Assembly (NCBI GenBank): GCA_018902545.1
Contig: JAHIQM010000016.1
Location: 248,001-312,000, forward strand
Direction of reading: 5' to 3'
From: Pseudomonadota bacterium
GTDB taxonomy: Bacteria; Desulfobacterota; Desulfovibrionia; Desulfovibrionales; Desulfomicrobiaceae
Length of the DNA stretch: 64,000 nucleotides
Shown in pieces: positions 1 through 64,000 of the stretch (its first letter is position 1; the number at the start of each line of letters is the position of its first letter). The position numbers and the translations under genes are program-made. Below the pieces are notes generated by a model that worked only from the letters and a program-made list of their open reading frames with translations, was not told the origin of the DNA and made no database searches.

Positions 1-1
1 C

Positions 2-1753
2 ATGGGCATGGCTGGCGGCGGCGTCAACGCGCTGCGCGGCGAATCCAACGTCCAGGGCTCCACGGACCAGGCTCTGCTCTTCCACATCATCCCAGGCTAC
101 ATGCCGACTCCCAGGGCCAACCAGGGAGCCTACGAGGATTACCTCAAGGGCATCACCCCGGTCAGCAAAGACCCAATGAGCGTCAACTGGAAGCAGCATC
201 AGCCCAAGTACTTCGCCAGCCTGCTGAAGGCCTTCTACAAGAACACCGACATGCCCGTGGCCTACAACTGGATGCCCAAACTCGACGAAGGCCAGAACGC
301 CTCCTGGCTCGTGCTTTTCGAGCACATGCTTAAAGGCAAATTCAAGGGCTTCTTCGCCTGGGGCATGAACCCGGCCGCCAGCGGTGCGGATTCCAACAAG
401 ACCCGGCAAGCCCTGGCCGAACTGGACTGGATGGTCAACGTCAACATCTTCGAGAACGAAACCGGCTCCTTCTGGAAGGGCCCGGGCGTGGACCCCAAGA
501 AGATCAAGACCGAAGTGTTCTTCCTGCCCTGCTGCGTGTCGGTGGAAAAGGAAGGCTCCATCTCCAACTCCGGCCGCTGGATGCAGTGGCGCTATATGGG
601 CCCGAAGCCCATGGGTGACACCAAGCCCGACGGCGACATCATCTACGAACTGGCTCTGAAGATCCGCGAACTGTACCAGAAGGAAAAGGGCGCTTTCCCC
701 GATCCGGTTCTGAACCTCAACGTGGAAGACTGGGGCGACGGACACGTCTTCGACCCGCACAAGGTAGCCAAGCTCATCAACGGCTACTATTTGAAAGACA
801 CGACCATCAAGATGCCCGACGGCACCGAGACGGTCATGAAGGCTGGAAGTCAGTTGGCTACGTTCGTGCATCTGCAGGCCGACGGCTCGACCTGTTCCGG
901 CAACTGGATCTATGCCGGATCCTACACGGACAAGGGCAACATGGCCGCCCGCCGCGACAAGACCCAGACCCCGGAGCAGGAGCATGTCGGCATGTTCCCC
1001 AACTGGTCCTGGGCTTGGCCGGTCAACCGTCGCGTCATCTACAACCGCGCCTCCGTGGATCTCACAGGCAAGCCCTGGGCACCGCATAAGCCCGTGCTGG
1101 CCTGGGACGCTGCGAACAAGAAATGGCTCATCGACGTGGTCGACGGTGGCGGCGACGCCGGAGCCAAGCACCCCTTCATCATGCAGACCCATGGTCTGGC
1201 CGCCCTTTACGGCCCCGGCCTCAACGATGGCCCGCTGCCTGAGTACTACGAACCCCTGGAATGCCCGATCACCGAGCACCCATTCTCAAAGCAGCTCAAC
1301 AGTCCCGTGGCGCTCATCTTTGCCGACGACGCCCACAAGCGCACCACTTGCGACCCGCGCTTCCCCTTCGTGTGCACCACCTACCGGGTCACCGAACACT
1401 GGCAGACGGGCGTTCTGACTCGCTGGCTACCCTGGCTGACGGAAACCCAGCCGCAGATGTTTTGCGAAATGAGCGAAGAATTGGCTGAACTCAAAGGCAT
1501 CAAGAACGGCGAAAAGGTCATTCTGGAGAACCCCCGCGGACAGCTCTGGGCCATCGCCATTGTCACCAAGCGCTTCAAGCCTTTCGAGGTCATGGGCAAT
1601 CCGGTGCATGTCATCGGCATCCCGTGGCACTACGGCTGGGTCTGGCCAAAGGATGGCGGCGATTCCGCCAACCTGCTGACTCCGGCTGTTGGCGATCCCA
1701 ACACCGGCATCCCGGAAAGCAAGGCCTTCATGGTCAACGTGAAGAAAGCGTAA
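2..1753 (+). CDS. fdhA: formate dehydrogenase catalytic (alpha) subunit, 3' part
   Basis: This is the C-terminal 583 residues of a molybdenum/tungsten-bis-MGD formate dehydrogenase large subunit, which oxidises formate to CO2, usually in the periplasm of sulfate reducers. The reading frame is open to the window edge, so the first Met seen is internal. The signal peptide, N-terminal 4Fe-4S motif and active-site Sec/Cys lie upstream. The visible part carries the cofactor-binding core and the molydopterin-dinucleotide-binding C-terminal domain, with segments such as WAWPVNRRVIYNRAS and GNPVHVIGIPWHYGW. The family is about 1000 residues long, so this is a little over half. The iron-sulfur subunit follows after 9 bases, which supports an fdhAB operon. 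Confidence 0.93.
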   Translation: MGMAGGGVNALRGESNVQGSTDQALLFHIIPGYMPTPRANQGAYEDYLKGITPVSKDPMSVNWKQHQPKYFASLLKAFYKNTDMPVAYNWMPKLDEGQNASWLVLFEHMLKGKFKGFFAWGMNPAASGADSNKTRQALAELDWMVNVNIFENETGSFWKGPGVDPKKIKTEVFFLPCCVSVEKEGSISNSGRWMQWRYMGPKPMGDTKPDGDIIYELALKIRELYQKEKGAFPDPVLNLNVEDWGDGHVFDPHKVAKLINGYYLKDTTIKMPDGTETVMKAGSQLATFVHLQADGSTCSGNWIYAGSYTDKGNMAARRDKTQTPEQEHVGMFPNWSWAWPVNRRVIYNRASVDLTGKPWAPHKPVLAWDAANKKWLIDVVDGGGDAGAKHPFIMQTHGLAALYGPGLNDGPLPEYYEPLECPITEHPFSKQLNSPVALIFADDAHKRTTCDPRFPFVCTTYRVTEHWQTGVLTRWLPWLTETQPQMFCEMSEELAELKGIKNGEKVILENPRGQLWAIAIVTKRFKPFEVMGNPVHVIGIPWHYGWVWPKDGGDSANLLTPAVGDPNTGIPESKAFMVNVKKA

Positions 1754-1762
1754 GGAGCGAAC

Positions 1763-2497
1763 ATGTCAGGAAAATCATTCTTCGTCGATCTGACCAAATG
1801 CACGGCCTGCCGTGGATGCCAGATCGCATGCAAGCAGTGGAACAAGCTTCCGGCCGAACAGACCAGAAACCACGGGTCCCATCAGAACCCCATGGACGTA
1901 TCGGCCATCACCTATAAAACCGTTCATATGAAAGAAGTCGCCGACGACAAGGGCTTCATGGCCGCTTGGCTCTTCTTTCCCGAACAGTGCCGGCATTGCA
2001 CCGAGCCCCCATGCAAGATGACCGCCGACACCTACGACGATCAGGCCATCCTGCAGGACGAGGCCACCGGTACGATCATCTTCACCGAACGAACCAAGGA
2101 TTTGCCGGATTTCGAAGAAATCCGGGAGTCCTGCCCGTACAATATCCCGCGTCAGAACGCGGAAACAAAGGTCATGACCAAGTGCACCATGTGCTTTGAC
2201 CGGATTCAGAACGGACTGGTACCGGCCTGCGTGCAGTCATGCCCCACGGGCACCATGAACTTTGGAGATCGGGAAGAGATGTTGGAATTGGCTGAAAAAC
2301 GTCTGGCAGAGGTCCAGAAGAAGTATCCGGAAGCGGTGTTGGGCGACGCCGATATGACCCGGGTCATCTACCTCTACCAGATGCCGCCGAAACAGTATCA
2401 CGACTTTGCGGTAGCTTCAGTCACCACACCTGGCCCCATGAACCGCAAGGCCATGTTTGCCAAGCTCTTTGGCTCGACCTCCAGAAGCAAGGCCTAA
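1763..2497 (+). CDS. fdhB: formate dehydrogenase iron-sulfur (beta) subunit
   Basis: The 244-residue electron-transfer subunit passes electrons from the catalytic subunit to a cytochrome or quinone partner. Cys-rich ferredoxin motifs are visible: CTACRGCQIAC near residues 12-22, CRHCTEPPC near 74-82, and CTMCFDRIQNG followed by CVQSCPTG near 142-165, enough for four 4Fe-4S clusters as in the FdnH/FdhB family. Start ATG at 1763 is preceded by AAGGAG. No membrane anchor or cytochrome subunit follows. The operon ends at the hairpin at 2559, so this is the two-subunit type and not the three-subunit membrane complex. Confidence 0.93.
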   Translation: MSGKSFFVDLTKCTACRGCQIACKQWNKLPAEQTRNHGSHQNPMDVSAITYKTVHMKEVADDKGFMAAWLFFPEQCRHCTEPPCKMTADTYDDQAILQDEATGTIIFTERTKDLPDFEEIRESCPYNIPRQNAETKVMTKCTMCFDRIQNGLVPACVQSCPTGTMNFGDREEMLELAEKRLAEVQKKYPEAVLGDADMTRVIYLYQMPPKQYHDFAVASVTTPGPMNRKAMFAKLFGSTSRSKA

Positions 2498-2558
2498 TTC
2501 ATCAGGCCCCTCCTCCATCGGCCGGCCGGGAAGGCAGCTTCCCGGCCTCTCTTTAAAA

Positions 2559-2601
2559 AAAGACCCGCGTTTCGGATATCCGAAAGCGCGGGTCTTCCTT
2601 T
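2559..2601. terminator. bidirectional Rho-independent terminator
   Basis: A near-perfect inverted repeat, AAGACCCGCG-TTTCGGA-TATCCGAAA-GCGCGGGTCTT, is flanked by A-rich sequence on the left and TTCCTTTT on the right. It sits between the convergent fdhB and map genes and can serve both. Confidence 0.88.
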
Positions 2602-2624
2602 TCTATCGCCGGAAATGATGACGA

Positions 2625-3458
2625 TCAGAGCTGATACGGCGTCAGGCTGCGCGACCCTTTTTCGGTAACCAGCAAAGTCTGCTCGAACTGGGCCGAAAGG
2701 GAACCGTCCGCCGTGACCACGGTCCAGCCGTCGTCCAGCCTCTTGATGGCCAGGCCGCCCTGGTTGATCATGGGCTCGATGGTGAAGACCATGCCCGGCA
2801 CCAGCACGATCCCCAGGCCCGCCCGCCCGGTGTGATTGACCTGGGGCTGCTCGTGAAAGGCGTGCCCCACACCGTGCCCGACCAATTCCCGCACTACGCT
2901 GTACCCGGCTTTTTCCGCATGGGTCTGGATGGCGTACCCCACATCACCCAGAGTAGCCCCCGGCCGAACGGCGGCGATACCGCGGGCCAGGCACTGAGCC
3001 GTGACCTCCACCAACCTCCGGACCCCGGGAGCGACCTCCCCCACGAAAAAAGTGCGGTTGGCGTCGGCAAACCAGCCATCCTTGATGCTGGTCACATCGA
3101 CGTTGACGATGTCACCCTCGCGCAGTTCGCGTGGACCGGGGATACCGTGGCAGATCTCGTCGTTGACGGAGACGCACGTACTCTTCGGAAACCCCCGGTA
3201 CCCAAGGGGAGCAGGCACGGCGCCATGCTCCAGGGTGAAATCGTGAACCAGGGTGTTCAAGGCATCCGTCGTAATTCCGGGCGCGATATGGCCGCCGATC
3301 ATGTCCAGAGTGCTCACCACGAGTTCCCCGGCCCTGGCGATGCCTTCGACAGCGCTCTTGTCTTTAAGTTTGATGCGGTAACGCTTCCAGTATTCTTCCG
3401 CCAGCGATGAGCTTAAGGCCCGGCGGGTCATTCGTAATTTTGAATTGCGAAAAAGCAT
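2625..3458 (-). CDS. map: methionine aminopeptidase, type I
   Basis: This 277-residue protein removes the initiator Met from nascent proteins in the cytosol. The five metal ligands of the pita-bread fold are visible: NVDVTSIKDG and DANRTFF (two Asp), GHGVGHAFHE (His), FTIEPM (Glu) and FEQTLLVTE (Glu). Substrate His is in CHGIPG. It has about 25 extra N-terminal residues compared with the shortest type I enzymes. The start at 3458 is chosen because it has an AGAGG-like ribosome site in front. It is monocistronic and convergent with fdhAB. Confidence 0.95.
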   Translation of the reverse strand: MLFRNSKLRMTRRALSSSLAEEYWKRYRIKLKDKSAVEGIARAGELVVSTLDMIGGHIAPGITTDALNTLVHDFTLEHGAVPAPLGYRGFPKSTCVSVNDEICHGIPGPRELREGDIVNVDVTSIKDGWFADANRTFFVGEVAPGVRRLVEVTAQCLARGIAAVRPGATLGDVGYAIQTHAEKAGYSVVRELVGHGVGHAFHEQPQVNHTGRAGLGIVLVPGMVFTIEPMINQGGLAIKRLDDGWTVVTADGSLSAQFEQTLLVTEKGSRSLTPYQL

Positions 3459-3580
3459 GACGCCTCTGTGCTTGATGTTTTTTTCTTCACTTGTCCCAGA
3501 ACCCGCCTTCCTGTCCAGTGCCCGCAGGCGTTGCCTTCCCCGGCTCTTTGGGCCATGATCTCAAAAAAAAGGAGGCAATC

Positions 3581-3781
3581 ATGCCAGTCATCAAAATCTC
3601 GGGGATGTCATGCGCCCACTGCACGGGTTCCGTAACCAAGCTGCTAGAGGCCACTCCCGGCATCTCCAATGTTTCCGTATCCCTCACGCCCGGCCAGGCC
3701 GACTTTGACGCCACGCCCGAAGTCAACCTCGACCAAATCAAAGAAGCCATCCGCAAAATCGGCTTCGACCCGCAGGATTAG
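3581..3781 (+). CDS. heavy-metal-associated (HMA) domain protein, copper-chaperone-like
   Basis: This 66-residue stand-alone HMA domain has the metal-binding motif MSCAHC at residues 8-13 and a beta-alpha-beta-beta-alpha-beta length typical of CopZ/Atx1 chaperones. The start at 3581 is fixed by GGAGG nine bases upstream; a longer upstream reading frame has no such site. No copper ATPase is adjacent, so the partner is unknown. A DUF3592 membrane protein follows 3 bases after its stop and is probably co-transcribed. Confidence 0.87.
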   Translation: MPVIKISGMSCAHCTGSVTKLLEATPGISNVSVSLTPGQADFDATPEVNLDQIKEAIRKIGFDPQD

Positions 3782-3784
3782 GGC

Positions 3785-4285
3785 ATGTTTTCAATCTTGC
3801 GCAAACTGATCCTGCTCGTGCTGGGCATTCCCTTCGTCATTCTCGGCACCCGTTTCCTGCTGGACGCCGGACAAACCTTCATTATCCATCGCGCCGCCGC
3901 AGCGTGGACACCCATGACCGTCGAACTCGTTTCCGTGGAGCATTTCTCCAGCGTGGATCAGGCGCTGGGCAACCAGACCCTGGTCCACTACCGCTACGAA
4001 TTCGAAGGCCAGCCCTTCGAGGGCCAATTCTCGTGCATCGGCGACGAATGCCCGCAAACGGACCTGCACCTGTCGCTGCAAGTGGCGCAGGACCAGAACC
4101 GTCCCGTGGCAGCGTTCGTCAATCCCGGCAAGCCCGCGCAGTCACTGCTGTACAGGCATCTCTACATGCCTCTCTTCCTGCTCAAGGCGGGAGTCGGCCT
4201 GTTTTGTTTCCTGACCGGGAGCGTGGCCGTCATTTTCGGCGTCTACCTGATCAGCGGTGCCGGACCCTTGAAGGTGGGCAAATGA
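3785..4285 (+). CDS. DUF3592-like membrane protein
   Basis: The 166-residue protein has an N-terminal membrane helix (about residues 7-27), a soluble extracytoplasmic central domain, and a C-terminal membrane helix (about 131-156). The middle segment has the pattern of the DUF3592 family (HYRYEFEGQPFEGQ, then VAAFVNPGKPAQSLL). Function of the family is unknown. It lies between the HMA-domain gene and the monooxygenase-like gene, overlapping the latter by an ATGA start-stop junction, so translation is coupled. Confidence 0.7.
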   Translation: MFSILRKLILLVLGIPFVILGTRFLLDAGQTFIIHRAAAAWTPMTVELVSVEHFSSVDQALGNQTLVHYRYEFEGQPFEGQFSCIGDECPQTDLHLSLQVAQDQNRPVAAFVNPGKPAQSLLYRHLYMPLFLLKAGVGLFCFLTGSVAVIFGVYLISGAGPLKVGK

Positions 4286-4587
4286 TCCATGTCGTGGCGC
4301 AGATCACCCTCAAACGTGGCACAGCTCCCCTGTTTCTGCGGGAATTCCGGGATCTGGCCGTGCTGGTCCGCCAGGAACCGGGCTGCATGGATTATTTCCC
4401 GGCCCAGGACGTGGACATGGGACTTCATTACCAGCCCCTCGACCCGGACCGAGTTACGGTGCTTGAAAAATGGACCAGCCGCAAGGCGCTGGAAAGCCAC
4501 CTGCGCTCGGGGCACATGCGGGGATTTCACGACAGGATCAAGGACATCGTCCTCGACACGAACCTGACTATTGTTGAAGAAGTTTAG
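4282..4587 (+). CDS. antibiotic-biosynthesis-monooxygenase (ABM) fold protein
   Basis: This 101-residue protein matches the small ABM/YgiN dimeric alpha-beta barrel family in length and pattern: IHVVAQITLKRG at the start, then QEPGCMDYFPAQDV, EKWTSRKALESHLRS near residues 65-80, and a short final strand. Members include quinol monooxygenases and heme-degrading enzymes, but many have no known substrate. Its start overlaps the stop of the DUF3592 gene (ATGA). Confidence 0.75.
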   Translation: MIHVVAQITLKRGTAPLFLREFRDLAVLVRQEPGCMDYFPAQDVDMGLHYQPLDPDRVTVLEKWTSRKALESHLRSGHMRGFHDRIKDIVLDTNLTIVEEV

Positions 4588-4594
4588 GATTAAA

Positions 4595-4627
4595 GTTTTA
4601 GGTTTTATGTTTTAGGTTTTATGTTTT
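4595..4627 (+). repeat. 14-bp AT-rich tandem repeat
   Basis: Two exact units of GTTTTAGGTTTTAT plus a partial third lie directly after the ABM gene stop and just before the first structured repeat element. Confidence 0.8.
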
Positions 4628-4657
4628 CCTTCCTGAATCACTTACTTGGCACCTCAA

Positions 4658-4852
4658 GGTCCGCTGTCGCCATGGTCTTGAGGCCTGTCGGCTGTCTGAC
4701 TGAGCCAGGCATCGTTTGGTGAATCGTTGCCTGACGTATCGCCTGGATTTTCCGCCTGGACACGCAACGATTCAACTCTACGAGGCCCGTGAAGGAGTTC
4801 CGGCAGGTCTCAAGGCCATGGTGACAGCGGGCCGTTTGCCGCAAAGAAAAAA
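4658..4852 (+). ncRNA. structured intergenic element, copy 1 (putative RNA)
   Basis: The outer arms at 4658-4691 and 4800-4833 pair over 34 positions with no mismatch and five G-U pairs. Inside is the conserved block CTGTCTGACTGAGCCAGG (4692-4709), a perfect 11-bp inner helix (4720-4730 with 4764-4774), and the conserved block TACGAGGCCCGTGAAGGAGTT (about 4779-4799). A tail GCGGGCCGTTTGCCGC (4827-4842) follows, as in the other copies, but the T-run after it is replaced by A's. It lies between convergent genes. The reading frames crossing it have no coding character. I do not recognise the family. Confidence 0.72.
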
Positions 4853-4872
4853 TATTCCCTGCCTTCAAAATC

Positions 4873-4924
4873 CGAAAAAAAGAAGCCCCCTCCAAAGTCA
4901 TCAAAGCGGGGGCTTCTTTTTTTC
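4873..4924. terminator. bidirectional Rho-independent terminator
   Basis: AGAAGCCCCC and GGGGGCTTCT form a strong stem with A7 before and T7 after it. It lies between the plus-strand genes and element on the left and cbiC on the minus strand. Confidence 0.88.
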
Positions 4925-4952
4925 TAAGCAGACCGATTCAGCTTCAGGTGCC

Positions 4953-5585
4953 CTAATTCTTTCGCACCAGCTTGAGCAGGGCGTTGACCACGCTGGCTGC
5001 CAGGCTCGATCCGCCCTTGCGTCCGGCGATGGAAATATAGGGGATCGCGTCCTGGGCCATGAGCAGTTCCTTGGATTCCGCCGCGTTGACGAAACCCACG
5101 GGCATGCCGACGATGAGCCTGGGCGGCCGTGCTCCGCGCTCCATCCAGTTCAGCAGGCGGTAGAGGGCCGTGGGCGCATTGCCAATGACGAAAATATCCG
5201 CCCCGCCGTGGGCCATGACCTCGTCCACTGCGGCCCAGGCGCGGGTCACGCCTTCGCTTCTGGCCCGCTTGGCCACGGCAGGCTCGTCAATGAGGCAGCG
5301 TACCTTGCACCGCAGCGGCTCCAGTCGCCGGACCGGAATGCCGGACAGGGCCATGCGCGTGTCGGTGACGATATCGGCCCCGGCCAGCAGCGCTTCCACA
5401 CCGGACTTGATGGCTTCCGGATGAAAGCGGATGTGTCCAAGCAGGTCAAAATCCGCCGTGGTATGAATCATGCGACGAGCCACGATCCATTCGTCCCCGG
5501 CAAAAGGCCGGGGCTCTTTCACTTCCGCATCGATGACGGCCAGGGAGCGGGATTCTATCTCAAGGGGCGGGACTTGAACATACAT
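4953..5585 (-). CDS. cbiC: precorrin-8X / cobalt-precorrin-8 methylmutase
   Basis: This 210-residue enzyme moves the C11 methyl group to C12 to give (cobalt-)hydrogenobyrinic acid in cobalamin synthesis. The family signatures are clear: RRMIHTTADFD near residues 37-47 with the catalytic His, DTRMALSGI, IGNAPTAL near 136-143, and GMPVGFVNAAESK near 159-171. Length matches CbiC/CobH (about 210). Anaerobic sulfate reducers use the early-cobalt route, so the Cbi name is preferred. No other cob/cbi gene is next to it. The AMIN-domain gene lies 64 bases upstream on the same strand. Confidence 0.94.
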   Translation of the reverse strand: MYVQVPPLEIESRSLAVIDAEVKEPRPFAGDEWIVARRMIHTTADFDLLGHIRFHPEAIKSGVEALLAGADIVTDTRMALSGIPVRRLEPLRCKVRCLIDEPAVAKRARSEGVTRAWAAVDEVMAHGGADIFVIGNAPTALYRLLNWMERGARPPRLIVGMPVGFVNAAESKELLMAQDAIPYISIAGRKGGSSLAASVVNALLKLVRKN

Positions 5586-5649
5586 GAGGAATCCTTTTGA
5601 AAACGCGAAGGCTCAAGAGGTGAGAGGTCCGAGGCGCGGGGCCGGAACC

Positions 5650-6309
5650 TCAAGGGGATGAAGCGTCGAATATCGTGATGGTGAAAAGGCTCTCCTGTTC
5701 AAAAAATTCCTGTTCGATGCGGCCGATGAGGCTCTCCTCGACATCGAGCACCACGCGGGCCCGCTTGTAGGGCTTGTCTTCGTGTCCGACCCTGATCCTG
5801 TGCACCATGCGTCCGTCACAGGAGATGTCCCTGGGCAGGTCGGACTGAGGCAACGCGCCGTCGAAATCACATACCACCCGCACCGGAACTGCGGTCTTGA
5901 GGGTGAACACGTCGGGCAGCACCGGGCCGTCGAGATAGACCAGGACCCTCTCGGCAGAGGTCAAAACCTCGAACTCGACCCGCACTATGCGCTGCTCCTC
6001 GAAAACAAGACAGCTCTTGCCCGACTTTTTGGCTGACACGGGCACGGAAACATCCGCTCCCATTGTCAGAAGCGCGGAATGAAAGATTCCGGGATTGCTT
6101 TTTGAGAAAGCGTCCCGGATCTCGGCATATTCGCCCATGGATGTGATGCAGCCGTATTGCAGCAGCAGTTGGCGGATGCTGTCCCCTTCGGCGACCCGGT
6201 GGACGCGAACCGACTGTTCCGAGGCAAAAAGGCTCGCCGGAGTACAAAACGCGACAAGAATGCAGCACAACAGGCAGGTAAAACGGGTTGATCTTTTCAT
6301 GACCGGCAA
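5650..6309 (-). CDS. secreted AMIN-domain protein
   Basis: The 219-residue protein has a typical signal peptide (KR then [18 protein letters not shown], cleavage near residue 30). A region of about 70 residues with a LysM-like pattern follows ([18 protein letters not shown]). The C-terminal half resembles the AMIN domain ([31 protein letters not shown]), which in AmiC and PilQ binds peptidoglycan or localises to the cell envelope. No catalytic domain is present. It may act as a periplasmic adaptor; this is inference. Confidence 0.65.
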
Positions 6310-6450
6310 ACTTCCATCGATTAAACGTCCGCATTTGACTTTTCCGATCCTACCCGAGAAAGAAGAAAAAGAAAATCAATTCCATGCCACCTTTTTCAGC
6401 TTCACCGGCGCCCATTTCGACAAAAGCTCCGCCAGCCCGCAAACCCTCCC

Positions 6451-6487
6451 GCCAAAAGAGGCGAAAAGAGGCGGCAAAAGAGGCGGA
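6451..6487 (+). repeat. short imperfect tandem repeat of AAAAGAGGCG
   Basis: Three near-copies of AAAAGAGGCG stand in a row about 115 bases before the start of the hybrid kinase gene. The 292-base stretch between 6310 and 6601 holds the two divergent upstream regions and no other feature I can support. Confidence 0.55.
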
Positions 6488-6601
6488 TTGGACACGAACA
6501 CGAATTCTGATAGCTTAAAACAATCCGCCGCGCGGCGTACGTTGGAAATTCCGGCAACCAGGGCTCCCGTCAAACAGCCCGGCAAGGGGAACACAGATTT
6601 C

Positions 6602-8815
6602 ATGAGCATCCGCACGAATTCCAGCCGCCAGGATGGAGAGTCCGAACTAAGGGAGTGCCAAAAAGAGCTTCAAAATCTCAAAAGCCTCCTCGTCGCCAAA
6701 AACGGCAATGACCGACACGGGGACGCTGCCAAGCTGTCGCAACTGGTGGAAGAACTGGATCGAGCCAAGCAGCAGGCTGAATCCGCGAGCCTGATGAAAT
6801 CGCAATTCCTGGCCAATTTCAGCCACGAAATCCGCACTCCCATGAACGCCATCATCGGCATGACCGACGTGGTGCTCAGCACCAAGGTCACGCCGGAGCA
6901 GCACCGCGCCCTGACCATCGTCAAGAACGCCTCCGAATCCCTGCTTAACCTCATCAACGGGGTGCTTGATCTCTCCAAGATCGAGGCCGGGCAGTTCGCC
7001 CTTGAGATCCGGCCCTTTGATCTGCGCGCCGAGGTCGAAAGAACCGTCAGCACCCTCGGGCTCACCGCGGCGGAAAAAGGGCTGGAGCTGATCTGCCGCC
7101 TGCCCCCGGATATGCCCAGGCAAATGCACGGCGACCCCATCCGCCTGCGCCAGGTGCTCATGAACCTGCTCGGCAATGCGCTCAAGTTCACGCCCTCGGG
7201 TCACGTGTGCTGCTCCTGCAGCGTGGAGACGCAAGGGGAAGACTGCGTCGCGCGTTTTCGCATCGAGGACACCGGCATCGGCATCCCCCCGGACAAGCTG
7301 GGGAGCATCTTCGACGATTTCACTCAGGTGGACAGCTCCTCCACCCGCGTCTACGGCGGCACCGGGCTTGGGCTGTCCATCTCGCGCAGGCTCGTGCGGC
7401 TCATGGGCGGCGACATCTCGGTGCAAAGCACTCCGGGCCAAGGCAGCGCCTTTGAATTCCACACCCGCATGCGTGAGGCCGCCGCCCCGGATAGTGCCCA
7501 CGCCGGGATCTTCGACCACGCGGCCACGGTGCTGGTCGTGGCCAACAACCAGCTCATCCGCGCCCATGTCAGGGACCTGCTCACATTCTGGAGACTGGAC
7601 AGTAAAGAGGCGGACTGCATGGAGTGCATGGGCCTTGACGGAAAAAGTTTTGATCTGACGATCATGGACACGGACTTCGGGGACTTCGCCTGCATGGAAC
7701 TCACGCTCTTTGGCGGCAGCCTGCATGACACCCCGAGCATCGTGCTGACCCAGCTTGGCGACAAATCCATCACGGCCGGGCAGGGACAGATCCGGGCGGT
7801 CCTGACCAAGCCGCTGCTGCAGGACGAACTCCTGCGCGCCCTGGCCCAGATTTTCGGCCTGCGCCTGCACCTGCCTGACAACCAGCCCACGGAACAAACC
7901 CTGCCCAGACTACGTCCTCTGGACATTCTGCTCGTCGATGACGTGGCCACCAACCGTGAACTGGCCGGGCTGCTGCTCGGCAAGATGGGGCACATTGTGC
8001 ACGAGGCAAGCGATGGGCTGGACGTGCTGACCATGATCAGCAGACATGCCTACGACCTCATCCTCATGGACCTGCAGATGCCGGTCATGGACGGGTTCAC
8101 CGCGACACGCATCATCCGCGCCTGCGAACAGGGCCTGCCCGCGCCCACGGACATGGACGACAGCTTTCTGGTCCGGGCGGTGCGCGAGAAGACTCAGGGC
8201 ACGCGAACGCCCATCGTAGCCATGACCGCCCACGCCATGATCGAAGACAAGGAGCGCTGCCTGAACATCGGCATGGACGCATACCTGACCAAGCCCCTGC
8301 GCCTGGACGAAGTGTACGCCACCATAAGCCGCTTCAGCGAACCCCTTGGCACACCACCCGCATCGGTCCGGGACGAATCCGGGCAAGCTGCCGGGCACAT
8401 GCCATCCCCCTCTCTCGCACCCCTCGCGCAGCCGTCATCCCCCACCCCGGACGCGGACGCAGGCTACATCAAGCGCATGCTCTCCGCCCTGGCGGCCCAG
8501 TACGACCTGGACCACGAGGAGGCCATGCCGCTCATCCGCAGCCTGAGCGAGACCCTGGCCGAGCACGACCGGGGCTTGCGGACCTGCCTGGAACCGCTGG
8601 AAACGGACAGACTCATGCGTCATGCCCACGGCGTCAAAGGATTGCTGCTGAACATGGGCTTGACCGAAGAAGGAATGGCGGCCAAAAAAGTGGAGGAATC
8701 GTCCAAGGCCGGTGCGGACCCCGAGGTACTGCGCCAAGAGGCCGAGGATCTGCTCCTGGCGACCGGGAGCATTCTTGCGGAATTACGCGTCGCCCTTGGC
8801 GGCGACCACACCTGA
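6602..8815 (+). CDS. hybrid sensor histidine kinase with two REC domains and HPt
   Basis: The 737-residue cytoplasmic protein has in order: a coiled coil (about 15-65), HisKA with [12 protein letters not shown] (His75), HATPase_c with [10 protein letters not shown] and GTGLGLSIS, a degenerate receiver (about 305-415), a normal receiver with ILLVDD and [13 protein letters not shown] (about 437-570, with an insert before MTAHAM), and an HPt domain with [13 protein letters not shown] near the C-terminus. There is no membrane segment and no input domain other than the coiled coil. The frame is open for another 169 codons upstream, but that part lacks conservation and the ATG at 6602 has a GGGGAA site. 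UPF0173 follows 10 bases later. Confidence 0.9.
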
Positions 8816-8825
8816 AGGAGGCGAC

Positions 8826-9518
8826 ATGAACACTCTGACCTGGCACGGCCACTCGGCTTTTGCCATCAACAGCCAGAACCTTTCCATACTGATTGACCCC
8901 TGGTTCGACGGCAACCCGTCGGCCAAGGCTGCGGCCGAGAACATCAGCGCCGATCTCGTCCTGGTCACCCATGACCACGGCGACCACGTCGGGCAAGCCC
9001 TTGAAATCTGCAAACGCACCGGGGCCACACTCGGCTGCATCGTCGAACTTGCCGCCAAACTCCAAAGCCAGGGCCTGCCGGACAGCCAGATCCTGAACGG
9101 CATCGGCTTCAACATCGGCGGTACCGTGACCCACCAGGGCATCAGCGTGACCATGGTCCAGGCCACCCACTCCTGCGAGTCCGGAGTGCCGGTGGGCTTC
9201 ATCATCCGCCTGCCCGACGGGTACACGATCTACCATTCCGGAGACACGGGCATTTTTTCATCCATGGCCCTGTGGGGCAAGCTCCACAAGATCGACCTGG
9301 CCCTGCTGCCCATCGGCGGCGTCTTCACCATGGACGCGGCCCAGGCGGCCATGGCGACCATGATGCTGCGCTGCAAAAAGGTCATCCCCATGCACTGGGG
9401 CACCTTCCCGGCCCTGGCCCAGAACGTGGACGCCTTCAAAAAGGAGCTTGATAAGCTGGAACTGGGCGACGCCCTGAAGCAGGTCGAGGTGGGCGTGCCA
9501 GTAGGGCTGGTGCGCTGA
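8826..9518 (+). CDS. UPF0173 metal-dependent hydrolase (metallo-beta-lactamase fold)
   Basis: The 230-residue protein has the metallo-beta-lactamase signature THDHGDHVG near residues 43-51, a further His in [13 protein letters not shown], the metal-bridging Asp in YHSGDTGIF, and HWGTFP near the end. These are the marks of the YtkL/UPF0173 family. The substrate is unknown for most members. ATG at 8826 follows GAAGGAGG. The 10-base gap to the hybrid kinase suggests co-transcription. Confidence 0.88.
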
Positions 9519-9604
9519 GCGGGATCGCACGAAGTTTTTGGCCACAGGAAGACAGCGTGACCAAAGGATCGCAATGAGAATGACGGGGTGCAATAGCCCG
9601 CGCG

Positions 9605-9641
9605 GAAAGGCCCGGCCGAAATTATCGACCGGGCCTTCTGC
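9605..9641. terminator. terminator-like hairpin between convergent genes
   Basis: AAGGCCCGG and CCGGGCCTT form a 9-bp stem with a 14-base loop between the UPF0173 gene and trpB. The T-tract is poor on both sides, so it is called with moderate confidence. Confidence 0.6.
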
Positions 9642-9642
9642 T

Positions 9643-10851
<1,209 letters not shown>

Positions 10852-10876
10852 GATGGGGTCTCCTTGGGATTCGGAT

Positions 10877-10910
10877 AAAAAAAAAACGCGGTCAGTTTGC
10901 ACTGCCGCGG
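10877..10910 (-). terminator. trp attenuator terminator (segments 3:4)
   Basis: On the minus strand, CCGCGGCAGT-GCAA-ACTGACCGCG forms a stem with one bulge, followed at once by ten T's. It lies 26 bases before the trpB start, so transcription must read through it to express trpB. Confidence 0.92.
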
Positions 10911-10978
10911 TTGCTATTTCGCTCATCCTTTGACGGATTTCAGGTCAAGACGCATCCCACGGCATGTCTTTCATGCCG
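10904..10978 (-). promoter_or_regulatory. trp attenuator pause hairpin and antiterminator
   Basis: On the minus strand, CGGCATG-AAAGA-CATGCCG (10978-10960) is a perfect 7-bp pause hairpin (segments 1:2). Its 3' arm continues as GCCGTGG (10963-10957), which can pair with CCGCGGC (10910-10904), the 5' arm of the terminator, giving the 2:3 antiterminator with one G-U pair. Pairings 1:2 plus 3:4 and pairing 2:3 are mutually exclusive, as in classical trp attenuation. Segment 1 starts right after the two Trp codons of the leader ORF. Confidence 0.87.
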
Positions 10979-11017
10979 CCACCAAAGAAGGGAGATGGTC
11001 TTGGGGTTCGTATTCAT
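10940..11017 (-). CDS. trpL: trp leader peptide with tandem Trp codons
   Basis: This is a 25-codon ORF on the minus strand reading [18 protein letters not shown] and seven more residues to a TGA. Trp codons 12 and 13 (TGGTGG at 10984-10979) sit directly before the pause hairpin. A ribosome stalled there would cover segment 1 and free segment 2 to form the antiterminator. I see no good Shine-Dalgarno sequence before the ATG. A TTGACA hexamer at 11054-11049 could be part of the promoter but would leave a very short 5' end, so the start of the transcript is open. Confidence 0.82.
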
Positions 11018-11107
11018 GGGAAAAATGAGTGCCTGCGCACTGGGGGTTTGTCAAGGCATAATCCATCGGATACAGAGATGCGTCACGATCACCCAAGGAG
11101 TACATAT

Positions 11108-11455
11108 ATGATCACCAAAAACGAAGACGCCGCCTGGCACGAACTCATCCCGGGCATCAGCGTCAGCACCCTGGTCCGGGGGGACAAGACCCTCATGGCC
11201 CGTTTCGAGCTTCAGAAGCACTCGTTCCTGCCCATCCATTCACACATGCACGAGCAGACTGGCTACCTGGTCTCCGGACGCATGACCATGACCATTGCCG
11301 GAGAAGAACACCACTTCGAGCCTGGCGACAGCTGGTGCATCGCCCTCGGAGTTTCGCACGGCGCGGTCATCCACGAAACCTGTCTGGCCATCGAGGTTTT
11401 TTCTCCCGTGCGCGAGGACTATCTGCCCTACCTGCCTGCAGGAAAGAAGTCTTGA
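11108..11455 (+). CDS. small cupin-domain protein
   Basis: The 115-residue single cupin has the metal-binding pattern of motif 1 (PIHSHMHEQTGYLVSG, near residues 38-53) and of motif 2 (FEPGDSWCIALGVSHGAV, near 70-87). Such proteins are often sugar or small-molecule binding, and the substrate here cannot be named. ATG at 11108 follows AAGGAG. The stop overlaps the start of the pseudouridine synthase (TGATG). Confidence 0.85.
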   Translation: MITKNEDAAWHELIPGISVSTLVRGDKTLMARFELQKHSFLPIHSHMHEQTGYLVSGRMTMTIAGEEHHFEPGDSWCIALGVSHGAVIHETCLAIEVFSPVREDYLPYLPAGKKS

Positions 11456-12294
11456 TGCACGCCGACTCTTTTTCCCGCACCTTCACGATGGAGGAGACCG
11501 CGAACGCATGCGACGCCCTGGCTCTACTCACCGGATTGCCCAAAGCCAGGATCAAGGACTGCATGACCAAGGGCGGCGTATGGTGGTCCCGCCCGGGGCG
11601 ATCGACTTCGCGACTACGGCGCGCATCTACGGAAGTAAAACCCGGCGAGCGCCTGGAGATCAACTACGATCCGGCCCTGCTAACCCTTGTTCCGGCAGCT
11701 CCGGAACTCATCGCCAAGGTCAGACACTATTCGGTCTGGAACAAGCCCGCAGGAATCCTGTCCCAGGGAACCCGCTTCGCGGACCACTGCACCCTGCCGC
11801 GCCTGGCCCAGGCCATGCTCGGTGCCAGGAACGAATTGCACCCGGTCCACCGCCTGGACCGCGAAGCACGCGGAATCATGCTGCTGGCCCACGACGGCAA
11901 GGCCGCTGCTAAACTCGGAGAGCTCTTTCGCCAGGGCAAGGTAGACAAGGAGTACGCAGCCATCGTGCGAGGCATTCCGGACTGGACAAGTATTGAGGTG
12001 AACGAGCCCCTGGACGGCAAGGAGGCCCGTTCCCGCTTTGAGGTCGTGCGCTGCGACCCGGCGTCCGGCTCGACCCTGCTGATCGCCCGTATCGACACCG
12101 GCCGCAAGCACCAGATCCGCCGCCATCTGGCCGGACTGGGTCATCCGGTCATGGGTGACCCGCGCTACGGCCGAGATTCTGCACGCATGTACGAGCTGCA
12201 ACTTGTGGCCAGAAGCCTGGCTTTCACCTGCCCGTTCACGAACGCGCCCAGGCAGTGGACCGTGCCCGACCTTCCGTTCCCTCCGCCGGAATAG
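11455..12294 (+). CDS. RluA-family RNA pseudouridine synthase
   Basis: The 279-residue enzyme isomerises uridine in rRNA or tRNA. Catalytic Asp is in the signature HRLDREARG near residues 129-137. Further family motifs are VWNKPAGILSQG and TGRKHQIRRHLAGLGHPVMGDPRYG. The N-terminal 70 residues look like a short, degenerate S4-type region. It cannot be assigned safely to RluC, RluD or TruC. Start overlaps the cupin stop. Confidence 0.87.
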   Translation: MHADSFSRTFTMEETANACDALALLTGLPKARIKDCMTKGGVWWSRPGRSTSRLRRASTEVKPGERLEINYDPALLTLVPAAPELIAKVRHYSVWNKPAGILSQGTRFADHCTLPRLAQAMLGARNELHPVHRLDREARGIMLLAHDGKAAAKLGELFRQGKVDKEYAAIVRGIPDWTSIEVNEPLDGKEARSRFEVVRCDPASGSTLLIARIDTGRKHQIRRHLAGLGHPVMGDPRYGRDSARMYELQLVARSLAFTCPFTNAPRQWTVPDLPFPPPE

Positions 12295-12318
12295 CTCACC
12301 GTAGAAAAGGATAGACCA

Positions 12319-12366
12319 TAAAAAAGTCAGGTGAAAAACGGTCTCGCCGATTTTCACCTGACTTTG
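12319..12366. terminator. bidirectional terminator
   Basis: AAAGTCAGGTGAAAA and TTTTCACCTGACTTT enclose a CGG/CCG-closed loop, making a long stem flanked by A's and T's. It separates the convergent pseudouridine synthase and rhodanese genes. Confidence 0.85.
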
Positions 12367-12399
12367 CAATTTCAATCCGCAAGATCCTGCGCAGCCGGA

Positions 12400-12864
12400 T
12401 CAGGAAAATTCTGTCGGCAACCCCGCTTTGATCCACTCTTCAATTCCACCGTCAAGTATGAATATCTGCGCGAATCTGAGCCGCTGCAAGGCCCTGAAAG
12501 CAAGCGGGCTCTGCCTGCCCTTCTGGCAGTAGAGAAACAGCGTCGACTCGCGGTCGATCTCGGACATGACCCGCATGAAATTCGTGGCGTAGTAGTGGAT
12601 CTGTTTTGCCCCTTCTATGTGTCCTTCGTCGAATTCCCTTTGGGTCCGCAAATCGATGATTACGAACTTCGCATTATCCCTGTTTTCTTCGATCAGCTTT
12701 TGAGCGGCGAGAGGCGCAAGCGCATGTTCTTCAGCGGCGGCGACTCCCGAAGACAGAAAAAACAGCCAGAAAAAAAGCGTTATGAAATTACAAAATCTTA
12801 AGTTTTGCACGATGGTGTCCGTTTGCTGATGCGGTAATGGTCGTATGTGGTTGAAATTCGGCAT
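12400..12864 (-). CDS. exported rhodanese-like protein
   Basis: The 154-residue protein has a signal peptide or N-terminal anchor (FITLFFWLFFLSSGVAAAEE) and one rhodanese domain. The active-site loop is YCQKGRQS with the Cys present, so sulfurtransferase activity is possible in the periplasm. Conserved VIIDLRTQREFDEGHI and LDGGIEEWIKAGLP are seen. It is monocistronic and divergent from the que operon. Confidence 0.85.
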   Translation of the reverse strand: MPNFNHIRPLPHQQTDTIVQNLRFCNFITLFFWLFFLSSGVAAAEEHALAPLAAQKLIEENRDNAKFVIIDLRTQREFDEGHIEGAKQIHYYATNFMRVMSEIDRESTLFLYCQKGRQSPLAFRALQRLRFAQIFILDGGIEEWIKAGLPTEFS

Positions 12865-13058
12865 ACACAGTATCTAAGTTTTTTTATGCTCACGCGCAAC
12901 CCGGTAAACCTCACAACGAGGCGGACACTCCTCACCACCTTGACTTGCTCGCGGTTTTCATTCAGCAGCTTTTTTTTCAAGGCAGCGGACAAGTGGCAAC
13001 CCGCTTTAGAAATTCTCCCTCACCCCCGACACGAGAGTGCCGGGCGCACAGGTGGCTC

Positions 13059-13475
13059 ATGCTCAGTATCACCAAAGAATTCTCATTTCACGCGGCCCAC
13101 CGGCTGCATCTTCCCAGCCTCTCCACTGAAGAAAACGTACGCATCTACGGCAACTGCGCCAAACTCCACGGGCACACCTACAGGCTGCAGGTAACCCTCG
13201 CGGGCCTGCCCGACGAGACGGGCATGATCCTGCATTTCGGAACGCTCAAGGGCATTGTCGAACGGGAAATCCTGAACCGCTACGACCACGCGGACTTAAG
13301 CGACCTTGCCGAGTACCGCCATCTCCCGGCCACGGCGGAGAATATGGCCGAGCACATTTTCCGGACACTGGACCATGCCCTGGTCTCCAAGCGCTTCCGG
13401 CTGGAGCGGGTCGTCGTTTTCGAAACCGCAACAGCCTGGGCAAGCCGCTCCCGTGAGGAAAGCGACTATGCTTGA
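13059..13475 (+). CDS. queD: 6-carboxy-5,6,7,8-tetrahydropterin synthase
   Basis: The 138-residue T-fold enzyme converts dihydroneopterin triphosphate to carboxytetrahydropterin, the first committed step to queuosine. Zinc ligands are visible in FSFHAAHRL and KLHGHTY, and the catalytic Cys in GNCAKLHGH. ATG at 13059 is chosen because conservation starts at MLSITKEFSFHAAH. The upstream frame to 12945 is not family-like. It is the first gene of queD-queE-queC-queF; the start of queE overlaps its end. Confidence 0.93.
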   Translation: MLSITKEFSFHAAHRLHLPSLSTEENVRIYGNCAKLHGHTYRLQVTLAGLPDETGMILHFGTLKGIVEREILNRYDHADLSDLAEYRHLPATAENMAEHIFRTLDHALVSKRFRLERVVVFETATAWASRSREESDYA

Positions 13476-14091
13476 GGTAACCGAAATATTTTCCTCCCTG
13501 CAGGGCGAAGGCCCCTTTGCTGGCCGCCCGGCGGTCTTCGTACGACTGGCGGGGTGCGTCCCCCCGTTGTGCGAGTGGTGCGACACGCCGCAAGCTCTGA
13601 ACGGCGGAAAGCCCATGGCCGCAGAGGACATCGCGGGCGCGGTGGCCCAGCAACCGGAGCAGCTCGTCGTCATCACTGGCGGCGAACCTTTCCGGCAATG
13701 GGACGCGGGGCTTGAGCAGCTTGTCCGCACGTTGCTGGCTTCGGGCCGCAAAGTGCAGTACGAGACCAGCGGCAAGGCGGGCATTCCGGCAAACCACGGA
13801 GGCTTTGTGGTCTGTTCGCCCAAGCCGATCCACGCGCCAAAGCTGGCACCCGCCCTTGTCTCCCGGGTGGACGCCTTCAAGTTCGTGGTCGATGCGGACA
13901 TCTGTCCGGTGCTAAGCTTTGTGGATACCCACGCCATTGATCCGGCCAAGGTCTGGCTCATGCCACTGGGCGCGCTCCGGCAGGAGCAGATGCACCGCAT
14001 GGCGGCGATCTGGGATCTGTGCGTTCGGCATGGCTTCAACTTTTCTCCCCGCCTGCATATTCTGACCTTCAACGACCAGAAGGGGGTATGA
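13468..14091 (+). CDS. queE: 7-carboxy-7-deazaguanine synthase (radical SAM)
   Basis: The 207-residue radical SAM enzyme contracts the QueD product to CDG. The N-terminal motif FSSLQGEGPFAGRP and the GGEP motif (ITGGEPF) are typical. The cluster motif is C30-x4-C35-x2-C38 (GCVPPLCEWCDT), one residue longer than the canonical C-x3-C-x2-C; variant QueE motifs are known in other bacteria. It overlaps queD at the 5' end and queC at the 3' end (GTATGA). Confidence 0.93.
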   Translation: MLEVTEIFSSLQGEGPFAGRPAVFVRLAGCVPPLCEWCDTPQALNGGKPMAAEDIAGAVAQQPEQLVVITGGEPFRQWDAGLEQLVRTLLASGRKVQYETSGKAGIPANHGGFVVCSPKPIHAPKLAPALVSRVDAFKFVVDADICPVLSFVDTHAIDPAKVWLMPLGALRQEQMHRMAAIWDLCVRHGFNFSPRLHILTFNDQKGV

Positions 14092-14747
14092 TGGATGCCG
14101 TTATTGTGCTCTCCGGCGGCATGGATTCCGCCGTGCTCCTGTCCCATGAACTTTCCAAGGGACAACGCGTCGCGGCGCTAAGCTTTGACTATGGTTCCAA
14201 GCACAACCACTGCGAGTTGCCCATGGCCCGCGAAATTTGCCTCCGCCTGGGCGTTGAGCACAGGGTTGTCGCTTTGCCGTTCATCAACGAGCTGTTCACC
14301 TCCTCCCTGCTTCGCTCCGGCGAGGCCGTGCCCGAAGGCGCGTACGATGCAGACTCCATGAAAAGCACCGTGGTCCCGTTTCGCAACGGCATCCTCATCG
14401 CCATCGCCGTGGGTTACGCCGAATCCGTCGGGGCGGCGCGGGTACTCATCGGCTCGCATTCCGGGGATCACCACATCTACCCGGACTGCCGCCCCGAATT
14501 CAACGCGGCCATGAACAAGGCGGCCCGGCTCGGCACTGGCGACGCGGTGCGGGTGGACTTCCCCTTCGCCGCCATGGACAAGCGCGAGATCGGGGACCTT
14601 GGCCGTGCCCTCGGCGTCGATTTCGTCCGCACCTGGACCTGTTACAAGGGCGGCGAACTGCACTGCGGAATCTGTGGAGCCTGCGACGAACGCAAGTTCG
14701 CCCTGCGCCACGACCAGGGTCTGGACCCTACGCCGTACGCGAAATGA
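14088..14747 (+). CDS. queC: 7-cyano-7-deazaguanine (preQ0) synthase
   Basis: The 219-residue ATP-pyrophosphatase turns CDG into preQ0. The PP-loop is VLSGGMDSA at residues 7-15. The C-terminal zinc-binding set is CYKGGELHCGICGACDERKFA. Two ATG codons stand in tandem at 14088 and 14091; either may start. The overlap with queE implies translational coupling. Confidence 0.95.
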   Translation: MMDAVIVLSGGMDSAVLLSHELSKGQRVAALSFDYGSKHNHCELPMAREICLRLGVEHRVVALPFINELFTSSLLRSGEAVPEGAYDADSMKSTVVPFRNGILIAIAVGYAESVGAARVLIGSHSGDHHIYPDCRPEFNAAMNKAARLGTGDAVRVDFPFAAMDKREIGDLGRALGVDFVRTWTCYKGGELHCGICGACDERKFALRHDQGLDPTPYAK

Positions 14748-14757
14748 AGGAGAAAAA

Positions 14758-15579
14758 ATGAATCATTCAGACCGCATGGTTCTCGGCAGGCAGGTGGATT
14801 ACACCCGGCATTACGACCCGGACCAGCTCTGCCCCATCCCCCGGTCCCTGGGACGCACGGCCGCAGGCATCGAAGAGACGCCCTCCTTCGCTCACGGGCA
14901 GGACATCTGGAACATCTACGAACTTTCCTGGCTCAGCCGTTCGGGCAAGCCACTGGTGGCCATGGCCGAGGTGCGGGTGCCCTGGGATTCGCCCTGCCTC
15001 ATCGAATCCAAATCCCTCAAGCTTTACTGCAACTCTTTCAACATGACCGCCCTTGAAGGCGAGGACTCGCTACGGGAAATCATGACCCGCGATCTCTCTC
15101 GGGCCGCAGGGGCGGATGTACTCGTGAGCGTCGTCACGCCCGAAATGTTTTCGCGGATCACCCTGGCCGAACCGGCGGGAACCTGCATCGACGATCAGGA
15201 CATCTCCGGCTTCTCCTACCAGCCGGATCCATCCCTGCTCACTACCGCGCCGGAACCCATGCGCGAAACCCTCTTCACCCGCCTGTTCCGCTCCTGCTGT
15301 CCGGTGACCGGCCAGCCCGACTGGGCCACGGTCGAGATCACCTATGCGGGTCCACGCATCCAGCGCGACGCCTTGCTGCGTTATCTGGTCTCCTACCGCG
15401 AACATCAGGGCTTCCACGAAGCTTGCGTCGAAAAAATTCACGCCGACATCAGCGGGCACTGCCATTCGCGGGAGCTTGAAGTCAGCGCCCGCTTCACCCG
15501 GCGCGGCGGACTCGACATCAATCCGGTACGCTCGACCCGCTCCGGCCCCTGGCTGAACCTGCGCGACCCAAGACAATAG
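14758..15579 (+). CDS. queF: NADPH-dependent 7-cyano-7-deazaguanine reductase, long form
   Basis: The 273-residue enzyme reduces preQ0 to preQ1. It is the long two-T-fold type seen in E. coli. Visible are ESKSLKLYCNSFN for substrate binding, the catalytic Cys region SCCPVTGQPDWA near residues 179-190, and the C-terminal FTRRGGLDINPVRS. It has its own ribosome site (AAGGAG) 10 bases after queC. With queD, queE and queC it completes preQ1 synthesis from the pterin precursor. folE is not here. Confidence 0.95.
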   Translation: MNHSDRMVLGRQVDYTRHYDPDQLCPIPRSLGRTAAGIEETPSFAHGQDIWNIYELSWLSRSGKPLVAMAEVRVPWDSPCLIESKSLKLYCNSFNMTALEGEDSLREIMTRDLSRAAGADVLVSVVTPEMFSRITLAEPAGTCIDDQDISGFSYQPDPSLLTTAPEPMRETLFTRLFRSCCPVTGQPDWATVEITYAGPRIQRDALLRYLVSYREHQGFHEACVEKIHADISGHCHSRELEVSARFTRRGGLDINPVRSTRSGPWLNLRDPRQ

Positions 15580-15608
15580 GGGCCGGTCCGGGCCTCAACG
15601 TACTCTGC

Positions 15609-15651
15609 AAGACCCTTATCCGACTGAAAAATCAGAGTCGGCAAAAGGTTT
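15609..15651 (+). terminator. possible weak terminator after queF
   Basis: CCGACT and AGTCGG make a 6-bp stem with a 10-base loop followed by CAAAAGGTTTTT. The T-run is offset, so this is a weak call. The rest of 15580-15822 is the upstream region of the next gene, with nothing else I can name. Confidence 0.4.
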
Positions 15652-15822
15652 TTGCGCCCGGCATTGCCAAAAATTCCCCCTCGCGCTATGGATGGGACAA
15701 CCAGCAAAATTTGTTACCACTCCTGCGCATAAGCTCGACAATTCCCATACTCCCCGCTGCTTGGAACTGGTTGAAGGCAGGTTTTATAAAAACCAATCTT
15801 TCACTTTCTCTAGGAGGCAGGC

Positions 15823-16209
15823 ATGACAAAACAATGGTCCTTCAAGGCTCAGCAACGCGAGGTTGAGCCACATTTCCGCAGTCAGATCGACGCAGCCGAG
15901 TCGACGGAAGACGTGAAGAAATTTTATGAACGCACCATGTTCGATTTTTTGACCAGGACCATCGGGGATCAAGTCGATGTGCAACCCGGGGATGTGGTGC
16001 TCAACCCGGGCAACAAGCAAGGGTTTGAGGTCAGTCAGAAACTGCGGGATAACGAAGAATTCAACCGGATGCATGCCCAGTCCGATCTGCCGGACATCAT
16101 GCTGCTTTTGACCGAGAGGGCACTGAACAGACACAAATATCTGGTCACCAAACAGCCGGGCAAAACGGAAAAGAAAATATTCCAGATTCCCGGTTCACGC
16201 AGGAATTGA
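15823..16209 (+). CDS. conserved-looking hypothetical protein, 128 aa
   Basis: This small, charged, soluble protein has no signal peptide or membrane segment, and I do not recognise the family. A strong TAGGAGG site precedes the ATG. The central part has a helical look (STEDVKKFYERTMFDFLTRTIGDQ) and the C-terminus is basic. It lies 80 bases upstream of the universal stress protein gene on the same strand. Confidence 0.7.
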   Translation: MTKQWSFKAQQREVEPHFRSQIDAAESTEDVKKFYERTMFDFLTRTIGDQVDVQPGDVVLNPGNKQGFEVSQKLRDNEEFNRMHAQSDLPDIMLLLTERALNRHKYLVTKQPGKTEKKIFQIPGSRRN

Positions 16210-16289
16210 GTCGCCCTCGCACAATGAATCTGAAAAAATCATCGGGACATTTTGCAGACGATGAGAACACCAAAAAGGAGGATGAACGC

Positions 16290-16706
16290 ATGAAGATTCT
16301 GGCAGCTCTCGATCAATCGGAATACGGAACTCTGGTGCTCAAGAAGGCAATGGACATGGCCGCCAAGGAAAATGCGGAGCTTACGGCCCTGACCATATCC
16401 AGCGCCCCGTACAACAACCTGTACCTCGGTGAGGTCTCGGGAAATTTTTTGGAAAAGATCCGTAAAGGCTTGCAGGAAGCGGTGCAGCGGATCAAGGAGC
16501 AGGTCCAGGCGGCCAATGTCGAAGTGGTGGTCGAGGAAAGCCCGTCTCCCGCTGACGCCATTGTCGCGTATGCCGAGAAACACGGCATTGATCTCATCGT
16601 CATAGGCAACAAAGGTGCCGGCGCTGTGGAGCGCTTTCTCATCGGCAGCGTGTCCAGCAAGGTCGTGACCCACTCCCCGTGCTCGGTCATGGTGGTCAAG
16701 AAATAA
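16290..16706 (+). CDS. universal stress protein (UspA family)
   Basis: The 138-residue single USP domain begins KILAALDQSEYG and carries the ATP-binding motif GNKGAGAVERFLIGSVSSKV near residues 108-127 (G-x2-G-x9-G-S), so it is of the ATP-binding subclass. AAAGGAGG stands nine bases before the ATG at 16290. An upstream in-frame region is poor. Confidence 0.92.
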   Translation: MKILAALDQSEYGTLVLKKAMDMAAKENAELTALTISSAPYNNLYLGEVSGNFLEKIRKGLQEAVQRIKEQVQAANVEVVVEESPSPADAIVAYAEKHGIDLIVIGNKGAGAVERFLIGSVSSKVVTHSPCSVMVVKK

Positions 16707-16739
16707 CTGACTGTTCTGCGGCAATGCATCACCAGACGT

Positions 16740-16771
16740 CAAAAAGCCCGGCCATGACCGGGCTTTTTGAC
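16740..16771. terminator. bidirectional terminator
   Basis: AAAAAGCCCGG-CCATGA-CCGGGCTTTTT lies between the convergent stress-protein and dxs genes and carries A and T tracts at both ends. Confidence 0.9.
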
Positions 16772-16814
16772 GTGCGAGAAGCGCAAGCCGGACTCCATCA
16801 AGGGGTCGACGTCA

Positions 16815-18722
16815 TCAATCGGCCAGCCCCCGCAAGGCGGCAATAATCCCGTCCCGGTTGATGCCAAGCAGGGCGCGCAGTTCCTTCTGGCTGCCGTGCT
16901 CGATGAAACAATCGGGAACGCCCAGACGCTTCACGCGCAGACCGAGCAAGGCGTCATTGTCGGCCAAAAGTTCCAGCACTGCGGACCCGAACCCGCCGGG
17001 CAGGACGTTCTCTTCGACAAGAAGCATGAAGGGGTGTGCGGAGGCCAGTTCCAGCAACTGGGTCTGCGGCAGCGGCTTGACGAAACGCGCGTTGAACACG
17101 GCCACTTCCCTGCCCGTCTCCTCACAAAACATCCGCGCCGCTTCGAGGGCGGGCCCCACCCGGCTGCCCACGGCCACGATGACCCCGTCCCCTCCCTCAC
17201 GCAGCAGTTCGCCCTGCCCGATAGGCAGGATCTGGGGCGCGTCTGTCAGGGGCGCGCCCTCGCCGACTCCGCGCGGATACCGCAGAGCCACCGGACCTTC
17301 AAAGGCCAGGGCCGTGGCCAGCATGTGTTGCAGCTCGGGCTCGTTGCGCGGGGCCATGATCACCAGGTTAGGGATGTGGCGCAGAAAGGACAGGTCGTAC
17401 ACTCCATGGTGCGTGGCCCCGTCCTCTCCGACCAGCCCGGCTCGGTCCAGACAGAGGGTCACGTTCAGGTTCTGCAGGCAGACGTCGTGCACGATCTGAT
17501 CGTAGGAGCGCTGCATGAAAGTCGAATAGACCGCCACCACCGGCTTGATGCCCTGGGAAGCCAGGCCCGCGGCAAAGGTCACGGCGTGCTGCTCACAGAT
17601 GCCGACATCGAAAAAACGCTCCGGAAACTTTTCCGCAAAAGCACTCACGCCCGTGCCTTCGGGCATGGCCGCAGTGATGGCCACAATGCGTTCGTCCTTC
17701 TCGGCCAGCTTGCACAGCGTGGCACCGAAAACCTCCGTATAGCTGGGCAGTGAGCAGGCCGCGAACTTTTTAGCCGCGCCGGTTTCGGGCTCGAAGCAAC
17801 CCACTCCGTGATAAAAAGTCGGGTTGGTTTCGGCCGGCGCGTAGCCCTTGCCTTTCTTGGTCAGCACGTGAACCAGAATGGGGCCCTCAAGCTCCCTGGT
17901 CTGCTGGAACACGTTGGTCAGCATGCGCATGTCGTGCCCTTGCAGGGGGCCGATGTAGGTGAAGCGGAAAGCCTCGAACAGCATGCCGGGAGTGAAGAAG
18001 CTCTTCAGGGAATCCTCGCTGCGGCGGGCGTATTCGGCGATGTCGTCGCCGATCCTCGGGATCTGCCGCATGATGTTCTCCGCTTCCTTCTTGAAGCGCT
18101 GCACCCAGCGCTTGGAAAGCTTGCGGCTCAAAAATGACGAGAGGGCTCCAACGTTACGCGAGATGGACATCTCGTTGTCGTTGAGTACCACCACCAGATC
18201 CTTGCCCAACCCCCCGGCCTGGTTGAGGCCTTCGTAGGCCAGTCCGGCGGTCATGGAGCCGTCGCCGATGACAGCCACGACCTTGTGATCCTGATGGGCC
18301 AGGTCGCGGGCTGCGGCCATGCCCAAGGCGGCGGAGATGGAGGTCGAGGAATGGCCGACCCCGAAATGGTCGAAGGGGCTTTCAGAGGGACGCGGAAATC
18401 CGCTGATGCCGCCAAGCTGGCGCAGGGTGTGGAAGCGGTCCAACCGGCCGGTCAGAAGCTTGTAGGCGTAGGCCTGGTGGCCCACGTCCCAGACGATGCG
18501 ATCGCGGGCAGGATTGAAGACGCGCAGGAGGGCCATGGTCAGTTCCACCACGCCAAGAGACGGGGCCAGGTGCCCGCCTGTGGCGGACACTGTCTGAATG
18601 ATCATGCGGCGAATCTCTTCGCCAAGCCTGGTCAGTTCCTTTTCATCCATGGCCTGCATGTCGCCGGGGTTTTTGATGGCGGCCAGAATGGGGAAAAGTT
18701 CCTGCAGGGTTTGCTCAGTCAT
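16815..18722 (-). CDS. dxs: 1-deoxy-D-xylulose-5-phosphate synthase
   Basis: The 635-residue thiamine-diphosphate enzyme condenses pyruvate and glyceraldehyde 3-phosphate, the first step of the MEP isoprenoid pathway. The ThDP motif begins [18 protein letters not shown], with the catalytic H in [14 protein letters not shown], and the transketolase-like pyrimidine domain includes [15 protein letters not shown]. Length is normal. It is the last gene of the ispG-to-dxs operon, 9 bases after ispA. Confidence 0.97.
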
Positions 18723-18730
18723 TTATGCTC

Positions 18731-19618
18731 CTAATGCGTTCTATCAAGAATATAGTGGGCCACGGCCCGCAAAAAATCGGCGCGCGGGTGCGCAAACCCG
18801 GCCAGGGTGGACACGGCCTGGTCCACACTCTCCCGGGCCAACAGACGGCTTTTTTCGATGCCCATGAGCGCCGGATAGGTTGATTTGCCCTGTGCCTCGT
18901 CGCTGCCCACGGGTTTTCCCAGCGTCGCCTCGTCTCCGACCACGTCAAGGATATCGTCGGTGACCTGAAAGGCCAACCCGATGGCCCGGCCGTATTCCGA
19001 AGCCAGGGCCTCTTCCGTGGCGCTGCCGCCGCCAAGGATGGAGCCCGTGACGCACGACGATTCGATGAGCGCCCCGGTCTTTTTGGCGTGCATCTCGCGC
19101 AGTTGCGGGAGGCTTGCAGACTTGCCGGTCAGTCCCATGTCCAAAACCTGGCCGCCGACCATGCCACGCGGACCGGCAGCAGTCGAGAGGTGAAAAATGG
19201 CCCTGAGCACCCTGTCTGGCGGAAGATCAAGAGACGAAGCCAGGGTGAAGGCCTCGGTCAACAGACCGTCCCCGGCCAGGATGGCCGTAGCTTCGTCGAA
19301 TTTCTTGTGGTTGGAGGGCTTGCCCCGGCGCAGGTCATCGTTGTCCATGGCCGGCAGGTCATCGTGAATCAGGGAGTAGGTGTGAATGCATTCGATGGCG
19401 CAGGCGAAATCAAGCATCTTTGTGGCGTCTCCACCTACCAGCTCCGCCCACGCCAGACAAAGCACGGGACGCAGGCGCTTGCCGCCGGCCATGAGGGAAT
19501 AGTCCATGGAAGCGGCCAGGAGGGGCGGAGTCGCTGCGTCGCCAAAAACCGTGGGCAGACGCCTTTCCACCAGCACGCCCAAAACCTTGAGTTCAGCCTT
19601 CATCTCCTGAGGGTTCAT
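18731..19618 (-). CDS. ispA: polyprenyl (farnesyl/geranyl) diphosphate synthase
   Basis: The 295-residue trans-prenyltransferase has the first Asp-rich motif in LIHDDLPAMDNDDLRRG and the second in QVTDDILD, plus GGKRLRP for diphosphate binding. Length and the residues before the first motif fit farnesyl diphosphate synthase. The start at 19618 overlaps the stop of xseB (ATGA); the longer frame to 19711 overlaps most of xseB and is rejected. Confidence 0.93.
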   Translation of the reverse strand: MNPQEMKAELKVLGVLVERRLPTVFGDAATPPLLAASMDYSLMAGGKRLRPVLCLAWAELVGGDATKMLDFACAIECIHTYSLIHDDLPAMDNDDLRRGKPSNHKKFDEATAILAGDGLLTEAFTLASSLDLPPDRVLRAIFHLSTAAGPRGMVGGQVLDMGLTGKSASLPQLREMHAKKTGALIESSCVTGSILGGGSATEEALASEYGRAIGLAFQVTDDILDVVGDEATLGKPVGSDEAQGKSTYPALMGIEKSRLLARESVDQAVSTLAGFAHPRADFLRAVAHYILDRTH

Positions 19619-19845
19619 GCCTCTTCTCCCGGGGCGGCCATGCTCTGCGACTCGGATTGCTGTCCAGCCGTTTCGACGATGACACGGGCCTGTTCCAGTT
19701 CCGTGCCGCACTCCCTGGAGAGGCGAACCCCCTCCTGAAAAAGCTTCACGCCCTGCTCCAGGGGCAGGTCCCCACCTTCGAGCAAGGCCGTGATCTCCCT
19801 GATCCGCTCCAGCCGCTTTTCAAAAGTCTGCTGTGTTTTTGCCAT
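19615..19845 (-). CDS. xseB: exodeoxyribonuclease VII small subunit
   Basis: The 76-residue protein has the XseB pattern FEKRLERIREITALLEGGDLPLEQGVKLFQEGV. It forms the small subunit that binds XseA. It is separated from xseA by the M23 peptidase gene, an order in which the two subunits of one enzyme are not adjacent. Confidence 0.92.
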   Translation of the reverse strand: MAKTQQTFEKRLERIREITALLEGGDLPLEQGVKLFQEGVRLSRECGTELEQARVIVETAGQQSESQSMAAPGEEA

Positions 19846-19857
19846 GTTACGCCCTTG

Positions 19858-20733
19858 TCATTGACCTTGTTTCGCAAAAAAAAGTGCCGCGGGGTCCACC
19901 GCCAAGTCAAGCACGTAGAGCCCCAGATGCAAATGCGGACCCGTGACCCGCCCGGTCTGGCCCGCCAAGCCGATGATCTGTCCGGCCTCAACCATGTCGC
20001 CCTGTCCGACCTCGATTTTTTCCAGGTGCATGTAGACCGTGAACACGCCCAGCCCGTGATCGATGAACACCGAATTGCCCCCGTAATAATGGTCAGCGGC
20101 GAGGACGATCTGTCCCGGAGAGGCGGCCCGCACCGGGTCGCCCAAGGCCGCCCGCAGGTCCAGTCCGCGATGCGCGTTGCGCTCAAGGCCATTGAAAAAG
20201 CGCCGCAAACCGTAGGCGCTGCTGACGTCTCCCGGCACGGGGCGCATGAGCGGCAGGACCAGATGATTGTCGGGAGAATCCACGCTTAATACCGCCCGCA
20301 CCTCGGCGTTTTCGCGGGCGATGCGCTCCTGTACCGCTGCCGGGGGAGTGGCCATTTCCGTGGACACGGTCAGACGCTGCTCGGGAAAGTCGCGTCTCTC
20401 GACCAGAATGGAGGTCTGCACGGCGAGAGGGCTCAGGCCCAGCTTGATCACGCGCAGGGTCTCGTTGCCGGGCTTGGATTTGAGGACGTCCGTGCCGAGC
20501 AGAAATTCAACCGCCGTTTTCCCGGCTCCGGGCACCTGCAGAGACTTCCCGCCCCACTCCACGCGCAGCCTGTCCAGGGGTTCGTCGGATTCGACCCTGA
20601 CCACGAAAGGCAGGCCGATGCCGATAACTTCCGGGCATTCCAGACGCATCTGAGCGGCATGCAGCCCGGTGCCGGGGGTGACAAAAAAGGCTGTGACCAG
20701 CAGCACGAAAAAAAGAACGCTTCGCAACATCAT
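19858..20733 (-). CDS. M23 family metallopeptidase, secreted
   Basis: The 291-residue protein has a signal peptide (LRSVLFFVLLVTAFFVTPGTGLHA), an Ig-like N-terminal region, and a C-terminal LytM/M23 domain with the zinc ligands in AHRGLDL (H-x3-D) and HLHLGL. All catalytic residues are present, so it is probably an active peptidoglycan endopeptidase. It overlaps xseA by 4 bases and lies between xseA and xseB. Confidence 0.9.
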   Translation of the reverse strand: MMLRSVLFFVLLVTAFFVTPGTGLHAAQMRLECPEVIGIGLPFVVRVESDEPLDRLRVEWGGKSLQVPGAGKTAVEFLLGTDVLKSKPGNETLRVIKLGLSPLAVQTSILVERRDFPEQRLTVSTEMATPPAAVQERIARENAEVRAVLSVDSPDNHLVLPLMRPVPGDVSSAYGLRRFFNGLERNAHRGLDLRAALGDPVRAASPGQIVLAADHYYGGNSVFIDHGLGVFTVYMHLEKIEVGQGDMVEAGQIIGLAGQTGRVTGPHLHLGLYVLDLAVDPAALFFAKQGQ

Positions 20734-22100
20734 GGCAGCACCTCCGCTGAAAATTCTCCGTCCGCGACCTGCACTCGGATTTCATCCCCCGCCGCCACAT
20801 CGGTCCGCGAACGCACGAAACCGGACGAACCTCTGACCAGCGCGTATCCACGCGCCAGCGGGGCCGCAGGGTCCAGGGCGGCCAGACGGCTCTCGGCTCC
20901 ACGCAGGCTTTCCAAACGGACGCGCACGAAATGTCTTCCTGACTGCTCCAGGGCCGCGTCGGCCCGGTCAAGATTGGAACGCAGGGACAGCATGGTGGCC
21001 GGGCCAAAGGAGCGGTGCATGCGATCCTCCAGACGCGCCAGGTTCGTGGCGCGACTTTCCACCTGCGTGCGAATGGCCTGGCGCAGGCGATCTTGAAGCC
21101 GCTCCAGCTCAAAGCCCCAGCGCTCGATGCGCCGGGCCGGAGAATGCCAGTTCAGCCCTTGCACCTGCTGTTGCAGGCTCCGCTCCCGCACGTCCAGCAA
21201 ACGCTGCATGCCACGCGTCAACGCCAGGACAATCTCGTCGGCCTGCTGGCGCAGCACCCCGCGTTCGGTCCAGATAAGCTGCGCCGCATGGGATGGCGTT
21301 GCCGCGCGCAGGTCCGCCACCAGATCGGCAATGGTTGTGTCCACCTCATGCCCCACGCCGCACACGACCGGCAGCCGCGCGCGGAACAAAGCCTCGGCCA
21401 CGGGCTCGGTGTTGAAGGCCCACAGATCTTCAAGAGACCCACCGCCGCGAATGAGCGCGATGACCTCGGCCCAGCCATCGCGGTCGGCGCGGTCCAGGGC
21501 GGCGGCGATCTGAGCCGGAGCGCTTTCGCCCTGCACCAGGCTCGGGTACACCCGAATGGTGGCACCATAACCCCGATCACCGGCAATGCGCAAAAAATCC
21601 TGCAGGGCCGCGCCCTGGGGAGCGGTGACCACGGCGACCCGGCGCGGGTTGCGCGGCGGCGTCATCTTGCGGTCCGGATCAAAATATCCCTTGGCAGAGA
21701 GCTTGGCCTTCATGGCCTCAAAGGCCACGGCCAGTTCGCCAAGCCCCTGTCCCTGCACAAGCTCCGCCACCAGTTGATAGGCCCCACGCGGCGGATACAC
21801 GTTCATGCGCCCGGCCACGAGCACTTCCTGCCCATCGCAAAGCTGAAAAGGCTCCCCGCTCTCAACCTCGCCGGTCACAGGGTTGACCCGCTCGTCACCG
21901 TCCTTGGAACACTTGGGCTGAGCCCCCTTGAACCAGACCACGCTCAAGGTGGCGTCATCGTCCTTCAAAGAAAAATACACATGCCCGGACGGCGGGCGAG
22001 AGAGGTTGGAAACCTGCCCACGCACCCAGACGAACGGAAATTCACCTTCGAGGACATCCTTGATGGCTTGGGTGAGAGTGCGGACGGAGAAGATGTGCAT
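20730..22100 (-). CDS. xseA: exodeoxyribonuclease VII large subunit
   Basis: The 456-residue nuclease subunit has the N-terminal OB fold (FPFVWVRGQVSNLSRPPSGHVYFSLKD), the catalytic core with VALIRGGGSLEDLWAFN and GVGHEVDTTIADLVAD, then long coiled-coil helices and a C-terminal segment LARGYALVR. The complex degrades single-stranded DNA from both ends in the cytosol. Length is normal. Confidence 0.96.
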   Translation of the reverse strand: MHIFSVRTLTQAIKDVLEGEFPFVWVRGQVSNLSRPPSGHVYFSLKDDDATLSVVWFKGAQPKCSKDGDERVNPVTGEVESGEPFQLCDGQEVLVAGRMNVYPPRGAYQLVAELVQGQGLGELAVAFEAMKAKLSAKGYFDPDRKMTPPRNPRRVAVVTAPQGAALQDFLRIAGDRGYGATIRVYPSLVQGESAPAQIAAALDRADRDGWAEVIALIRGGGSLEDLWAFNTEPVAEALFRARLPVVCGVGHEVDTTIADLVADLRAATPSHAAQLIWTERGVLRQQADEIVLALTRGMQRLLDVRERSLQQQVQGLNWHSPARRIERWGFELERLQDRLRQAIRTQVESRATNLARLEDRMHRSFGPATMLSLRSNLDRADAALEQSGRHFVRVRLESLRGAESRLAALDPAAPLARGYALVRGSSGFVRSRTDVAAGDEIRVQVADGEFSAEVLP

Positions 22101-22127
22101 GATATGTGGCCAGCCTTGGGAGAAAGC

Positions 22128-23198
22128 TCACTCGTACGGTAGCTCAGGGGTATTGCCTGCCAATTCAAGCCTTGCTCTTGCTTCCACCATGGCTTTATGC
22201 AGTTTGTTCTTCAAGACTTCTTTTGGCGGCAACTGAATCCAATATTCCGCAACATGAACATTGTCTTGATGAAGATCCATCAATTCGACTACTTCATCAT
22301 CCTTTCCAGCACAAAGAATGATTGCAATCGGCGTCTCTTCTTCAGGCTGTTTTTCATATCGCTCCAACCATTTTAGATAAAGCTCAACCTGACCCTTGTA
22401 TTCCGGCTTGAAGTCACCAATTTTGAGTTCAATGAGGACAAGACGTCTCAATTTGCGATGGTAAAATAGCAAATCAATATAATAGTCGTTTCCTCCAATC
22501 TGGATTCTTCTTTGTCGGCCCATGAAAGCAAAGTCAGTTCCAATCTCCAGAATGAACCGTTCAAGATCCATCAAAATCGCATTTTCCAGATCCTTTTCCG
22601 TAAAATCATCAGCTAGATCCAGAAAATTCAGCAGATAAGGATCCCTGAGAAACAATTGAGGGCCGGCTTTGCGGTTTTGGCGCAAGTCGGCCAACTCTCT
22701 TCGAACGACCATCTCGGGCTGTCTGGAAATGGCGGTTCGCTCGTAAAGCATGGAGTCCATGCTTTGCCGCAACATGCGAACCGACCAGCCCTCGCTGGCG
22801 CACATCCCAACGTAAAATTCCCGTTTCAACGGGTCATCTATCTTGAATACCTCGACAAAGTGGGACCAGCTCAATTTTGTCGACAGTGTCGACAAAATCT
22901 CCATGTCGGAAAAATGCTGGGTGAATTTGACCATCCGAAACAGGTTTCGCTGGCCAAAACCACTGCCGAACTCCTGGACAAGGCGCTCAGCCAGGCGCTT
23001 GATGGTTTCGTCGCCGTATCCAGCCCGGTCATCCATAAGGATCCGCGCCCGGATGGTGTTTCCGACATGCCAGTACGTCAGGACCAGCGCCTGATTGACC
23101 TGTGAGACCACACGGGTCCTGGCCGTTTCAATTAGACGCCGAATTTCCTGGTGCAGTGCGTCGAGGGCCACCGGAGTCGAGGAGTCCATCTGTTTCAT
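22128..23198 (-). CDS. DUF1016 (YhcG-type) PD-(D/E)XK nuclease-domain protein, copy A
   Basis: This is about 356 residues from the Met at 23198; a Met at 23231 is also possible, and neither has a clear ribosome site. The N-terminal DUF1016_N part runs over about 150 residues (VNQALVLTYWHVGNTI, SFVEVFKIDDPLKREFY-like). The C-terminal nuclease core has YYIDLLFYHRKLRRLVLIELK with the D...E-x-K triad and FKPEYKGQ. The family often travels with restriction or toxin genes; its target is unknown. It sits between proS and xseA and breaks up a conserved housekeeping operon. Its paralog is at 25058-26182. Confidence 0.88.
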   Translation of the reverse strand: MKQMDSSTPVALDALHQEIRRLIETARTRVVSQVNQALVLTYWHVGNTIRARILMDDRAGYGDETIKRLAERLVQEFGSGFGQRNLFRMVKFTQHFSDMEILSTLSTKLSWSHFVEVFKIDDPLKREFYVGMCASEGWSVRMLRQSMDSMLYERTAISRQPEMVVRRELADLRQNRKAGPQLFLRDPYLLNFLDLADDFTEKDLENAILMDLERFILEIGTDFAFMGRQRRIQIGGNDYYIDLLFYHRKLRRLVLIELKIGDFKPEYKGQVELYLKWLERYEKQPEEETPIAIILCAGKDDEVVELMDLHQDNVHVAEYWIQLPPKEVLKNKLHKAMVEARARLELAGNTPELPYE

Positions 23199-23239
23199 GA
23201 TCCCGAAAATAAACGGTTCAACAGGCAACATTTCATATG

Positions 23240-24982
23240 TCAGACTAGTCCCCACTCCTTCATCACTTCCTTGCGCCATTCCAGAACCGCATTCTGCCAG
23301 TCGGCCACGGGCAGTTCCCGCTTCTCGCCCGTCTTGCGGTTTTTGGCCTCAAGCACGCCTTTCTCCAGTCCTTTGCCGCCGATGACGATCTGCATGGGAG
23401 AGCCGAGTAGGTCGGCTTCGTTGAACTTCACGCCGGGGCGTTCGTCGCGGTCGTCGAACAGGGTGTCGATGCCTCGGGATTCAAGCCAATCATGGATTTC
23501 GCGGCCTTTGGCCATGACCTTTTCGTCCTTGGTGGACATGGCCAGGATGGTGATTTCAAAAGGTGCGATGGACGGAGGGAAGATCATGCCGTTTGCGTCG
23601 TTGTTCTGCTCGATGCAGGCCGCGACCACGCGGCTGACGCCGATGCCGTAGCAGCCCATGATGAGGACCTGTTCCTTGCCGTTCTCGTCGAGGAAGGTCG
23701 CGTTCATGGACTTGGAATACTTGGTGCCGAGCTTGAAGACGTGGCCGACCTCGATGCCCTTGGGCATGATCAGGGAGCCGCCGCAGGCCGGGCAGGGATC
23801 GTCCAGGGTGATGGAGCGCAGGTCCGCGTAGCCCGTGGGGGCTGCGTCCGTGGACAGGGTGATGTCGCGGCGCGGGTCGACGTGAATGAGATGCGCATCG
23901 GCGGCGTTGGCTCCGCAGACAAAATCCGTGCCCGCCGCGATTTCATGGTCCGCGTAGATGGCATCTACTTGCAGGCCCACCGGCCCCGCAAAGCCCACGG
24001 ACGCTCCGGTCCAGGCCACGACCTGCTCCGGGGTAGCCAGCTCGACGCTCGTCGCACCGAGGAGGTTTTTCAGCTTCACGTCGTTGACTTCGCGGTCGCC
24101 GCGCAGGAGCACGGCCACGGATTTTCCGTCCACATCGAAAAGCAGGGTCTTCATGACCTGGGTCGTAGCCACGGCCAGGAATCCGGCCACGTCTTCCACC
24201 GTGTGCTTGCCCGGAGTGGCCACCTGCTCGTGCGCGGCGCAGGTCTGCGTGCACATGGGCTGGGGCTTTGTTTCGGCCTTTTCCAGGTTGGCGGCGTAGG
24301 AGCAAGATGTGCACACGGCCAGGGTGTCCTCGCCGGTGTCGGCCAGCACCATGAACTCATGGGAAAAACTGCCGCCAATGGCGCCAGAGTCCGCGCTGAC
24401 GGCCCGAAATTCCAGGCCCAGGCGGGTGAAGACGCGGGTGTAGGCGTCGTACATGGCCTGGTAGCTCGCGTTCACGCCCTCGTCGTCCTTGTCGAAGGAA
24501 TAGGCGTCCTTCATTATGAACTCGCGCCCGCGCATGAGGCCGAAGCGGGGCCGGATCTCGTCCCGGAACTTGGTCTGGATCTGGTACAGGTTGATGGGCA
24601 GCTGGCGATAGGACCGGACCTCGCCACGGACAAGATCGGTGACGACCTCCTCGTGCGTGGGTCCGAGGCAATAGTCGCGGCCGTGACGGTCTTTGAGGCG
24701 CAGGAGCTCCTTGCCGTAGAAATCCCAGCGCCCGCTCTCCTGCCACAGGTCGGCCGGCTGCACCATGGGCATGGAGATTTCCTGGGCCCCGGCCCGGTTC
24801 ATCTCCTCGCGCACGATGTTTGCGACCTTGTTGATGGCGCGAAGGCCAAGCGGCATGTAGGTGTAGATACCGCTGGTCAGCTTGCGGATCATGCCCGCGC
24901 GCAGCAGAAGCTTGTGGCTGATCACCTCGGCCTCAGCCGGGGTTTCCTTCAGGGTGGGCACGTAGAATTTGCTGAACAGCAT
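23240..24982 (-). CDS. proS: prolyl-tRNA synthetase, bacterial type
   Basis: The 580-residue class II synthetase is of the bacterial form with the YbaK-like editing insert. Motif 2 region [30 protein letters not shown] and motif 3 [12 protein letters not shown] are intact. The editing domain lies around residues 240-390. The C-terminal anticodon domain has [19 protein letters not shown]. Genes of the same operon lie on both sides, each separated from it by a DUF1016 gene. Confidence 0.97.
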
Positions 24983-25057
24983 GGGGGATATCTCCTCGAT
25001 TGAATATAAGTAAATTAATGAGTTACTGAATAAAATATGGTCTGATTCGGCTCAGAT

Positions 25058-26182
25058 TCATTCCCCACTGCCAAGCCCGTCCAATTCCGCCTCGATCTCT
25101 TCCACGGTAGGTAAAGCGGACCTGAAGTTCTCCGGCAGTGACCGAGTCAATTCGTATTCGGAAATGCCGATGGGCTTGTGCATGTCGCGCAACGTGTATT
25201 CCGCCAGGATCCTGTCCTTGGTCTGACACAGGATCAAGCCAATGGTGGGGTTGTCGCTTTCGTTTCTGAGCTGGTCATCGACCACGGAACAATAAAAATT
25301 TATTTTTCCGGCGTACTCGGGCTTGAAGTCACCCTTCTTCAGTTCAATCACGATGAAACAGCGCAACTTTAAGTGATAGAACAGCAGATCAAGATAAAAA
25401 TCCCGGTCGCTTACCGCCAAGTGATACTGGCGCCCGACAAAGGCAAAACCCGCCCCCAGTTCAAGAAGAAATTTCTCCAGATGCCGGACAAGGCTGATCT
25501 CCAGTTCCCTTTCATGAAACGGTTCTTCGATGGTCAGAAAATCGAAGAGATAGGGGTCCTTCAACAGTCCTATAGCCAACGAAGACTGGTCAGCGGGTAA
25601 TCGTGATTGGAAATTATTTACCATCGACCCGTGTCTTTCGTGAGCACCGCCCTGCACCATCGCCGCCAGTAGATCTCGGCTCCACCCCTGTTCGATGGTC
25701 TGCCGCACATACCAAAGACGGACCCAAGGTTTCTTGACCTTCTCGATAAGCAGGATGTTGTGACTCCAAGGTATTTTGGCAACAGTCCGTTGCAAAAATA
25801 ATAGCGCACTCGCATCCGCTAGTTGAGAGAGGTTATGGTCTGATTCTTCAGGTGCGACCTCGGTGCCTCCCAATTTTGCAACTAGCGGTTGCAAAATTGA
25901 AAGTTCCTCGTATTCCCTGGCAAAACGAATCATGTACCCTATATTGCGCTCCGAAAATCCCTTCACGTCGGGCAGCTCATTTCTGAGGTCTGCAGCCAGG
26001 CGAGGGATGACACCCTTCCCCCAGCCTTCTTCGCTCTGACGCCTGAGAATCATCCGCCCGACGTCCCAATACATCGCAATCATCTCCGCATTGACCGATA
26101 ACGCCGCAGTCCCCTGCGCCTTGCGGATACGGGCCTTGATTTCACCCAACAGCGATCCGTAACGGAGCAATTCGGAGCTCAT
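25058..26182 (-). CDS. DUF1016 (YhcG-type) PD-(D/E)XK nuclease-domain protein, copy B
   Basis: The 374-residue protein has DUF1016_N at the N-terminus (IRKAQGTAALSVNAEMIAMYWDVGR) and a nuclease core FYLDLLFYHLKLRCFIVIELKKGDFKPEYAGK with the D...E-x-K residues. It is clearly diverged from copy A, so the two are not a recent duplication. Its start overlaps the stop of ispG by 4 bases, which suggests coupled translation and a long stay in the operon. Confidence 0.9.
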   Translation of the reverse strand: MSSELLRYGSLLGEIKARIRKAQGTAALSVNAEMIAMYWDVGRMILRRQSEEGWGKGVIPRLAADLRNELPDVKGFSERNIGYMIRFAREYEELSILQPLVAKLGGTEVAPEESDHNLSQLADASALLFLQRTVAKIPWSHNILLIEKVKKPWVRLWYVRQTIEQGWSRDLLAAMVQGGAHERHGSMVNNFQSRLPADQSSLAIGLLKDPYLFDFLTIEEPFHERELEISLVRHLEKFLLELGAGFAFVGRQYHLAVSDRDFYLDLLFYHLKLRCFIVIELKKGDFKPEYAGKINFYCSVVDDQLRNESDNPTIGLILCQTKDRILAEYTLRDMHKPIGISEYELTRSLPENFRSALPTVEEIEAELDGLGSGE

Positions 26183-27327
26183 GCTCCGACCTCACGCGAT
26201 TCTGAAACCAACCAGCCTGGGGAACCTTGCGCAACTTCCCGCTCTTGCAGAAATTTCTCCAGCTCTTCCATGAAGGCAGGCAGCAACTCCGAGCGGCCCT
26301 TCACCTTGCGCACGACCTCGCCCTTGCGGAAGATGAGGCCTGAGTCCCGGCCACCGGCCACGCCAATGTCGGCCTCGCGAGCCTCGCCGGGGCCGTTGAC
26401 CACGCAGCCCATGACCGCGACGGTAAAAACCTCTTCCACCCCGCGCAGCCTGTCTTCCACGGCATTTGCCAGCTCGATGAGCCCGATCTCGGTGCGGCCG
26501 CAGGTCGGGCAGGATACGATCTCCGGGCCTCTTGAACGCAGTCCCAGGGCGCGCAGAATCTCCCAGGCCACGAGCATTTCCTCCACGGGATCGGCGGTCA
26601 GCGAAACCCTGAGCGTGTCGCCGATGCCCTCGGCCAGCAGGATGCCAAGGCCGACAGACGACTTGACCGCCCCGCGCATGGCCGTACCGGCTTCGGTCAC
26701 GCCGATGTGCAGCGGATAGTCCACGGTTTTTGCCATGAGACGATAGGCGGCGACCGTGCCAAGCACACTTGAAGATTTGAGCGAAATCTTTATAGCGTCG
26801 AATCCTCTCTCTTCAAGCAGGCGCACATGCTCAAGCGCGCTCTCGACCATGGCCGCAGGGGTCGGACCGCCGTGCTTCTTCAGCAGATCTTTGTCCACGG
26901 AGCCGCTGTTCACGCCGATGCGGATGGGCACTCCGGCCGCGCGGGCCGCGTGCACCACGCGGTCAACCTTGTCCGGCCCGCCGATGTTGCCGGGATTGAT
27001 ACGCAGGCCCTTCACGCCCGCCTCCACGGCCTGCACGGCCAGGCGGGAATCAAAATGAATGTCCGCGATAAGCGGCACGGACGTAGCACGGCAGATTTGG
27101 CGCAGGGCCATGGCCGCTTCGAGGTCCAGCACGGCCAGCCGCACGATCTCGCAGCCGGCCCCGGCCAGGGCCGCAATCTGGGCCAGGGTCGCATCCACGT
27201 CGCGGGTGTCCGTGTTGGTCATGGACTGCACGCGCACGGGATTGTCCCCGCCGATGCCCACCCCGCCCACAGAGAGGGAGCGGGTCCTGGCGCGCGGAAA
27301 AAGTACGGATGGATCGTTTTGCGTCAT
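26179..27327 (-). CDS. ispG: 4-hydroxy-3-methylbut-2-enyl diphosphate synthase
   Basis: The 382-residue iron-sulfur enzyme of the MEP pathway reduces methylerythritol cyclodiphosphate to HMBPP. The three cluster Cys are in SCPTCGRTE and MGCVVNGPGE. The TIM-barrel part has RVQSMTNTDTRDVDATLAQI and GLRINPGNIGG. It is the promoter-proximal gene of the operon that ends with dxs, and is divergent from cooS. Confidence 0.97.
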   Translation of the reverse strand: MTQNDPSVLFPRARTRSLSVGGVGIGGDNPVRVQSMTNTDTRDVDATLAQIAALAGAGCEIVRLAVLDLEAAMALRQICRATSVPLIADIHFDSRLAVQAVEAGVKGLRINPGNIGGPDKVDRVVHAARAAGVPIRIGVNSGSVDKDLLKKHGGPTPAAMVESALEHVRLLEERGFDAIKISLKSSSVLGTVAAYRLMAKTVDYPLHIGVTEAGTAMRGAVKSSVGLGILLAEGIGDTLRVSLTADPVEEMLVAWEILRALGLRSRGPEIVSCPTCGRTEIGLIELANAVEDRLRGVEEVFTVAVMGCVVNGPGEAREADIGVAGGRDSGLIFRKGEVVRKVKGRSELLPAFMEELEKFLQEREVAQGSPGWLVSESREVGA

Positions 27328-27393
27328 GGCGGGGGAGCGTAATGAATTTGCCCTTCAAAGCCAAGGACGGGAAATCCGAAAATTACCCCCCGC

Positions 27394-27409
27394 TGTCAGC
27401 TAGGCGACA
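27394..27409 (+). promoter_or_regulatory. candidate CooA operator upstream of cooS
   Basis: TGTCA-GCTAGG-CGACA fits exactly the TGTCA-N6-CGACA form described for Rhodospirillum rubrum CooA sites. It lies 116 bases before the cooS start. A TGCTAT hexamer at 27422-27427 could be the -10. The fit and the nearby cooA gene support CO-dependent activation. Confidence 0.75.
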
Positions 27410-27524
27410 GACAAATAATCATGCTATGGGCTACGACAGTCCTGTCGGACCGCCATACGGCGGCAACAATGCTTCCATCACCAAAGGACCCGGCGCAAGC
27501 CATAAAACGACAAGGAGGGCACGC

Positions 27525-29408
27525 ATGGCCAAAGAAAGAGAAATTTCGGATCTGAGTCCCTGGGAAGACGCCCAGAAAATGATCGCCAAGGCTGAACGCG
27601 AGGGAGTGAACCTCATCTGGGACCGCCTGAAGGACCAGACGCCGCACTGCACCTTCTGCGACCAGGGCCTGACCTGCAGCAAATGCGTCATGGGCCCCTG
27701 TCGCATCAACCCCAAGGGGCCGAAGAAAATGCTCGGCGTGTGCGGCGCCGATGGCGACCTGACCGTGGCCCGCAACTTCGGCCGTTTCGTGGCCGCCGGG
27801 GCGGCCTCGCATTCGGACCATGGCCGCGATCTGCTGGAAACCCTGGCCGCCATCGGCGACGGCAAGACCACAGACTACGGCATCCGCGACGAGGCCAAGC
27901 TTGAACGCATCTGCACGGAACTGGGCATTGAGACTCAGGGGCTGTCGGTGCGGGAACAGGCCAAGGCTCTGGCCGACCTCTTCTTCGAGGATTACGGCTG
28001 CCGCTCCCACAACGTGGCCTTCAGCAGCCGCGCACCCCAGAAACGCAAAGACATCTGGGAACGTTTCGGTTGCACCCCACGTGGCATTGACCGCGACTGT
28101 GTGGAGATGCTCCACCGCACGCACATGGGCGTGGACTGCGACCCGGTCTCCATCTGCCTGCACGCCAGCCGCGTGGCTTTGGGTGACGGCTGGGGCGGAT
28201 CCATGATTGCCACCGAGCTCTCGGACATCATCTTTGGCACGCCAAAGCCCGTCAAATCCCTGGTCAACCTGGGCGTCCTGAAGGAGGATCAGGTCAACAT
28301 CCTGGTCCACGGCCACAGCCCCATCGTCTCGGAGATGATCCTGGCCGCGGCGCGCGAGCCCCAGATCCTGGCCAAGGCCAAGGAGGCAGGCGCGACCGGC
28401 ATCAACATCGCGGGCCTGTGCTGTACTGGCAACGAGCTGCTCATGCGCCAGGGCGTGCCCATGGCTGGCAACCACCTCATGACCGAGTTGGCCATCGTCA
28501 CCGGCGCGGTGGAGATGGTCATCGTGGATTACCAGTGCATCATGCCGAGCCTCGTAAACGTGGCCGGATGCTACCACACCAAGTTCGTCTCCACCTCGAA
28601 CAAGGCCAAGTTCCCCGGCGGCATCCATATGGAATTCAGCTATAAAAACGCCCGCGAAAAGGCCCGTGAAGCCGTACTCATGGCCATCGACGCCTACTCC
28701 CACCGCGATCCCGCCAAGGTCGAGATTCCGTCCAAGCCCATGTCCATTACCTCCGGCTTCTCCAACGAGGCCATCCTCGGGGCCCTCGGCGGCACGCCCG
28801 AACCGCTGATCCAGGCCCTGCAAGCTGGAAAGGTGCGCGGCGTGGTCGGCATCGTGGGCTGCAACAACCCCAAGCTCAAGCACGACCATGTGCACGTGAA
28901 CCTGGCCCAGGAACTCATCAAACGCGACATTCTGGTGCTGGCCACGGGCTGCGCCACGGTGGCCATGGGCAAGGCCGGGCTTCTGGAGCCGGAAGCGGCC
29001 TCGCGGGCCGGGGCCGGACTGGCGGAAATCTGTCAGGCCCTGGGCATCCCGCCGGTGCTGCATGTAGGCAGTTGCGTGGACAACTCGCGCATCCTGCACA
29101 TCTGCGCCGTGCTGGCCAACTATGCGGGCCTGGATATCAGCGACCTGCCCGTGGCGGCCAGCGCGCCCGAATGGTACTCCGAGAAGGCAGCGGCCATCGG
29201 CCTCTACGCCGTGGCCAGCGGTGTCTACACCCATCTGGGCCTGCCGCCGCACATCCTGGGCAGCGCCATGATCACGGACCTGGCCCTGAAAGGACTCGAT
29301 GATGTCTTCGGCGCATGTTTCAGCGTCGAATCAGATCCCTTCAAGGCTGCGGATATGATTGACGAACGCATCAAGGCCAAGCGCCTCGCCCTTGGCTGGT
29401 CCGCCTAG
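27525..29408 (+). CDS. cooS: anaerobic carbon-monoxide dehydrogenase catalytic subunit
   Basis: The 627-residue nickel-iron-sulfur enzyme oxidises CO to CO2. The N-terminal cluster motifs CTFCDQGLTCSKCVMGPC are present, and C-cluster ligands occur in segments such as GLCCTGNELL, IVGCNNPK, ATGCATVAMG and HVGSCVDNSRI. Length fits the monofunctional CooS form, with no acetyl-CoA synthase genes next to it. The ATG at 27525 with AGGAGG upstream is chosen; the frame runs open to 27309 but the extension is non-conserved and crosses the operator. Confidence 0.97.
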   Translation: MAKEREISDLSPWEDAQKMIAKAEREGVNLIWDRLKDQTPHCTFCDQGLTCSKCVMGPCRINPKGPKKMLGVCGADGDLTVARNFGRFVAAGAASHSDHGRDLLETLAAIGDGKTTDYGIRDEAKLERICTELGIETQGLSVREQAKALADLFFEDYGCRSHNVAFSSRAPQKRKDIWERFGCTPRGIDRDCVEMLHRTHMGVDCDPVSICLHASRVALGDGWGGSMIATELSDIIFGTPKPVKSLVNLGVLKEDQVNILVHGHSPIVSEMILAAAREPQILAKAKEAGATGINIAGLCCTGNELLMRQGVPMAGNHLMTELAIVTGAVEMVIVDYQCIMPSLVNVAGCYHTKFVSTSNKAKFPGGIHMEFSYKNAREKAREAVLMAIDAYSHRDPAKVEIPSKPMSITSGFSNEAILGALGGTPEPLIQALQAGKVRGVVGIVGCNNPKLKHDHVHVNLAQELIKRDILVLATGCATVAMGKAGLLEPEAASRAGAGLAEICQALGIPPVLHVGSCVDNSRILHICAVLANYAGLDISDLPVAASAPEWYSEKAAAIGLYAVASGVYTHLGLPPHILGSAMITDLALKGLDDVFGACFSVESDPFKAADMIDERIKAKRLALGWSA

Positions 29409-29424
29409 CCAGGTCGCATGAAAG

Positions 29425-29464
29425 TGGGGAGTTCCGGCGCACAGAGCCTGAACTCCCCTTTTTT
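29425..29464 (+). terminator. terminator-like hairpin between cooS and cooC
   Basis: GGGGAGTTC and GAACTCCCC form a 9-bp stem with about 18 bases between, followed by TTTTTT. It stands directly before the AAGGAG site of cooC, so cooC may be expressed at a lower level than cooS by partial read-through, or from another promoter. Confidence 0.82.
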
Positions 29465-29476
29465 AAGGAGCATCGC

Positions 29477-30244
29477 ATGAAGATCGCATTCGCGGGCAAG
29501 GGAGGGGTTGGCAAGACCACTCTATGCGCCTGGCTCGGAGACTATCTGGCACGGCAGGGACACGACGTGCTGCTGGTGGACGCGGACACGGCGCTCAGCC
29601 TGGGTCAGGCCTGTGGACTTCAACCCGAAGAGCTGCCCGTGCCCCTTTACGCTCGCGAGGATCTGGTCCGCGAGCGCATCGGCAGCGGCTACCTGAGCCT
29701 CAATCCAGACGTGTCCGACCTGCCCGAGGAACTCAGCGTCGATCTGCCGGTGCAGAACAACGGCGGACCGCGTCCGGGCCGCAAGCGACTGCTGACCATG
29801 GGTTCCATCACCGGTGCCGGAGACGGCTGCGCCTGCGCGGCCAACGCCCTGCTCAAATCTGTGCTGGCCCATCTGGTGCTGCAAGAGGAAAGCTACGTAC
29901 TGGTGGATCTGGAGGCAGGGGTGGAGCATCTGGGGCGGGGCACCGTGGCCGGGGTCGACGCCCTGGTGGTGGTCAGCGAACCAAGCCGCCGGTCCCTTGA
30001 AACGGCGGCCAGGGTGGGCGCGCTGGCCGGAGAACTGGGACTTTCGCGGCAGGTGCTGGCGGTCAATCGCGGAGTTGGTGAACCCGCATTGCCAAACATG
30101 ACAGGTCTGCCCAAAAACGTGGTCTACCTGCCGATCCTGCCGAGCCTGGTGGAGCGCCAACTGGCGCAGGCCAGCGTCCTGAATCTGACCGACGGCCCTG
30201 TGGTCGATGCCGTCTGCGCCCGTCTGCTCGCGGCCATGGCGTGA
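29477..30244 (+). CDS. cooC: CO dehydrogenase nickel-insertion ATPase
   Basis: The 255-residue MinD/NifH-type ATPase has the deviant Walker A GKGGVGKTT at residues 7-15, LLVDAD, and LVDLEAGVEHLGRG. The C-A-C motif (GDGCACAANALL, near residue 117) matches the metal-binding Cys pair of the CooC dimer. It matures the nickel C-cluster of CooS. Confidence 0.95.
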   Translation: MKIAFAGKGGVGKTTLCAWLGDYLARQGHDVLLVDADTALSLGQACGLQPEELPVPLYAREDLVRERIGSGYLSLNPDVSDLPEELSVDLPVQNNGGPRPGRKRLLTMGSITGAGDGCACAANALLKSVLAHLVLQEESYVLVDLEAGVEHLGRGTVAGVDALVVVSEPSRRSLETAARVGALAGELGLSRQVLAVNRGVGEPALPNMTGLPKNVVYLPILPSLVERQLAQASVLNLTDGPVVDAVCARLLAAMA

Positions 30245-30390
30245 ACATAGCCAACGCGCTCAGAAAACGCCGCGCCTGAAGCCCTGGACACAAAGCCCTG
30301 AAGCACGCATGATTCCATAAAATCGCGGAGTGGTTGCGCCGAACTCTTTGACGCAGCTCCATTTTCCAGGATTGCAAGCCGGAGCCGCCC

Positions 30391-31068
30391 ATGCGCCTGA
30401 CTGAAACCACGCTGCTGCAGGATCTTGATCTACCGGAGATGGCTCCCCTTCGACAGCTCTTCCTGCCCCGGAAGTTTGCAAAAGGGACGCTTGTCTTTCA
30501 GCCCAAGGCCAGTGACCAGATCTTCATCGTGACCTCCGGACGGGCCCGCGTGTACCTTGCCTACCGCGACAAGGAATTCACCATGGCCATGCTCGACGCC
30601 GGGGATGTTTACGCCACCCACACCAGAGCCTTTGTACAGGCCCTGGACGACCTTGAAATCCTCATCGCCAGCGTTTCCGAAGTCCGCCGCTACCTTGGCA
30701 CCATGCCGAGCTTCAACTCCGCCATGATCCACGTGCTGGGCGACCTTCTGTCTCACGCCATCTCGGTCATCGACACCCTGGCCTTCAAGGACGTGCGCAA
30801 CCGGCTCATCGAATTTCTGGTCTACGAGGCGAGGCGTCTGCCCCGCTGCCGGGAATGCCGCCACTGCGGCCAGTGCGAAGACGGCGGCATGGTCTCCCTG
30901 GGCCTGAACACGGAGCAAATGGCGACGATCATCGGCTCCTCCCGCCAGACAGTCTCATCCCTGCTCAACGCCCTGGCCAAGGACGGCGTCATCCAGCTCA
31001 AAGGCCGCGGCGTCATCTGCATCCCCGACATCGCGGCACTGGAGAATTGCGCGGCGCAGGAAAACTGA
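30391..31068 (+). CDS. cooA: CooA-type CRP/FNR regulator with extra four-Cys motif
   Basis: The 225-residue regulator has an effector domain (about 25-115), a dimer helix (about 115-145) and a winged-helix DNA-binding domain with IGSSRQTVSSLLNAL and KGRGVICIP, which closely follow CooA of R. rubrum. His77 matches the CooA heme ligand position (VYATHT), but residue 75, Cys in R. rubrum, is Ala; CooA proteins that do without that Cys are known. Between the dimer helix and the HTH is C153-x2-C156-x2-C159-x2-C162, which I do not know from CooA. Position after cooS-cooC supports the name. Confidence 0.82.
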   Translation: MRLTETTLLQDLDLPEMAPLRQLFLPRKFAKGTLVFQPKASDQIFIVTSGRARVYLAYRDKEFTMAMLDAGDVYATHTRAFVQALDDLEILIASVSEVRRYLGTMPSFNSAMIHVLGDLLSHAISVIDTLAFKDVRNRLIEFLVYEARRLPRCRECRHCGQCEDGGMVSLGLNTEQMATIIGSSRQTVSSLLNALAKDGVIQLKGRGVICIPDIAALENCAAQEN

Positions 31069-31120
31069 ACTGCGCATGTTACTTGCTGTGCAATCGCCCA
31101 CCGCACAGGCCCGAGCGTTC

Positions 31121-31312
31121 CGGTCCGCCCCGGGCGAGGGCCGTCGACTGTTTGACTGAGCCAGGACTCGTTGGCTCACGCGTTGCCTGACGCGCTGTCT
31201 CGGCCTCCCGCACCGCCACGCAACGCTTGAGCCTTACGAGGCCCGCGAAGGAGTTTCGACGGTTCTCGCCCGGGGCGGACCGAAACGCGGCCGCGTTACC
31301 GCAACACTTTTC
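31121..31312 (+). ncRNA. structured intergenic element, copy 2 (putative RNA)
   Basis: The outer arms 31121-31147 and 31256-31282 pair over 27 positions with two G-U and no mismatch. The 5' conserved block is CTGTTTGACTGAGCCAGG (31148-31165). The inner helix 31173-31186 with 31220-31233 has one mismatch in 14. The 3' conserved block is TACGAGGCCCGCGAAGGAGTT (about 31235-31255). The tail GCGGCCGCGTTACCGC is followed by AACACTTTT. Arm sequences differ from copies 1 and 3 while the blocks stay nearly identical. Confidence 0.75.
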
Positions 31313-31325
31313 ATGGAAAACCATG

Positions 31326-31349
31326 GATTCCCGCCTGCGCGGGAATGAC
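31326..31349. repeat. dRS3-like inverted repeat
   Basis: GATTCCCGCCTGCGCGGGAATGAC is a short palindromic unit of the ATTCCC-N8-GGGAAT type, known as dRS3 in Neisseria and seen in related form in many proteobacteria. It lies just after element copy 2. Confidence 0.8.
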
Positions 31350-31386
31350 ACCATCCCAAAATCTTGAGCTGCGGCCATTGGCGATG

Positions 31387-31410
31387 GATTCCCGCCTGCG
31401 CGGGAATGAC
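31387..31410. repeat. dRS3-like inverted repeat
   Basis: An exact second copy of the unit at 31326 lies 61 bases further on in the same orientation. Both are preceded by ATG-G. Confidence 0.8.
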
Positions 31411-31441
31411 ACCGTGGTGTCTTGGGAGGAGCGTTGCCAGG

Positions 31442-31482
31442 GACGGACCGGAATGCGGGCACTCTGCCGTCGACAATCTTTC
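31442..31482 (+). repeat. 3' remnant of the structured element
   Basis: GGACCGGAATGCGGGCACTCTGCCG followed by CAATCTTT lines up with the 3' tail of the full elements (GGACCG, GCGG hairpin, CCGCAA, T-run), but no conserved blocks lie upstream of it. It looks like a 5'-truncated copy. Confidence 0.5.
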
Positions 31483-31547
31483 GTTGCAAAACGGATTCCC
31501 GCCTTGCCCGAACCGGGCACACGGCGGCTCGAAGAAGCGCTGACTCT

Positions 31548-32210
31548 CTAAAAATACCCCAGGCTCCTGAGCTGTCCCATCCTCTCCTCCTTGGCCGAAT
31601 CCCGCCCCGAGCGCTCTCCCCGGGCCGAGCGTACGGTGCAAGGCATGCAGCCCAGGGAGCGGTAGCCCTGGTCGTAGAGGGTGCACCACGGGATGGACTC
31701 GCGCACCATGAAAGTCCAGATATCGAGCTCCGTCCATTCCAGGATGGGCAGGGCCCGGACGTGGTCGCCGTGATCCTCCAGCCAAGGCCGGCCAGCGCGG
31801 TCCGGGTTCTCGTCGGCGCGCACGCCCGTCAGCAGGGCCGGAATTTTTAACCGTGCGACGGCCTCGTTCAGGGGCCGGATTTTCAGATCACCGCAGCAGG
31901 CCACCGGGTCCACGGCCAACGGATAACGTGCCAAATCGACCTCGGGACGCGCGACATGCAGTTCGACGCCCCACTCTCGCGCCAGCTTGTCTCGAAAGGC
32001 GAGCACTTCCGGGAACTTGCAGCCGGTGTCCAGGTTCAGGGCCATCAGCGTCGCATCCGGCACGCCCTTGCGCAGTACATCCCTCCACAGGACCAGAACC
32101 ACCGTGGAATCCTTACCACCGGTCCAGCCCACGGCCGCACCGGGGCCGAAACGCTCCAGCACCTCGGTCATCCGCGTCCTGGCCAGGGCGATCTTATCAG
32201 CAAGCGTCAT
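31548..32210 (-). CDS. phosphoadenosine/adenosine phosphosulfate reductase family protein
   Basis: The 220-residue protein has the PP-loop GWTGGKDSTV near residues 29-38 and the Cys pattern ACCGDLKIRPL with LGCMPCT, which in assimilatory APS reductases holds a 4Fe-4S cluster. The C-terminus ends without the catalytic ECG-type tail seen in CysH, so the role may be other than sulfate reduction. M at 32210 is chosen for its AGGGG site; seven codons upstream is another Met. Confidence 0.8.
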   Translation of the reverse strand: MTLADKIALARTRMTEVLERFGPGAAVGWTGGKDSTVVLVLWRDVLRKGVPDATLMALNLDTGCKFPEVLAFRDKLAREWGVELHVARPEVDLARYPLAVDPVACCGDLKIRPLNEAVARLKIPALLTGVRADENPDRAGRPWLEDHGDHVRALPILEWTELDIWTFMVRESIPWCTLYDQGYRSLGCMPCTVRSARGERSGRDSAKEERMGQLRSLGYF

Positions 32211-32255
32211 GTGCCTGCCCCTGGCGATCAAAACGCATCCTCCAAATAAACATCC

Positions 32256-32901
32256 TCACTCCTGCTTCGATTTTCCGAACGGAAGTTCGACGATAAAACG
32301 CGTGCCCACTCCCGGCGTGGATTTTCCATACTGCCGTCGTGCCCCTTGGTGACTATGAAATAGGACACCGAAAGCCCCAGTCCCGTGCCCTGGCCGGGCG
32401 GTTTGGTGGTGAAGAAAGGCTCGAAGATGCGGCGACAGACCTCCGGCTCCATGCCCGGGCCGTTGTCTTCGATCTCGATTCTGACCCGGTCCTCGGCAGG
32501 GACGGACCGATGACGGCCACGACCTTCGCCGCCACGGCGTCCAGGGCCGCCTGACGCGCACCGAGGGGCGAACTTTTGGTGTCGAACTCGACCACCTCAA
32601 CGGGCCGTCCCAGAAGCCCTCCTTGGGCGTTGATGTTTTTAGCCGCGAGAATGACCATCCGATAGTTGGGTGAATTTTCCTCGGCCCCCGCCCCGGTATT
32701 GGCAAACACGCTCCCAATCCTGATTGGTTCGGGGCCCTGAGCCAGGCCAATGGCAGCCAGGCACAGGAAAAACACCAGCATGCCTATGGCAAAAACCGGA
32801 CGAAGGCCGGGACCGCGCCACAGGGAGCATGTGGAAAATTTTTCAAACATCAGGCAACTCCTTGTGTTCATCGCCATTTCCCTCTCTTTTCCCAAAACCA
32901 C
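32256..32901 (-). pseudogene. remnant of a periplasmic-binding-domain histidine kinase
   Basis: Reading down the minus strand, residues 38-134 of the first frame give a membrane segment and the start of a type-1 periplasmic binding fold (EPIRIGSVFANTGAGAEENSPNYRMVILAAKNINAQGG cut to its start here: EPIRIGSVFANTG, then AAKNINAQGGLLGRPV). At about 32500 the frame shifts straight into a kinase ATPase domain ([35 protein letters not shown]). A second frameshift near 32325 separates the last piece, [14 protein letters not shown]. So a large internal deletion plus a frameshift have destroyed a binding-domain sensor kinase. Confidence 0.82.
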
Positions 32902-33118
32902 GGTGAAAAAGAGGCTTCGGCAACTGACGGGCAGAACGTCAGTGCGTTGTCATACAGCGGATACTGCACGAACACTTGATAACACAATACCCCGCGCATG
33001 ACGCAACCGTGAATCAACCTCACGAAGACGGATTGACAGCACACTGTGAGCATTGCAATCTACTGAAAATTTGGCATAATGTATTCTAATCGACGCGAAG
33101 GAGCACGCAGCGCATATC

Positions 33119-35185
33119 ATGACCGATCTCCCCCACCTTCTCCCTGATCCACAGACCTCCCGGCAACGGGCCACCGGCCTGCGCCGCAAGGTCGGCCTTC
33201 TGCTCCTGGTCATATCGACTGCGGTGTTGCTGCTCTCCGTAGCCATCGGCCAGCGGATCATGCGCGACCTGACCACGGACCTCAGCCTCAGGCTTGCTGT
33301 GGCCGAAGCCGAGCTGACCCGCGAAAAAATCCAGGCGCTGGTAGGCCGGGAACTGGCCATGGCCCAACGCTTCGCAGGTCTGAGCGCCCTGGTGGACTGG
33401 CTTTTGAAAGAGCAGGAAGCTCCGGCACGGACCCGATTTCTGGCCGAGGCCGCAGGGTTTCGGCAGGCCTTCGCCGACCAGTCCTATTTTGTCATACACC
33501 ATCGCACCCTGGCCTATTATTACGCCGACCCCAAAAGCCCCAGCGCCCGGTACCGCTACACTCTGGATCCGACCAAGGGCGATGACAAGTGGTATTTTTC
33601 GACCATGGACCACGCAATCCCCTACACGCTCAACGTCAACCCCGATGCCACCCTCAAGGTGACCAACCTTTGGATCAATGTGCAGGTCCGCAACGCGGCG
33701 GGCATCCCCCTGGGCCTGGTCGGCACCGGCATGCAGCTTGACGGATTCCTGAAAACCATGCTCGCGCCCCGTTCTGCCGGAGCCATGAGCTTCATCGTCG
33801 ATGCCCAGGGACGCATCGTGGCTCATCCCGACCCGGAAAGAATCGAATACGGGGCCATGGGCAAGCACGACAGCTCCCGCACCGTCTTCTCCGAACTGAG
33901 CGAAGATCTCGATCGTGAAACCCTGGCCACCACCCTGGCTGAAACACGGCGCAGAGGGACGGATGTCAATCCACTGCAAGTCGCCACGCTCTCCGGTACA
34001 CGCATGATGGCCCTTGCGCACCTCCCGGAGCTCGGCTGGACCGTAGTCAGCAGCGTCAATCCGGCTGCTGCGGGCATCCTGTCTGCGGACATCGTCAACC
34101 TGGCCCTGGTGGGCGGCGCGATGATCCTGATTCTGGTCATCCTGACCCTGACCATCGGATTTGACCGTCTGGTCCTGCGGCCGCTGCAGATGCTGACCGA
34201 GTCGGCACGCAGGATCGCGATGGGCCGGTATGAAACCAGGCTGCAATCCAGCCGAAATGATGAAATCGGGGCCCTGTCCCGGGCTTTCGACTCCATGGCC
34301 TCGCAGGTCCAGAGCCACACCAGAGAGCTGGAACAGCGCGTGGCCGAACGCACCAGAGAGCTGCAGGCGACCCACACGCAACTGACCGACACGCATCGCC
34401 AGCTGACCGAAAGCATCCGCTACGCGAGTCTCATCCAGCGGGTCATCCTCCCGGACCGCCAGCTCAGCGAACGGCTGCGCGGTCAGTATTTCGTTGTCTG
34501 GCATCCGCGCGACGTGGTCGGCGGCGACTTTTACCTGTACCGGGAGCGCTCTGAGGGCTGCCTGTTCGGCGTCATCGACTGCGCGGGTCACGGAGTGCCT
34601 GGAGCCTTCATGACCATGATCGCTCACGCAGCTCTGGAGCGCGCCATCCTGGAGCAGGACTGGAGCAATCCGGCCGCGCTGCTGGAAAGCGCGGACAGGG
34701 CCGTGCGGACCATGATGCCGGACACGAAACGGCTGGAACGATTGGCCACATCCATGGATATCGGGCTATGCTATGTCGAGTGGGAAAGCCGCAAGGTCCA
34801 TTTCGCGGGAGCACATATCGACCTCTTCACGGCCAGGGGCACCGAGGTAGGGTACATCAGGGGGGACCGGGGCGGAATCAACGACCGCAGATCCAGGAGC
34901 TTCACCTGTCGGACCGTGGACCTTGAGCCCGGCACCGTTTTTTATCTTGTCACCGACGGCATTCTGGATCAATCCGGCGGTGAGCGCGGGCTGCCTTTCG
35001 GACGGACCGGCTTCGAAAACTGGATCCAGGCTCACTGCGGGCTTCCCCTTACGGCGCAGGAAAAGGCCCTGGCTACCTCCCTGGAAGAATACAGGGGAAC
35101 GCACCCGCAACGCGACGACATCACCATACTGGCTTTTTGTTTCGATTCATCGTCACCTGCTTTCCCCGAGGAGACCGTTTCATGA
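33119..35185 (+). CDS. siaA: SiaA-like sensor with HAMP and PP2C/SpoIIE phosphatase domain
   Basis: The 688-residue membrane protein has in order: TM helix (about 24-45), an extracytoplasmic dCache-like domain, second TM helix (about 325-345), HAMP (about 345-400), coiled coil, and a SpoIIE-type phosphatase (about 455-675) with DVVGGDFYLY, GVIDCAGHGVPGAF and LVTDGILDQ. In Pseudomonas aeruginosa SiaA dephosphorylates SiaC. The next three genes match siaB, siaC and siaD in order, with overlapping starts, which is why the name is used. Confidence 0.88.
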   Translation: MTDLPHLLPDPQTSRQRATGLRRKVGLLLLVISTAVLLLSVAIGQRIMRDLTTDLSLRLAVAEAELTREKIQALVGRELAMAQRFAGLSALVDWLLKEQEAPARTRFLAEAAGFRQAFADQSYFVIHHRTLAYYYADPKSPSARYRYTLDPTKGDDKWYFSTMDHAIPYTLNVNPDATLKVTNLWINVQVRNAAGIPLGLVGTGMQLDGFLKTMLAPRSAGAMSFIVDAQGRIVAHPDPERIEYGAMGKHDSSRTVFSELSEDLDRETLATTLAETRRRGTDVNPLQVATLSGTRMMALAHLPELGWTVVSSVNPAAAGILSADIVNLALVGGAMILILVILTLTIGFDRLVLRPLQMLTESARRIAMGRYETRLQSSRNDEIGALSRAFDSMASQVQSHTRELEQRVAERTRELQATHTQLTDTHRQLTESIRYASLIQRVILPDRQLSERLRGQYFVVWHPRDVVGGDFYLYRERSEGCLFGVIDCAGHGVPGAFMTMIAHAALERAILEQDWSNPAALLESADRAVRTMMPDTKRLERLATSMDIGLCYVEWESRKVHFAGAHIDLFTARGTEVGYIRGDRGGINDRRSRSFTCRTVDLEPGTVFYLVTDGILDQSGGERGLPFGRTGFENWIQAHCGLPLTAQEKALATSLEEYRGTHPQRDDITILAFCFDSSSPAFPEETVS

Positions 35186-35718
35186 GCACCCCCGACCTTT
35201 ACGACCTGCGGGAAATATTCGACCTTCAGAAAATCATGGTCTGCTTCAACGGCCCCATTAATGCAGCCCTGATCGAGGAGATCGGCCGCGCCCTGCGCGA
35301 CTATCTCAACCATCAGCAGGAAGCGCCCAGCGCCGTGGCCGACATTTTCGCCGTCTACATTGAAATGACCCAGAACATCCGGCGCTATGCGGACCAACAT
35401 CAGGAACTGACGGGCGCCTCCAGCGCAGCCATCGTGGTATCCCGCGAGGACGAACACTACGTGATCAGCGCCGGCAATGTTGTCACCCGTTACGATGGCA
35501 TCGCCCTGAAGGAACGCGTGGACGAACTGGCAGGCCTGGATCGCGCCGCGCTCAAGGCGCTCTTCAAGACCCAGCTGCGCCAGCCGCGTGAGGACCTGAA
35601 CGGCAGCGCGGGTTTGGGGCTCATCGACATGGCCCGCAAGGCAACACGCTCCTTAAGCGCCACGGTGCGCGAAATCGACGCCGAGCGCAGCTTCCTGAGC
35701 CTGCGCGTTGTATTGTAA
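35182..35718 (+). CDS. siaB: SiaB-family protein kinase
   Basis: The 178-residue protein has a histidine-kinase-like ATPase fold of the SiaB family (DUF6272), with EMTQNIRRYADQH as N-box-like part and GSAGLGLIDMARKA as glycine loop. The P. aeruginosa homolog phosphorylates SiaC and so opposes SiaA. The start overlaps the siaA stop (ATGA). Confidence 0.85.
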   Translation: MSTPDLYDLREIFDLQKIMVCFNGPINAALIEEIGRALRDYLNHQQEAPSAVADIFAVYIEMTQNIRRYADQHQELTGASSAAIVVSREDEHYVISAGNVVTRYDGIALKERVDELAGLDRAALKALFKTQLRQPREDLNGSAGLGLIDMARKATRSLSATVREIDAERSFLSLRVVL

Positions 35719-35746
35719 AAATTTCAAAATTCCTTACGAGAAGAGT

Positions 35747-36124
35747 ATGAACAACCTAGAAATCGCCCAGACGCCCAGCACTCCGGAGGTCCGCGCCGAC
35801 AGCGGACAGGGACGCGTATTCATGTCCGGAGACTCCTATCCGGAAAATCCCTTCGATTTCTTCCAGCCCATCATCGACTGGATCGACGATTTTCTGAAGA
35901 ACGACGACCGGCCCCTCGCCTTCGATCTGGCGCTGATCTATCTCAACACCAGCAGCATCCGGGCCATGATGGACATTTTCGACCGCCTGGAGGAGTCCCA
36001 TCTGGCGGGACGCTCGGTCAGCGTCGACTGGTGCTACGATCCCGACAATGAGCGCGTCGGCGAGTTGGCCGAGGAATTCAAGGAAGACTGCACCTTTCCC
36101 TTTACCATCGCCCCGAGGTCATGA
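35747..36124 (+). CDS. siaC: SiaC-family regulatory phosphoprotein (DUF1987)
   Basis: The 125-residue protein has the DUF1987 pattern SGDSYPENPFDFFQPIIDWI and the motif YLNTSS. The Thr is residue 68, the same number as the phosphorylated Thr68 reported for P. aeruginosa SiaC. Unphosphorylated SiaC activates the diguanylate cyclase SiaD there. Start at 35747; the stop overlaps the siaD start. Confidence 0.87.
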   Translation: MNNLEIAQTPSTPEVRADSGQGRVFMSGDSYPENPFDFFQPIIDWIDDFLKNDDRPLAFDLALIYLNTSSIRAMMDIFDRLEESHLAGRSVSVDWCYDPDNERVGELAEEFKEDCTFPFTIAPRS

Positions 36125-36915
36125 CCATGCAACAGTGTCCGCCCGAAGACAGTCTGGAGCGGCGCATCGAGGCCATTCTGAATGCGGACACGCCTCCTGA
36201 TGGATGGAAGGAGGCGCTTGGGAAGCTCTTTGAGCGCTACCTCGACCAGCAGCGCCTGCTGGACCGCCTGACCCACATCGCGGACCGATTTCAGGCCGCC
36301 GAACGCGAACGCAGCCAGGGCTATATGGCCAGCTACGAGAAGAAAGTCCGGCAGCTGGAAAAGATCGTGCGCATCAGCGACCAGTACCAGACCATGCTGC
36401 ATCAGCTCAAGGAGCGCCTGGAGCACGCCTCCAACTACGACTCCCTGACGGGTCTGCCCAACCGCCGCTACATGACCGTACGCCTGGAAGAGGCGGCTTC
36501 CCAGGCCGCGCGGAAAAACGGCAACGGATTCGCCGTGATGATCGCGGACATAGACCATTTCAAGGCCGTCAACGACAACTTCGGACACGCCGCCGGAGAC
36601 CGGCAGCTGAAGGCCGTGGCCAGAGCCTTGGAACTTTCCCTGCGCGAATACGACCTGTGCGCGCGCTGGGGCGGAGAGGAGTTCCTGTTCCTCTTCCCGG
36701 CCTGCGACCAGACCAGCGCTCCGGTCGTGGCGGAGCGGCTGCGCAAGAACGTGAGCGCTGCGCCCCGGATCAGCGACAACATCGCGACGCCGACTGTGAG
36801 CATCGGCTATACCCTGCACCGTCCCGGGGAAAGCATCGACGCGACCCTGCTTCGCGCTGACGAAGCACTCTACAAAGCCAAGGACGCTGGACGGAATTGC
36901 GCCATCGGCATGTGA
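36121..36915 (+). CDS. siaD: SiaD-like GGDEF diguanylate cyclase
   Basis: The 264-residue protein has a helical N-terminal region with coiled coil (about 10-105) and a GGDEF domain with intact active-site motif GGEEF (RWGGEEFLFLF, near residue 182) and DIDHFKAVNDNFGH. It should make cyclic di-GMP. The N-terminal helices are the part that SiaC binds in the P. aeruginosa system. It is the last gene of the operon. Confidence 0.88.
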   Translation: MTMQQCPPEDSLERRIEAILNADTPPDGWKEALGKLFERYLDQQRLLDRLTHIADRFQAAERERSQGYMASYEKKVRQLEKIVRISDQYQTMLHQLKERLEHASNYDSLTGLPNRRYMTVRLEEAASQAARKNGNGFAVMIADIDHFKAVNDNFGHAAGDRQLKAVARALELSLREYDLCARWGGEEFLFLFPACDQTSAPVVAERLRKNVSAAPRISDNIATPTVSIGYTLHRPGESIDATLLRADEALYKAKDAGRNCAIGM

Positions 36916-36980
36916 TTCAACGCCCCGTTTCACACCCCGCCTTGACACCTCCCCCCGCTTGTCCTAGCCAGAAACGAGTT

Positions 36981-37057
36981 TTTGCAGGGGTGGCGAGGAG
37001 CCTGAGATAATACCCGTTGAACCTGATCTGGATCATGCCAGCGAAGGGAATTGCAAG
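36981..37057 (+). promoter_or_regulatory. TPP riboswitch (THI element)
   Basis: The conserved parts of the thiamine-diphosphate aptamer can be read: AGGGGTGGCGAGGAGCCTGAGA, TACCC, GAACCTGATCTGGATCATGCC and AGCGAAGGGAA, closed by the P1 pair TTGCA/TGCAA. It lies 79 bases before thiM. The bases after it do not show a clear T-run hairpin, so control may be at translation. Confidence 0.93.
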
Positions 37058-37135
37058 ACTGACCGCCATCACCGGCAACCACCATTCCTCGCCTCCGCTG
37101 CCTCCACAACTCTTCCTGCAGTGTGAGGTGCCCCC

Positions 37136-37951
37136 ATGTCCGATCTGCCCCGAAAAGCAGCCGAAAATCTGCATGCCATCAGGAGCTCCAAGCCCCTGAT
37201 CCACAACATCACCAATTTCGTGGTCATGAACTACACCGCCAACGCGCTCCTGGCCTGCGGCGCGTCCCCGGTCATGGCCCACGCCGAGAACGAAGTCGAA
37301 GAGATGGTCGCCTACGCCGGTGCGCTGGTGCTGAACATCGGCACCTTGACCGATGTGTGGGTCGCGGCCATGCTCAAGGCCGGACGCAGGGCCACGGCCC
37401 TGGGCAAGCCCATCATCCTTGATCCCGTGGGCTCCGGGGCCACCGCGCTGCGCACCGAGACCGCAAAATCCATCCTCGCCCAGACAAAGGTCAGCGTGGT
37501 GCGCGGCAACGCCTCGGAGATCCTGTCCCTGGCCGGGCAGAATGCGGCGACCAAGGGCGTGGATTCCACCGATTCCATCGAGGACGCGGGCCGCGCCGCC
37601 GGACTTCTGGCCCGCGAACTGGGCACAACCTTGGCTATCACCGGACCCACGGATATCGTCACCAACGGCCATCGCACGCTGATTATCGAAGGCGGGCACG
37701 CGCTCATGCCCTACGTCACAGGAACGGGCTGCTCGGCCACGGCCCTGGTCGGAGCCTTCCACGCCGTGGACCCCGACCCCGTCTCCGCCGCCGCCACGGC
37801 CCTGGCCTTCTTCGGGCTGGCCGGAGAGCGGGCCGGAGCCAAGGCAGATGGCCCCGGCACCTTCCAGATCCATCTTCTGGACGCCCTCTACAATCTCTCC
37901 CCAGAAGAGCTGGCCCAAGGCTGCCGCATCCATGAGGAACGTCATGCCTGA
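37136..37951 (+). CDS. thiM: hydroxyethylthiazole kinase
   Basis: The 271-residue ribokinase-fold enzyme phosphorylates hydroxyethylthiazole for thiamine salvage. Conserved IHNITNFVVMNYTANALLACGASPVMAHA is broken here to its core HNITNFVVMNYTAN; ILDPVGSGAT and VTGTGCSATALVGAF with the catalytic Cys are intact. It is the first gene after the TPP riboswitch. Confidence 0.95.
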   Translation: MSDLPRKAAENLHAIRSSKPLIHNITNFVVMNYTANALLACGASPVMAHAENEVEEMVAYAGALVLNIGTLTDVWVAAMLKAGRRATALGKPIILDPVGSGATALRTETAKSILAQTKVSVVRGNASEILSLAGQNAATKGVDSTDSIEDAGRAAGLLARELGTTLAITGPTDIVTNGHRTLIIEGGHALMPYVTGTGCSATALVGAFHAVDPDPVSAAATALAFFGLAGERAGAKADGPGTFQIHLLDALYNLSPEELAQGCRIHEERHA

Positions 37952-38579
37952 TCTGTCCCTGTACCTGGTCACGGACCGGGGCCTGTCCCTCGGCCGCTCC
38001 AACGTGGACATCGTCCGCGCCGCCGTGGCCGGAGGCGTGACCTGCGTACAGCTGCGCGAGAAACACTGCGACACGCGCGACTTCGTGGCCGAGGCCCGGG
38101 CCGTGCGGGAGTTGCTGACAGGAACAGGCATTCCGCTGATCATCAACGACCGCCTCGATGTGGCCCTGGCCGTGGGCGCAGACGGCGAGCACCTGGGCCA
38201 GACCGACATGCTCATCGCCGACGCCCGGCGGCTGGTCGGAGCGGACATGCTCATCGGCATCTCGGCCGAATGCGTGGAAGACGCAGTCCGCGCGCAGGCC
38301 GAAGGCGCGGACTATATCGGCATCAGCCCCGTCTTCTGCACCCCGACCAAGACCGACACGGCCCCGGCGCTGGGCCTTGACGGCGTGGCCCGAATTCGCG
38401 CGGCCGTGTCCCTGCCGCTGGTCGGCATCGGCGGCATCGGCCCCGGCAACGCGGCCGAGGTCATTCGCGCCGGGTGCGACGGGGTGGCCGTGGTCTCGGC
38501 CATCGTCTCGGCTCTAGACCCGCAGCGTGCGGCTGCAGAACTCCAAACCATCATTCATGCAGCCAAGGAGCTTCCATGA
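37944..38579 (+). CDS. thiE: thiamine-phosphate synthase
   Basis: The 211-residue TIM-barrel enzyme joins the pyrimidine and thiazole phosphates. Motifs LYLVTDR, CVQLREKH, INDRLDVALAVGADGEHLGQ (to HLGQ) and YIGISPVFCTPTKTD are present. Start ATG 37944 overlaps the end of thiM; an ATG 12 bases earlier is possible. Confidence 0.95.
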   Translation: MPDLSLYLVTDRGLSLGRSNVDIVRAAVAGGVTCVQLREKHCDTRDFVAEARAVRELLTGTGIPLIINDRLDVALAVGADGEHLGQTDMLIADARRLVGADMLIGISAECVEDAVRAQAEGADYIGISPVFCTPTKTDTAPALGLDGVARIRAAVSLPLVGIGGIGPGNAAEVIRAGCDGVAVVSAIVSALDPQRAAAELQTIIHAAKELP

Positions 38580-39391
38580 ACCAGCGTACATATCACCGGG
38601 TACTGACCATCGCCGGATCCGATTCAGGTGGCGGGGCCGGCATCCAGGCCGACCTCAAGACCATCGCGGCCCACGGCTGCTACGGGGCGAGCGTCATCAC
38701 TGCCCTGACCGCCCAGAACACCCTTGGCGTGACCGGCATCCACGCCGTACCGGTGGACTTCGTGGCCGCGCAGATGGACGCGGTGCTCGGCGATATCGGA
38801 GCCGACGCGGTCAAGATCGGGATGCTCTTCTCCCCGGAACTGATCCGCACCGTGGCCCAGGGCCTGATCAGGCACGGGGTCAAGGCCATTGTCCTCGACC
38901 CGGTCATGGTCGCCCAGAGTGGGGACAAACTTTTGCAGGATGAAGCCATCGAGGCCTTAAAAAGCGAGCTTATCCCCCTGGCCACGCTCATTACGCCGAA
39001 CCTTCCAGAAGCATCGGTGCTGCTGAACCGAGAGATCGCCACCCAGGAAGCGGCCATGCAGGCGCTGACGGAACTAGCGGCCATGGGCCCGGGGAATGTA
39101 CTGGTCAAGGGCGGGCATCTGGAATCGGGCGACAGCGACGACACACTTTACCTCGGCCCAGAGGGCCGCATCGTGACCCTGCCGGGCGTGCGCATCCCGA
39201 CCCGCAACAACCACGGCACGGGCTGTACCCTGTCTTCGGCCATCGCCTCTAACCTGGCCAGGGGTGAGGATGTGGAGTCAGCAGTGCGCCACGCCAAGGA
39301 GTACATCAGCGGAGCCATCCGGGCGGGTGCCGCGTACGCCATCGGCCAGGGACACGGACCGGTGCACCATTTCTACCGGTTCTTCGAGTAG
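38576..39391 (+). CDS. thiD: hydroxymethylpyrimidine / phosphomethylpyrimidine kinase
   Basis: The 271-residue kinase carries out both phosphorylations of HMP. Typical motifs: LTIAGSDSGGGAGIQADLKT, VITALTAQNT, LDPVMVAQSG and NNHGTGCTLSSAIAS with the catalytic Cys. It overlaps the thiE stop (ATGA). The three enzymes allow salvage of both thiamine halves. Confidence 0.96.
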   Translation: MNQRTYHRVLTIAGSDSGGGAGIQADLKTIAAHGCYGASVITALTAQNTLGVTGIHAVPVDFVAAQMDAVLGDIGADAVKIGMLFSPELIRTVAQGLIRHGVKAIVLDPVMVAQSGDKLLQDEAIEALKSELIPLATLITPNLPEASVLLNREIATQEAAMQALTELAAMGPGNVLVKGGHLESGDSDDTLYLGPEGRIVTLPGVRIPTRNNHGTGCTLSSAIASNLARGEDVESAVRHAKEYISGAIRAGAAYAIGQGHGPVHHFYRFFE

Positions 39392-39393
39392 CC

Positions 39394-40152
39394 GTGGACC
39401 TCTCCACCATACAGGCCGCCCCGGACATCGTGCTTGAGGGCATCAATCTGGATTTCGCTGGCCAGCCGCTGCTTACGGACCTGACCTTAAGACTTCCGGG
39501 CGGCAGGACGACCTGCATCCTGGGACCCAGCGGATGCGGCAAGTCAACGCTGCTGAAACTCATGGCCGGTGCGCCGTCCCTCGATTTTTCGGGCACGATC
39601 CGCTTTGATCCACAAGTTGCGTCACCGGGACAGGTGGCCTGGATGAGCCAGAATGACCTGCTTCTGCCCTGGTTCACGCTGCTGGACAACGTCCTGCTTG
39701 GAGCGCGGCTTCGGGGCTCCCTCTCGCACGAAAAGCACGCCAAGGCCCTGGCCCTGATCAGCGAGGCGGGTCTGACCGGCTACGAGGACAAGCTGCCCTC
39801 CGCCCTGTCCGGGGGCATGCGCCAGCGCGGGGCGCTTCTGCGCACGCTCATGGAGGAGCGGCCGGTCATCCTCATGGACGAACCCTTCTCCGCCCTCGAC
39901 GCCCTGACCCGCGTACGCCTGCAGAACCTGGCCGCGCGCCTGACCGCAGGCGCGACGGTGGTGCTGGTCACCCACGATCCCATGGAGGCGTTGCGCCTGG
40001 GGCACAGAGTCATCGTGCTTGGCGGAACTCCGGTGCGAGTGCTCCAGACCATCGAGCCCTCCGGACTTCCTCCACGCGAAGCCGGAAGCCCGGAAGTGAG
40101 CAACCTGTACCCGGAACTCCTCAGAGAGCTCATGAACGGGGAGGTGGCATGA
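39394..40152 (+). CDS. ABC transporter ATPase, thiamine-precursor type
   Basis: The 252-residue ATPase has Walker A GPSGCGKST, signature LSGGMRQR and Walker B VILMDEPFSALD. It starts with GTG, 2 bases after the thiD stop. It overlaps the permease gene by 4 bases. With the permease and the binding protein at 41352 it makes an HMP/precursor importer of the ThiXYZ kind; it would be the ThiZ part. Confidence 0.88.
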   Translation: MDLSTIQAAPDIVLEGINLDFAGQPLLTDLTLRLPGGRTTCILGPSGCGKSTLLKLMAGAPSLDFSGTIRFDPQVASPGQVAWMSQNDLLLPWFTLLDNVLLGARLRGSLSHEKHAKALALISEAGLTGYEDKLPSALSGGMRQRGALLRTLMEERPVILMDEPFSALDALTRVRLQNLAARLTAGATVVLVTHDPMEALRLGHRVIVLGGTPVRVLQTIEPSGLPPREAGSPEVSNLYPELLRELMNGEVA

Positions 40153-40898
40153 ACATCCTGCGCCCCCTGATCCTGACGGCAGGCTTTCTTTTCCTGTGGC
40201 AACTCCTGGTCACCCTGACCGGAGCTCCGCCCTACATCCTGCCCGGCCCGCTGCCCGTCGGCCACGCCCTGGTCGACAAATTTCCTGTGCTGCTCTCCCA
40301 TCTGGGCACGACGCTGGCCGAAATTCTGCTGGGCCTGGCCCTGGGCACGGTCCTCGGCACAAGCGCGGCCCTGGTCATGATCCTCTCGCCGCTGCTGAAA
40401 CGCTGGATGCTGCCTGTGCTGGTAGTCAGTCAGGCCATCCCGGTCTTCGCCCTGGCCCCGATCCTGGTCCTGTGGCTCGGCTACGGCATGGCTTCCAAGG
40501 TGGCCATGGCGGTGCTGATCATCTTTTTCCCGGTGGCGTCGTCCTTTTATTCGGGCATGCAGCGCACCGAACCCGACCTGCTGGAACTGGCCCGCATCAT
40601 GGGCGCGGGGCCCCTGGCCGTGCTGCGCACCATCGTCATCCCCTCGGCCCTGCCCGCCTTCGCCTCGGGCCTGCGCGTAGCCACGGCCGTGGCACCCATC
40701 GGGGCCATTGTCGGGGAGTGGGTCGGCTCAAGCGCGGGCCTGGGTTTCTACATGCTGCACGCCAACGCGCGCATGCAGATCGACGTCATGTTCGCGGCCC
40801 TGACCGTCCTGGCGGTCACGTCCCTGACGCTCTATTTCATAGTGGACCGGCTGCTGGACAGGCTGGTTTACTGGCAGCCGAGGCAGGGAATCCAATGA
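40149..40898 (+). CDS. ABC transporter permease, thiamine-precursor type
   Basis: The 249-residue integral membrane protein has about six helices and the EAA-like loop of the BPD family (ELARIMGAGPLAVLRTIVIPSALPAFASGL shortened here to ELARIMGAGPLAVLRTIVIP). It is of the SsuC/TauC/ThiX class. The binding-protein gene follows only after 453 bases that hold a repeat element. Confidence 0.88.
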   Translation: MNILRPLILTAGFLFLWQLLVTLTGAPPYILPGPLPVGHALVDKFPVLLSHLGTTLAEILLGLALGTVLGTSAALVMILSPLLKRWMLPVLVVSQAIPVFALAPILVLWLGYGMASKVAMAVLIIFFPVASSFYSGMQRTEPDLLELARIMGAGPLAVLRTIVIPSALPAFASGLRVATAVAPIGAIVGEWVGSSAGLGFYMLHANARMQIDVMFAALTVLAVTSLTLYFIVDRLLDRLVYWQPRQGIQ

Positions 40899-40924
40899 CA
40901 TCTTGTCTTCAGCATTACAGTCCG

Positions 40925-40970
40925 CGATCGAACCGGACCGCGGCCGCACTGCCGCAAACCTTTTTCTCAT
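40925..40970 (+). repeat. 3' remnant of the structured element
   Basis: GATCGAACCGGACC, then GCGGCCGCACTGCCGC and AAACCTTTTT match the 3' end of copy 3 (GATCAAACCGG, GCGG-CCG, AAACCATTTTT), with no conserved blocks upstream. It is a 5'-truncated piece about 160 bases before the full copy. Confidence 0.65.
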
Positions 40971-40995
40971 TCGGCTTTCAAAGGCTGGAGAACCA

Positions 40996-41030
40996 TGGAT
41001 TGCCACGTCGAAGACTCCTCGCAATGACGG
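40996..41030. repeat. diverged dRS3-like unit
   Basis: GGATTGCCACGTCG then CCTCGCAATGACGG is an interrupted relative of the ATTCCC/GGGAAT unit at 31326, again preceded by CCAT. Confidence 0.5.
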
Positions 41031-41127
41031 GTTGCCAAGGCATCATTGCGACCATGGTGCGGACGTGTCGGGCTTGCGTGGAATTTCATTCCCGCTCTCC
41101 GGCCGACCGGGACACCAGCCCAGCGGT

Positions 41128-41325
41128 CCGGTTTGGTCCGGGCCGGGGTCGGCAACTGTCTGACTGAGCCAGGCATCGTTTGTTTTCCCGTCGCCTCCCG
41201 CCCGAAGCGCTGCTTTATCTTCGGCAGCAACGACGGGAAAACATTACGAGGCCGGTGAAGGAGTTTTGGCGGCCCCGGCCCGGATCAAACCGGCACGCGG
41301 CCGTGCTGATACAAACCATTTTTCC
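41128..41325 (+). ncRNA. structured intergenic element, copy 3 (putative RNA)
   Basis: The outer arms 41128-41151 and 41270-41293 pair over 24 positions with two G-U. The 5' block is CTGTCTGACTGAGCCAGG (41156-41173). The inner helix is a perfect 13 bp (41181-41193 with 41231-41243), with a sequence unlike copies 1 and 2. The 3' block is TACGAGGCCGGTGAAGGAGTT (about 41245-41265). The tail GCGGCCGTGCTGATAC is followed by AAACCATTTTT. It lies between the permease and binding-protein genes. Confidence 0.75.
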
Positions 41326-41351
41326 ATTATTCAAACTATAAGGTTAACCAC

Positions 41352-42287
41352 ATGAAAAAAATCGCCCTCTTCCTCGCAACCCTGCTCCTCTTCGCCACCC
41401 AGGCCCAGGCCCAGAAGCTGACCGTCCTTCTGGACTGGTTCGTCAATCCCGACCACGCTCCCCTTTACGTGGCCCTGGAAAAAGGCTTTTTCAAAAACCA
41501 CGGCCTGGACGTCGAACTCATCGCCCCCTCCAACCCCAACGACCCGCCCAAGCTCGTGGCCGCGGGCAAGGCCGACATCGCCGTATCCTACCAGCATCAG
41601 CACCAGATGCAGGTCGCCGAAGGACTGCCGCTGACCCGCATCGCCACCCTCGTGGCCACACCGCTCAATTCGCTGGTGGTGCTCGCAGACGGCCCCATCA
41701 AGTCCATCGCGGACCTCAAGGGCAAGACCATCGGCTATTCCGTGGGCGGCTTCGAAACCGTACTTCTTAAAGTAATGCTTAAAAAAGAAGGTCTGACCCT
41801 GGACGACGTGAAGCTGATCAACGTCAATTTTTCTCTGTCACCGTCTCTGTTCACGGGCCAGACCGACGCGGTCATCGGCGCATTCCGCAACTTCGAACTG
41901 AATCAGATGGACATCGAAGGCCGCCCCGGCCGTGCGTTTTTCGTGGAGGAACACGGGGTGCCTGCCTATGACGAGCTGATCCTCGTCGCCGCCTCAAGCA
42001 ACCTCTCGGACCCGAGACTGCGCGCATTCGTCGATGCTCTGGAAGAAGGGGTGCAGTATCTTGTCAACCATCCTGACGAGAGCTGGAAGCTCTTCGTCTC
42101 CGGCGACCGTGCCAGCCTCGATGACGAACTGAACCGCCGCGCCTGGAAGGACACCCTGCCCCGCTTTGCCCTGCGCCCCGGCGCGCTCGATAAAAAGCGC
42201 TACACCCGTTTTGCCCAGTTTCTGGTGAACGAAAAGATCATCTCCTCCGTGCCCGAACTTGAAAAATGGGCCGTGGAACTGCCCTGA
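41352..42287 (+). CDS. thiY: ThiY-like substrate-binding protein (NMT1/THI5 family)
   Basis: The 311-residue periplasmic protein has a signal peptide (KKIALFLATLLLFATQAQA) and the NMT1/THI5-like fold: LDWFVNPDHAPLYVALEKGFF, AGKADIAVSYQHQHQMQ and GYSVGGFETVLLK. In related systems it binds formyl-aminopyrimidine or HMP. It belongs with the ATPase and permease upstream despite the inserted element. Confidence 0.92.
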   Translation: MKKIALFLATLLLFATQAQAQKLTVLLDWFVNPDHAPLYVALEKGFFKNHGLDVELIAPSNPNDPPKLVAAGKADIAVSYQHQHQMQVAEGLPLTRIATLVATPLNSLVVLADGPIKSIADLKGKTIGYSVGGFETVLLKVMLKKEGLTLDDVKLINVNFSLSPSLFTGQTDAVIGAFRNFELNQMDIEGRPGRAFFVEEHGVPAYDELILVAASSNLSDPRLRAFVDALEEGVQYLVNHPDESWKLFVSGDRASLDDELNRRAWKDTLPRFALRPGALDKKRYTRFAQFLVNEKIISSVPELEKWAVELP

Positions 42288-42307
42288 TCCAAACTTACCC
42301 CGCAAAA

Positions 42308-42352
42308 CAAAGCCGGGCGGCTGCAATCACGCAACCGCCCGGCTTTTTTGTC
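42308..42352. terminator. bidirectional terminator
   Basis: AAAGCCGGGCGGCTGC and GCAACCGCCCGGCTTTTTT form a strong stem between the convergent thiY and permease genes. Confidence 0.92.
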
Positions 42353-42364
42353 ATCGCTCCGCAA

Positions 42365-43717
42365 TTAGGCTACTCTGCGTTCCCCGGAAAAGAAAACCCC
42401 AGCCAGCATGACCGCGCCGAAGATGGACAGATAGGCCACCACAGCCATGCCATGGGAAAAGCAGGCCGCGAACATCATGAACAGACTCCCAAAAATGGCC
42501 AGGGCGGGCATGACGTAGCGCTTGAAAACAGACAGGTCCGCCTCCTTTTTCATAAACACCGCGAAAATGGGAATGTAGAGCGCGTAGATGGTGACAATGG
42601 GCAGCTCGGAGGAATCAAAGCAGAAGAACCCGAACCACGGCGTGGTGAGGTTGGCCCCGTAGAAATAGACCAGCCAGAACGCACAGAGCAGAAGGCCGAG
42701 CACGGCGGAATTGGTGGGCATGTTGGTGACGGTGTCGACCTGGCTGTACATGACCGGGCGCGGCCCCTGGTTTCTCGCGGCGATGGAGTAGATCCCCCGC
42801 GTACACCCGAGCATCAGCCCGTTCAAGGTGCCCAGGCAGGAGATGATGACGAAGACGAAGATGAGCGTTCCGCCGGCGCTTGAAAACACGGTTTCAAAGG
42901 CCAGCTTGGCGCCCTCCTGGCCCCCTTCCATCAGGGTCTGGTTGGTGACCGCCCCTGCCAGGCCGACATAATACAGGATATAGACGACCATGACCGTGAA
43001 GGTGCCGGCCATGAGCGCAAGGGGCAGGTTCCTCTTGGAATCCTTGAGTTCGGCGTTGATGCTCGTGGCGATGATCCAGCCCTCGTAGGCAAAAGAGGTC
43101 GCGACCACGGCGGTGAACACGGCGATGAGCGGATCGACCTCCGTGACCACGGTGGTGAAGTTCTGCACGATCATGCCGCTGTTCATTCCGAAGACCGAGC
43201 CGACCAGGGCCATGAGAAGGAGCGGGATGAGCTTGACCACAGTGGTGGTGACCTGGAATTTCCCGGCCAGGACCGGGGACAGGGCATTCAGCGCATAGCT
43301 CGCGACCAGGTAGAACCCGGCGATGGTCATGCACTCCCCGCCGGTGATGTCCCAGCCGAAGAGCACGGCCGTGTAGCGGGCCGAAACCCAAGCCAGGACC
43401 GAGGTCAGGGTCGGGTAGTAGATCATGGCCATGAACCAGCCGACATAATAGCCGTACGTGCCGCCCATGGCGGCCTCGGCGTAGTCCACGATGCCGTTCA
43501 CACGCTCGTACTTGGTGGCCATGAGCGAGAAGGTGTAGGCGCAGGAGATCATGATAAACCCGCCGATGACCCAGGCCAGAATCCCCAGCGGCAGGTTGCC
43601 GCCGGTGGCGGTGAGAATTTTCTCCGCCTTGAAGAAGACGCCGCTGCCGATGACGATGCCCACCACCATGGCGATAGCGGTAAAAAGACCGTATTTTTTG
43701 TTCAACTCCACGCCCAT
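42365..43717 (-). CDS. APC-superfamily amino-acid permease
   Basis: The 450-residue protein has about 12 membrane helices and the APC N-terminal motif YGLFTAIAMVVGIVIGSGVFFKA, here cut to IVIGSGVFFKAEKIL. It is of the LAT/YhdG type. The substrate cannot be told from sequence alone. It is monocistronic. Confidence 0.88.
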   Translation of the reverse strand: MGVELNKKYGLFTAIAMVVGIVIGSGVFFKAEKILTATGGNLPLGILAWVIGGFIMISCAYTFSLMATKYERVNGIVDYAEAAMGGTYGYYVGWFMAMIYYPTLTSVLAWVSARYTAVLFGWDITGGECMTIAGFYLVASYALNALSPVLAGKFQVTTTVVKLIPLLLMALVGSVFGMNSGMIVQNFTTVVTEVDPLIAVFTAVVATSFAYEGWIIATSINAELKDSKRNLPLALMAGTFTVMVVYILYYVGLAGAVTNQTLMEGGQEGAKLAFETVFSSAGGTLIFVFVIISCLGTLNGLMLGCTRGIYSIAARNQGPRPVMYSQVDTVTNMPTNSAVLGLLLCAFWLVYFYGANLTTPWFGFFCFDSSELPIVTIYALYIPIFAVFMKKEADLSVFKRYVMPALAIFGSLFMMFAACFSHGMAVVAYLSIFGAVMLAGVFFSGERRVA

Positions 43718-44194
43718 CTGCCTGTTCTCCTTATCGCTTCAGAATCACCACATTAAAAAAAATATATTATCGAGGAAATATTCTTCCAATGCCACGTAAA
43801 CAAACTTCGGAAACATCACGACATGTCCACGCTTCAAGCCAATACTGGAATCACTGCGCGTCGTGCTTTGAGGAAATGACTTTCAAAATCTTACATCAAT
43901 TCACCATGCAAAAGATGCAGAGGGGCCGTACTCGATGAAGAAGGTATTGTAAACGAGGAGAAGGCAAACGACGCTGCCCACCCGATGATAATCAGTCACG
44001 GCAAAAAGTTGTCATCCCTTTGAAGAACGGAAATCAAAATTTCTAATTATCTGAATAGAAAAAAAATTTCACCAGACGGCATGTCCCTCCTATCCGGGCC
44101 GGGCAAACGTTGGCGGAAATGGCACTCAGTCTATTGTGCGACTTTTACAGTGGCGTCCTGAAAGAGTGATGCTGGATGCGATCGCCTTAAAACT
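43718..44194. other. long intergenic region without a gene
   Basis: About 480 bases between the divergent permease and the 302-residue protein gene are AT-rich near the permease start, with runs such as AAAAAAAATATATTATC that may hold its promoter. I see no ORF with a ribosome site, no RNA gene and no repeat. Confidence 0.6.
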
Positions 44195-44210
44195 TAGCAC
44201 GTTCTTTGCT
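44195..44210 (+). promoter_or_regulatory. sigma-54 (-24/-12) promoter
   Basis: TAGCACG-TTCT-TTGCT differs from the consensus TGGCACG-N4-TTGCT at one base. It lies 80 bases before the ATG at 44291. No enhancer-binding site could be named. Confidence 0.72.
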
Positions 44211-44290
44211 AAATGTGGTGGAGAGGTAAAGATTTCTCACCGGATGGCCGATCAGATTGAAATCAGGCACCTTTTCAAAGGAGCAGCATC

Positions 44291-45199
44291 ATGAATGTAC
44301 ATGCCTCGGGCAATCAGCATGCCCAACAGGCCTGGATGAACACTAGGCCCAAGCACGCCGAAGCGCGCACTGCCGCAGAGGAGGGAATTGCACGCACAAA
44401 GGAAGCCGCAGGTCCCGGAGAGGCAATTGACGCAGAAGGCTCGAAGGGAGTTATCCGCCTCTTGCAGGCGGGACATTTCAACGGCGTCGCGGACGTGCGC
44501 CTGCGCATCAACTTCCACGACCAACTCCAACAAGGGGCAGCCCAGGACGCCGCAAGAACGTTTGAAGGTGCGGTTCCAGGACTGCTTGACGATCTTGCCG
44601 AAGAAGCGAGTCTTCTCGGAGAACAGTATGGCCTGTCCTCGCAGGGAAAGGATCTGGCCGATTCTTTCGCGGAGGAAATCCAGCTCCTGCTTGAAGGAGC
44701 CAAGACGGCGCAGACACCTTTGTCCACAACCCTGACAGACATAAAATCCAAATTCTCCACCTTCCTTGAGTCGCTGGAGGGAGCGTTTGCCGGTTTGCCA
44801 TCTCCCATCGTGGAAGAGTTAAATCCTGACGAGGAAGAGATTGCCGAGCTTCTGGAAGATGGCGATGCGTCCAATCAAGATGAACAGACCCCGCAGCAGG
44901 CGGCTGCGGCAATGAACGAAGATGAGACTGAGGAGGCAGAAGGAGGACTTGACCAGCCCGACGGCCCGACTGCTTTCAAAGCCGCCCTGCAGGAGCTGGA
45001 AACATGGTTCAGTCAAAGCCTGGCCTCGCTGCAAAGCGATGCCGCTGCCGCACAGCAGTTGCCGCCGCTGAGCGAACCACGGGGCAACGGCGCGGCGTAC
45101 TCGAAGTTTCTGGAAATATACAGGAATCTGAATTCAGGGTCCGAGGCTGGCGGCACGTCTGTTGAGAGCGACGCGGCCAAGCTTGACGCTCAAGTTTAA
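44291..45199 (+). CDS. hypothetical acidic protein, 302 aa
   Basis: I do not recognise this protein. It is rich in Glu, Ala and Gln, has no signal peptide or membrane segment, and carries an acidic stretch (residues about 177-222, LNPDEEEIAELLEDGD and later NEDETEEAEGG) between two helical parts. AAAGGAGC precedes the ATG. The sigma-54-like promoter and Ala/Gln-rich helical make-up recall flagellar-regulon proteins; that is only inference. Confidence 0.7.
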   Translation: MNVHASGNQHAQQAWMNTRPKHAEARTAAEEGIARTKEAAGPGEAIDAEGSKGVIRLLQAGHFNGVADVRLRINFHDQLQQGAAQDAARTFEGAVPGLLDDLAEEASLLGEQYGLSSQGKDLADSFAEEIQLLLEGAKTAQTPLSTTLTDIKSKFSTFLESLEGAFAGLPSPIVEELNPDEEEIAELLEDGDASNQDEQTPQQAAAAMNEDETEEAEGGLDQPDGPTAFKAALQELETWFSQSLASLQSDAAAAQQLPPLSEPRGNGAAYSKFLEIYRNLNSGSEAGGTSVESDAAKLDAQV

Positions 45200-45502
45200 A
45201 CCAGCCCGGTGCTCATCACATGACCTGGGGCGCAGGCGCGTCTTTCTTGATGCGCTGGCGCCCCTTTTCAATTTTCGATTTTGCGGAAACACTCCGGACG
45301 TTCCAGTGCGGAACAAGCGGCCCGAACTTTTATGGACGCTTCAATTCATCGCCTCGCGGTGAATGTAAGACAACATATTGGCATTGTGAAAAAATCCGCG
45401 TAAGGTTGCTGAGTAAACATCGTTGATGTCGGCTGGCCGGGAAGAGGCTCCAGGCCGGACCCCTGACAGAAATTATCACAACTCCCACATTCGGAGCGTC
45501 TG
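45200..45502. other. intergenic region without a gene
   Basis: About 300 bases between two plus-strand genes. I see no reliable ORF, RNA or promoter. A short AT-rich part near 45360-45400 may hold the promoter of the PilZ gene. Confidence 0.5.
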
Positions 45503-45829
45503 ATGTCAGAAAACAGAAAGTTCAACAGAAGCGCCAGCCTGCAACGTTGCGCCGTCGTGTCCCCGTCTCTGGCCACTCCCTGCCCGGCCAGGATCATCAA
45601 TCAAAGCCCGGACGGACTCCTGCTGGAGCTTGATTGCGAGGTCACCGTGGACGATGTACCCGTGAACATCTATCTGGCCGACGAGATCAGGGGGACCATC
45701 GACTACGACAGCCAGAGCTTCCTGACAGGCTTCATCCGCTGGTGCAAAAAGGACACGGATGGCTGGGCGGGCTTCTATCAGGCAGGTGTTCAGCTTGTCA
45801 CCACAGCCCCCCGCAAAGACTGGAGATGA
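45503..45829 (+). CDS. PilZ-domain protein
   Basis: The 108-residue protein has the two c-di-GMP-binding marks of PilZ: an R-x3-R pair (RKFNR at residues 5-9) and N-x-S-x2-G (NQSPDG near residues 34-39). The rest fits the beta-barrel pattern, ending in GFIRWCKK and GFYQAGVQLV. It could respond to cyclic di-GMP made by SiaD-like enzymes; a direct link is not shown. Confidence 0.72.
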   Translation: MSENRKFNRSASLQRCAVVSPSLATPCPARIINQSPDGLLLELDCEVTVDDVPVNIYLADEIRGTIDYDSQSFLTGFIRWCKKDTDGWAGFYQAGVQLVTTAPRKDWR

Positions 45830-46007
45830 ACTCCCCGGGACTTTCCGGGGCGACCATCCATCATCCATCCGCCAGCCCCGCTTTAGGGGCTGCGCGCATC
45901 CCGCCATCGTAGCGTTCGCCCCTTGATTTCGCCGACTTCGCACGGGCCGCCGACAGTAGCGCACGGCAGGGCTGGGCACGGGCCCGAGGTGGGAAATCCT
46001 TGCCGGG

Positions 46008-46475
46008 TCAGACCCGGATCGAGGTCACTCCCCGACTCCCAGCCTGCAGTCGCGACAGGATGCCAAGCACCCGTTCATCCTGAGCGACGGCGGAAGTCTC
46101 GCCTCGCTCGCTATGCCTGGCCATGCGAGCCTGGAATTCCGCCATCCAGTCCACCCGCCCCGAGCCATCGGCGGCGGTCAGCAGGTTCGAGGATCCCGCG
46201 AAGCTGGGGTCAGAGCTCATGGTCGCGTGGTCGCTCAGGCTGATGAGGCCCTGATCGTAAAGCATGGCCGAGATCTTGGCCAAGTCTTCCTTGGTCATGG
46301 AATTCACGTCGACTTGCCTGCCGATCTGATGCCACGGGGATTCCTGCGCCGACACGGCAGTCGTGGCGGGCCCGGCGGACTCCGCTGAAGGGCGTCTGGC
46401 TGCGTCGGCTAAAGATCCGATGATCGAAAATGCGGTTTTGGCGATGCCCAGGGCAGCCAGGGGTGCGATACTCAT
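46008..46475 (-). CDS. hypothetical protein, 155 aa
   Basis: I do not recognise this protein. It starts MSIAPLAALGIAKTAFSIIGSLADAA, a hydrophobic Ala-rich stretch that may be a membrane or secretion element, followed by a Ser/Ala linker and a helical part (SMTKEDLAKISAMLYDQGLI). GGAGG precedes the ATG at 46475; a longer frame lacks support. A sigma-54-like sequence lies 40 bases upstream. Confidence 0.7.
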   Translation of the reverse strand: MSIAPLAALGIAKTAFSIIGSLADAARRPSAESAGPATTAVSAQESPWHQIGRQVDVNSMTKEDLAKISAMLYDQGLISLSDHATMSSDPSFAGSSNLLTAADGSGRVDWMAEFQARMARHSERGETSAVAQDERVLGILSRLQAGSRGVTSIRV

Positions 46476-46515
46476 CTGATACCTCCGGAAAAATCTTCCT
46501 GCACACTCACCTTTG

Positions 46516-46531
46516 TGCAGGGAGCGTTCCA
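46516..46531 (-). promoter_or_regulatory. possible sigma-54 promoter
   Basis: On the minus strand, TGGAACG-CTCC-CTGCA matches TGGCACG-N4-TTGCW at all but two positions and lies 41 bases before the ATG at 46475. Confidence 0.5.
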
Positions 46532-46646
46532 CCGGATGCAAAATGCCCTCTTTCACTGGAAAACTCCCGAGAGCGGCATAAAGAGTTTTGCTTGCCTGCC
46601 CCGCAGGCCGGGAGTAGGCCAAGCCCGCAACCCATCATAAAACACC

Positions 46647-47819
46647 ATGACAATACCAGCCCCCGTCAAAATACGCGCCCTGCTCATCCTGGCCCTGCTC
46701 GCGGCCTTTCCGCCCCTGTCCACGGACATGTATCTGCCGGCCCTGCCCGGCATGGCCGCGAACTGGCAGACCACGGAAGCGGTCATCAACCTGACCCTGG
46801 TCGGCTTCTTCGTCAGCTTCAGTCTGGCCCTGCTCTTCTACGGCCCCCTCTCGGATCGCTACGGCCGCAAACCCGTGCTCCTGGGCGGCATCTCCATCTA
46901 TGTGCTGGCCTGCCTGGCCTGCGCCCAGGCGGGGAGCCCTACGGCCCTGATCGTGGGCCGCGTGCTGCAGGGCATTGGCGCGGCCTCGGCCTCGACCCTG
47001 TCCCTGGCCATGACCAAGGACTATTTCGTGGGCGCGGAACGGGAAAAAGCCCTGGCGCACATGGCTGTCATCGTCTCCCTGGCTCCCATGCTCGCGCCGG
47101 TGCTCGGCGGACTCATGCTCGCCTTCTCCCACTGGTCGGCCATCTTTTACACCCAGTCGCTCCTTGGCGTGATCGCCCTGTGCGGGGTATGGAGACTCAG
47201 AGAACCCGCCCCGGCCACAACGCGCACCCTCGGCCAGGTCATGGGCAGCTACCTCAGGCTGATGTGCAACCTGCGCTTCATGACCCTGTGTACCCTCATC
47301 GCACTTGGGATGACGCCGCTTTTCTGCTTCATCGGCGGGTCGTCCTTCATATTCGTGACCTATTTCGGCCTTACCGAGCAGGAGTACAGCTACTTCTTCG
47401 CCTTCAATTCCGCAGCGCTGATGCTCGGATTCTGGATCTGCGGCCGATTGCTGAAACGCATTCCCGGCTTTCGCATCATCCTCTTCGGCTATGCCGGGAT
47501 TCTGGTCAGCTCCACGGTTCTGTTCTTCTGTTCCGATCTTGGCCCCTGGGGCATGGCCCTGCCCATGGCCGGTCTGACCTTAAGCCTTGGCATGTCGCGC
47601 CCCCCGAGCAGCAACTTCCTGCTGGAACAGGTCAAGAACGACGCGGGCTCGGCCGCCTCGCTGATCATGTTCACCTATTTCGTGGGCGGTGCCACAGCCA
47701 TGTGGTTCATCGCCCTGTCCTGGGACAACAAGATAACGACCCTGGCCCTGGTGGGCATGGCCACGAGCGCACTGGTGCTGATGCTGTTGCCGAGACTGGG
47801 CCGAGCGCAGCAAGAGTGA
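46647..47819 (+). CDS. Bcr/CflA-family MFS drug exporter
   Basis: The 390-residue protein has 12 predicted helices and typical MFS motif A-like GPLSDRYGRKPVLLGG. The N-terminal STDMYLPALPGMA is a mark of the Bcr/CflA/CmlA group of DHA1 exporters. Bicyclomycin or chloramphenicol-type substrates are known for the group, but the one here is unknown. Confidence 0.9.
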   Translation: MTIPAPVKIRALLILALLAAFPPLSTDMYLPALPGMAANWQTTEAVINLTLVGFFVSFSLALLFYGPLSDRYGRKPVLLGGISIYVLACLACAQAGSPTALIVGRVLQGIGAASASTLSLAMTKDYFVGAEREKALAHMAVIVSLAPMLAPVLGGLMLAFSHWSAIFYTQSLLGVIALCGVWRLREPAPATTRTLGQVMGSYLRLMCNLRFMTLCTLIALGMTPLFCFIGGSSFIFVTYFGLTEQEYSYFFAFNSAALMLGFWICGRLLKRIPGFRIILFGYAGILVSSTVLFFCSDLGPWGMALPMAGLTLSLGMSRPPSSNFLLEQVKNDAGSAASLIMFTYFVGGATAMWFIALSWDNKITTLALVGMATSALVLMLLPRLGRAQQE

Positions 47820-47871
47820 TGATTTAAGTTAATGCGGGGCTGTTGAGATGCTCAGAGATGGTCTTCAGCGG

Positions 47872-48879
47872 TTATTCATTGGCCTGATCCGCCAGAAACT
47901 GCCGCCCCTTTTCGGTCAGACGGTATTTCTGCAAGCGGCTGCTGGGTTTGGCGGGGAGGGTCATTTCAATCAGGCCACCGTCCAGCGCGGGCCTGAGATA
48001 CCGCTCGCGGAACGATTTGCGATCACGCAGCCCTAAGGCGGACTGCAGGACTTCGCGGCTCATCTCCGCTCGCATCGCCGCAAGGAGTTCGCCGACCTGG
48101 GGGGTGACCTGGGGGGTGACTTGGGGGGTGACGGTGGACAAGGTCTCCAGAATCATCTGCAGCATGAAGGTCACAAACGGAGCGGAATCGGCCTGACCGG
48201 AGCTCTCCTGCAAGGCCTGATAATAATTTTGCTGGTGGTCGAAAACGAGGCTTTCCACCGGCATATCCGCGAACAGCGGATTCCAGTGCGCCAGAATCAG
48301 GCTCTGCCACAGACGCCCCATACGGCCGTTACCGTCGGCAAAGGGGTGAATGAACTCGAACTCATAATGAAAGACCGAAGCGGCGATGAGCGGATGGACA
48401 TCTGTCGCCGCCAGCCAGCTAAACAGATCGCCCATGAGCTGCGGAACCCGACCCGCCGGAGGCGCCATGTGAACCACCCGCTGACCCGCCATCACCCCCA
48501 CGCCGCCACTCCTGTACCTGCCCGCTTCGTCGATCAGACCAGACATCAGGATACGATGCGCTTCGAGCACGTCCGTTTCGCATGCCGGACGCCAGGTTCC
48601 AAAAAAATCATACGCAGCCAGCGCGTTTTTCACCTCCTGCACCTCGCGGGGCGGAGCAATGACCCGCTGGCCATCCAGGATCGCAGTGATCTGCGCTTCA
48701 CTCAGTGTATTACCCTCAATGGCAAGGGAGCCGTGAATGGTGCGGACGCGGTTGATGCGCCGCAGTCGCAACGCGCCAGCCTGCTGCGTGAGCGCGGTCA
48801 GCCGCCCGACAACCTCGCTGATCCCGGCGACCAGATTCAGAATCTGCGGAGTAATCGTAAAGGGCGGCCGGTATTTCAT
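47872..48879 (-). CDS. Fic-family protein (AMP transferase)
   Basis: The 335-residue protein has the Fic motif HPFADGNGRMGR near residues 178-189 and an N-terminal inhibitory helix with S-x3-EGN (SLAIEGNTLSEAQ), so it looks like an auto-inhibited class II Fic enzyme that can AMPylate a target. A C-terminal winged-helix part follows. Between them is TPQVTPQVTPQV, encoded by a 12-bp tandem repeat. Downstream neighbours are broken island genes, so its partner may be lost. Confidence 0.9.
   Translation of the reverse strand: MKYRPPFTITPQILNLVAGISEVVGRLTALTQQAGALRLRRINRVRTIHGSLAIEGNTLSEAQITAILDGQRVIAPPREVQEVKNALAAYDFFGTWRPACETDVLEAHRILMSGLIDEAGRYRSGGVGVMAGQRVVHMAPPAGRVPQLMGDLFSWLAATDVHPLIAASVFHYEFEFIHPFADGNGRMGRLWQSLILAHWNPLFADMPVESLVFDHQQNYYQALQESSGQADSAPFVTFMLQMILETLSTVTPQVTPQVTPQVGELLAAMRAEMSREVLQSALGLRDRKSFRERYLRPALDGGLIEMTLPAKPSSRLQKYRLTEKGRQFLADQANE
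48098..48133. repeat. 12-bp tandem repeat inside fic
   Basis: Three units of about GGGGTGACCTGG (with one C/T change) encode TPQV three times. Unit length is a multiple of three, so changes in copy number keep the frame. Confidence 0.85.
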
Positions 48880-49241
48880 TGCCTATCCTCTTGATCTTGG
48901 ACGCACTGACGCGGTAACTCGAAAAAGGTGAACACTTGTGATTGCTGTACAAATCTGTCTTCGCAACAATCGGAGATGATGGCATCCAGGTTGTAGAACT
49001 TGCGGGTACGTTCCACCCGCCGGGCCCCTTCGGTTTGAACTTGTAAGAACTCCTTACAGGTTGCCGCCTCATGCAATTCATCGTCCGCATACACCTTTTT
49101 CAGGTGCATGGTGATATTCTGGGGCTTCACCTGAAACAGTTCCGCCATCTGCGCCTGGGTCAGCCAGACGGTGTCGCCTTCCAGAGTCACTTGAACAGGG
49201 TTGGGAGCGTCCGGGTCTTCGTAGATGATGATCTCGCTCAT
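48876..49241 (-). pseudogene. truncated RhuM-family protein
   Basis: The first 100 residues or so follow the RhuM family (IIIYEDPDAPNPVQVTLEGD, WLTQAQMAELFQVKPQNITMHLKKV, CKEFLQVQTEGARRVERTRKFYNLDAIIS; each piece read separately). After LDAIIS the sequence leaves the family, and about 200 residues normally found are missing. It overlaps the start of fic. RhuM genes are often found in type I restriction loci. Confidence 0.75.
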
Positions 49242-49245
49242 GGCC

Positions 49246-49500
49246 GCGCCACTCCAAAGGCCTGGGCCAAGACGGGCGTTGCTGCCGAAAGCGGCGGACA
49301 GTTTGTCGTAGGCCTCCTCGCGCAGTTCGTCACGATCGCAGAGGAAGAGAGCAGGTTTGCTTTGCGCCAACGTCCTTTTGGGCCGGTCGGTTCCACTGGG
49401 GGGGTGTTTCCATCTTGATGCGCTGGTGATCGGTGTATCCCTTGTCACGCAGCACGGGGTCGATTAGGAAAAAGCGGGTTTCCTGCTCATTGTAGCTCAT
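49246..49500 (-). pseudogene. type I restriction enzyme R subunit (hsdR) fragments
   Basis: The piece starting at 49500 reads NEQETRFFLIDPVLRDKGY, like the N-terminus of HsdR. In another frame follows KPALFLCDRDELREEAYDKL, like a helicase-domain segment of the same family. Most of the roughly 900-residue protein is deleted and the two pieces are out of frame. With rhuM and fic it marks a decayed restriction island. Confidence 0.6.
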
Positions 49501-49857
49501 CTGTCGCCACACCTCCTGAACCGTTCAATATCGGCAGCGGTGCCTTTCCCAAAGTTGAGCAATGCCCTATAGCATGACAATCCTCAAACCCGACACGCAG
49601 CTTTTACCTAAACAATCCTGACTGTCTCGGGATCAGTTTGACCATGGTCGAACACTCCGCAAGCAGTCGATTCATCACTCCACAGAACACCCACGCAACA
49701 CGGTTGATCGTAATTAAAAACAACCAATAACCTATATTACCCCTCATACACTGCGCAAGCTATTATTTAATAAGGATTTTACCGTACATCCTAAGTACCC
49801 CCTGAGCACTGCCACAGATCAGCATGAAACTCCGCAACCTTCTGAACAAAAACAAAA
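49501..49857. other. AT-rich intergenic region without a gene
   Basis: This stretch is clearly richer in A and T than the flanks and has no ORF with family resemblance, no RNA and no clear repeat. It is likely further debris of the island upstream. Confidence 0.5.
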
Positions 49858-49894
49858 GAACCCGCCAAAGACTTTTTCGTCTTTGGCGGGTTCG
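49857..49894 (-). terminator. terminator after tRNA-Lys
   Basis: GAACCCGCCAAAGAC and GTCTTTGGCGGGTTC make a 15-bp stem with a 6-base loop. On the minus strand it is followed by TTTTGTTTTTG, so it ends the tRNA transcript. Confidence 0.9.
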
Positions 49895-49904
49895 TAAGTG
49901 CAGA

Positions 49905-49980
49905 TGGTGGGCCAACAAGGAATCGAACCTTGAACCTGCTGATTAAGAGTCAGATGCTCTACCAATTGAGCTATTGGCCC
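49905..49980 (-). tRNA. tRNA-Lys (CTT)
   Basis: The 76-base minus-strand gene folds as a cloverleaf: acceptor GGGCCAA/TTGGCCC, D-arm with GCTCAATTGGTAGAGC, anticodon loop CTCTTAA (anticodon CTT, codon AAG), T-arm CAAGG-TTCGATT-CCTTG, and encoded CCA. Confidence 0.95.
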
Positions 49981-50089
49981 GTCAGGTCGGAATATGCGAA
50001 GCATGTCAATAGATTAGACATGAAAACGAGTTTCGCGCCGACAACGAAGAGGCTTCTACGGTTTTCCCCGATGTGCGTCAAGGGGCAAA

Positions 50090-50130
50090 TTAGTGAATAG
50101 TGAATGGTGAATGGTGAATGGTGAATGAAG
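50090..50130. repeat. heptamer tandem repeat TGAATGG
   Basis: Four to five units of GTGAATGG-type sequence stand in a row. A related block in the opposite sense (CCGTTCACCATTCACTGTTCACC) stands at about 50246-50270, so the two could pair. The other 200 bases of 49981-50274 hold no gene I can support. Confidence 0.75.
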
Positions 50131-50274
50131 AAAAAAGAGGGACGAGGCAGCGCAACCATTCAAAATAAAAGTGATTTCTTTTCACGGCCAGCTGTTCGGA
50201 TTCCAGGTTCCCCCAGAACAACCTCCGCCCTGCCTTTGTCCAATCACCGTTCACCATTCACTGTTCACCAGAAA

Positions 50275-50529
50275 TCAAAGCAGGTACTTGACTCCTTCGC
50301 AATCCGACAAGGCCCGGCTCAGGGCGTCAAGCTGCTCCCGGTTCTCGATGCACATGCGCACGGTGTACGTCACGTACGAACCGTTGCGGGAAACGTTGCT
50401 GGCGCACGGAGTTTCGACAAAACCATGGGCGTTTATCACCCCGCAAATGGCCGCGAAAGCCTCGTCAGTCCGCGTGGCGATTATTTTGTATTCCCAGTGC
50501 AGGGGAAATTCGAGTTCCGGCTTGTTCAT
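50275..50529 (-). CDS. DUF493 (YbeD-like) protein
   Basis: The 84-residue ferredoxin-like fold protein has the family pattern FPLHWEYKIIATRTDEAF and SRNGSYVTYTVRMCIENREQLDALSRAL (each read in part). E. coli YbeD is thought to act with lipoate genes, but no such gene is here. ATG at 50529 follows AAGGAG. Confidence 0.82.
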   Translation of the reverse strand: MNKPELEFPLHWEYKIIATRTDEAFAAICGVINAHGFVETPCASNVSRNGSYVTYTVRMCIENREQLDALSRALSDCEGVKYLL

Positions 50530-50651
50530 CGGGGCTCCTTGTTGACGGAAGTGTGCGGGGCGGCTAGTCCAAGGACCAGCGTCCGTGACGGACTCCATGG
50601 CCCAAGCTTTTTCGGACAGTCAACCCCAAATTTCCACAGGGCGAGGTGCGG

Positions 50652-51872
50652 ATGGAATCCATCCGGGAACTTTATCGCATTGGCGCAGGTCCTTCCAGCA
50701 GCCACACCATGGGGCCAAAGCTCGCCGCAGAGCAGTTTCGGACCCGTGCACACGGGGCGGCATCGTATCAGGTAGTCCTGTACGAGAGCCTGGCCGCCAC
50801 CGGCAAGGGGCATCTGACCGACAAGGCCCTCCGCGAAGCCCTCTCGCCCTACCCGGTGGAGATCGTCTGGGCCCAGGACCGGCAAAGGCCGGAGCACCCC
50901 AACGCCATGGATTTCAGCGCCCTGGACGAGAGCGGGAAGATCCTCGACACCTGGACCGTGTTCAGTATCGGCGGCGGTGCCCTGCGCGACCGGGAGTCGA
51001 CCTTCGCCACGCCGGAAGTCTATCCCCTGCGCAGCCTCACGGAAATCATGGACCTCTGCGCCGAGGAAGGCATCACCTACTGGGAGTTCGTTTCCCGCCA
51101 CGAAGGCGATGACATCTGGATGTTTTTCGAAGGGATCTGGACAGCCATGCAGGACTGCATGGAACGCGGCCTGAACACCGAAGGAGTGCTGCCCGGCAGC
51201 CTGTGCCTTGCCCGCAAGGCCAGTTCCTACCATCAGAAGACCCTGCTTGGCGGAGCGGAGATGCGCCGCACGGGCCTGCTGGCAGCCTACGCACTGGCGG
51301 TGTCCGAGGAGAACGCCTCCGGCGGGACCGTGGTCACGGCCCCGACCTGCGGTGCCAGCGGGGTGCTGCCCTCGGTGCTGCGCTACCTGGGGGAAACCAT
51401 GGGTTTGCGGCCCAGGGCCATTCTGCAGGCGCTGGCCACGGCCGGGCTCATTGGCCTGATCATCAAGAACAACGCGTCCATCTCCGGGGCCGAGGTCGGG
51501 TGCCAGGGTGAGGTCGGCTCGGCCTGCGCCATGGCCGCGGCGGCCGCCGCCCAGCTTATGGGCGGCACCATCCGCCAGATCGAGTACGCTGCCGAGATGG
51601 GGCTTGAACATCACCTGGGCCTGACCTGCGACCCCGTGGGCGGGCTGGTCCAGATACCCTGCATCGAACGCAACGCCATGGCCGCCTCCAAGGCCGTGAG
51701 CATCGCGCACATGGCGCTTTTATCCGACGGCTCCCACCGCATCCCCTTTGACGAAGTGGTGCGAGTCATGAAAGAGACAGGACACGACCTGCCCAGCCTC
51801 TACCGGGAAACCTCCCACGGAGGCCTGGCCAAGGCATATGGCGAACGCAAGGAAAAACGAGGATCCGCATGA
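50652..51872 (+). CDS. sdaA: L-serine ammonia-lyase, iron-sulfur type
   Basis: The 406-residue single-chain enzyme turns L-serine into pyruvate and ammonia with a 4Fe-4S cluster. The beta domain has GPSSSHTMGPKLAAEQF near residues 13-29. The alpha domain has TAPTCGASGVLPSVLR and GCQGEVGSACAMAAAA; these hold cluster Cys. ATG at 50652 fits the GAGG site; a GTG two codons earlier is possible. The next gene overlaps its stop. Confidence 0.94.
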   Translation: MESIRELYRIGAGPSSSHTMGPKLAAEQFRTRAHGAASYQVVLYESLAATGKGHLTDKALREALSPYPVEIVWAQDRQRPEHPNAMDFSALDESGKILDTWTVFSIGGGALRDRESTFATPEVYPLRSLTEIMDLCAEEGITYWEFVSRHEGDDIWMFFEGIWTAMQDCMERGLNTEGVLPGSLCLARKASSYHQKTLLGGAEMRRTGLLAAYALAVSEENASGGTVVTAPTCGASGVLPSVLRYLGETMGLRPRAILQALATAGLIGLIIKNNASISGAEVGCQGEVGSACAMAAAAAAQLMGGTIRQIEYAAEMGLEHHLGLTCDPVGGLVQIPCIERNAMAASKAVSIAHMALLSDGSHRIPFDEVVRVMKETGHDLPSLYRETSHGGLAKAYGERKEKRGSA

Positions 51873-52807
51873 AGAGAGACGAAGAAGATTTCGACGAACT
51901 GCCTGCCGCCAGGGAAGCTGACGAACCGACCACCCGTGGCAAGGAGCTGAAACTCTTCACGATGTGTCTGAAAAAATTCATAAAGAAGATTTTTCAGCAC
52001 ATGGTTGCGACCCGTTTCGCCTCCTGGAAGGAACTGGCTATCCACGACCAGGACGGCCTGGCCTATCCTATCTACAATTACGTTCTCGACGCCGCCGATC
52101 CCCGGCTGCGGCAGACCTACACCGGATTCGGTCTGGAAATAGACGGGGGAACGCTTTTGGCGGACCTGTCCGTCTCCGCCATCCTGGAAGAGGAAGGCTC
52201 CATTGGCCTTGAATTCTACTTGTACGAGACCACGTCCATCGTGCCCTATGTGTGCGAGGATTTCGAAGCCGTGGAAAACGAGCGGCCGGACATATCCCAT
52301 TTCCGCAAAATCAACCACGTCGATTTCGAGACGCTCTACGACGAATTAAAGAGCAGCAACATCTTCGATGACATCTATTACGAGCTTAACAAATCCATCC
52401 TGCTCATCGAGCTTTCCGAGCGCGAAACCCTGGCGCAGATGAAGAAGAGCAGCCTGAAGATCATTTCCGGCATCTTTGCGCGCGCCAAGTCCATCTCCAA
52501 CCTGAACACCATCACCAACACCGACATCAAGGAATTCAAGCTGGATTTCGAGATCGAAGGGCGCAAATTCTCCCTCGTGGTCTTGAACGGCCACGACGCC
52601 GATAACCTGCCCGTCTACTCTTCCGTGCTGACCATGCCCGAGTACAAATCCGTGGCGCAGTACGTGGACCTGGACACCCTGTACGAGAAACTCCTCAAAG
52701 TGATGCGTGCCAAAAACATCGCCGATCCTGAAGCGGGCCTTCTTGAAGCGCTGAAGCCCCACGACCGTGCAGCACAAAACGCAGTGGCAACAGCACTCGG
52801 TCAATGA
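51869..52807 (+). CDS. hypothetical protein, 312 aa
   Basis: I do not recognise this protein. It is soluble and acidic at the N-terminus (KRDEEDFDELPAAREADE), then mixed alpha/beta, with a basic patch LKKFIKKIFQHMV near residue 35. It overlaps the sdaA stop by 4 bases, so translation is coupled, yet no link with serine breakdown can be read. Confidence 0.72.
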   Translation: MKRDEEDFDELPAAREADEPTTRGKELKLFTMCLKKFIKKIFQHMVATRFASWKELAIHDQDGLAYPIYNYVLDAADPRLRQTYTGFGLEIDGGTLLADLSVSAILEEEGSIGLEFYLYETTSIVPYVCEDFEAVENERPDISHFRKINHVDFETLYDELKSSNIFDDIYYELNKSILLIELSERETLAQMKKSSLKIISGIFARAKSISNLNTITNTDIKEFKLDFEIEGRKFSLVVLNGHDADNLPVYSSVLTMPEYKSVAQYVDLDTLYEKLLKVMRAKNIADPEAGLLEALKPHDRAAQNAVATALGQ

Positions 52808-52936
52808 CCAGTCGCTGCATGAACTGGCGCATCCTTGACCGGAGTCATTAAAACGCTATACATTAAATACATGTCTCGCTTCCCATGCGTGGCAGAAATA
52901 AACCCGTGATTTCAAATTGCAACCCAGGAGCCTCTT

Positions 52937-53407
52937 ATGCGCAATAACAAAACGATGCTCATTCTTTGCATTTTCCTCATCGCAAGCACAGGCTTGCTGA
53001 CATCTTGCGCTTCCAGCCGCTCGGGACAGGTCTATTCCCGTGATCAGGCCCGCCAAGAGATGCGCGTCAACTACGGCACCGTGCGCGACGTTCGCGCCGT
53101 GCAGATCGAAGGCACGCAGTCCGGTGTCGGAGCGGTGGGAGGCGGCGTGACCGGAGGCGTGCTCGGCAGCATGGTCGGCGGTGGCCGTGGCCAGGTGCTG
53201 GGCGCGGTGGTTGGCGCGCTGGGCGGCGCGGCAGTCGGTGCCATGGCCGAGGAAGGCGTGACCAAGAAAAACGGCCTCGAAATCACAGTGGAACTGGATA
53301 CGGGTGAAATAGTGACCGTGGTTCAAGAAGCGGACATGCAGTTCTACGCAGGCGAACGGGTCCGTCTGCTGCGTGCCAACGACGGCTCGTCCCGCGTGCA
53401 GAAATAA
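52937..53407 (+). CDS. glycine-zipper outer-membrane lipoprotein (SlyB/Pcp-like)
   Basis: The 156-residue protein has a lipoprotein signal with lipobox LTSC (Cys near residue 24). A glycine-zipper 2TM stretch follows (GAVGGGVTGGVLGSMVGGG and VLGAVVGALGGAAVGAMAEE). The C-terminal part VELDTGEIVTVVQ is typical of the SlyB/Pcp family. CAGGAGCC precedes the ATG. Confidence 0.87.
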   Translation: MRNNKTMLILCIFLIASTGLLTSCASSRSGQVYSRDQARQEMRVNYGTVRDVRAVQIEGTQSGVGAVGGGVTGGVLGSMVGGGRGQVLGAVVGALGGAAVGAMAEEGVTKKNGLEITVELDTGEIVTVVQEADMQFYAGERVRLLRANDGSSRVQK

Positions 53408-53453
53408 CTTTTTCGAACGCTTTTGGCTGACTGCTCAAAAATACAAAATTCAC

Positions 53454-53576
53454 AGGCCGTTCAAAAATGGTGAGATGCAAGGAAGCGAAAAAATCCAGGA
53501 CGCGCAGTGTATTAAGCATACATAAGCGGTCTGGATTTTTTCGCTGACGCAGCAGATTGCCGTTTTTGAGCGGCCT
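53454..53576. repeat. 123-bp long inverted repeat (GGCCGTTCAAAAA type)
   Basis: AGGCCGTTCAAAAATGG at the left pairs with CCGTTTTTGAGCGGCCT at the right (17 bp, two G-U on the plus strand). An internal perfect 15-bp stem AGCGAAAAAATCCAG/CTGGATTTTTTCGCT closes a loop with a small GTAT/ATAC stem. I recall similar elements between genes in several deltaproteobacteria. It ends 5 bases before the ribosome site of the next gene. Confidence 0.85.
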
Positions 53577-53590
53577 ATCAGGAGATGAAG

Positions 53591-54073
53591 ATGGAGCTCT
53601 CGCTCGTACCCATCAAGAACCCAAACTCCCTCAATCTCATCCTGGGGATGTCCCACTTCATCAAGACCGTGGAAGACGTGCATGAGGCGATGGTCAACAC
53701 CGTGCCCGGGGCAAAGTTCGGACTGGCTTTCTGTGAAGCATCGGACGTCTGCCTGATCCGGACCTCGGGCACGGATCCCGAACTGGTGGAACTGGCCACA
53801 AAGAACGCCCAGGCCATCTCCGCCGGGCACAGCTTCATTCTCTTCATGCGCGACATGTTCCCGGTCAATGTTGTCAACACCATCCAGAACGTGCCCGAAG
53901 TGGTCCGCCTGTTCTGCGCCACAGCCAACCCCGTGCAGGTCATCGTGGCCCAGACGGATCAGGGGCGGGGCATTCTCGGCGTGGTCGACGGATTCGCGTC
54001 CAAGGGCGTTGAGACGGACGCCGACAAGGAAAAGCGCACGAAATTCCTGCGCATGATCGGCTACAAGTTCTGA
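53591..54073 (+). CDS. adenosine-specific kinase-family protein (PF04008)
   Basis: The 160-residue protein matches the family in VVNTIQNVPEVVRLFCATANPVQVIVAQ (read in parts), QGRGILGVVDGFASKGVE and the C-terminus RKFLRMIGYKF-like. Archaeal members bind adenosine; the role in bacteria is unclear. ATG at 53591 is 6 bases after GGAG, better than the one at 53585. The REC-kinase gene starts 1 base after its stop. Confidence 0.88.
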   Translation: MELSLVPIKNPNSLNLILGMSHFIKTVEDVHEAMVNTVPGAKFGLAFCEASDVCLIRTSGTDPELVELATKNAQAISAGHSFILFMRDMFPVNVVNTIQNVPEVVRLFCATANPVQVIVAQTDQGRGILGVVDGFASKGVETDADKEKRTKFLRMIGYKF

Positions 54074-54074
54074 C

Positions 54075-55310
54075 ATGCAGGCTTCGCGGCCAAAACGCCC
54101 AACAACTGTCCTGGTGGTGGACGATGACCCGTTCATCCGCGCCACCACCCGGGCCAGCCTCCGCACCCGTGGATTCACCATCCTGGAGGCCGGCAACGGC
54201 CAGGAGGGCCTGGACATGTTCCAGGCCCACGGGCCGGATCTGCTTATCGTCGATCTGAAGATGCCGGTCATGGACGGCCTGGAGCTTCTTGCCAGGCTGT
54301 CCGGAGTCATGCCACGCACCCCGGTGCTGGTGGTTTCGGGCGAGGGTGGCCTTGATGAAGCGGTGGAAGCCCTGCGCCTGGGTGCCTGGGACTATCTGGT
54401 CAAGCCCATCGTCTCGCCTACGGTGCTCCTGCACGCCGTGGACAAGGCCCTGGAGCGGGCCGCGCTGATCCGCGAGAACGAGGACTACAAGCTCAACCTC
54501 GAACGTCAGGTGAGCCAGCGCACCCTCGAACTGGAAAAAGCCAACCGGGAGCTTGAACACCAGTTCCTCAAGCAGCAAAAGCTCGGCGTCATCGGCACCC
54601 TGGCCGGGGGCATGGCCCACGACTTCAACAACATCCTCTCCTCCATCGTCTTCTCCACCGAACTCATTCGCGGGGCCGTCGACGCGGGCGAAGCCCCGGA
54701 GCAGGAAGACCTGGACCGCATCCTGCGCGTCTGCCAGCGCGGCACCTCGCTCATCCGCAGCGTGTTGCACTTCACCGGCAAGATGCACGAGGAATTCACA
54801 AATTTTTCCGTACGCGACACGATGATCGAAACCCTGGATATCATCCGGGGCACGACAAACACGCGCATTGAGATCAGAACCACGTTGGACCACAGCCTGG
54901 GCACGCTGTTCGGCGATCCGGTCCACCTGCAGCAGATCCTCATGAACCTGACCAACAACGCCATCCATGCCCTCGCAGGCACGGAGGAGCCGCGCATCGA
55001 GATCGCAGCCACGGTGTACCATGACCTGCACCCGGAGCTCATGCTCACCGACCCCCAAAGCATGCTCGTGGTCATAAGCGTGAACGACAACGGCCCAGGC
55101 GTGCCGGAAGAGCATCTGCCCAGGCTGTGCGAGCCCTTCTTCACCACCAAGACCCAGGACGAAGGGACCGGGCTCGGTCTTTTCGTCACCCAGAAGATCG
55201 TGAAGACGCTGCGCGGGAAGCTGCTCTTCTCGCGCAACGAGGAAGGCGGCACCACGGTGCGTGTCTGCCTGCCCGTAACCCGCGTCCAGTTCCAGGATCA
55301 CGCCAACTGA
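54075..55310 (+). CDS. REC-histidine kinase
   Basis: The 411-residue cytoplasmic protein has a receiver domain (VVDDDP, phospho-Asp60 in LLIVDLKMPVMDG, Lys in LVKPI), a coiled coil (about 125-170), a HisKA-like domain with GMAHDFNNILSS (His near 182), and HATPase_c with NLTNNAIHAL, DNGPGVPEEH and GTGLGLFVTQ. The order REC-kinase suggests it is tuned by another kinase. No DNA-binding partner is adjacent. Confidence 0.9.
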   Translation: MQASRPKRPTTVLVVDDDPFIRATTRASLRTRGFTILEAGNGQEGLDMFQAHGPDLLIVDLKMPVMDGLELLARLSGVMPRTPVLVVSGEGGLDEAVEALRLGAWDYLVKPIVSPTVLLHAVDKALERAALIRENEDYKLNLERQVSQRTLELEKANRELEHQFLKQQKLGVIGTLAGGMAHDFNNILSSIVFSTELIRGAVDAGEAPEQEDLDRILRVCQRGTSLIRSVLHFTGKMHEEFTNFSVRDTMIETLDIIRGTTNTRIEIRTTLDHSLGTLFGDPVHLQQILMNLTNNAIHALAGTEEPRIEIAATVYHDLHPELMLTDPQSMLVVISVNDNGPGVPEEHLPRLCEPFFTTKTQDEGTGLGLFVTQKIVKTLRGKLLFSRNEEGGTTVRVCLPVTRVQFQDHAN

Positions 55311-55389
55311 AAGCGCTAAATTTGAAACATGCATTGCCTCACGCTTCGTCCGTCCTTATCTGACCTGCCAGAAGCAAAGGAGAATCATT

Positions 55390-56307
55390 ATGGAAAGCGT
55401 TGACATCCTCATCATCGGGCAAGGACCCGCCGGCCTCTCCTCCGCCATATACACAGCTCGGGCAGGCATGCGCACCCTGATTCTGGGCTGCGCCCCCAAG
55501 GTGGCGGGAGATTACGAAATCGACAACTACTTCGGGTTCACCGAAACCATCACGGGAAAGGACTTGATCGAACGCGGCAAGATTCAGGCCGCCAAATTCG
55601 GAGCGAAGATCCGCTGCGACCGCGTGCTCGGCATCCATCAAAGCGACACGGGAAGCTTTGTAGCCAAGACCGAGGACAATGATATCGAAGCCGCAGCCAT
55701 CATCCTGGCCACCGGGGTGTCGCGCATCAGGCCCGGCATCTCCAACCTCGGGGATTACGAAGGCAAGGGCGTTTCCTACTGCGTGAGCTGTGACGGCTTC
55801 TTCATGCGCGGCAAGCCGGTCGTGGTGGTCGGTGAGGGAAACTTCGCCGCCAACCAGGCTCTTGAATTACTGCAATACACCCCAAACGTGAAAATCTGCC
55901 CCCAGGGCAAGGAATTGTCCATCAGCGAAGAATTCCTCTACCGCCTGGAAGAAAACAATATCCCAATCCTGGAAGGCAAAATCGCCACTTTGGCCGGGGA
56001 AAACGGACTGGAAAAGGTCAAGCTTGAATCGGGCGACGAGATCGACGCCCAAGGCCTCTTCGTGGCCATGGGCCAGGCCTCGTCCAGCGACTTCGCCTAC
56101 AGCCTGGGATTATTGCGCAACGGGCAATTCATCGAAACCGACCGTGAACAGCGCACCAACGTGCCGGGCATCTTCGCGGCCGGAGACTGCGTGGGGCGCT
56201 TCCTGCAGATCAGCGTAGCCGTGGGCGAAGGCGCTCTGGCCGGACGCGCGGCGATCAGCCACGTCAAGGAACGGCGGCGGGCGCTTCTTGACAAAGAAGC
56301 GAAGTAG
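55390..56307 (+). CDS. thioredoxin-reductase-like FAD oxidoreductase
   Basis: The 305-residue flavoprotein has FAD motif IIGQGPAGLSSAIYTARAG, redox CVSC in SYCVSCDGFF near residue 134, NADPH-type motif VVVGEGNFAANQA and C-terminal FAAGDCVG. The redox Cys are C-x2-C as in TrxB, but the NADPH loop has GEGNFA in place of the usual GGGDSA, so the electron donor or partner may differ. A ribosome site AAAGGAG precedes the ATG. Confidence 0.87.
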   Translation: MESVDILIIGQGPAGLSSAIYTARAGMRTLILGCAPKVAGDYEIDNYFGFTETITGKDLIERGKIQAAKFGAKIRCDRVLGIHQSDTGSFVAKTEDNDIEAAAIILATGVSRIRPGISNLGDYEGKGVSYCVSCDGFFMRGKPVVVVGEGNFAANQALELLQYTPNVKICPQGKELSISEEFLYRLEENNIPILEGKIATLAGENGLEKVKLESGDEIDAQGLFVAMGQASSSDFAYSLGLLRNGQFIETDREQRTNVPGIFAAGDCVGRFLQISVAVGEGALAGRAAISHVKERRRALLDKEAK

Positions 56308-56335
56308 GACTTAACAACCGTTGCTCCTCACGAGA

Positions 56336-56411
56336 GGGCCAATAGCTCAGTTGGTAGAGCCCCCGGCTCATAACCGGATGGTCCCAGGTTCGACCCCTGG
56401 TTGGCCCACCA
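56336..56411 (+). tRNA. tRNA-Met (CAT)
   Basis: The 76-base cloverleaf has acceptor GGGCCAA/TTGGCCC, D-arm GCTCAGTTGGTAGAGC, anticodon loop CTCATAA (CAT), T-arm CCAGG-TTCGACC-CCTGG and encoded CCA. A fully paired first base pair rules out the initiator. A tRNA-Ile2 with modified CAT cannot be excluded from sequence alone. Confidence 0.92.
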
Positions 56412-56422
56412 CTCAAATAAAC

Positions 56423-56449
56423 ATAGCCCGGATTTCCGGGCTTTTTTAT
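56423..56449 (+). terminator. terminator after tRNA-Met
   Basis: AGCCCGGATTTCCGGGCTTTTTT is a compact stem with T6, 12 bases after the tRNA. The next 200 bases to 56655 hold no gene; the sequence has a short near-repeat GGGGGTATCGAATTGGGGTATCG. Confidence 0.92.
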
Positions 56450-56655
56450 TTTCATCTCCCTGAAATCCGTTGATTACTGTTTCTCAACTCGTCTCACTAT
56501 GTTTCAGGTCAACTCTTCACGTCTCGATTCCGTGGGGGTATCGAATTGGGGTATCGCGCCCCTGAGAAAACAGGTCAGCTCATATCTTGCGTATTGATTT
56601 TTAAATCCTCTCCAAAGCCGGTGAGCGCACAAATGGAAAGTTAAGGCGGTCATCT

Positions 56656-56979
56656 TCAATCTTTGTCTTTCTTTCCATCCTTGAACCCCTGCCCAAACGC
56701 CGCCTTCGCCTTGGAAAAACTGTCTTTCCAGATAGTTAATGACTCTTCCAAGCCTTCTTTGATTTCATCCCAGGCGGACTCGCTGGCCTCCTGCAACGCT
56801 TCCAACTTGGCCTCAACCTCATTACGTTTTCCCTTCAACTCCTCGATTTGCTCAAGGTAGCGAAGCTTCAAATCCGCCTGAGCCTGATCTGCCTTAGCGG
56901 ACAATTTGTCGATATCGGCATTCCATTCATGAACTTTGGCCTTCAGCTTCTGTACATAGGCATCTTTTTTTTCGGTCAT
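56656..56979 (-). CDS. small coiled-coil protein, 107 aa
   Basis: The protein is nearly all helix, rich in Lys, Glu and Ala, with heptad patterns (KLKAKVHEWNADIDKLSAKA, EQIEELKGKRNEVEAKLEAL). It ends in FGQGFKDGKKDKD. No signal peptide. GGGAGGAG precedes the ATG at 56979. Small proteins of this type occur in many environmental bacteria with no known function. Confidence 0.75.
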   Translation of the reverse strand: MTEKKDAYVQKLKAKVHEWNADIDKLSAKADQAQADLKLRYLEQIEELKGKRNEVEAKLEALQEASESAWDEIKEGLEESLTIWKDSFSKAKAAFGQGFKDGKKDKD

Positions 56980-57289
56980 AAAAATCCACTCTCCTCCCAA
57001 AATTACGGATTACGTTTTTCCTGCTGCGCACCTCGCCCAAATTCTTCGATTCCGGCGAATCCCATATTGTGCGCTTCAAGGCGCAACCATCTGCTTCAAA
57101 ACAAAATATATGGTTGAAACAGTATGTTAGCACAATTGTTTGTTGCACGCCACTCTCCGTCAGGGGAAAAAAAGCGGTCAGCAATGGTTCAGATTGACCT
57201 TTTTACGCAAGGTTAATAATTTTGCCAAACTTGCCTGCGCCTGCCCGCGCGAAACCACCCGGCGCCCATGCCGATAACAGGGAGAAATA

Positions 57290-58231
57290 ATGGAGACATT
57301 GATCATTGGCGCCGGGGCGATGGGGGGTTTGTTCGCCACCCTGCTTGCTCCTGTGGTTTCGACAAGCCTCTACACCACCAATGCCGAACACGCCGAGGCC
57401 ATCAATCTGACCGGGCTCTGCCTCACCGGCATGGATGGTCAGGTCCGCCGCTCTGCGGTCAAGGCGCTGACTGATCCACGGCAATACGGCCGCTGCGCCG
57501 ACCTGATCATCCTCTGCACCAAGGCCCGTTCGACAGGTCTGGCCTCAGCCATCGCCAAGCAACTGCTGGCCGTGGACGGTCTGGTACTCACCCTGCAAAA
57601 CGGGCTCGGGAACCTCGAACTCATTCAGGCCGCAGTGGGCGTCTCCCGCGCTGCCGCGGGCATCACCGCTCAAGCGGCCACCCTGCTCGGCCCCGGACAG
57701 GTCCGCCATGCCGGCAGCGGCCCGACTGTGCTGGCCGCAGGTCCCGGGCAGGCGGAAAAGATCGCCGCTATCGCAGCCGTGTTCAACCAGGCAGGCATCC
57801 CCACCAGTGTCACCGAAGACGGCGAGGCCCTGCTCTGGTCCAAACTCATCATCAACGTGGGGATCAACGCCTTGACGGCAGTGTTGCGGGTCCCAAACGG
57901 CACGCTGGCCGAGTTCCCCGAATGCGAGTCCATCATGGCCCAGGCTGTGGCCGAGGCCGTCGCCGTGGCCACGGCCATGGGCATAAAATTGCCAGGTGAG
58001 ACACCGCTGGAGAGGGTCAAACAGGTTTGTGCGATGACCAGCAGCAACCAGTCCTCAATGCTTCAGGACATCCTCAAGGGCAGGCCTACCGAGATCGACG
58101 TCATCAACGGCGCCGTCGTCCGCAAAGGCGCCGAGAACGGTGTCCCCACTCCGGTCAACCAGATGCTGACGCAACTGATCAAGGCCTTGGAAGCCACCGT
58201 CCAGCACCGGATCTCCCCCTCTTCCTCATGA
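57290..58231 (+). CDS. panE: 2-dehydropantoate 2-reductase family protein
   Basis: The 313-residue NADP-dependent enzyme has the N-terminal Rossmann motif IIGAGAMGGLFATLL, the ILCTKA loop and LQNGLGN, the catalytic Lys in LLWSKLIINVGINALTAVL, and TSSNQSSMLQDILKGRPTEID, all typical of PanE/ApbA. It would reduce ketopantoate in coenzyme A synthesis. Paralogs with other substrates exist, so the name is likely but not proven. Confidence 0.87.
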   Translation: METLIIGAGAMGGLFATLLAPVVSTSLYTTNAEHAEAINLTGLCLTGMDGQVRRSAVKALTDPRQYGRCADLIILCTKARSTGLASAIAKQLLAVDGLVLTLQNGLGNLELIQAAVGVSRAAAGITAQAATLLGPGQVRHAGSGPTVLAAGPGQAEKIAAIAAVFNQAGIPTSVTEDGEALLWSKLIINVGINALTAVLRVPNGTLAEFPECESIMAQAVAEAVAVATAMGIKLPGETPLERVKQVCAMTSSNQSSMLQDILKGRPTEIDVINGAVVRKGAENGVPTPVNQMLTQLIKALEATVQHRISPSSS

Positions 58232-58274
58232 AAAATTCGCCCAGGCAAATCTCTTCTTGTGCACGCCGCAGCGT

Positions 58275-60203
58275 TCAGCCTCGCGGACGCACCAGGGGCA
58301 GCCCCGCTCCGGGAATCTGGGGCACTTTGCCCAGGCGGGTTTCATAGATGGCCGTGTAGGCGGCCACCCTTTCCACGTACTTCCTGGTTTCATTGAACGG
58401 AATTGTCTCCACCCAGACGTCGGCGGGCATGGGGGTTGACGGGAGCCAGCCTTTGACCCGGCTCTGTCCGGCATTGTAGGCGGCGGTGGCCAGGAAGGGG
58501 TGATTTTGCAGGTCGTCGAGTTGTCTGCGCAGGTAGGTGGTGCCGTAGCGGATGTTCCGCTCGGGCTGCAGCAACAACATCGGGTGGGACAATTTTTCGC
58601 CGTGCCAGCCCGCAATGCGCTTGCCTGTCTGCGGCATGATCTGCATCAGCCCCAAGGCCCCGGCTGAAGACCCCACATCGGACATGAACAGGCTCTCCTG
58701 ACGCGTCACGCCGTATACCAGGGCAGGTCTGAGGCCTGCGGCACTGGCCTCGGCAAAAACGATTTCCTTGTGCGGCAAGGGAAATCGCAGCTCCAGGTCC
58801 GTCATGTGGCCGGCCGCGGCGGTGGCCACAATGGCCCGGTCATGCCAGCCAAGCCCGTGCGCCCAGGCGGCGGCCGCCGCCAGCTCTTCGGCGTCGAGGC
58901 CAGGCTGCGCCTGCTGCCACTCGCGGCGGGCCGGACCGTAGCGCTCAAGGGCGTAAAGCTCGGCGGCGCGCTGCAAGGCTGGCAGCGTCCCGACGCGGCG
59001 CACGGCCTCGTCCGAAACGGTCAGCGGATTGTGCTGCACCACCAATGATCTGCCCAGATGCCCCAGGGCCAGCATGGCGAAGTAATCCTGCCCCCCGGAA
59101 AGTGTTTCGAAAACTTCCCGCGCTTCCCTGTCCCGGCCGTTCTCCTGCAGGGCGCGGCCCTGCCAATAGCGCCAGCGCGAGTCCTCTTTCTGAACGGCAG
59201 TGAGGCTTTCGAGCATTCGCAACGCCGCTGGCCAGTCCTGCGCGCGCAGGGCCGCACGCACGGCCCACTCGCGCACGGAGTCGCTGCGCAGGTCTTCGGG
59301 GATGGACTCCACCCGCGCCAGTGCGCCAGGTTCAAAGCGCAGGCTCATGTACAGGACCGCATCGTTTTCAACGGCCGCAAAACGCGCACGGTCCAGCCCG
59401 CTTCTGCGGCGCAGATCGTTCCAGTCCGCAGCGGCCCGGGTCGCGTTGCCACGGGTCATCTTGCGCATGGCGTGAGCGAGTATGGCGTCGCCCCGGTCGT
59501 GGGTCACCGTGGACCAGTCACGCTCCAGGACCAGGGCGGGCTGCTGGTCGACCCGCAGCCAGTAATCGAGCCACTGCGCATCGCCCGGAGCCAGATGACG
59601 CCTCAGGTGGCGGGCCAGATTGTCCTGGCCCCGCTGCATGGCCAGCTCGATGCGTTGCCAGGTCAACTCCCTGGTCAGGCCGCCCTCGTTGATCCAGGCT
59701 TCAAACAGGGGATCGCAGGTTTTGGGGCGCGATGAACCCGAAAGCCACAGCGCCCTGGCCTGGTCCTTGGCCTCGGTCCGCTTACCCGTATTCAGCAGGG
59801 CCTGCCCGTAAAAACATTGCAGATTTTCGTCCTTTTGCGGGCGATAGTCCTCCGCAAACCGTTTCCAATGGCCATTTTCTGCAAGCTGGGCGAGCCACGG
59901 CCTGCGCAGCGCTTCGGCAGGCGGGGCGCCGTCGTAATCACGCAGAAAGGAGCGTACTTCCGCGGCAATACCAGGGTGCATGCGCTTTTCCAGGTCCTGC
60001 TGCGTCAGATAGGGCAAGAGCGGATAGTCGCCCAGCTCGGCCCTGCGGGCCAGGTAATCCTGATACTGACCCTTGCTGAGCGCCTCCTCGGCCTGGATAA
60101 AGATTTGGCGTTTGTATTCCAGGCCAGAGGCATGAGCCTGAGCGGAAATCATGCAGCCAAGGGCCGCCATGAATACGAAAACAAGAATGCGAGAGATAAT
60201 CAT
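58275..60203 (-). CDS. slt: soluble lytic murein transglycosylase
   Basis: The 642-residue periplasmic enzyme has a signal peptide (ISRILVFVFMAALGCMISAQAHA), a long helical superhelix (about 30-470) and a C-terminal SLT domain with the catalytic Glu in VTRQESLF, then SSAGALGLMQIMPQTG and ATAAYNAGQSRVKGWL. It cuts peptidoglycan with release of anhydromuropeptides. The start at 60203 is set by GGAAGG and the signal peptide. Confidence 0.94.
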   Translation of the reverse strand: MIISRILVFVFMAALGCMISAQAHASGLEYKRQIFIQAEEALSKGQYQDYLARRAELGDYPLLPYLTQQDLEKRMHPGIAAEVRSFLRDYDGAPPAEALRRPWLAQLAENGHWKRFAEDYRPQKDENLQCFYGQALLNTGKRTEAKDQARALWLSGSSRPKTCDPLFEAWINEGGLTRELTWQRIELAMQRGQDNLARHLRRHLAPGDAQWLDYWLRVDQQPALVLERDWSTVTHDRGDAILAHAMRKMTRGNATRAAADWNDLRRRSGLDRARFAAVENDAVLYMSLRFEPGALARVESIPEDLRSDSVREWAVRAALRAQDWPAALRMLESLTAVQKEDSRWRYWQGRALQENGRDREAREVFETLSGGQDYFAMLALGHLGRSLVVQHNPLTVSDEAVRRVGTLPALQRAAELYALERYGPARREWQQAQPGLDAEELAAAAAWAHGLGWHDRAIVATAAAGHMTDLELRFPLPHKEIVFAEASAAGLRPALVYGVTRQESLFMSDVGSSAGALGLMQIMPQTGKRIAGWHGEKLSHPMLLLQPERNIRYGTTYLRRQLDDLQNHPFLATAAYNAGQSRVKGWLPSTPMPADVWVETIPFNETRKYVERVAAYTAIYETRLGKVPQIPGAGLPLVRPRG

Positions 60204-60311
60204 TTGTCCTTCCCGGAATTTTTTTCCATTCTGCCCGGGCCTCTCCAAGCTTGCAAGCCTGCCTGTGCAAACGAGTCTGTTTCACCTCGCACCTAATGCC
60301 GCCCATAATCC

Positions 60312-60343
60312 CAAAAACCGGGGGCGACTTGCGCCCCCGGTGG
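60312..60343 (-). terminator. terminator of the ABC operon
   Basis: On the minus strand ACCGGGGGCG-CAAGT-CGCCCCCGGT is followed by TTTTTGGG, 11 bases after the ATPase stop. Confidence 0.85.
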
Positions 60344-60353
60344 TCACCCCGCT

Positions 60354-61031
60354 TCATTCATGACAGATCACGCCATCGCGCACCCTTACAAGGGTGTCGG
60401 CCCGGGCGGCGATGTCTGCGCTGTGCGTGACCAGGATGATGGTCTTGCCCTTTTGGACGAGATCTTCAAGCACGCCAAGCACTTCCGCCTCCGCCGCCGA
60501 GTCCAGATTTCCCGTGGGTTCGTCCATGAGCAGCACCGGAGGGTCATTGGCCAGGGCCCGGGCAATGGCGACGCGCTGCTGCTGGCCGCCAGAGAGCTGT
60601 CCCGGCTTGGCATTTATCTTGTCCGAGAGCCCGACCAGTTCCAGCAGCTCCTCGGCCCGCTCTTTTTGCCGGGTTTCGGACGCAGCGGCCAGCATCAGGG
60701 CCGTTTCCACGTTTTCCCGGGCCGTGAGGCTCTGCAGAAGGTTGAAGAACTGGAACACGAACCCGATCTTGCGCGAGCGCAACGCGGCCAGCTCGCTGTC
60801 GCGAAGCGTGAACATGTCCTGCCCGTCGAGCTCGACCCGTCCGCTGCTTGGGCGATCCAGCCCCCCGAGCAGATGCATGAGCGTCGATTTGCCGTGCCCG
60901 GAGGGGCCAACGATGCAGGTCAGGCCACCCCGCGCGATTTCAAGGTCCACGCCGCGCAGGGCCTGGGTCAGGCTTGCGCCCTGGCCATATGTTTTGGTCA
61001 GGCCCTGGGCCCTTATGATGGGATCATTCAT
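60354..61031 (-). CDS. MacB/LolD-type ABC transporter ATPase
   Basis: The 225-residue ATPase has Walker [10 protein letters not shown], signature [15 protein letters not shown] and Walker [14 protein letters not shown]. This class works with FtsX-like permeases. ATG at 61031 overlaps the permease stop by 8 bases. A longer frame to 61352 lies over the permease gene and is rejected. Confidence 0.93.
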
Positions 61032-62181
61032 AGCTGATGGCCTCCACGGGTGAAAGTCTGGACGCGCGCCAGGCGGGATAGAGCCCGGAGAGCATGGCGA
61101 TGAGCGTCGAAAAGAGCACGGCCCCGGCCAGCATGAGCGGATCGACCCCGCCCTGCGCGCCCTTGACAAAGGACGATGCCCCGTTCTGGCTGATGAGAGG
61201 GGTCGCGAGCATGGACGCCACCAGGCCCAGCGCAGCTCCTCCGATGCCGCCCAGCAGCCCGTAGATCCCGGATTCGAGCAGGAAGAGGCGAAATATCGTC
61301 CCTCTGGTCGCGCCCATGGCCTGCAGGATGCCAATCTCGCGCTTGCGCTCATAGGTCGCGGTCATCATGGTGTTGACGATCCCGAAGGCCGCCGCCAGCA
61401 CGGCCACCGCCGCGATGAGCTGCAAGGTCACGCTGACCGTGCCCACGATGGACAGGACCGAGGCCAGCATCTGCTTGTCCGAGACCACGCCAAGGCTCAC
61501 CACATCCTTGATTTTGAGCGCATAGGCATCGACCTCTTCCAGACGGTCCACCCGCACCGCCACATACGAAACCCGGTCCTGCTGATCGTACAGCGTCTGC
61601 GCCACCGGCAGGGGCAGGAACACGGTCAGGTCGTCCTTGCCTCCCGTCTCTTCCAGCACCCCGAGCACTGGCAATTGCGTCCCCCGGATCGTCACTTCCC
61701 CGCCCGGCTGCAGGCCAAACTGTCCGGCCACGACCGCACCGAGCAACGCGCCGTGTTCGTCAGGGGCGTTGAAGTAGCGCCCGTCCGAGACGCGCCACCC
61801 CTTGAACGGCAGGGACTCCTCGGTCGGAACGCCCAGCACGGAGACCGGGCGGTTCTGGATGGCCGAACGCTCGGCCAGGAAGGGAATGGCCGTCATGCCG
61901 GGGATTGCGCGGATGGCCGCGACTTCTTCTGCGGTGATGGTGGTCGGCAACTGCTCGCCGGTCAGGATCGAGACCTGCTCAAAGGCGCAGCTGCCCTTGG
62001 GAGTGACCACCAGGTTCGCGCCCAGTGCGGCTGATTCCTTTTTGATCTGCGCCGTAAGGCTTCCGCCCAAGGCCACGAAGGTGACAAAAGAGGCCATGCC
62101 GATGACGATGCCCAGCAGAGTGAAGACGAACCGCCCCCGGCGACGGACGATGTTCTTGAAGACGAGCTTGGCCGGCGTCAT
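61024..62181 (-). CDS. MacB/FtsX-type ABC transporter permease
   Basis: The 385-residue protein has one N-terminal helix (about 18-42), a large periplasmic MacB-PCD-like domain (about 43-255) and three C-terminal helices, ending in [15 protein letters not shown], typical of FtsX permeases. Such machines drive mechanical work or export at the cell envelope. It overlaps the lipoprotein gene by 4 bases. Confidence 0.9.
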
Positions 62182-62564
62182 TTCGTGGCCCCCAGATTGT
62201 GCCGCCTCAAGGTCTGTATCGACTCCGCCTTGAACAGGTAGCCCGAAGCCTCCTTGACCATGGACCCTGTGACCTGAACTTCATCACCTATGGCCGGTCG
62301 CGTGCCCTCCACCCTGACCGGAAGCAGCGGCTTGGTGCAGGTGGGGCTTGCACACTGCAGTTCGCCCAAGTCCATGATGCCCATGACGTTTGGATCCGAG
62401 CTGGAATAGGCATAGGCGATCCCGATGACATCCATGGATCCGCTGAAAGCGCCGGGGTCGGACACTACCTGGCCGACGCCCAGGGGCGGGTTTTTCTTTT
62501 CACAGCCCGTGACGGACAGGGCCAGACCGACAAGGACGAGTCCAATAAAAGTGACAAAGCGCAT
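62178..62564 (-). CDS. small lipoprotein of the ABC operon
   Basis: The 128-residue protein has a lipobox VTGC at residues 18-21. The mature part (QVVSDPGAFSGSMDVIGIAYAYSS in pieces, IGDEVQVTGSMVKE, YLFKAESI) looks like a small OB-fold. A Cys pair is seen in CASPTC. Its start codon is upstream of the permease with coupled translation. Confidence 0.8.
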   Translation of the reverse strand: MRFVTFIGLVLVGLALSVTGCEKKNPPLGVGQVVSDPGAFSGSMDVIGIAYAYSSSDPNVMGIMDLGELQCASPTCTKPLLPVRVEGTRPAIGDEVQVTGSMVKEASGYLFKAESIQTLRRHNLGATK

Positions 62565-62655
62565 GCATTCACTCCTGAAAGAAAAATGGGAAATGATCGC
62601 CGGATGGCAACAAAGCGCGCACCAGCGGCCTCAAAAAAAGGGAATCGGGAAAGGA

Positions 62656-63003
62656 TCAGATGAATTCAGGAGGGAATTCGGCGGCGCGCAACAACGGGTC
62701 CGGCGCAGCCAGGACGAGCTGCCATTCAAACCGGCTCGCGGTGCGGCTGACGGTCACGGGAAAACCCTGTTCGGGCAAAAACGAAAGAAAGCCGGAAATC
62801 ATCCCGCAGACCGAATCGGCGCACTCGGCCGTCGCGGTGGCGGGCTCAGGGGAGCATTCCTCGGAGCAGCAGGCCTTTTCCAGGCCGTGCAGGAAAACCA
62901 CGGTGGACACGGAAACGGACATGAGCATGAGCGCAAGCATCGGCACCAAGACGACCCCAAAGAGACGACTTTGCAACATGCTTCTGTGCCCGCGTTGATT
63001 CAT
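62656..63003 (-). CDS. single-pass membrane protein with Cys-rich segment
   Basis: The 115-residue protein has one hydrophobic helix (VVLVPMLALMLMSVSVSTVVF), then CCSEEC and CADSVC, which could bind metal or form disulfides outside the membrane. I know no family. Start at 63003 is uncertain; a Met eight codons further in is possible. Confidence 0.6.
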   Translation of the reverse strand: MNQRGHRSMLQSRLFGVVLVPMLALMLMSVSVSTVVFLHGLEKACCSEECSPEPATATAECADSVCGMISGFLSFLPEQGFPVTVSRTASRFEWQLVLAAPDPLLRAAEFPPEFI

Positions 63004-63019
63004 GGATTCACGTCGCGGG

Positions 63020-63664
63020 TCAGTTTGCGGGATTGCTGAGTGGCACAAGCAGCTTCTGTTCGCCGCCGGCCGCGCCCGGCGCCTTACCGGTCATCTCGCG
63101 CAGGACCTCCGCGATGGGCGTGCCGTTGGCGTTCACCGCCTGCGGATTTATGCGCACCAGTTCCTGCCAGGCCGCGATGGCGCCTTCCTTGTCGCCGAGA
63201 TCGTAAAGCAGCACGATGCCGGTGTTCATACGCGCCGTTTCATGCCGGGGATCCACGGCGATGGCCTTGGCAAAGGTGTCCACAGCCTTCTGAAACTCGC
63301 CCAGGGCGCGGTGCATGACGCCCATGTCCGTCAGCACGTTGGGGTTGTCCGGACTGAGTTCCAGGGAGCGGCTGTAGGCCTCGATGGATTTGGCGGGTTG
63401 GCCCGTGTCGAAGTAGAGATTGCCCAGGGTGACCCAGGCGTTCACGTCCTGCGGGTTCAAGGCCACGCGGTCGGAATAGACCTTGATCTGGCCGAGCATA
63501 TCACCACCCTGGGCCTGGACCGGAGCATCACCCTGCCCTTTGGTGGACTGAAAGGCCGTGCTGAAGGCGAAGCCGATGAGCGCCCCGGCCATCAGGATCA
63601 CGATCCCGTAAACCAGGGCATTATTCTTTTTGCCAGCCTGCTCTTTGGCCGATGATTTCGCCAT
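63020..63664 (-). CDS. membrane-anchored TPR protein
   Basis: The 214-residue protein has an N-terminal helix (VYGIVILMAGALIGFAFSTAF) and about three TPR units (VNAWVTLGNLYFDTGQPAKSIEAYSRSLEL in parts, NVLTDMGVMHRALGEFQKAVDTF, TARMNTGIVLLYDLGDKEGAI). ATG at 63664 follows AAGGAGG. It is the first gene of a minus-strand run ending with the ABC ATPase, so it may be a scaffold for that system. Confidence 0.87.
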   Translation of the reverse strand: MAKSSAKEQAGKKNNALVYGIVILMAGALIGFAFSTAFQSTKGQGDAPVQAQGGDMLGQIKVYSDRVALNPQDVNAWVTLGNLYFDTGQPAKSIEAYSRSLELSPDNPNVLTDMGVMHRALGEFQKAVDTFAKAIAVDPRHETARMNTGIVLLYDLGDKEGAIAAWQELVRINPQAVNANGTPIAEVLREMTGKAPGAAGGEQKLLVPLSNPAN

Positions 63665-64000
63665 ACACCCTCCTTGTCTAAATTGTCGCCGGGGGTATCC
63701 GGGCGGACACGGCCTGGACTGCCCGGACCGCATCAGGGCTTCAAGCAAGCATCGGACCAGCCAATGCTACCGTCACGACCGCACATCAACAGGGAAAAGT
63801 TCAAGATAAACGAAAATCTGCACATCAAGTGCATAGCCATGCGACCATATTTGCACATCTGTTGGCAACCTCCGTCGCAGAACACCTGAAACAATGTCAC
63901 TTAAAAAAAGAGCTCCACGCACGGCGCAAAGCGGTTCGACAGATTTTACGCGTTGCGTTAGACATCGTGCATTACGAGCCCATCACGCCACAATCCCCGG
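63665..64000. other. region without a gene at the window end
   Basis: I see no ORF or RNA here. It should hold the promoter of the TPR-to-ABC operon. A loose sigma-54-like match on the minus strand at 63744-63759 is noted but not claimed. Confidence 0.5.

Follow-up and report, generated by a model that had tools for sequence, protein, structure and literature searches.

Why would a gene for the tryptophan synthase beta subunit that stands apart from the trp operon carry a transcription attenuator of its own? The question arises from a stretch of 64,000 nucleotides (the window) from a genome of the Desulfomicrobiaceae, in the order Desulfovibrionales, for which a first-pass annotation made from the sequence alone had described a complete trp attenuator on the minus strand in front of a lone trpB. 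The trpL attenuator of the Escherichia coli trpLEDCBA operon combines a leader ORF with tandem Trp codons, alternative 1:2, 2:3, and 3:4 pairings, and a U-run terminator, and Rfam has a Trp leader family. The trpL attenuators of rhizobia have a leaderless leader mRNA and stand before trpE genes.

Results

Anatomy of the attenuator in the window

Reading of the minus strand from 11054 to 10849 places a trp attenuator 5' of trpB alone, and all of the parts named in the first-pass annotation could be read again from the sequence (Table 1). Hairpin 1:2 joins CGGCATG to CATGCCG over 7 bp (10978-10972 with 10966-10960, minus strand), and the antiterminator 2:3 pairs TGCCGTGG (10964-10957) with CCGCGGCA (10910-10903); the latter pairing is present as described earlier, with its length corrected from 7 bp to 8 bp when one G-U pair is counted. 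The region has the features by which a ribosome-mediated trp attenuator is recognized, namely, a leader ORF with tandem Trp codons, an intrinsic terminator between leader and gene, mutually exclusive 1:2, 2:3, and 3:4 pairings, and a downstream gene of Trp metabolism (trpB). Control of trpB alone, with no trpA nearby, had also been proposed and agrees with the ORF list, in which the 3' end of trpB abuts a convergent gene and its 5' side abuts a divergent gene. Near trpB, an ORF run at 12945-14747 (+) resembles by eye a queuosine-precursor cluster (queD-, queE-, and queC-like), and a TPP riboswitch (RF00059, 58.4 bits) lies at 36976-37069 (+) of the window.

Table 1. Features of the lone-trpB leader in the window and of two further putative leaders in the same genome
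Feature	Coordinates	Strand	Remarks
TTGACA, -35-like hexamer	11049..11054	-	first base 37 nt before the leader ATG
Leader ORF	10940..11017	-	25 codons plus stop (peptide letters not shown); conserved in relatives
Tandem Trp codons, TGGTGG	10979..10984	-	in the leader ORF; kept in relatives
Segment 1, CGGCATG	10972..10978	-	from sequence, folding, and covariation
Segment 2, CATGCCGTGG	10957..10966	-	alternative partners, segment 1 or segment 3
Segment 3, CCGCGGCA	10903..10910	-	alternative partners, segment 2 or part of segment 4
Terminator hairpin 3:4	10887..10909	-	CGCGG-CAGT/ACTG-(A)-CCGCG, 9 bp with one bulged A; covariation in relatives
Terminator T-run, ten T's	10877..10886	-	from sequence
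AAGGAG, likely trpB ribosome-binding site	10860..10865	-	from sequence
Lone trpB	9643..10851	-	402 aa; TIGR00263, 598.7 bits against a cut-off of 392.45
Leader MTNISLNNSLYFFWYFYFSRACGLRGLL and terminator	L004:15727-15960	-	precedes the aro-trp supraoperon; reads YFFWYFYF
tyrA end and terminator before trpE	L004:9198-11519 (contig C19)	-	TyrA ends WWWRKQHDAGGPAS; last codons can pair with the terminator arm

The 141-nt leader RNA folds at -48.2 kcal/mol, compared to a shuffled mean of -34.95 (z -3.55), and 1 of 200 shuffles was as good. When the fold was made without segment 1, the minimum-energy structure was the terminator and the centroid was the 2:3 antiterminator, at an unremarkable energy (z -0.43). 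Once a stalled ribosome hides segment 1, the 2:3 antiterminator would be favored by the order of synthesis. A consensus scan for promoters and terminators listed neither the terminator of the attenuator, which was probably missed because of its bulge, nor any promoter. In the window scan at gathering scores, no family of Rfam release 15 matched the attenuator, nor did any reach its gathering score in this region when matches up to E 10 were considered; the RybB (13.8 bits) and sX6 (7.9 bits) matches near the attenuator were rejected as not credible against a gathering score of 40 each.

Spread of the leader in the order

A covariance model, R1, was built from eight sequences (the window element and seven relatives) and holds no gene information. 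It matched 90 of 297 genomes of the order at E<=0.1, in 98 places. A lone-type trpB follows at a distance of less than 700 nt at 77 of these places, among them all 74 with an E below 1e-3. The lone-type trpB set comprises 132 genomes and came from a separate protein search cut at about 61% identity and up, with the G235:C10 trpB (58%, adjoining trpA) left out; the element was found upstream of this same gene in 77 of the 132. Given that R1 is blind to genes and yet places the element before the same gene, the association is more than chance. The 55 lone-type genomes with no R1 match include 40 in genus g12 and 7 in genus g24, and among the remaining eight, G119, G192, G235, and G252 have a WWW leader by ORF reading. 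No leader with a terminator was seen in those R1-negative lone-type genomes that were read, suggesting that a lone trpB does not need the switch.

The leader peptides diverge widely among the relatives, from MWWWPC, the shortest, to MKNVFTLTDGNWWWRS, while WW or WWW stays; in this reading of the loci, L224 had no trpB match. TTGAC occurs upstream of the Trp codons in all 77 loci examined. When the ATG and TTGAC pair nearest to 37 nt apart is taken at each locus, the first base of TTGAC precedes the leader ATG by 34-39 nt in all 70 distinct loci (duplicates dropped). Shine-Dalgarno-like 4-mers precede the leader ATG in 5 of the 70 loci, and in the window no such site was found 5' of the leader ORF; the leader mRNA is probably leaderless or nearly so.

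Outside this setting, R1 matched the window's own genome and two others at E<=0.01 in a 395-genome sample of the phylum (drawn in part from the order), and both of the others are Trp leaders before other genes. Reading 20 of the 21 R1 places that do not adjoin a lone-type trpB (the place in G095 was left out) gave 5 tandem-Trp leaders before other genes, 4 places with Phe/Tyr-rich stretches judged by eye, and 11 with neither, which suggests that most weak R1 matches are chance. The plain pattern TGGTGG-N80-110-T7 was discarded as unspecific, given that it had 27 matches in the window's genome, both trp sites included, against 13 in the reversed control.

Several of the other leaders are worth recording. 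In genus g33, FWWCWRH leaders stand before a TrpB2-type enzyme (PRK12391 in L276; L277 and L278 by likeness), which makes this another lone TrpB family with a Trp leader of its own. At L271 (G027), the Trp leader MKKLNFQTAALDFSWTGFWWWRSRICCGLKGAL precedes a substrate-binding protein of a TRAP transporter (NF037995), a hint that the transporter may be one for tryptophan or of an indole type. Two Trp leaders come from other orders of the phylum, MTIEQTKNIQLYWWWRSN before trpS at L253 (G419) and MLNKNINNRYWWWRWWRMEEFAVL before a DAHP synthase gene at L254 (G540). Leaders also precede phenylacetate-CoA-ligase-like genes at L274 (G232), L267 (G003), and L268 (G077), with L274 and L267, the two that were scanned, below curated cut-offs; one of these leaders has tandem Trp codons and two are Phe/Tyr-rich by eye.

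Covariation of the alternative pairings

The covariation alignment holds 71 rows, 68 of them distinct, and was fitted to the model, which favors its own pairs. For 1:2 and 3:4, 95.4% of cells pair, and double changes number 110, compared to 28.8 in shuffles (68 distinct sequences). For 2:3, 81.1% of cells pair in register, compared to 29-57% when the strands are slid, and 23 cells have double changes against 6.2 in shuffles. Counted by pair, two 2:3 pairs have double changes, which is no excess over shuffles (2.2), and the further pair types number six, below shuffles (7.1). One 2:3 column has U-A in place of C-G in 15 sequences; its segment 3 column also takes part in a 3:4 pair, which goes from G-C to A-U in 15. 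The 2:3 duplex is better than dinucleotide shuffles (p<=0.05) in only 33 of the 65 sequences kept once duplicates were dropped, and in the swap test (62 kept), segments with their own partners reached -15.7 kcal/mol compared to -13.7 kcal/mol with swapped partners. Given that double-changed 2:3 pairs are no better than in shuffles, the support for 2:3 comes from the co-changing column, the fixed position, and the swap test; in some WWW-type rows, segment 2 is a few columns out of register. Covariation is therefore strong for 1:2 and 3:4 and gives modest support for 2:3.

We considered that the hairpin could instead be a constitutive terminator, or one governed by an RNA-binding protein or a ligand in place of a stalled ribosome, and the terminator sequence does vary less across the order than the need to pair would by itself require. 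Such control is very unlikely, however, given that the tandem Trp codons persist in a leader ORF that otherwise diverges, that their distance from segment 2 is fixed in relatives, and that segment 3 has a second pairing partner.

Proposed mechanism

We hold with considerable confidence that a ribosome-mediated transcription attenuator turns on a one-gene transcript for a stand-alone TrpB when charged tRNA-Trp is low. Transcription would probably start at the leader AUG or no more than a few bases from it, and the leader would be read from a nearly leaderless mRNA. When Trp is sufficient, the ribosome would pass both Trp codons to the stop at 10940 and cover segment 2, upon which the 3:4 terminator would form and transcription would end before trpB. 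When Trp-tRNA is scarce, the ribosome would stall on TGGTGG and mask segment 1, which would let 2:3 pair, so that no terminator would form and trpB would be made. The lone TrpB would then join serine to indole taken up from the surroundings, as the gene content suggests. The sequences, the conservation and covariation of the element, and the correlations with gene content are what the data show directly; we infer the stalling, the termination, the start site, and the role of the enzyme.

Gene content and the role of the lone TrpB

The window's genome (G000) measures 3.7 Mb in 22 contigs and is 99.8% complete, and its lone TrpB is 94% identical to the TrpB of a Desulfomicrobium MAG. The first-pass annotation had left two roles for this protein, indole salvage or a split pathway, and had proposed a search for trpA elsewhere in the genome. 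That search found a trp operon on contig C19 whose last gene is trpA. Its genes run trpE, trpG, trpD, trpC, trpF, trpB, trpA (trpA and trpC named by Pfam, trpB by likeness, and the others by reading translations), and the operon trpB is 54% identical to the lone trpB. A lone trpB that completes a pathway whose trpA stands alone elsewhere was suggested by the lack of trpA in its neighborhood, but with trpA and another trpB together at the end of the C19 operon, the split reading is refuted for this assembly and keeps next to no probability.

Indole salvage, on the other hand, gained support. A search for trp genes in 22 chosen genomes, 14 of them without TrpA, gave eight that are at least 95% complete and have a lone trpB (G034, G048, G119, G180, G185, G192, G232, and G248; 95-99% complete, with G048 and G119 as single contigs). 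All eight keep the lone trpB with its leader and have no match for trpE, trpA, or IGPS (for G248, trpE was read as lacking from its absence in the trpE match list), and the single trpB of each at E<=1e-50 is of the lone type. The tandem Trp codons are kept in seven of the eight; G248 has one TGG there. On the strength of these genomes, we regard indole salvage as a well-supported role for the lone trpB, with the role of the enzyme itself read from gene content.

A tree of 49 TrpBs, for which 47 of 80 loci were used and trpA was sought with one tblastn query (E<=1e-4) in flanks of up to 3 kb, places the 34 rows with no trpA in their flanks on one side of a branch (support 86/79) and 15 trpA-linked rows on the other. 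Among 17 lone trpBs scanned from other phyla, 10 have a T-box (RF00230) that ends shortly before the gene, and one (Gemella, L039) has the Rfam trpB motif RF04312. T-boxes or leaders before lone trpBs are the pattern expected of a Trp-controlled indole-salvage gene in several lineages, which is not proof. In G245, a lone trpB is followed on the same strand, after about 300 nt, by a second gene for an aroA'-type aldolase (G245:C6:89737-92010).

The part of PMC11917138 available to us ties six residues, Res6 (E, E, T, S, A, and M), to the stand-alone activity of LBCA-TrpB, as a mark of stand-alone TrpBs of the LBCA/plTrpB kind. Mapped by eye on the alignment, the lone TrpB has D, D, N, S, F, and N at query positions 41, 47, 58, 192, 284, and 285, matching one of the six; the sequence thus does not show stand-alone catalysis, and the count is not diagnostic. 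The lone TrpB could be a second beta subunit that partners the operon TrpA, with the attenuator adjusting subunit supply and not free-indole salvage, given that TrpA is present in the same genome and that the protein is a full-length TrpB1-type (TIGR00263) with this low count of Res6 residues. We consider this role quite unlikely, however, since the eight near-complete genomes retain the lone TrpB with no TrpA match and the lone rows group apart from the trpA-linked ones, the genome's own operon TrpB being only 54% identical.

The aro leader and the tyrA tail

The lone-trpB leader would be one of three putative aromatic-sensing attenuators in a genome that had no match for TrpR. The second precedes the aro-trp supraoperon, whose first gene matches TIGR01949 (385 bits against 299). 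At 51 of 52 aro loci (30, 20, and 2 from three samplings), there is an ORF with at least five aromatic residues in 10, and 48 of the loci also have a terminator; the densest aromatic ORF was picked at each locus, which favors a find. Among the 47 genomes with a trpE match, 46 have Trp in the aro leader peptide, versus 1 of the 5 that lack such a match (Fisher p 9e-5), the exceptions being G148 (poly-Phe) and G019 (a fragmented assembly), and the codons of the leader seem to follow the pathways that a genome still has. We do not claim that two Trp codons in an aro leader compensate for an absent tyrA-trpE terminator, given that some terminator-bearing genomes also have two.

The third candidate lies within a coding sequence. 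In the window's genome, tyrA stands directly before trpE and ends ...QKALWWWRKQHDAGGPAS*, where TyrA reads ...WWWR...; behind it come a terminator of 10 bp and a run of eight T's whose first T can pair (z -3.27). Regions upstream of trpE were read in 61 genomes (the window's own and 60 chosen from 267, namely 11 from its own genus and one or a few from each other genus sampled), and TyrA was found there in 59. One exception, G003, had no TyrA next to trpE and a separate WLWWWL leader in its place, by our own translation. A terminator was called strong at -15 kcal/mol or better. Among the 59 regions, 38 of the 39 with a strong terminator have a run of at least three W and the other has two W, whereas the 20 with no strong terminator divide into 11 with at least three W and 9 with two (Fisher p 1e-4, uncorrected for kinship). 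A W run of at least three together with a strong terminator thus occurs in the window's genome and in 37 of the other 60, and late Trp codons in tyrA, a terminator before trpE, and a complementary arm after the Trp codons were all found.

The pairing itself was examined in 36 distinct sequences, in which the best pairing between the sequence 3' of the Trp codons and the 5' half of the terminator starts 14-19 nt after the last Trp codon, and 33 of the 36 beat dinucleotide shuffles at p<=0.05. In the swap test, for which 29 sequences were kept after duplicates were dropped and the window's own genus was thinned to two, segments with their own partners reached -21.7 kcal/mol compared to -16.5 kcal/mol for swapped partners (permutation p 5e-5); 25 of the 29 were better than the swap mean, with the own partner ranking first in only 5. 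In most cases, the antiterminator's 5' arm falls within the last tyrA codons.

We also weighed whether the Trp residues at the TyrA end serve the protein, with the terminator after tyrA as an ordinary operon boundary. All 59 TyrAs have at least WW, and this holds in 20 of 20 with no strong terminator before trpE (WW or WWW), some of which have trpE 5-8 nt later; the W residues may predate the switch or may also serve the protein. Nonetheless, a purely protein-borne explanation is unlikely. The longer W run goes with the strong terminator, the sequence 3' of the Trp codons pairs with the terminator arm at a constant position and prefers its own partner over swapped ones, WW is absent near the ends of all 18 TyrAs taken from other orders (a choice made among 60 matched genomes from outside the order), and PDB matches to TyrA stop at residue 221 or earlier, while the W run lies at about 244-246.

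The trp operon of the order is thus probably attenuated through the last tyrA codons, where three Trp codons near the end of tyrA would be the Trp sensor for the terminator between tyrA and trpE. We think it likely that these codons are both the Trp-sensing leader and the antiterminator 5' arm of the trp operon and that, with the aro leader and the lone-trpB leader, they make up a three-tier network of aromatic attenuation without a Trp repressor in Desulfovibrionales. Part of the TyrA sequence would then be set by the regulation of its neighbor.

Discussion

The window element shares with E. coli trpL the tandem-Trp leader ORF, the alternative 1:2, 2:3, and 3:4 pairings, and the U-run terminator. 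It differs in that it precedes one gene outside the trp operon, has no Rfam match, and has a leader mRNA that is probably leaderless; its leader stop also lies beyond segment 2, whereas in many relatives the stop comes right after WWWR. With the rhizobial trpL elements, to which we liken it by description, it has in common Trp codons, attenuation, and a leader AUG that would be at or near the transcription start, but the rhizobial elements precede trpE genes. The T-boxes (RF00230) before lone trpBs of Bacillota and Mycoplasmatota are likewise tRNA-sensing attenuators in front of a lone trpB of the same tree group, except that a T-box senses tRNA directly and the window element would do so through translation. 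The E. coli rph-pyrE attenuator senses UTP through polymerase speed, and translation of the upstream gene end decides termination. The proposed tyrA-trpE switch resembles it in that translation of the end of an upstream enzyme gene would decide termination before the next gene, and differs in sensing an amino acid via codons in place of UTP via polymerase speed. Lastly, the trpB motif RF04312, in the available part of PMC11109978, was found in Firmicutes and Fusobacteria, and its authors could not rule out a classic attenuator; like the window element, it stands before trpB and has a terminator, but its structure is different, and RF04312 had no match in the window.

Published expression data bear on both genes. 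According to the portion of PMC4162548 at hand, the D. hydrothermalis trpB DESAMv2_21414 falls by log2 -3.0 together with the aro-trp cluster at 26 versus 0.1 MPa, and by locus number it lies about 135 genes from that cluster; DESAMv2_21414 is presumably of the lone type. For 10 versus 0.1 MPa, the same source lists trpE, trpG, and trpD (-2.6 to -2.7), with tyrA, aroA, and pheA absent from the list and trpC and trpF absent from the table as well. The listing fits a break between tyrA and trpE, although absence from a significance table is weak evidence. In the consulted part of Song et al. 2005 (PMC1173090), the D. vulgaris genes aroA'-aroB'-pheA-aroF-tyrA-[trp operon] appear among putative attenuators taken from another group's database, and as printed, the attenuator symbol precedes aroA'. 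On the wider distribution of such regulation, the excerpt of PMC5343134 reports TrpR only in gamma-proteobacteria among the groups studied, and that of PMC3766115 holds that gamma-proteobacteria may be where amino-acid attenuators originated, with very few transfers. The accessible parts of PMC11109978, PMC8632094, PMC6429828, PMC545781, and PMC2965389 contain no trp attenuator of Desulfovibrionales. In the open-access literature, we found no report of an attenuator before the lone trpB or of a trp leader made up of TyrA codons; earlier notice in subscription papers is possible. The lone-trpB attenuator looks real and of a known kind, with a target and a spread that look new to the open-access literature searched, and we rank the tyrA-tail variant above it as the more novel part.

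In summary, attenuators for aromatic amino acids appear to be in use at three levels in genomes across this order of sulfate reducers. The lone trpB would be a salvage gene placed under the logic of a biosynthetic operon, which would account for the published RNA-seq data in which it is regulated together with the trp cluster. Leaders of this kind also suggest functions for the genes behind them, given that in relatives Trp leaders precede a TRAP-type transporter protein, a TrpB2-type enzyme, and trpS. The tyrA-trpE arrangement, if true, would represent a sensor for an amino acid that forms part of an enzyme's own coding sequence.
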